From Agelas oroides (Eukaryota; Porifera; Demospongiae; Agelasida; Agelasidae), in the NCBI GenBank assembly GCA_949130485.1, contig OX422195.1, forward strand, positions 1,466,566 to 1,530,565: a stretch of DNA of 64,000 bases, given 5' to 3'. Below are positions 1 to 64,000 of this stretch, in pieces. A program made the translations under genes and the position numbers. How positions within the stretch are numbered: the stretch's first letter is position 1; each line of letters opens with the position of its first letter. The notes beneath the pieces are model-generated. The model was not told the origin of the DNA. It ran no database searches and saw nothing but the letters and a program-made list of their open reading frames with translations.

Positions 1-1
1 C

Positions 2-3000
2 AGTTCAACTGCTGGTACAGATGTAACTGCAGCTACACACCATCAACCTCATGCAATCATCACCAACCCTGTCCAGGTATGGACAATAGTGTGATACATA
101 CACACACAGCCATAGTATAAATTGGTGAGCTCGCTTGATACTAGCCTCGTTCCCAGGTCGTTTGGGAATGAGGTTGGCTTGATAGTTCACTTCGCTTGAT
201 ACAATAGTTCACTTCCTCAATTTCCATCTTGGTGGGTGGATGATTGATATTGCTCACCAGGGCCATTGTCAACAATTGGGGCTGCTTGTCACAATAAACG
301 AGTTTACTTATGTCATCAAAACCATACACATCCGTATACTAAAACTTGTCCTGCCATCTTGGAGTACAGCTTTATACATGGCAGTATATGCGGTATCAAT
401 CGAAAACAAACTGGCCTCACAGATAGATTTAATTTAGCTCTTTTAACTTACGCAGTGGTGGTATTTCGCTCAATTCAACACATACTAGAAGCATTCTACG
501 TGTCTCTTTGCATTCGCCAAGATCACCATAGAAGCTACCATTTCATTGTGCTGTTCTCCGTTTTCCTTGGTATATTTTCGTGTTCTTAAAAGTGATTACA
601 TCATGTGAAAACCCTCTATAGCCAACAGGCAGTCACCATGCTAAGATACACTGGGACCATCAACAAAAGCAGACAAGGTGGAAGATTGGTAAACAGATGT
701 AGCCATGAGGTCACGTGGTGACAAACCAACAAAAGTGGGTTTGAGGAGAAGTGAAAGTTTTTTAGGAGAAGCGGGTGGGCAGAAAGTTTTTTTAGGAGAA
801 ACGGGTAGGCAAAGCGTTTTTTTAGGAGAAACGGGTAGGCAAAAAGTTTTTTAGGAGAAGCGGGTGGGCAGAAAGTTTTTTAGGAGAAGCGGGTAATGAT
901 ACAAAACTATAACAATACTTTGGCTTTATCGCGTACCAATCTTATATATAGAGAAAAAACCCTGTGATGAAGCACATCCATAATGTGCCCTGGGAGCTCG
1001 GAGATATCGTCCCAGACTTTGTGCTCGGGAAGACCACCTGTGCTTTATTTCTGAGGTGGGTGATCAAACATCATGGCTGTGACCTCCTTCCCAGGCCTTC
1101 CCTGCTTCTTATGCTTCAGTTTGTGAAGTGGAAGAGCGTGAAGGCCTGGGGTCACTCATCATGCGAATGACGTCAGGTGGACATAAAGTTGACAGTGGGG
1201 AGGAAGGACCCAACTGTAAATGTAAATGCACTATTGAAGCTTGAGAGCAAGTTTCGTACTGGTAGTAGTTTCGACCATGTGAACATCTGGAGTTCTGACA
1301 AATGGTGAAAGCACTTGAACAGATGATCTAGTGTGTTATTCAGAGTTGGGCCTTCCCCCATGCATCCAGATGATGAAGATTCCAAGCCTTTTCATTTAAA
1401 TCTTCTACTTTCATTATTGTTAACTCTTTGCTAATTCAGTATTGTTAACTCTTTGCTAATTTAGTATTGTTAACTCTTTGGTAATTCAGTATTGTTAACT
1501 CTTTGGTAATTCAGTATTGTTAACTCTTTGGTAATTCAGTATTGTTAACTCTTTGGTAATTCAGTATTGTTAACTCTTTGGTAATTCAGTATTGTTAACT
1601 CAAACCAAAAAGCTGGGTGGGAGAGTCTGAAAGTGAGGCTAGCAGACCTGGGAACATGTGACCATGTGTGGTTGCACCACCTGCACCTCTGGTATTTCCT
1701 TCTGCCCTGCAGTGTGAGGTACCATTCTCTCCACCCCAACTACATCCACACCCGCCTCAAGGAGCTCGGAAAACAGTATCAGCTAAGAATACTCCTTGTG
1801 CTTGTTGATACAGTGCGTTGAGATCTCGCTCTTCATACATCATTTAGCAAGATCATTACATGAGAGATTTAATGTTTTAGTAATTACCTTTCTGGAACTA
1901 TTGGCCATCCACAAACTTCAAAAAATTTTTCAGTATTGTAGCCTCAAAATTTTCCCACAGTACTGTAAGCTATATAGTCTCATTCAGAGGCCATGTCCTG
2001 GGAATGAGACTGTAAGCTGTTATAAAATTTTTTTCTGCCTAAATTTTCAAATATAGGTCAGTTGAATGAAAGTTGTTTTGTGAATCATAATTATTTATGC
2101 CACTATACAGTGATGTTATACTACTTCCAGTTTCATGTGGTATCCATTCCCAGTTGTCGATTTCTGTATCTACCATCTGTGTCTCTACCTGTGCTTTTGA
2201 AATTTGTGTTCTCTTTGACTTACTTGCAGTCCGAATGTCAGAAAATACTACAAGATCTTGCAAAGATTGCCATACTAGCTGACCTGACCCTCATCCTTGC
2301 ATGGAGGTAGGTGTCGCTGTTGAGTACATGACAGTAATCTACCAGCCTGTGTGGAAAGCCTGGGAGCAAGGCTATAAATAGAACATAATAGTAGTATTTT
2401 CTGCAATCTGATTGGTTAGAGCTTGGTCTCTAAAATTGTTTTGTGACGGGGAACTTTGCGTTACCTTCTTAGGCACTACTTGACCATGCTCCAAGATTGT
2501 AATTGTGTATGTCAAAATTCAAAGCTTTCTTGTTTTTAATTATCATAGTTTAGATTCCACGAGCATGTGTACTACAAACAGGTAAATGCCATTAGTGGTC
2601 AACCCATGTAACTGGCAAAAAGGAAGCCAAGAGGCAGTTACGTAAGCTGTTGACACTGTGCTCATCTAGCCTCATTCCCAGGGCTTCCCCAGTTCCAGTT
2701 TTTGATGGCTTGCAGTATGCAAAAACGTTTTTTTTGCATACTGCAAGCGATCAAAAACTGGAGCCAGAGAAGGCCTGGGAACGAGGCTAGTGCTCATCTA
2801 CATTGCTAGCCTTGTTACCAGCATTCTTTGCTTCCAGTGTAAAATTCATTTCAGCGTGAATTTCGTTCTGTGTAAGCAACAATTTCATACTGTTGCTTGA
2901 TTATTAATCAACATTTTACTACTTTGTGATTTGCAGCTACGAAGAGGCAGGGAGGTACTTGGAAACGTACAAGGCTTACGAGAACAAGCCTCCGGACCTA

Positions 3001-4772
3001 CTTATGGAGCGTGTGGAGAGCGACTTCACATCAAGAGTGAGATCCTGCAGTTCCCAGTAGCCTCATACCCCAAGCGTCAAGAGTGAGATTCTGCAGGCCC
3101 CAGTAGCCTCATACCCCAAGCATCAAGAGTGAGATTCTGCAGGCCCCAGTAGCCTCATACCCCAAGCATCAAGAGTGAGATTCTGCAGGCCCCAGTAGCC
3201 TCATACCCCAAGCATCAAGAGTGAGATTCTGCAGGCCCCAGTAGCCTCATACCCCAAGCGTCAAGAGTGAGATTCTGCAGGCCCCAGTAGCCTCATACCC
3301 CAAGCATCAAGAGTGAGATTCTGCAGGCCCCAGTACATACCCCAAGCATCAAGAGTGAGATTCTGCAGGCCCCAGTAGCCTCATACCCCAAGTGTCAAGA
3401 GTGAGATTCTGCAGGCCCCAGTAGCCTCATACCCCAAGCATCAAGAGTGAGATTCTGCAGGCCCCAGTAGCCTCATACCCCAAGCGTCAAGAGAACAAAT
3501 ACTTTTCATAGTTGTAGCAGATGAATCTCGGGCGATGCTATCTTGTAATCTTATTTATAACACTCTTGTGATGTACCTTAGGTTACTGAGAGTCTAACAA
3601 CTGTAAAGAAAGTGAATAAAACAGATGCAGCCACATTGCTGAATACATTCAAGGTGAGCAATAGTTGAAAGTGAAAGTTAGATGTAAATAATGTACACGA
3701 TACGTTTGTGTTACGATACATTTGCGATACATTTGTGTTATGATACATTTGCGATACATTTGTGTTATGATACATGTGCGTTATGATACATTTGTCTTAT
3801 GATGCTCGATGAGAGAGGAAAAACTGGCTACTTTTTTTTTTGGGGGGGGGGGGAGGGGGGGGAAGAAGATGATGTAACTTCTAGTCACTGTTTTTGTATA
3901 CCAGCCCTTTCTTCTTTGGTATAACACACATGTAGCAAGTGACATGCTGCATCACTGTCCTATTGTGCATGTTGCTTTGTGTGTTTGCAGACAATGGAGA
4001 AGATAATTTCAGCATCCAAGGAAGAACTCACTCTCTGCCCAGGCCTGGGACCACAGAAGGTAGTTTAGATGGAAAACCTAGATGGAGATAATTTGAGTAA
4101 GGACGCTACAGAATTTCCAAAGCTGTGAGATAAATTCGGAAAGTGTGGATTCGGCTGCCTACCTGCTCATCACTAACATTCTTGTTGGCTGTTACATCTT
4201 ATCCAAGGGAATGTTTCAATGTGTTGCCTAGGTAGCATGATGTCACATGCGTTTAGGACCCAACAATGTTTAGATAACTGGATTCGAATGAAACTTTATG
4301 CACATGGAGCAAAAGTATCAAAAGTGATGAATATCCTTATTTGGGAGGCTGGTACTTCTATTGTAGTTAGTGACAACAAGCAGTGAAAATTAATGACTCC
4401 AGTGCACTGTGGTCCTGTTACCTAGGCAACTTGTTGGAATGTTACTCTGATACTCAGAAGGTAATGGGGCTTAAAAGGTACTCGTAAAGTCTTATAGCCT
4501 TGTTCCCAGGCCTTTACTGCCTCTGGTCTTTGATCTCTTACCGAGAATTTGTATACTGCAAGCAATCAAAAATGGGAGTGAAAACCTATCCTCACAAGCC
4601 AGACTCACTTCTCCATTATTTGCAGAGGAGGACTGGCTCGTGCAACTGGTGAAGGCTTGAGAACAGGGCTATAGTGAATCCTTATAATCTTCTTCCTCGT
4701 CTGCAGGCTCAGAGATTGCACGACCTGTTTCATGAACCTTTCATACGTCAGAAAAAACCTAAACTCAATTAG
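2..4772 (+). CDS. ERCC1: ERCC1, DNA excision repair protein, 3' eight exons (5' end outside window)
   Basis: ERCC1 is the non-catalytic partner of the XPF nuclease in nucleotide excision and crosslink repair and acts in the nucleus. Exons read in continuous phase: 2-76, 952-1055, 1713-1812, 2230-2306, 2937-3036, 3582-3653, 3991-4059, 4707-4772 (TAG). They give about 220 residues. The order of motifs matches animal ERCC1: [16 protein letters not shown], then [51 protein letters not shown] and the helix-hairpin-helix signature LCPGLGPQK near the C-terminus, which in this family binds XPF. All splice junctions are GT-AG. The N-terminal exons lie upstream of the window. The intron after 3036 is filled with copies of its own splice donor. 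A recently diverged pseudogene is unlikely because no stop or frameshift is seen. Confidence 0.96.
735..896. repeat. Minisatellite, about 33-bp unit, in an ERCC1 intron
   Basis: Five or so degenerate copies of a unit containing TTTTTTAGGAGAAGCGGGT lie just upstream of the ERCC1 exon at 952. The rest of this intron (77-951) shows no coding signal apart from a short CCTCGTTCCCAGG foldback at about 141-178. Confidence 0.85.
1413..1600. repeat. 25-bp minisatellite in an ERCC1 intron
   Basis: About 7.5 copies of a 25-bp unit built on ATTGTTAACTCTTTGGTAA; the first two copies carry GCTAA in place of GGTAA. It sits inside the intron 1056-1712, which otherwise shows no feature. Confidence 0.9.
2669..2789. 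mobile_element. Foldback (MITE-like) element with 11-bp target-site duplication
   Basis: The two ends form an inverted repeat with arms of nearly 60 bp. The outer part is GCCTCATTCCCAGG and its inverse CCTGGGAACGAGGC; the inner part centres on GCAGTATGCAAAAA. It is flanked by the direct repeat GTGCTCATCTA at 2658-2668 and 2790-2800, which is what a transposition event would leave. It lies in an ERCC1 intron and has no coding capacity. It is the best-preserved member of a family dispersed through the window. Confidence 0.85.
3022..3494. repeat. 46-bp minisatellite that multiplies an ERCC1 splice donor
   Basis: Ten full copies and one partial copy of a roughly 46-bp unit begin in the last bases of the ERCC1 exon ending at 3036. 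Each full copy repeats the exon end plus donor, TCAAGA/GTGAGAT, and also carries CTGCAGGCCCCAGTAG. The true junction is the first copy. The last copy has lost the donor (TCAAGAGAACAAA). Confidence 0.95.
3704..3800. repeat. Short tandem repeat (GATACATTTG units)
   Basis: About six degenerate copies of a 15-16-bp unit GATACATTTGTGTTAC lie in an ERCC1 intron, followed by a poly-T/poly-G run at 3831-3862. Confidence 0.8.
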
Positions 4773-5025
4773 TTGTACGCCAGTGTATTCACCTACACAC
4801 AATTTACAGATACTTACTATAACATGTACATGATGAACATCATTCATTGAGCATGTGTTGGTCGTGGGAGTAATGATGGGTGGGGCTGTAGTACAGGAAA
4901 AGGCAAAGTGTAGGCGTGCGGTTAGGAATTTCGCTCTGTGAATGAATCTCCAAAACCGTAGCTGAGTCCTAGTGAGCGGCCTGCATCATACTGCTTCAGA
5001 CTAGTGGACGCGTTCGCCAACCAAA

Positions 5026-6831
5026 ATGGGTAAGTTTTACTGTATTCCGTCAACTACGTTTTTATTTATTTATTTTTTTGCACGGGAATAAAATCTGGGT
5101 TGGCTTTGTGTGTTTGCATCCGTGCTATTGTGCAAGATTGTTGGCGATTGTGATTTAGTGTGACGACTAATACATATTTTAGCAGGCTGAGTACAAACTG
5201 TCGAAAGTTAAACTTTTGGGCTGCGATTTTATAGTAGATTACACAGCCTTAGTCACTGAATTATGATTGTCACTACTGTTATTTTATTTACTGTCTGTTG
5301 AGCAGTTTAGTTTGGATTGCTCCACCAGCCTCCACGTCATTTAGCTGGCTGAAACTGCTGGAGTGATGGAATATAGCTTTAACAACCGCGTAGAGCATTG
5401 TGTTTTTAGCTGCAGTGATGGAACTATAGTGTGTTAGATGTTTGTAACCGGTGAAAACACATCCATTGAAACAAAGAAGGTGCAATTTGTGCAACAACTC
5501 ATCTATGCACGAACATAGTAACAGAAAGTGTGCATGCTGCACACTCATTCAATTCATCCATTCATGAACCATTGTCAGTTCTAAGGTAGCCCTGTGTAAC
5601 AGGCTTTGTGCATAGAGTTTATAGAAGACACAATTTGCTCCAATCTATTATTTTACTGTAGTCAGCCTTTGATATGTTGCAACTGACCAAAGCCAGGTGA
5701 AATCAGCTAGCAAAATTTAGCATGAATATCCTGTGAAGTCACTGTGAGCCTATATCAAAAATTCGTCCAATCGGAAGGTTGCTGTATTCGGCATGCATCC
5801 AGATTGCGCAATTAATTAAACTGACAATAAATGGAGCATCAAGACACTACATCACCATTTGTGCTGCAAGAATTTTTTTCAAGAAGACATGCAAGTAAGC
5901 TTATTAGCTCCAGTGAGCTGTAGTCCCTGTTGAGACTTTGGTAAAAACATGCACAAATCAGTTCTTGCAAAACAAGGCAATTTGTTAGCCCCACTGCACT
6001 GTCTGCTATTGTTTCAAGATGGCAACACACGTTTTGTCTGGAGATGAGCCAAGGTTGAGTGGAAATGACGTATACTGTCAACAGTCTGTTACACCAACCT
6101 TGTATCTACCCCAATTTCTCCTAAGCTGCAAGACAAAACTGGTTATGAAGCTGTGATTTTGTTACAATTGGTTCATGACAACTGTGTTCCATGACCCTGG
6201 CCCGACAAGGACAGCGATTGTCTGTTGACAATGACCTATTATGCTTAAATAAGCACAATTAATTTAATCACCCCATTTTGCGACTTCATTCCCACGCCGG
6301 TAGAGGAGGAGGCTTAATGCACTGCACTCTGAGCATGTGGGGGAGTACTGATGGTGTAAGAGTTGTAAATCTAAAGCACGACAGCTTGACTAGTACACAT
6401 CACATGCCGGTTCTGATGGTTTAGCTAATGCAGTGGTGCTGCATTATAACCAAACCACGTAGAACGGGCCACTCGTAGCTACCTGTTTTGGCTGCATGTG
6501 ACAATACCAATTTGTGCAACGAACTGTATAACTAATTGTTTGTTTATGCGAACAAGCTTTATTAGCTAGTGATTTGCCAACCAATGAACCACATCACCTT
6601 GAAGAATGGCAGGCCTAGATGTATGCAAAGCCACCCACTGTTCAGGAGCAATACATTTTATTCACATTGTTGAAACTAAACTAGGAGCTGTAAACTTTTA
6701 GCCAACACAGTTAGCTTATTTTGACCTCTGTTATACAGTGATGTTAAAATAACCAAGAGAATGTAATGGTCACCAACCTGGACGCTATGAATATGTTTTG
6801 TGGCCTACTTGGGGTAGTATAGTGACACACA

Positions 6832-6911
<80 letters not shown>

Positions 6912-9900
6912 ATATTAAAGGATAAATAACTAATAATCAAGTCATTAAAATAATAAGGCAATAAATTAATGCATTAGGCAATACCTCTTACATCACTTTA
7001 TTATTTGGGGAAATACAAGAGGATAATTATTTATTATGTCTGACGGGCTTTCAAAGGGGAACATATGTACATCAATGCAAGCAAAGTTTCCCAAAGCAGA
7101 GGATGTACTCTCTTTGCTTTGGGAAACTTTCAACATTCAAATTAGCTAGAGTCTAAACTGTAGGGTACAAGTTGGGTACGTCTCTTTCTGTTTACAGGCC
7201 TTTAACAAACAGCCTTTTGTGTTCTCACACCTAATTCATAAACTGTTGCACATTAAGTGACAAAACAAGTTTAAGTAAAAATAATATTTTTTACTCTAGG
7301 ACAACATTGTTCCATTAAGATCAGGCCATGAGAACCTTCTTCTGGTCTCATTCCCAGTCTATTGTAGAGGAGCCTCGGAATGAGGCAACCCCTCAAACTA
7401 AAATGTAACTTTCACACATTTTATGTCAACATCAAGATTATTATTGTTGTTTTTTTTTTTGTAGGTGATTCGTGTTTTGGTTGTTGCAAGGTGTGCTGCT
7501 ACAGTACGCCGTATGGTACCATCTTTGCCCTCAGTGTGACCGTGGTGGGGCTGGTCGGGTTCCTCTCCTCCTCTGTCTACGGTGTTGCTCAGCTGAATAA
7601 CTCACCCATCTTACAGAACCAGTGAGTGATTAATTAATGAACCGCCTAGGTGGCTTGGGATCTGAAGCACCTCTTTATGGTGTGTGCTGAAAGAAAGTAG
7701 AGGCAGCTAATCACAAATCATTGCAATTCAACTTTTGTGAAATGTGTATACTGCATACCAAGAGTGCATTATGTTACAGTGGGAAGTTACTTATCCGAAC
7801 TTCAATTATCCGAATCTTCAGTTATCCGAACCCCCCAAATAATAGTATTCATAGAAATTTTGTTGTGCGTTAAATAAAGTAATGCATTCAAATAGTATTG
7901 TTTCACTTATTCGAACATTCCAGTTATCTGAACACCCTCCAGTCCCAATGTGTTCGGATGAGTGACTTCCTACTGTAATTCTGCAGTAAAAACAGCTTCA
8001 TCATGTGCTCTTGCACATAAGTATGTGTATAAAGAACATTTTCTGGGAAAACGTTTTTGTAAATTTTGCAGATCTGTTGCCTTTTTTGGCATTTTTTTAT
8101 CTGCCCAAGAGTACCACTGCTAATGTTTCCTTGCATACAAAATATATAGTTTCTGTAACTGTATAAATTGATAGGTGTAATGGTATGCCTTGATACATTT
8201 GTCAATTAGCATAGACTCAGTGTCTCTGTTGCTAGGCAACCAACTAGTGGGCAGAGCCTCAGTACAGTGTCTCCATTACTGGAGAACCGACTAGTGGGTG
8301 GAGCCTCATTATATAGTCTCACTGTCGCTGGGCAACCAATTAGTGGGCGGAGCCTCAAGTAACTGGGAGTGGTAGGTGTGGTAGCTAAGAGATGAAGGAA
8401 GATCTTTCAGCTCCAGGAAATGCTTTCCCTGGGAATTTAATAAGACCCAAACCTGGGACTTTTGATCCATATAGTCAAACGCTTGGCCACAAGTCACAAA
8501 CATGTTCACCACCCAAACACATTTCCAGGCATCTAGCCAACTTCATTGCAAAAACTGTACAGAAAAAACTTGGTAGATGGGTGGGTGTGTGGTTTGGGAG
8601 AGAGCCCATGTTCTGCCCACCTTGCATGCCACAGGTGCCAAACCAGCTCCACTTGAAGCTCAAGGAAAGCGGAGTAATGACAAACCACTTAGCTAATCTG
8701 AAGCACACACACTGACATTCCATCGTGGTTACTCCCTTTCTTACTGGAAATTGGAAAACTACTCACCGTACACAATTTATGTACAAATGAATTCATTGGC
8801 TGTTGGTCGTACAATGCACCCCCATTAGCCAATTCAGGTTCATAATAAGACTTGTCATGTACTTGTGTTACAAATTAAATTCTACCAACATCAAAGGTGT
8901 CGTGAAACGCAGAGTAACGAGATTATAATTGTTCTGGGATTAGGTCACTTACAATTGCCCTGTGGTTGAGTCACTGGACACTGTTTATCGGATTTTGCTG
9001 TCCTGTGGGGGACTGGCAATGCATGTACTCAAAGCAAAATACATTTAGCATCCTGGGGCAGGCTGTAGCCTCGTTGCTTTCCCACCGTCCAGTTTTTGAT
9101 TGCTTACAGTAAGCAAAAACAAAAAAGAAATGACCTGGGAGATTTTTTTCATGTGAATACTGCCAATGCCTGTATAGGTAGAACTCATTTTGAACTCGCC
9201 AATCAAATTCGTGCAATTGAAACTTGTGAAAGTTTTTTTTCCTTTTTTTCATCATTTTTCGAAGTTGGAAAGTGTTCTCATAGCATCCTGGTGTATTTTA
9301 GTGCTTTTAGCTATGAAATCAGAGCTATGAATGCTAAAAAAGCAGCTAGTTAACTCTCAAATGTAAACTCGGTACTACGTGCAATCTAAGTTATTCCTAA
9401 CCAACTGGGCAAAACAAGTGCTCTGTCCAAAATCAGACCATCCAGTTGGAGTGGTGCCACTGCTAATGTGCATGTGCAGCTAATGTGCTGAGATATGAAG
9501 ATTCATGAGACATTCTGGTTTGTTCAGACTCTGAGAGAGAAGGACTCGGGCCATCCTCTAGGGTCATATCCGCAAACACTTGAAGATCAAAGCTATGCCA
9601 ATAGGCATAGTAGGTCATGTGAGCGAGCACAACTTGTTGAGAAACTGTTCCCTTCTGGTGTCGTATCAAGTTCCTTAAAGATCAGAGCTGAGTCAAAAGC
9701 ATAATATCAAACCTACTAGGTTATGTGAGTGAGCACAATATTAGCCTCATTCCCAAGCCTCCCACATGGCCTGGGAACGAGGCTAGCACAATAGGTCATG
9801 TGACCTTCTAGAGAAGCATATAGGTAAATTAGAAGCATAATGGGCCGCTTCCTATAAAAGAAAGCAAAAGAACATGCATGGTTATAGATAATTTTCCTTT

Positions 9901-10322
9901 GCATAGCCTTGTTCTCGAATCCTTATTACCGAAAAAGGGCTCACTTGCTTCCACTTGCTGGCATTCCAGTATCCATACAGGTGGGGCAATTGCTCCATTT
10001 CTTCATTCTTCTCCGTCAACAAAACCCTAGTAGTGGGTCACAGCTGCTATTCATTAATTAATACTCTCACACACACATGTATATCGCTCTTGGACACAAC
10101 TTATCATCCATGATGCCAAATTAGTCTCATTCAGATATTCCCACATGTGCAGAGAAGGCCTGATTTCTGAAATTCCTTGTTGCATGAGGTGAAGCTGTTC
10201 TTGAATTTTCTTGAGCTCCAATCGGATTGCATTGTGGTGTCATATTTGGATGATATAAGCCATCATATTAAATTCCAGAGCCAAATTGGAGGTAGAGAAA
10301 CTTGTCTCGCAGTTTACTTTTG

Positions 10323-10359
<37 letters not shown>

Positions 10360-13300
10360 TGGGTGTGCATGTGTGACTTGATAGCTGTTGCCCCTGTCCT
10401 TGTCAACTGAGAAATTAGCTCCTAAACTTTGTCTAGCACTTATAAACCATGCCACGCAGCAGTCTGTGTGCACCAAGTTGTCAGAAACCTGTCTAGCACT
10501 TATAAACCATGCCACGCAGCAGTCTGTGTGCACTTATAAACCATGCCACGCAGCAGTCTGTGTGCACTTATAAACCATGCCACGCAGCAGTCTGTGTGCA
10601 CTTATAAACCATGCCACGCAGCAGTCTGTGTGCACTTATAAACCATGCCACGCAGCAGTCTGTGTGCACTTATAAACCATGCCACGCAGCAGTCTCACCA
10701 TGCCACGCAGCAGTCTGTGTGCACTTATAAACCATGCCACGCAGCAGTCTGTGTGCACTTATAAACCATGCCATGCAGCAGTCTGTGTGCACTTATAAAC
10801 CATGCCACGCAGCAGTCTGTGTGCACTTATAAACCATGCCACGCAGCAGTCTGTGTGCACCAAGTTGTCAGAAACCTCAAGTCCCAGATGCATTCTTGAC
10901 AAATACGGTTTTACCTCATGTGGCAAGAAATGTCACTCAAAACACCTGACCAATTTTCGGCTTTTTGGGAGGGTCTGGGAACAAGCCAAATTGTAGATGG
11001 CACATTGTTGGTAAACATATATAATGTTATCAGCGTTTTTTTCTGGCACGTACCTCAATGTGTGATATTTACTGTGGTCCTAGCGTCGTTCCCAGTCCCC
11101 CACCCAGCTTTGATAACTTGCAGTACTGCAAGCAAAGCTGGCAGGGGGCCGGGAAACAAGGCTACTGTATAGTACTGCAAGCAAAGCTGGCATGGGGCTG
11201 GGAAACAAGGCTACGTTGTACTGCAGGTGAGGGAAAGGTCTAACACCTGGAAACGAGGTTACCGTGATATTGTGTGGTCACAAGACGTGTTGTAACCATG
11301 GTATTGTTTAAATGACCTTCATTGAATAGTTAATTGCACCCACTATGCATTTTGAAACACTGTTATTTTGGTATTTTTGTACAATAAAGCCTTGTTTGAA
11401 AGGACAAGGGCTGAAAAGGCTAATAGAATAAACACTTCTTTCAGTGGCTAGGCCACCCTTGCTCTTGTGGCAACTCCAGAAAGGATTTTTTAACCTCAAG
11501 TTTAATTTTTCTATTGTCAGCCTACATACCTGTGCATGCATGTTGGGAAGTAGGTTTGGAATATGGTGTGTGCATTGTGTAGTCTGTGAAGCACATGCAT
11601 ACCTTTACACTAGCCTTGTTTGAGGCATGTTTGGAGAGTGCATTATGATACAATGGGAAGTCACTTATCCGAACTTCAATTATCCGAATCTTCAGTTAAT
11701 AATATTCATGCGGCAAAGTGCAAAGCTTCGATTCTTTTCCACTGTTCAAACATAGATGGTAGGAACTGAGCTATGTACGTACAGTGCAGTCGTACACCCT
11801 AAAGTATTAATTATTTTTGCACCATGAGTCGTGACGGTGCTCTGAGGATTTGAAGGTACACAGTAGCCTTGTTCCCAGGCCATTCCTGTCTCATTCACAG
11901 CCTCCCTCACTCCGAAATGGCAATTGTAAACGTGGGGAGAGTTTGGGTAATTTTCTCACATGAGCAAAGTCAAGGGTCGAAAGGGGTTAAAAAGACCTTA
12001 CTTGCACATGGGTGTAGCTACCTCGGGAGCTAAAAAGAGCAACAGTACTGGGCAAATTACTACACGTTAGTGGGGGGGGGCAAATATTATACACACAAAG
12101 TGTTAGACATATAGTTAGTTGAACAACGTGCAAAATGTTGTCTTGCTGCTCTGAAAATTCTAGCCCTTTTCCAATTATGTCCATGTTCACATGAAAAGGA
12201 TACCAGGCTCTCCCCGCCTGGCGATGTTTGCATTCCGGAGTCGGGGAGCCTGGGAACGAGTCAATGTGTAATGCTACTACTCTGATCAGTTACCAAACTC
12301 AGCACTGCTAATCTCATAATAGAAGCGTGTGAAGTAATATGATACTTATTTGGATGAGTAGCTGACGGCACAGACATTTGAGCAGCTAATTCGACCATAG
12401 CTGGTCATCAAGTACACTCCTACACACCATGCCGGCTACTGATAGTACATGCTATGGATACTCTATTTCAGACTAGTCAGTGAATATTATAGACAGTGAA
12501 TAAAATTATGACACTCCCATTTCACACTACACAATGCTGCTCGTGCACACTTCATGATGTTCTCCATTTCCAGTCTTCCTGCACCTAGCCTCATTCCCAG
12601 GCACATGAGAGCCTGGGAATGTGGCTATCATATACACCATGCCACTCCCACTCTCGTTCCTGTTGCTTATAATTATCCCCCCTCCCTCCCCCCCTCCCCC
12701 TCCCCCTCGCTCTTTCACACACACACACAGTACTGTTGTGTTTGCCCCAATCATCGGTGGAGTAGCAGGGTCCACAGTGATCCCACTGGTCCTGGCAACC
12801 ATCCTGGCATATTGCATCACTGGGTACATCAGGGATGAGCTCTACCACCCGTTTGTGAAGGGATGTGTTGGAGCATCTTGCAACATCTGGGTAGGGTCAC
12901 AGCCATCAGTATCGATCATATGTGTCAATCCCATAGGTGTCGGAAGCAAATTGAGAGTGGGGGGGCTAAGTTTACAGTAAGTGCACGCAGCGCGCGTGAA
13001 AAATTTGTGTTCACATCCCCTGCCACACCCCCTGCCACACCCCTCAAAAGCGTGTATACAGTGCGCTAGCGCGAGGTCCATAAGTACTACGTACAACCAG
13101 TCATACGCGCAAAAACGCAAGTTCAGCAACCGCAAACCAAGTATCCTTCGTCCAAAAATTGCAAGACAGTACAATAATCGATCGATCGATCGACAACATC
13201 TAGCTAGTTGTGAAATACATGACCACGCCTATTTTGAGGGCTAAAAAAGTGGGGGGGCCATGGCCCCCCGTGTGCGACGCCTATGAATCCAATCAGTACC

Positions 13301-14630
13301 ATGTGTCAATGCAATCAGTATTATATATGTCAATCCAATCAGTATCGTGTCAATCAGTATCATATGTGTCAATCCAATCAGTATCGTGTCAATCAGTATC
13401 ATATGTGTCATTGCAATCAGTATCGTGTCAATCAGTATCATGTGTCATTGCAATCAGTATCATGTGTCATTGCAATCAGTATCATGTGTCATTGCAATCA
13501 GTATCGTGTCAATCAGTATCATGTGTCAATCCAATCAGTATCATGTCAATCAGTATCATATGTGTCATTGCAATCAGTATCGTGTCAATCAGTATCATAT
13601 GTGTCATTGCAATCAGTATCATATATGTCAATAGTGTCATGCGACATCTGGGCAAGGTATAGCCGAGCCTGTTCCCAGGGTCAGGCCCCTCCTCGGCCTT
13701 TAATCACCAGTAATTGCATACTGCAAGCCACAGAAATCTGGAGCCCTGGGCCATTGTGAGCTTCACTCTGTCCCAGCAAACAGGATCAAAACTGTTGGTT
13801 AGAGGAGAGTTAATCAAGCTCCCAATGAAGGGTGAAACTGCTCTCCTACCCATTTGGCATCTTCTTTGTCTGCACAGTAACAATATCGTGTCACAAACAT
13901 CGTGTGTCAGTGTCACGTGTCAGTATCATGTGTTTCAGTGTCATGTGTGTCAGTATCACGTGTGTCAGTATCACGTGTATCAGTGTCACGTGTCAGTATC
14001 ATGTGTGTCAGTATCACGTGTGTCAGTATCACGTGTATCAGTGTCACGTGTCAGTATCATGTGTGTCAGTATCATGTGTGTCAGTATCATGTGTCAGTGT
14101 CACATGTCAGTATCATGTGTCAGTATCACATGTCAGTATCACATGTGTCAGTATCATGTGTGTCAGTATCATGTGTGTCAGTGTCACGTGTGTCACAGCA
14201 ATTGTATCCATAGCATATGTATCACAGCAATCGTTATCATATGTGTCGTGTCACAGTAGACAGTATCATATATGTCACAGTAGAAAGTATATACTGTCCC
14301 TTGCAATCAGTGACATATGTATCACGGCAATCAGGACTGTGTGTGCACACTTGAGTTTTGCACCCAGTAAATTGTATCCAAATTTTCAATCTGGGTTGCC
14401 CATGGTTCACACACCATCCCCTTACACTCGCATACACCTCCCGCTCTTGCAGATCATCACCCTGACGTTTGTCTACTTTGTGATCTGGCTTGGACTGAGT
14501 GTGCTGCTGAGTCTTGTGATGGCTGTGTATCTTCAGCTATCATGGGCATGCCCCCAAATAAGAGCCAACACGCTCCCTCGTGAGGGCTCTCTGCCCTGCT
14601 TTCACTTTTATAGTCAAAGTGAAAGTGAAA

Positions 14631-14665
<35 letters not shown>

Positions 14666-16220
14666 AGTGTGTGTGTGTGTGTGTGTGTGTGTATGTAGAG
14701 ATGGAGAGAGGCAAGGAAGTGAGGGAAGGAAGAGAGGGAAAGGGAGGGGAGGGGAGGGGGGGAGGGAGGGAGGGGGAGAGAAAGAAAGAAAGAAAAAAGA
14801 AGGGAGAGAGAAGGGAGGGAGGAGGGAGGGAGAGAGGTAGGGAGGAGAGAGGGGGGAGGGAGGGAGTAGGGAGGGGGGAGGGAGGGGGGAGGGGGAGGGA
14901 GGGGGGAGGGGGAGGGAGGGGGGAGGGAGGGAGGGGGGAGGGAGGGAGGGGGGAGGGAGGGGGGAGGGAGGGAGGAAGTGTGGTGTAATTATATTACTTT
15001 CAATCTCCCCTGCATAACCATGTAGATTTGTTGAAGGTGTGTGTTGATGGTATTGGAGAACTCTGTACAATGGTGAGTAAATCTTACTGAAACAGGTCAA
15101 TGCTAACCTCATTCCTAGGGAGACATGGCAACATTTAAGCCACTTCCAAGTAGACTCTCCTTCTTCAACTACCTCCGATATCTTGTGGGCCAGATGGTCC
15201 CTGCAAGTAATAGTCTTCAATTCCCTCTCCTCTACACACTTTATGTCACTCTCATCCCTCCCACACAATGTCACTCTCATTCCTCCCACACAATGTCACT
15301 CTCATTCCTCCCACACAATGTCACTCTCATTCCTCCAACACCATGTCACTCTCATTCCTCCCGCACAATGTCACTCTCATTCCTCCCACACCATGTCACT
15401 CTCATTCCTCCCGCACCATGTCACTCTCATCCCTCCCACACAATGTCACTCTCATTCCTCCCACACAATGTCACTCTCATTCCTCCCACACCATGTCACT
15501 CTCATTCCTCCCACACAATGTCACTCTCATTCCTCCCACACAATGTCACTCTCATTCCTCCCACACAATGTCACTCTCATTCTGCCAACACCATGTTATT
15601 CTTATTCCTCCCACACAATGTCACTCTCATCCCTCCCACACCATGTCACTCTCATTCCTCCAACACCATGTCACTCTCATTCCTTCTTCACATTGCAGGG
15701 CCCAAAAATTGGGTTGGCGTTTGCAATATCACTGGGGTTCTCAATCATTGTTGTCCTGGGACTGGTAAGTGAATGTAGCAGCTTGATCATCTCTAGCTGG
15801 ACCAATAGACAGCCCCCTATCACCCCAGTGTAGCCTAAAACCTCGATATGAGAACGCCCATCAACTCCAGAAGACATTGGAAGAACACTTTCTTCAACGA
15901 AACCTCACCCAGCTTTTCATTCCTATTACAAGCAATCCAGTCTTGGTACCAGACCCTCCCAAGGAAGAAACTTCACCTAGCTTCCTTCCTTCCATGTGAA
16001 GTATTGAGACTAGTTGAAGGCCTGGGAGCGAGCATTGAGTGTGATACATGTTTAGGTATGCATTGTGAAGCTACCAGAAAGATAGGGGCATCATATTTAC
16101 TGGAGCTAGTGGTGATCCTTTGTTTACCTGCAGGTTGTGATGCTGATTGTGCAGGCAGCCAATTTTGTTGGAGTAAGAGAAAGCAACAGGAGGTCGTATA
16201 AGCCCGGTGGCGACTATTAG
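5026..16220 (+). CDS. Myelin proteolipid/M6 (PLP/GPM6) family four-pass membrane protein, copy A
   Basis: Exons: 5026-5029, 7465-7621, 12731-12890, 14453-14630, 15026-15072, 15699-15764, 16134-16220 (TAG). They give 232 residues with phases 1,2,0,1,0,0. The start MGDSCFGCCKVCCYSTPYG matches the Cys-rich, normally acylated N-terminus of PLP/M6 proteins (MGxxxCCxxC..xPY). Four hydrophobic segments follow, one each in exons 2, 3 and 4 and one spanning exons 6-7. An N-H-T sequon (about residue 53) is in the first outer loop. The large outer loop holds four cysteines, ending VCVDGIGELC, like the two disulfides of PLP. The tail is short and basic. The product is inferred to sit in the plasma membrane; its function here is unknown. 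The exon 4 donor at 14631 is the least certain boundary because it runs into a GT repeat. A tetraspanin was considered but the CCG motif is absent. Confidence 0.8.
5030..7464 (+). other. Intron 1 of PLP/M6-like gene A; no gene seen
   Basis: This intron separates the 4-nt first coding exon from exon 2. I see no coding stretch. It holds a long (CA)n microsatellite at 6831-6908 and one small CCTCGTTCCCAGG-type foldback at about 7338-7386. Acceptor 7461-7464 follows a T-run. Confidence 0.6.
6831..6908. repeat. (CA)n microsatellite
   Basis: An almost pure run of CA dinucleotides, about 39 units. Confidence 0.97.
7773..7979. mobile_element. MITE-like element with TTACAGT terminal inverted repeats
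   Basis: The left end TTACAGTGGGAAGTTACTT is the inverse of the right end, which reads GAGTGACTTCCTACTGTAA. The inside carries repeated TTATCCGAA motifs. A partial second copy, with the same upstream flank GAGTGCATTATG, lies at 11636-11698. There is no coding capacity. Confidence 0.75.
8205..8358. repeat. Three degenerate tandem units of about 60 bp
   Basis: Each unit ends in a form of ACTAGTGGGCGGAGCCTCA and begins with a form of GTTGCTAGGCAACCAA. The first unit has a perfect GTTGCTAGGCAACC palindrome at 8228-8241. The remainder of intron 2 of gene A (7622-12730) shows no coding signal. Confidence 0.7.
9738..9796. mobile_element. Small CCTCGTTCCCAGG-family foldback with target duplication
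   Basis: A short inverted repeat (TAGCCTCATTCCCAAGCC ... GGCCTGGGAACGAGGCTA) is flanked on both sides by GCACAATA. It is a small member of the family described at 2669-2789. Confidence 0.65.
10424..10890. repeat. 34-bp minisatellite
   Basis: About twelve copies of a 34-bp unit containing CTTATAAACCATGCCACGCA, with a few truncated copies, lie in intron 2 of PLP/M6-like gene A. A (GT)n tract at 10325-10370 precedes it. Confidence 0.92.
12933..13284. mobile_element. MITE-like element with ATAGGYGTCG inverted ends, inserted in a minisatellite
   Basis: The left end ATAGGTGTCGGA and the right end (inverse ATAGGCGTCGCA) bound about 350 bp without an open gene. On both sides lies ATCAGTATC/TGTGTCAATCC repeat sequence, so the element appears to have split an older tandem array in intron 3 of gene A. 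Confidence 0.7.
13285..13640. repeat. ATCAGTATC minisatellite
   Basis: Many copies of a 13-22-bp pattern based on CAATCAGTATCATGTGTCA. The same pattern exists upstream at 12905-12932, before the inserted element. Confidence 0.9.
13876..14300. repeat. GTGTCAGTATCACGT minisatellite
   Basis: A second, related tandem array of roughly 15-bp units (TGTCAGTATCACGTG and variants) fills the rest of intron 3 of gene A up to about 14300. It yields long but meaningless open frames on both strands. Confidence 0.9.
14631..14985. repeat. (GT)n followed by a 280-bp polypurine (GGGAGGG) tract
   Basis: The tract begins at the proposed donor of exon 4 of gene A (GTGAGT then (GT)n) and turns into GGGAGGG-rich purine sequence from about 14700. 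Closely spaced G-runs could form G-quadruplex or triplex structures in the transcribed gene. No gene is present. Confidence 0.9.
15243..15690. repeat. 25-bp minisatellite before an acceptor
   Basis: About eighteen copies of a 25-bp unit (CACAATGTCACTCTCATTCC) run up to the exon 6 acceptor of PLP/M6-like gene A. The C/T-rich units extend the polypyrimidine tract of that acceptor. Confidence 0.95.
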
Positions 16221-16982
16221 TCAGCAGCGAGGGATTGATGCACATTCACTTATTTAAAAATCAGTAGTCACATGCAAAGCGTTTCACTTGTATGTGTAAT
16301 AAGCCACCAACTATAATAATGTGTGTTTGCTTAGTACAAAACAGTTGCATTGTAAATTGTGTGTATACAATGTCATTTGTTGGATTCTGATATTATACAG
16401 CCCTTGACCCTTGATTAAAATCTATGTTGACCTATACTGTATTCAAGCCTAATAAACTGCACTGAAACGAGCTGCCCTGCTTTTTGCCTGTATATAGACA
16501 GATTTCATTCAGTGATGCACGGTGCGGGCGGGAGGAGCTGAGTGCAGGGCTAGCTAGGGACGTTGTGCATATATTATATGCGCGCGCATATATTCACGCG
16601 CCGCGCCGCGATGTTTCATGACGTCACTAGCTGCTCTATTATCTATGCTTGAACGAACCACTGCACTGTTTAACACATGCACAGTAAAGCTGGCCTATGG
16701 GGGAGTTTCCTAAGAGTTCGGGGAGGTTCAACACATCCGAATCTGTTTGAACCAATGTTCAACACAGTGAACCTGACTGCAATGTACAAGTACAAATTGT
16801 ACCTACGTAAGTGCGTACATTGTATATACTACAATGTACGCACTTACGTAGGTACGTATGAACGTGCGCGCGTGTGGTGTAACGCCAACGGGCAGACTAT
16901 GCCACACCCAATCATTCTAATTTCCAAAGCTACGCACTAGTTGATCGAGACAAGAGCTATACTGTGTGATCGAGACCTCAAA
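16221..16982. promoter_or_regulatory. Intergenic region between the two PLP/M6-like genes, probable promoter of copy B
   Basis: It holds an AATAAA at 16451-16456, 231 bp after the stop of copy A, a plausible polyadenylation signal. Next comes a CpG-rich stretch with ATATGCGCGCGCATAT (16577-16592) and a perfect TGACGTCA cAMP-response-type palindrome (16619-16626). A long perfect hairpin follows at 16799-16855. Promoter function is inferred from position only. Confidence 0.5.
16799..16855. repeat. Perfect 26-bp-arm palindromic hairpin
   Basis: Two perfectly complementary 26-base arms (outer GTACCTACGTAAG, inner CATTGTA) flank a 5-base TATAC loop. It lies about 130 bp upstream of the start codon of PLP/M6-like copy B. 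Confidence 0.95.
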
Positions 16983-19900
16983 ATGGGCTGTAAGTTTGCC
17001 TTAAAGTACGCTAGGTTTTCGATGCGCATATTTATAGCAATCACGAAATGACTTGCAAGTCGGCTTTGCAAAAAAAAAAAAAGCTTGTCATTCAGCTCAG
17101 TGCAAAATAGAATACGTGTCCTCACGGACAGATCTAGCATTACGTGTTTAATCAGTTTTCTCCATGAAATGAACCTTGTTAAAACTTTTACTTGGCTAGC
17201 TAGACTATTCATGATCCACTGTGCAGTTTTCAGGGTTACACCAGCTCACACGAGTTTTTGTTGCCATGCAAATTGTATTACTAATAAGTGACTAAAATGT
17301 AACTATAGCAAGAGCTCAGCTTGTGTTACTGCCTGGACATGCAGACAGAAATGCAGTCAATGGAGGCCAAGGCTGATTAAAAAAGTGTGTACTGATGTGG
17401 GTACTTTACATGTATGCTAGTAGCATCCAGAATCCAGCTTCTTGTAGCAGGGAAGTGGCCAAGTGATTATGTGACTGTGCACCATCGAATCCCACCTCAT
17501 ATTGCCCAGAATTGATGTTCAAAATACATAGCTGCACCTCACATCGTATGTTTACATATACCTCCAAGCCCTCAACCAAAGGCTGGTCTCCAGTTCCAAA
17601 GGCATGCAGGAGATGAAGCAACTAAGACATAATTACTGCTTTTGCATGGTCAAGAAATCTAGATGTCTGAATGCAGTACATTGGTCCTTAGCCAACCACG
17701 ATCCAGTGCAAATTAAGCTCAGCTTTCAAAGCAGCAATGTAAACACTATTCCTTCTTAGGGAGCTGGTTTACTTAAGACGTTTGACTCCTCTGCAGGTGA
17801 AGATTGCTGCAAGAGCTGTTGCTACAGCACTCCATACCTGACACTCAGTGCTGTGGTGTGCATTTTACTGGGGCTAACTGGCTTCACCATTGCAGCTGTG
17901 TATGGAACTGTGGAGATGAGTACTGTACCTCACTTGCAGAATGGGTAGGTGTAGCCAGGCACATGGTTTTGCTAAGAGTGCAGTTATCTCTTGCTATGGC
18001 AACAAACCCACATGACACACAATGCATTATATTGCTGATTGTTGTTTTAGAACTAAGATAACTTCCCCTGAAACCAGTGTGCAGTGGTAATCACCCATAC
18101 TATACACATGGCTATTGTATATATACTTACTCAAATATCATTTTAAAAAGCAGTTGCACTGTTGCCATGGTTATTCTGGCTGCCTCCAACATAAACATCT
18201 GGTGTGCATTATTAGGCTTTCATTAGCTGAGCTTCAAGTTTGGTTCAAAGGCCCTTGCAAGGAAGAAATGGCTAATTGTGAGGGTATTAGAGACTTATGC
18301 AATGAAGCAAAGTATTGTATCAAAGGTCCCTCCTTCCTCCTTCCCTCGCATAGCACTGCCGTAGTCGCACCAGTGATTGGTGCCGCAGTGGTGCTGACGT
18401 TCATTCCCCTGGTTTTTGCCACCATCTTGGCCTACTGTATCACTGGCTACATCAGAGATGTTCTCTTCCATTCTGTTGTGAAGTCATGCATTGGATCATC
18501 TTGCAACATATGGGTACGTCAGTATGCTTCCATAGTAGTACTGGGACTTAAGTTATTAATTTAACCCTTCCTGTACTGGTTCGTGATAACTGATGTCTGA
18601 TCAACTAAGATTTAGCTGGAATTGTGTACCACAGGCAGCAGCTGGGACTTAATTAACCCCTAACCTCCCTGTATAACAAACTGACTACACATGCCTTGGT
18701 GTCTCTCTTATGTGGTCTTAGTATGCATACAAAGCAGCCATGCAGTTCATGACCATAATAATCTTGTGTTGTACATGATCCTTTTCCAGCAGTTTCCATT
18801 ATGCTCTCCCTCCCACTTGTGACCTACATATATGAGCAATAATTAGTTGCAGAGTGACTAAATGTTACAGTAGATTTCCATAAAAGCATATCCTGAGGGA
18901 GTGGTGTTGAGTCTATATTTACTTAATAAACATTGGAAGAGCATGTGTTGTTAATGTACATGATTTAAACAATGGTGTACCAAAGTCACCACATGGTAGT
19001 GATCACTTTTAGAAGGCATCTATATTAAAGTGCATTAGTGAAGTCTGATGGACTTATTTGGCAATTATTTGTATGTCTAGCAGAGGCACACCCACACCAT
19101 ATACTCAAGAAACCTGTGAATCAATTGCAACCAATGAAAAGAAAGAAGAGTCTGGGAACGGTAGTTTTGTCTGTGATCCTATAGTTTCAGGATTAAACAT
19201 TGACACCCTCCTTCTTGAACCTATTTCATTAGTGGGTAATGAAGCACAAAGTGTGGTAGGTGGTGCTTATCATACTGCAACTGTACAGTGACTGTGAAAA
19301 ACACTTTTTTTTTTGCAAAACCTTTGAGTGCAAAAGATCATTCGCATTCATCAGAGTGTAGCAGTGTTTACATGATCAAAGGCCTGTTCTCTTTTGTCCA
19401 CATACAATCTTGTTTATTTCTGGTAATCAGTAACAAATGCCTTGATTAGCTGATGAACTCAATCTTTGTTGAAGCCATTGGTGCATACTATATAATCCAG
19501 CAAGACTAATAATTCTATAACTTCGAACAGAAGACCATGATTGCAGTCAGAATCGTCTGGTTTTGGTTGAAGCTCCCACACTTTTCCTTGGTGTGGTTGT
19601 TTGGGTATTCAAGATGCTACAATTAGGGGTAGCCTCTTTTAATGTCCATTTTGTAGTTGCTTGGGTGTTACAAGCTATAGGTATCTTAGGGAAGAGTGTG
19701 TGCTTTATCTGACAAGATGAAGCTACAGGTATATATACAAGGCTTACTCAACAACTATGTTACAAACAGGTAATAGCTCACTGATGGAGTGTGGAGTTAA
19801 CTTTGGTGTAAACCTCCGAGTTTGTACACTGTGTCTATAAGATGTGGGCACATAATGGCAACCCCCTGTGCAGTTTATTGTTATCATCCATTGAAACTGA

Positions 19901-22668
19901 AGTACAAAAAGTATAGTAAACGTTGACTGGTGATAAGTAATAATGAGTTCACAACTGAAAAGTTGGAGCTTAACTGTTTTGTCCTCCCTCCTTCTTGCTT
20001 ATGTACTTCCTTGCTTATTATTTTCATATAGTTCAACCCCCCCTCCAACACACCCACAAACACACACACACACACACAGGTGATAGTGCTAACGTTCCTC
20101 TACTTCCTCCTCTGGCTGCTGATTACTGTAGCGATGGGTGGTATCATGGTGTACTATGTGCAGGCAGGACTCAAGTGCGGGGAGCTGGAAGCCATGGGGA
20201 GAATGAACGACTCCTCTGCATGCTTCTCTTACATTGATACAAGTATGTGTAGCATTAGGTGTTTATACCACCTCCTCTGATGCCAATGTCACCTGTCCTA
20301 GAAGTGTGTGTAGCTAGCCTCGCTCCCAGGTCTTCTGCTTCCGTGTCTACTGTGTAGTGTATTTACATTACTTCACAACCACTGGTGCAATCGGCTGTCC
20401 ACTGGTGCAATTGGCTGTCCACTGGTGCAATCGGCTGTCCACTGGTGCAATCGGCTGTCCACTGGTGCAATCGGCTGTCCACTGGTGCAATCGGCTGTCC
20501 ACTGGTGCAATCGGCTGTCCACTGGTGCAATTGGCTGTCCACTAGTGCAATTGGCTGTAATAGTCACCTGATCCTGGCCCTAGCCCATGTCTGAGTCACA
20601 TGACCGACTGACCAAGCTTTGAAGCAACTGATACTGTGACAATGTGCTACATACTGTTATTGTGATATGACATTTCTCTTTCTTCTTGCAGGTTTTCAGT
20701 ACTTCGCTATCTGTGGTGGGAACGGTTTACAAGAACTGTGTACAGAGGTATGTGTGATAAAGATAAAGTCCCATTTGTCATCCAGTTAAATAAATCACGT
20801 GACAGCAAAGAAAATAATGTGATATACTTGGTTCTATTAAGAAGATATTATCTTAATCGTGAGATTTGTCATCATGTCACTATTACTGGTTTAATTCACC
20901 ACTGTCCAATTTTGGACCACTTAGAATGAAGGGTTACTGTTAAAACAAAACTGGATGTAAAAAAGGTGAGGGTGGCAGTGTGCAGTAGCTAAAGTGATCT
21001 CAACAGGCTTGTTTTGAAAACAGTAAGTAAAACTGCCATCGATCAAAGATGGGATTGCCTGGGAATGTCAATTTGGCAGGCATCCTTAAGACAGACAGGT
21101 AGCTTGAAGCAATCATCTTTGAGTTGCAACCACTGTGATGTTGCAGGCGTGGTCGAGTGGGAGTCAACCAGTTCCCACACATAAGATGCAAGTGTAGGAG
21201 GTAGTCTGGAAAAACAGGATAGGTGGGGTGCCAGCTTGTGTGTTTACATCTGGAAGCAGCCAAGTATTTTCATAATCTGTACCCAGGCTGATGTTCAGAG
21301 GAAATAGCAAGGTACTGGGTATTCCATCAAACAAGAGCGCATAAGAATGGGCGGCTAGAGGAAGAGCGTGTAACTACGTAAAATTCCAAACCGGTCAGAA
21401 TTTACCGCCAGTACTAAAAATAGTAACACGTATGCGCAGCTGCTTGTAGACATGTTGCTAAGCACGTGCCGGGTGTTCTATTTTTAGTACGGTTCAATTT
21501 TGACCGGACTACGGGCTTCTATTGGAGTTACACACTCTTCCTCTAGCCGCCCGTTCTTATGTGCTCTTGCATCAAATCATAGCTGAGATCTCTACAACAT
21601 AGTATGAGTGTGTGGTATGATTACTAAAGTGGGTGTACATGCCTCATTCCCAGTCCCAATGTACATAACCTCAGAATGTGACTTTACCACACACTTCTTG
21701 TACTTTGACCTCACAGGGTTTGAAGGTCGGGCTGTCCTTCTCCATATCGCTGATCTTTACACTGATTGTCATCATTGGACTTGTGAGTGCATAGCACACG
21801 CAGTGAAACCTTAGCCTTGTTCCCAGTTCTTATACCATAGCTGTGGTGGAGGACTGGGAACGAGGCATAGCACACGCAGTGAAACCTTAGCCTTGTTCCC
21901 AGTTCTTATACCATAGCTGTGGTGGAGGACTGGGAACGAGGCATAGCACACGCAGTGAAACCTTAGCCTTGTTCCCAGTTCTTATACCATAGCTGTGGTG
22001 GAGGACTGGGAACGAGGCATAGCACATGCAGTGAAACCTTAGCCTTGTTCCCAGTTCTTATACCATAGCTGTGGTGGAGGACTGGGAACGAGGTTAGTGA
22101 AATCCACTTCATTCTCTGCAAATACTGTATAGGGAGAAATTTTCAAAGGGTGAATTTTCCCATTTGTGTTTTTAAAAGCTTGAATACATATTGATGCTGA
22201 ATATCTCCAGTTTAGAGTGGTAAAACAATGACGAACATAAGAGTGTACATGGATGTACAACACTTGAGCCACTAAAGACTTTACGTTGTCAGCAGTAAGA
22301 CACCGTTAGTTCAGCACTAATTCCCAGGGTCTTCCCCAGCTTTAGCTAAACAATGTAAGAGCTGTGGAGGAGCCTGGGAACATGGCCATATGTAGCTACC
22401 CCACACTCACAAAATGCAAATTTGATATGCATGTCCTGGACAACAATTACCACAAGTGCAAACTGTTGAATATTGTGACCCTGCAATGGTAATTCGATTA
22501 CTACATACATGTAGAGAGGGTACTAAGTGAAGGTGGCATATGTACATCCTACAGGTTGCGTTGATGGTGGTGCAGTCAGCCAACTTTGTCAGTGCCCTGG
22601 ACAACATGGAGTATCGGCAATCCAACTACCCTCGCAACGAGGCCTACTTTATGAAGCGTGTACGCTGA
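16983..22668 (+). CDS. Myelin proteolipid/M6 (PLP/GPM6) family four-pass membrane protein, copy B
   Basis: Exons: 16983-16989, 17797-17944, 18354-18513, 20080-20242, 20692-20747, 21717-21782, 22555-22668 (TGA). They give 237 residues with the same phases (1,2,0,1,0,0) as copy A; exons 3 and 6 have identical length (160 and 66 nt). The N-terminus MGCEDCCKSCCYSTPY is very close to the MGCxECCxxC start of M6 proteins. Four membrane segments are visible. The first outer loop has an N-G-T sequon (about residue 51). The large loop has four cysteines in the PLP pattern (LKCGEL, SACFSY, AICGG, ELCTE). The product is inferred to be a plasma-membrane proteolipid. The two copies are a clear tandem duplication. 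The 7-nt first exon is supported by phase and by completing the MGC start. Confidence 0.83.
20385..20560. repeat. 20-bp tandem repeat
   Basis: Nine copies of ACTGGTGCAATCGGCTGTCC lie in intron 4 of copy B. The surrounding introns of copy B, including 18514-20079, otherwise show no genes. Confidence 0.95.
21332..21570. mobile_element. MITE-like element, AAGAGCGCATAAGAACGGGC family, copy 1
   Basis: About 45-bp terminal inverted repeats start CAAGAGCGCATAAGAATGGG and end with the complementary sequence. Inner subterminal motifs TTTTTAGTAC and GACCGG are also inverted. Two related copies are at 34024-34296 and 39897-40157. No transposase is present, so it is presumably non-autonomous. Confidence 0.85.
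21790..22095. repeat. Four tandem copies of a 70-bp unit containing a foldback
   Basis: The array starts immediately after the exon 6 donor of PLP/M6-like copy B. Each unit contains CCTTGTTCCCAGTTCTTA and the inverse end GGACTGGGAACGAGG, so each is a hairpin of the CCTCGTTCCCAGG type amplified in tandem. Confidence 0.9.
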
Positions 22669-23230
22669 GCTCCTCACGGACAACTAGCTTGCTGGATCAG
22701 ATACGCAGCCCAATCCTGCTGCCTTTTATATATATACTTCAGTTCTCACTTTTTAAAAAATTATCTCTGACTTGTACATAGTTTGCGACAGTGTTATACC
22801 CACAGTTGTGGTACGCATGTAATGAGCTGAAACTTGTGTGCTTGTATTGCTAAGTATCAAGTCTAAACATCAGATGACCCGAGAGCTACGTGTAAATGGT
22901 TTAACAGTTTACTAAGCATTTCTCTAATGAGAAAAAGCAATTATGACAGGCGTTTACCTACTTTACAATCAAACAGCAAACATAGAGACTATATGACCTA
23001 GGCAACACATAAGAATATTACTCATATCGCTTTTCTACAGTGGTGTTGCCTAAGTAATACATTAACTCTTGTTTTTAGAATCAGGAAAGTCAGTTGTGGA
23101 TTGTCAATGACCTTATTCAGTAATGTACAATCAAACCCTAATGCAATATGCCCACCTTTGCGCATAAAAATTGCATGGGCTCATAATTGGAAACAAAGGA
23201 TGGTGCAGAAACTAATGTAGTGCACTGCTG
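22669..23230. other. Intergenic region between the convergent PLP/M6-like copy B and POP7
   Basis: Both flanking genes end here. I see no coding exon and no strong regulatory motif; it must hold the 3' untranslated regions and polyadenylation sites of both genes. Confidence 0.5.
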
Positions 23231-24590
23231 TCATGTTCTGTGTTTACTGCTAGCACCAGAAAATAAAGTTTTACTGACAGATGCAGTACTCGTGGTGGTC
23301 ACAGCAGGGGGTGAGTGTGTTACTGTCTTCTTGTACAGTCGGATGTGGATGGCTGAGTTGTGCCGAGACTGGGTATGGTAGTCGGTCTCCTGAAATTGAG
23401 AACAACACAGAACTCTGGCTGCATGATAAAACACTGTGAGCATATAGCCCTGGGAAAGCGAATATGGACTGTAAATGAACCTAGAACTGAGGCTATGGTA
23501 TCCGTTACTGTGGCCATGCTCTATATGACGTAATCTTACATCGTCCAAAGGCTCCAAGTCGTCCACCAGTTCAACAGTGGATGTTGTAGCAGAAACCTAT
23601 GTGTAGAAGACAAATGCAATGCATCAACTAAAAGGTTTTATTTGGGATTGCTTGTGTAGGGAGGGAAGTCGGGAAGAGAACCAGCTGGCTGCATAATGGC
23701 CAGGCATCTAAGAAAATCTTGGGGCATACTCCCTCAGAACACTTTTTGAAATGTAGGTTACCGTCTTCTGAGTGCATATTTCAGTGTGACTTTTGAGACA
23801 CAATACAACTGCAGCAAAAATCTCACTACATTATTATGGTTAAAAAAAATTAAAAAGAGGGGGGGGATGAAAAAAAACAAACATTGGCAACGAACCCATG
23901 CAGAGCTTTCACTAGATGGCGTTGTGTTGTACCTACGTACCTCGAGTGTGTGTGAGCTTGTTTCTTTCAGCTGCAGTGCCAGGTTGATAGCTCTGTGAAT
24001 AGCTGCCCCCAGGCCATGAACGAAGAGTTCACTATACCTGAAAAAGAGAGAAGGAAAGAACACGAAAACTCCTTCACTCTAATAGACCATAGACAGACAC
24101 CTTTGCAAGTGGCTTGCCACAGTGTGCATACACTGCACATGCATAGTTACCACAGCTTCAAAAATGCAAGTCAGAAGAAACAAAGATCAATGAAATGAAA
24201 AACTACCGGTACATCTGGAGTGGCTGAGGGGTCCGACATAAACAGAGTATGTGGGATTTCATCCATGTCAGATCTCTTATATAGGAGTGACCTTATGTAT
24301 GTACCCTTGGTCCAAGAGCTTGTGACATCTTGCCAGCTGTGCTGCAAACTCAGATTTCCTGTTAACATAGATATCATTAGGTCGTTGGGACAATCTCCTG
24401 GGAGGCCTCTTCCTACGAACATCTGTCAAGGGAGTGTGGGAAGGAGAACAGGGTCTCAAGAAGTTTGGCACAGAGTTTTAGACTTAGAAGGAAACTTACA
24501 GGAGGATTTCTTTTCCTCTGCTTTTCTGGGGCTCTTCTGTCGTGATGTCGAGCTCCTTTCGTCCTGAGACGGAGCTGCAACTTCAGCCAT
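23231..24590 (-). CDS. POP7: POP7/Rpp20, RNase P and RNase MRP protein subunit
   Basis: Exons in transcript order: 24590-24500, 24422-24305, 24037-23941, 23596-23540, 23368-23231. They give 166 residues in continuous phase. Rpp20/Pop7 is an Alba-fold protein that pairs with Rpp25/Pop6 and binds RNase P and MRP RNA for tRNA and rRNA maturation in the nucleus. The family's hallmark blocks are all present in order: RPNDIYVNRK, AQLARCHKLLDQG, HGLGAAIHRAINLALQL, STVELVDDLEP and NSAIHIRLYK. The C-terminus extends about 25 residues beyond the last conserved block, rich in Ser and Thr. The second intron uses GTACAT as donor, chosen because it keeps the phase and alignment. The start is the first ATG, preceding a charged, low-complexity leader. 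Confidence 0.93.
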
Positions 24591-24733
24591 TGGACGACTA
24601 CCTCAATTAGAGCGCACCCAATATGCCATTACGTCATTCCCGCCTAAAATCGCTTTGTTATTTACATTCCTCAAGGGACTTACTCTCAGCACATGGCACT
24701 CCATTACTGTAGGTGCTCTATGGCCGTTGAGCT
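24591..24733. promoter_or_regulatory. 143-bp divergent promoter between POP7 and PRKDC
   Basis: The start codons of POP7 (minus strand) and PRKDC (plus strand) are only 143 bp apart, so both transcripts must start inside this stretch or in the other gene's leader. It holds an E2F-like TTCCCGCC next to ATTACGTCAT. There is no obvious TATA box. Bidirectional promoter function is inferred from the geometry. Confidence 0.75.
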
Positions 24734-63861
<39,128 letters not shown>

Positions 63862-63916
63862 GTTGGACCATCTGTCTGTCTTTCTGCTTGCTTGTCTGTC
63901 TGTCTTTCTGCTTGCT

Positions 63917-63947
<31 letters not shown>

Positions 63948-64000
63948 TTGTCATCTACCTTGCATGTGCTAACGTAATTGCTAGCCTTTGTCCCTAACCT

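What the first reader, a model, noticed from the sequence alone, without database searches (positions are those of the whole stretch)
5026..22668. Tandem pair of PLP/M6-type proteolipid genes in an invertebrate with vertebrate-like gene structure
Seen: two adjacent genes with four membrane segments, an MGxxxCCxxCC..PY start and four cysteines in the large loop. Both have seven coding exons with phases 1,2,0,1,0,0. From memory, human PLP1 also has seven exons with the same phase series (a first coding exon of ATG plus one base, DM20-form exon 3 of 157 nt, exon 6 of 66 nt); here exon 3 is 160 nt and exon 6 is 66 nt in both copies. If the species is a sponge or other early-branching animal, the family and its exon plan predate myelin and nervous systems by a wide margin.
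Basis: partly seen in the sequence, partly recalled or inferred. Interest (0 to 1): 0.82.

Follow-up and report, generated by a model that had tools for sequence, protein, structure and literature searches.

The report
Tandem invertebrate myelin-proteolipid (PLP/M6) gene pair
Two neighbouring genes in this animal belong to the same membrane-protein family as the main protein of human brain myelin, and most of their exon boundaries fall where those of the human gene do, which suggests a gene layout older than myelin; the animal's phylum could not be determined here.

Summary
Two head-to-tail seven-exon gene models on the + strand (5026-16220, 16983-22668) encode 232 and 237 aa proteins about 49-50% identical, with open frames, GT..AG at 12 of 12 introns and dN/dS about 0.3 (dS near saturation). 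Pfam's only credible family for both is Myelin_PLP: gene 1 41 bits (cut-off 23.8); gene 2 23.6, just under it, tied in by gene 1. Both have four hydrophobic regions, an N-terminal cysteine cluster on the GPM6A columns and four cysteines in the large loop (two of the four column-aligned with vertebrates in order; the other two ambiguous). Intron phases 1,2,0,1,0,0 equal those of human PLP1, which I checked in print. Introns 2, 3 and 6 fall on identical alignment columns; three exact matches arose in 1 and 2 of 200,000 random placements. Correction: gene 2 exon 1 is 7 nt, not 4. The 'early-branching animal' part stays untested: the host-genome tool did not complete. Low family scores (recalled human GPM6A: 302 bits) show deep divergence but name no phylum. 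Best reading: M6-type tetraspan proteolipids, probably acting at cell contacts or protrusions like fly M6. New member of a known family; moderate interest, more if the host is a sponge.

The parts
5026..5029 (+). gene 1 exon 1 (ATGG)
   Evidence: donor GTAAGT
7465..7621 (+). gene 1 exon 2: cytoplasmic cysteine cluster, TM1, first loop
12731..12890 (+). gene 1 exon 3: TM2 and cytoplasmic loop
   Evidence: paralogue match to 18331-18516, 63%
14453..14630 (+). gene 1 exon 4: most of TM3 and first half of large loop (Cys 1 and 2)
15026..15072 (+). gene 1 exon 5: second half of large loop (Cys 3 and 4)
15699..15764 (+). gene 1 exon 6: TM4, 66 nt
   Evidence: 22 codons, as PLP1 exon 6
16134..16220 (+). 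gene 1 exon 7: end of TM4, C-terminal tail, stop
   Evidence: AATAAA at 16451
16983..16989 (+). gene 2 exon 1 (ATGGGCT)
   Evidence: donor GTAAGT
17797..17944 (+). gene 2 exon 2: cysteine cluster, TM1, first loop
18354..18513 (+). gene 2 exon 3: TM2 and cytoplasmic loop
20080..20242 (+). gene 2 exon 4: most of TM3 and first half of large loop
20692..20747 (+). gene 2 exon 5: second half of large loop
21717..21782 (+). gene 2 exon 6: TM4, 66 nt
22555..22668 (+). gene 2 exon 7: end of TM4, tail, stop
   Evidence: AATAAA at 23262

Best explanation
Two functional, tandemly duplicated genes of the PLP/M6 (Myelin_PLP, lipophilin) family in an invertebrate animal. Each encodes a four-pass plasma-membrane protein with both ends in the cytoplasm, a cluster of N-terminal cysteines likely to be S-palmitoylated, and a large second loop with four cysteines that probably form two disulfides. 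They keep a six-intron plan that vertebrate PLP1 also keeps. Likely mode of action, inferred from fly M6 and mouse M6a: the palmitoylated protein gathers with itself and with partner membrane proteins in cholesterol-rich patches at cell vertices or protrusions, and so helps build cell contacts or filopodia. Shown here: gene models (without RNA), family membership, shared intron plan, constraint on both copies. Inferred: topology, lipid modification, disulfides, function, and that the duplication is lineage-specific.
For: Gene 1 matches PF01275 over profile positions 2-230 of 231 at 41 bits (E 2.4e-10), gene 2 over 2-224 at 23.6 bits (E 5.2e-5). The profile of the pair against recalled human GPM6A + DM20 gives hhalign probability 95.2, E 2.6e-8, score 59.3, against at most 23.3 in 100 block-shuffled controls. 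Intron phases equal those of PLP1 at 6 of 6. Introns 2, 3 and 6 are on identical columns in both genes (3 of 6 exact); within one column with the same phase it is 4 of 6 (gene 1) and 5 of 6 (gene 2); within three columns 5 of 6 in both. Random placement gave 3 exact at 5e-6 (gene 1) and 1e-5 (gene 2) of 200,000 trials each, that is 1 and 2 trials. Intron 4 lies between the second and third loop cysteines, counted in order, in both genes and in PLP1. pN 0.35 against pS 0.66, dN/dS about 0.31. N-terminal cysteines of both genes share alignment columns 14, 17, 18 and 21 with recalled GPM6A; the corresponding cysteines of mouse GPM6a are palmitoylated, and so is the three-cysteine cluster of fly M6 (PMC11698045, passages). 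Identity 48.7% between the genes against 18-29% to the recalled human proteins.
Against: Gene 2 falls 0.2 bit short of Pfam's cut-off when taken alone. Identity to recalled PLP1 is only 18%. Intron 4 is not in an alignable position (columns 204 and 202 against 187), and intron 1 matches almost trivially because it follows the start codon. The last two loop cysteines do not line up in order: the third loop cysteine of both window proteins sits on the column of the fourth vertebrate one (209), the window's fourth (column 218) has no vertebrate partner, and the vertebrate third (199) has none here, so the disulfide pattern is matched by number and only half by position. dS of 1.55 is near saturation. 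No transcript data. The function is carried over from very distant relatives.
Confidence: 0.88

Rival explanations
1. The genes are tetraspanins, claudins or another four-pass family that resembles PLP by convergence.
For: Same topology, and PLP proteins have been likened to tetraspanins (PMC7396582, passages). The loop cysteines match vertebrate PLP/M6 only in part by position.
Against: With E up to 10 the Pfam scan lists only Myelin_PLP for gene 1, and for gene 2 only Myelin_PLP plus a chance MotA_ExbB match at E 3.6 (HMMER's filters drop most weak matches). Ancestral tetraspanin introns are all phase 0, though some derived ones are not (PMC2650405, passages), whereas here they are 1,2,0,1,0,0. 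Column-exact introns shared with PLP1.
Confidence: 0.04
2. One gene with two alternative sets of exons, or one working gene and one decayed copy, rather than two working genes.
For: The genes are only 762 bp apart and no RNA data exist.
Against: Each has its own start exon, stop and polyadenylation-like signal; no stop or frameshift in 14 exons; dN/dS about 0.31 between the copies.
Confidence: 0.07
3. The host is an ordinary bilaterian invertebrate whose M6 genes have simply diverged fast, so nothing is implied about pre-bilaterian origin.
For: The phylum was not determined. M6 is known in arthropods, with a gene organisation said to resemble mouse M6a (PMC3095610, passage).
Against: Very low Pfam scores (41 and 23.6 bits, against 302.5 for recalled GPM6A). 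A print source gives 40-60% similarity of fly M6 to mouse M6a in the TM domains, EC2, IC and C terminus (PMC3438117, passage); here identity to recalled GPM6A is 24-29% (identity and similarity are different measures). Hints only.
Confidence: 0.45

Closest known systems
Vertebrate GPM6A / M6a
   Same: Family profile, four membrane segments, cysteine cluster on shared columns followed by PY, four loop cysteines, AN[WF] in TM4
   Different: 24-29% identical; the first extracellular loop is shorter here; GPM6A has longer N- and C-terminal tails; the third and fourth loop cysteines do not line up in order
Vertebrate PLP1/DM20
   Same: Six introns with phases 1,2,0,1,0,0; exon 6 of 66 nt (F233-L254); DM20-form exon 3 of 157 nt against 160 here
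   Different: 18% identical; exons 2, 4 and 5 differ in length; the PLP-specific 35-residue insert was not searched for here
Drosophila M6
   Same: Invertebrate member; palmitoylated juxtamembrane cysteine cluster; gene organisation said to resemble mouse M6a
   Different: Single gene of 4-5 exons; here two tandem genes with seven coding exons.
Tetraspanins
   Same: Four-pass topology with cysteine-bearing second loop
   Different: No Pfam match; ancestral introns all phase 0

Membership tests
PLP/M6 (Myelin_PLP, PF01275) | Profile match above the curated cut-off | tested here: met
   Gene 1 41 bits against 23.8: met. Gene 2 23.6 against 23.8: just missed alone, but 50% identical to gene 1
PLP/M6 (Myelin_PLP, PF01275) | Four membrane segments over the full profile length | tested here: met
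   Hydropathy regions; profile 2-230 and 2-224 of 231
PLP/M6 (Myelin_PLP, PF01275) | N-terminal juxtamembrane cysteine cluster | tested here: met
   C5/8/9/12/13 and C3/6/7/10/11; columns 14, 17, 18, 21 shared with recalled GPM6A; palmitoylation itself not testable
PLP/M6 (Myelin_PLP, PF01275) | Four cysteines in the second extracellular loop (C162/174/192/202 in M6a, PMC3438117) | tested here: inconclusive
   Four in each protein (met by number); the first two share columns 163 and 180 with GPM6A and DM20, the other two do not line up in order
PLP/M6 (Myelin_PLP, PF01275) | PLP1 intron plan, phases 1,2,0,1,0,0 | tested here: met
   PLP1 coordinates in print; mapping; intron 4 not alignable
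PLP/M6 (Myelin_PLP, PF01275) | Role in myelin or in filopodia and tricellular junctions | not testable with these tools
   No expression or localisation data
Tetraspanin | Tetraspanin profile match and ancestral phase 0 introns | tested here: not met
Non-bilaterian origin of the host | Host genome placed in sponges or another early branch | tested here: inconclusive
   The genome search unanswered 11 of 11 times; scans 23, 24, 25, 39, 40 empty

The most novel reading that the evidence does not exclude
The host is a sponge or another animal lineage outside Bilateria, so the PLP/M6 family and all six PLP1 introns were already in place in the last common ancestor of animals, before neurons and glia. 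The pair then represents a working, non-neural state of the myelin proteolipid family, most likely at epithelial cell contacts or protrusions.
Probability: 0.45. Interest if true: 0.65.

Novelty: new member of a known kind. Interest (0 to 1): 0.45.

Why it matters
PLP1 is the main protein of CNS myelin and a disease gene. An invertebrate pair with the PLP1 intron plan argues that the plan is ancestral rather than vertebrate-made, and offers a way to ask what the family did before myelin. If the host is a sponge, the question of the ancestral, non-neural function becomes directly testable.

Tried and rejected
Host identification: the genome search 'own' with PF01275 did not complete. Scans for contaminating relatives found none: the PLP pair in genome contigs (46 stretches matched a pattern, none confirmed) and viral contigs (206, none); the neighbouring TRIM-NHL pair in genome contigs (40, none) and viral contigs (99, none); a transposon-like repeat in viral contigs (0 matches).

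Solved relatives: no PDB sequence match at E up to 10 for either protein. Structure prediction was not attempted: the tool takes proteins that the window DNA gives letter for letter, and these are spliced.

Literature: the searches that bear on PLP/M6 outside Bilateria are 20 of 177 papers listed; 20 of 252; 25 of 1,764; 12 of 68; 10 of 16; 12 of 563. None of the titles and abstract openings listed reports such genes in sponges or cnidarians, but the lists are capped. Searches looked for PLP1 splice coordinates and for fly M6. Passages of two papers named by these lists (PMC11193209, 12 of 16 places shown; PMC13025143) mention proteolipid protein only for oligodendrocytes or in references. PMC8672417 holds none of the terms PLP1, proteolipid, DM20, GPM6. 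Stecca et al. 2000 is not held; Mobius et al. 2008 and Schweitzer et al. 2006 were seen only in reference lists and not looked up. Absence from print is therefore not shown. A research paper states that the family runs from arthropods to mammals (PMC3438117, passage). A first look for PLP1 splice coordinates in PMC3125326 found none of the terms. Considered and rejected: tetraspanin, claudin, pseudogene pair, alternative exons of one gene.

Full report
I rebuilt both from the DNA. Gene 1 codes for 232 aa, gene 2 for 237 aa. 12 of 12 introns begin GT and end AG; 11 of 12 donors read GTNNGT and the other GTAGGG. Phases are 1,2,0,1,0,0 in both. Exon 3 is 160 nt and exon 6 is 66 nt in both. One correction: the first exon of gene 2 is ATGGGCT, 7 nt, because the donor GTAAGT follows it.

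The two proteins are 49-50% identical. Synonymous difference (pS 0.66) exceeds nonsynonymous (pN 0.35), dN/dS about 0.31 with dS near saturation, so both copies appear to be under constraint. The genes are 762 bp apart, head to tail, and each has a polyadenylation-like signal downstream. A tblastn of both proteins against the window found no third copy: all matches with E below 0.1 lie at exons of the two genes. The rest of the genome could not be searched.

Family. With E up to 10, Pfam gives Myelin_PLP for gene 1 (41 bits, cut-off 23.8, profile 2-230 of 231) and Myelin_PLP for gene 2 (23.6 bits, 0.2 under the cut-off), plus a chance MotA_ExbB match at E 3.6 for gene 2. A profile-profile comparison of the pair with recalled GPM6A and DM20 gives probability 95.2 and score 59.3; 100 controls with columns shuffled in blocks of 20 reach at most 23.3.

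Cysteines. Four N-terminal cysteines of both genes share columns with recalled GPM6A (14, 17, 18, 21). Each protein has four cysteines in the large loop, as the family does. The first two share columns with GPM6A and DM20 (163, 180). The third window cysteine sits on the fourth vertebrate column (209), and the fourth window cysteine (218) and the third vertebrate one (199) have no partner. The match is thus full by number and half by position, on an alignment of four sequences with gaps in this loop.

Intron plan. I checked the positions in print: c.4+, c.192-, c.453+ and c.454-, c.622+ (PMC10014006, passages), c.696+1 (PMC12080873, passage), c.762+3 with deletion of F233-L254 (PMC12663344, passage). 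They give 1,2,0,1,0,0 and a 22-codon exon 6. The DM20 form is 35 residues shorter (241 against 276 aa, PMC9313024, passage), so exon 3 goes from 262 to 157 nt. On an alignment made without intron information, introns 2, 3 and 6 of both genes sit on exactly the PLP1 columns with the same phase; intron 5 is one column off; intron 1 lies at the start codon in all; intron 4 lies in the variable loop, with the right phase, between the second and third loop cysteines by count, but cannot be aligned. Counted: exact 3 of 6 for each gene; within one column 4 of 6 (gene 1) and 5 of 6 (gene 2). In 200,000 random placements per gene, 3 exact matches occurred at 5e-6 and 1e-5, that is once and twice.

Rival families. 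The nine ancestral tetraspanin introns are all phase 0, with some derived ones in phases 1 or 2, and a sponge tetraspanin gene has all six of the classical positions (PMC2650405, passages). This argues against a tetraspanin here, and it also shows that introns kept from sponges to mammals are not unheard of.

Host. The neighbours are animal-type genes: three tested + strand segments match DNA-PKcs models, two minus-strand reading frames are TRIM proteins with RING, B-box, filamin and NHL domains, and one is a sulfotransferase. I could not place the host. The tool for the host's own genome gave no answer in 11 of 11 tries, and scans of prokaryote genomes and viral contigs for contaminating relatives were empty. 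The low family scores fit an early-branching animal but also a fast-evolving bilaterian.

Mechanism. Fly M6 is palmitoylated on a juxtamembrane cluster of three cysteines, binds itself and Anakonda, and this promotes the start of tricellular junction assembly; the corresponding cysteines are palmitoylated in mouse GPM6a (PMC11698045, passages). Fly M6-A, -B and -C induce filopodia in mammalian cells, and loop cysteines are described as essential for M6a function (PMC3438117, passages). The two window proteins keep the cluster and four loop cysteines, so the most likely role is that of a lipid-anchored organiser of membrane patches at cell contacts or protrusions. This step is inference.

Novelty. 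A fly gene said to resemble mouse M6a in organisation is already in print (PMC3095610, passage), so a plan older than myelin is known. What would be new is its presence outside Bilateria, with six introns and a tandem pair. My searches of the held library (all with capped lists) listed no paper reporting that, but the key subscription papers were not read.

Noticed in passing
41445-43697 (-) and 45672-47918 (-): Two TRIM proteins (RING, B-box, filamin, NHL), each in a single open reading frame, 76% identical, on the strand opposite the DNA-PKcs-like segments that lie on both sides of them.
   Followed up: partly
27008-27277, 35772-35897 and 60486-60716 (+): Three segments matching DNA-PKcs N-terminal (two) and CC3 (one) Pfam models, spread over about 33.7 kb; other exons were not mapped.
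   Followed up: partly
52228-53559 (-): Open reading frame with a sulfotransferase domain.
   Followed up: no
51776-51848 (+): A single tRNA gene by Rfam at gathering threshold.
   Followed up: no
10438-10928, 13286-14210, 15143-15767, 20339-20578, 21713-22168: Minisatellite arrays in the introns of both PLP-like genes (two of the listed ranges run into exon 6 at their weak edge), with commonest unit spacings of about 34, 13-39, 25, 20 and 76 bp (20 of 27 families shown).
   Followed up: no
about 7780-7975 and 11650-11700: Similar repeated stretches rich in TTATCCGAA, perhaps ends of a DNA transposon (read by eye; the label is recalled; one 26-base piece searched in viral contigs, no match).
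   Followed up: partly
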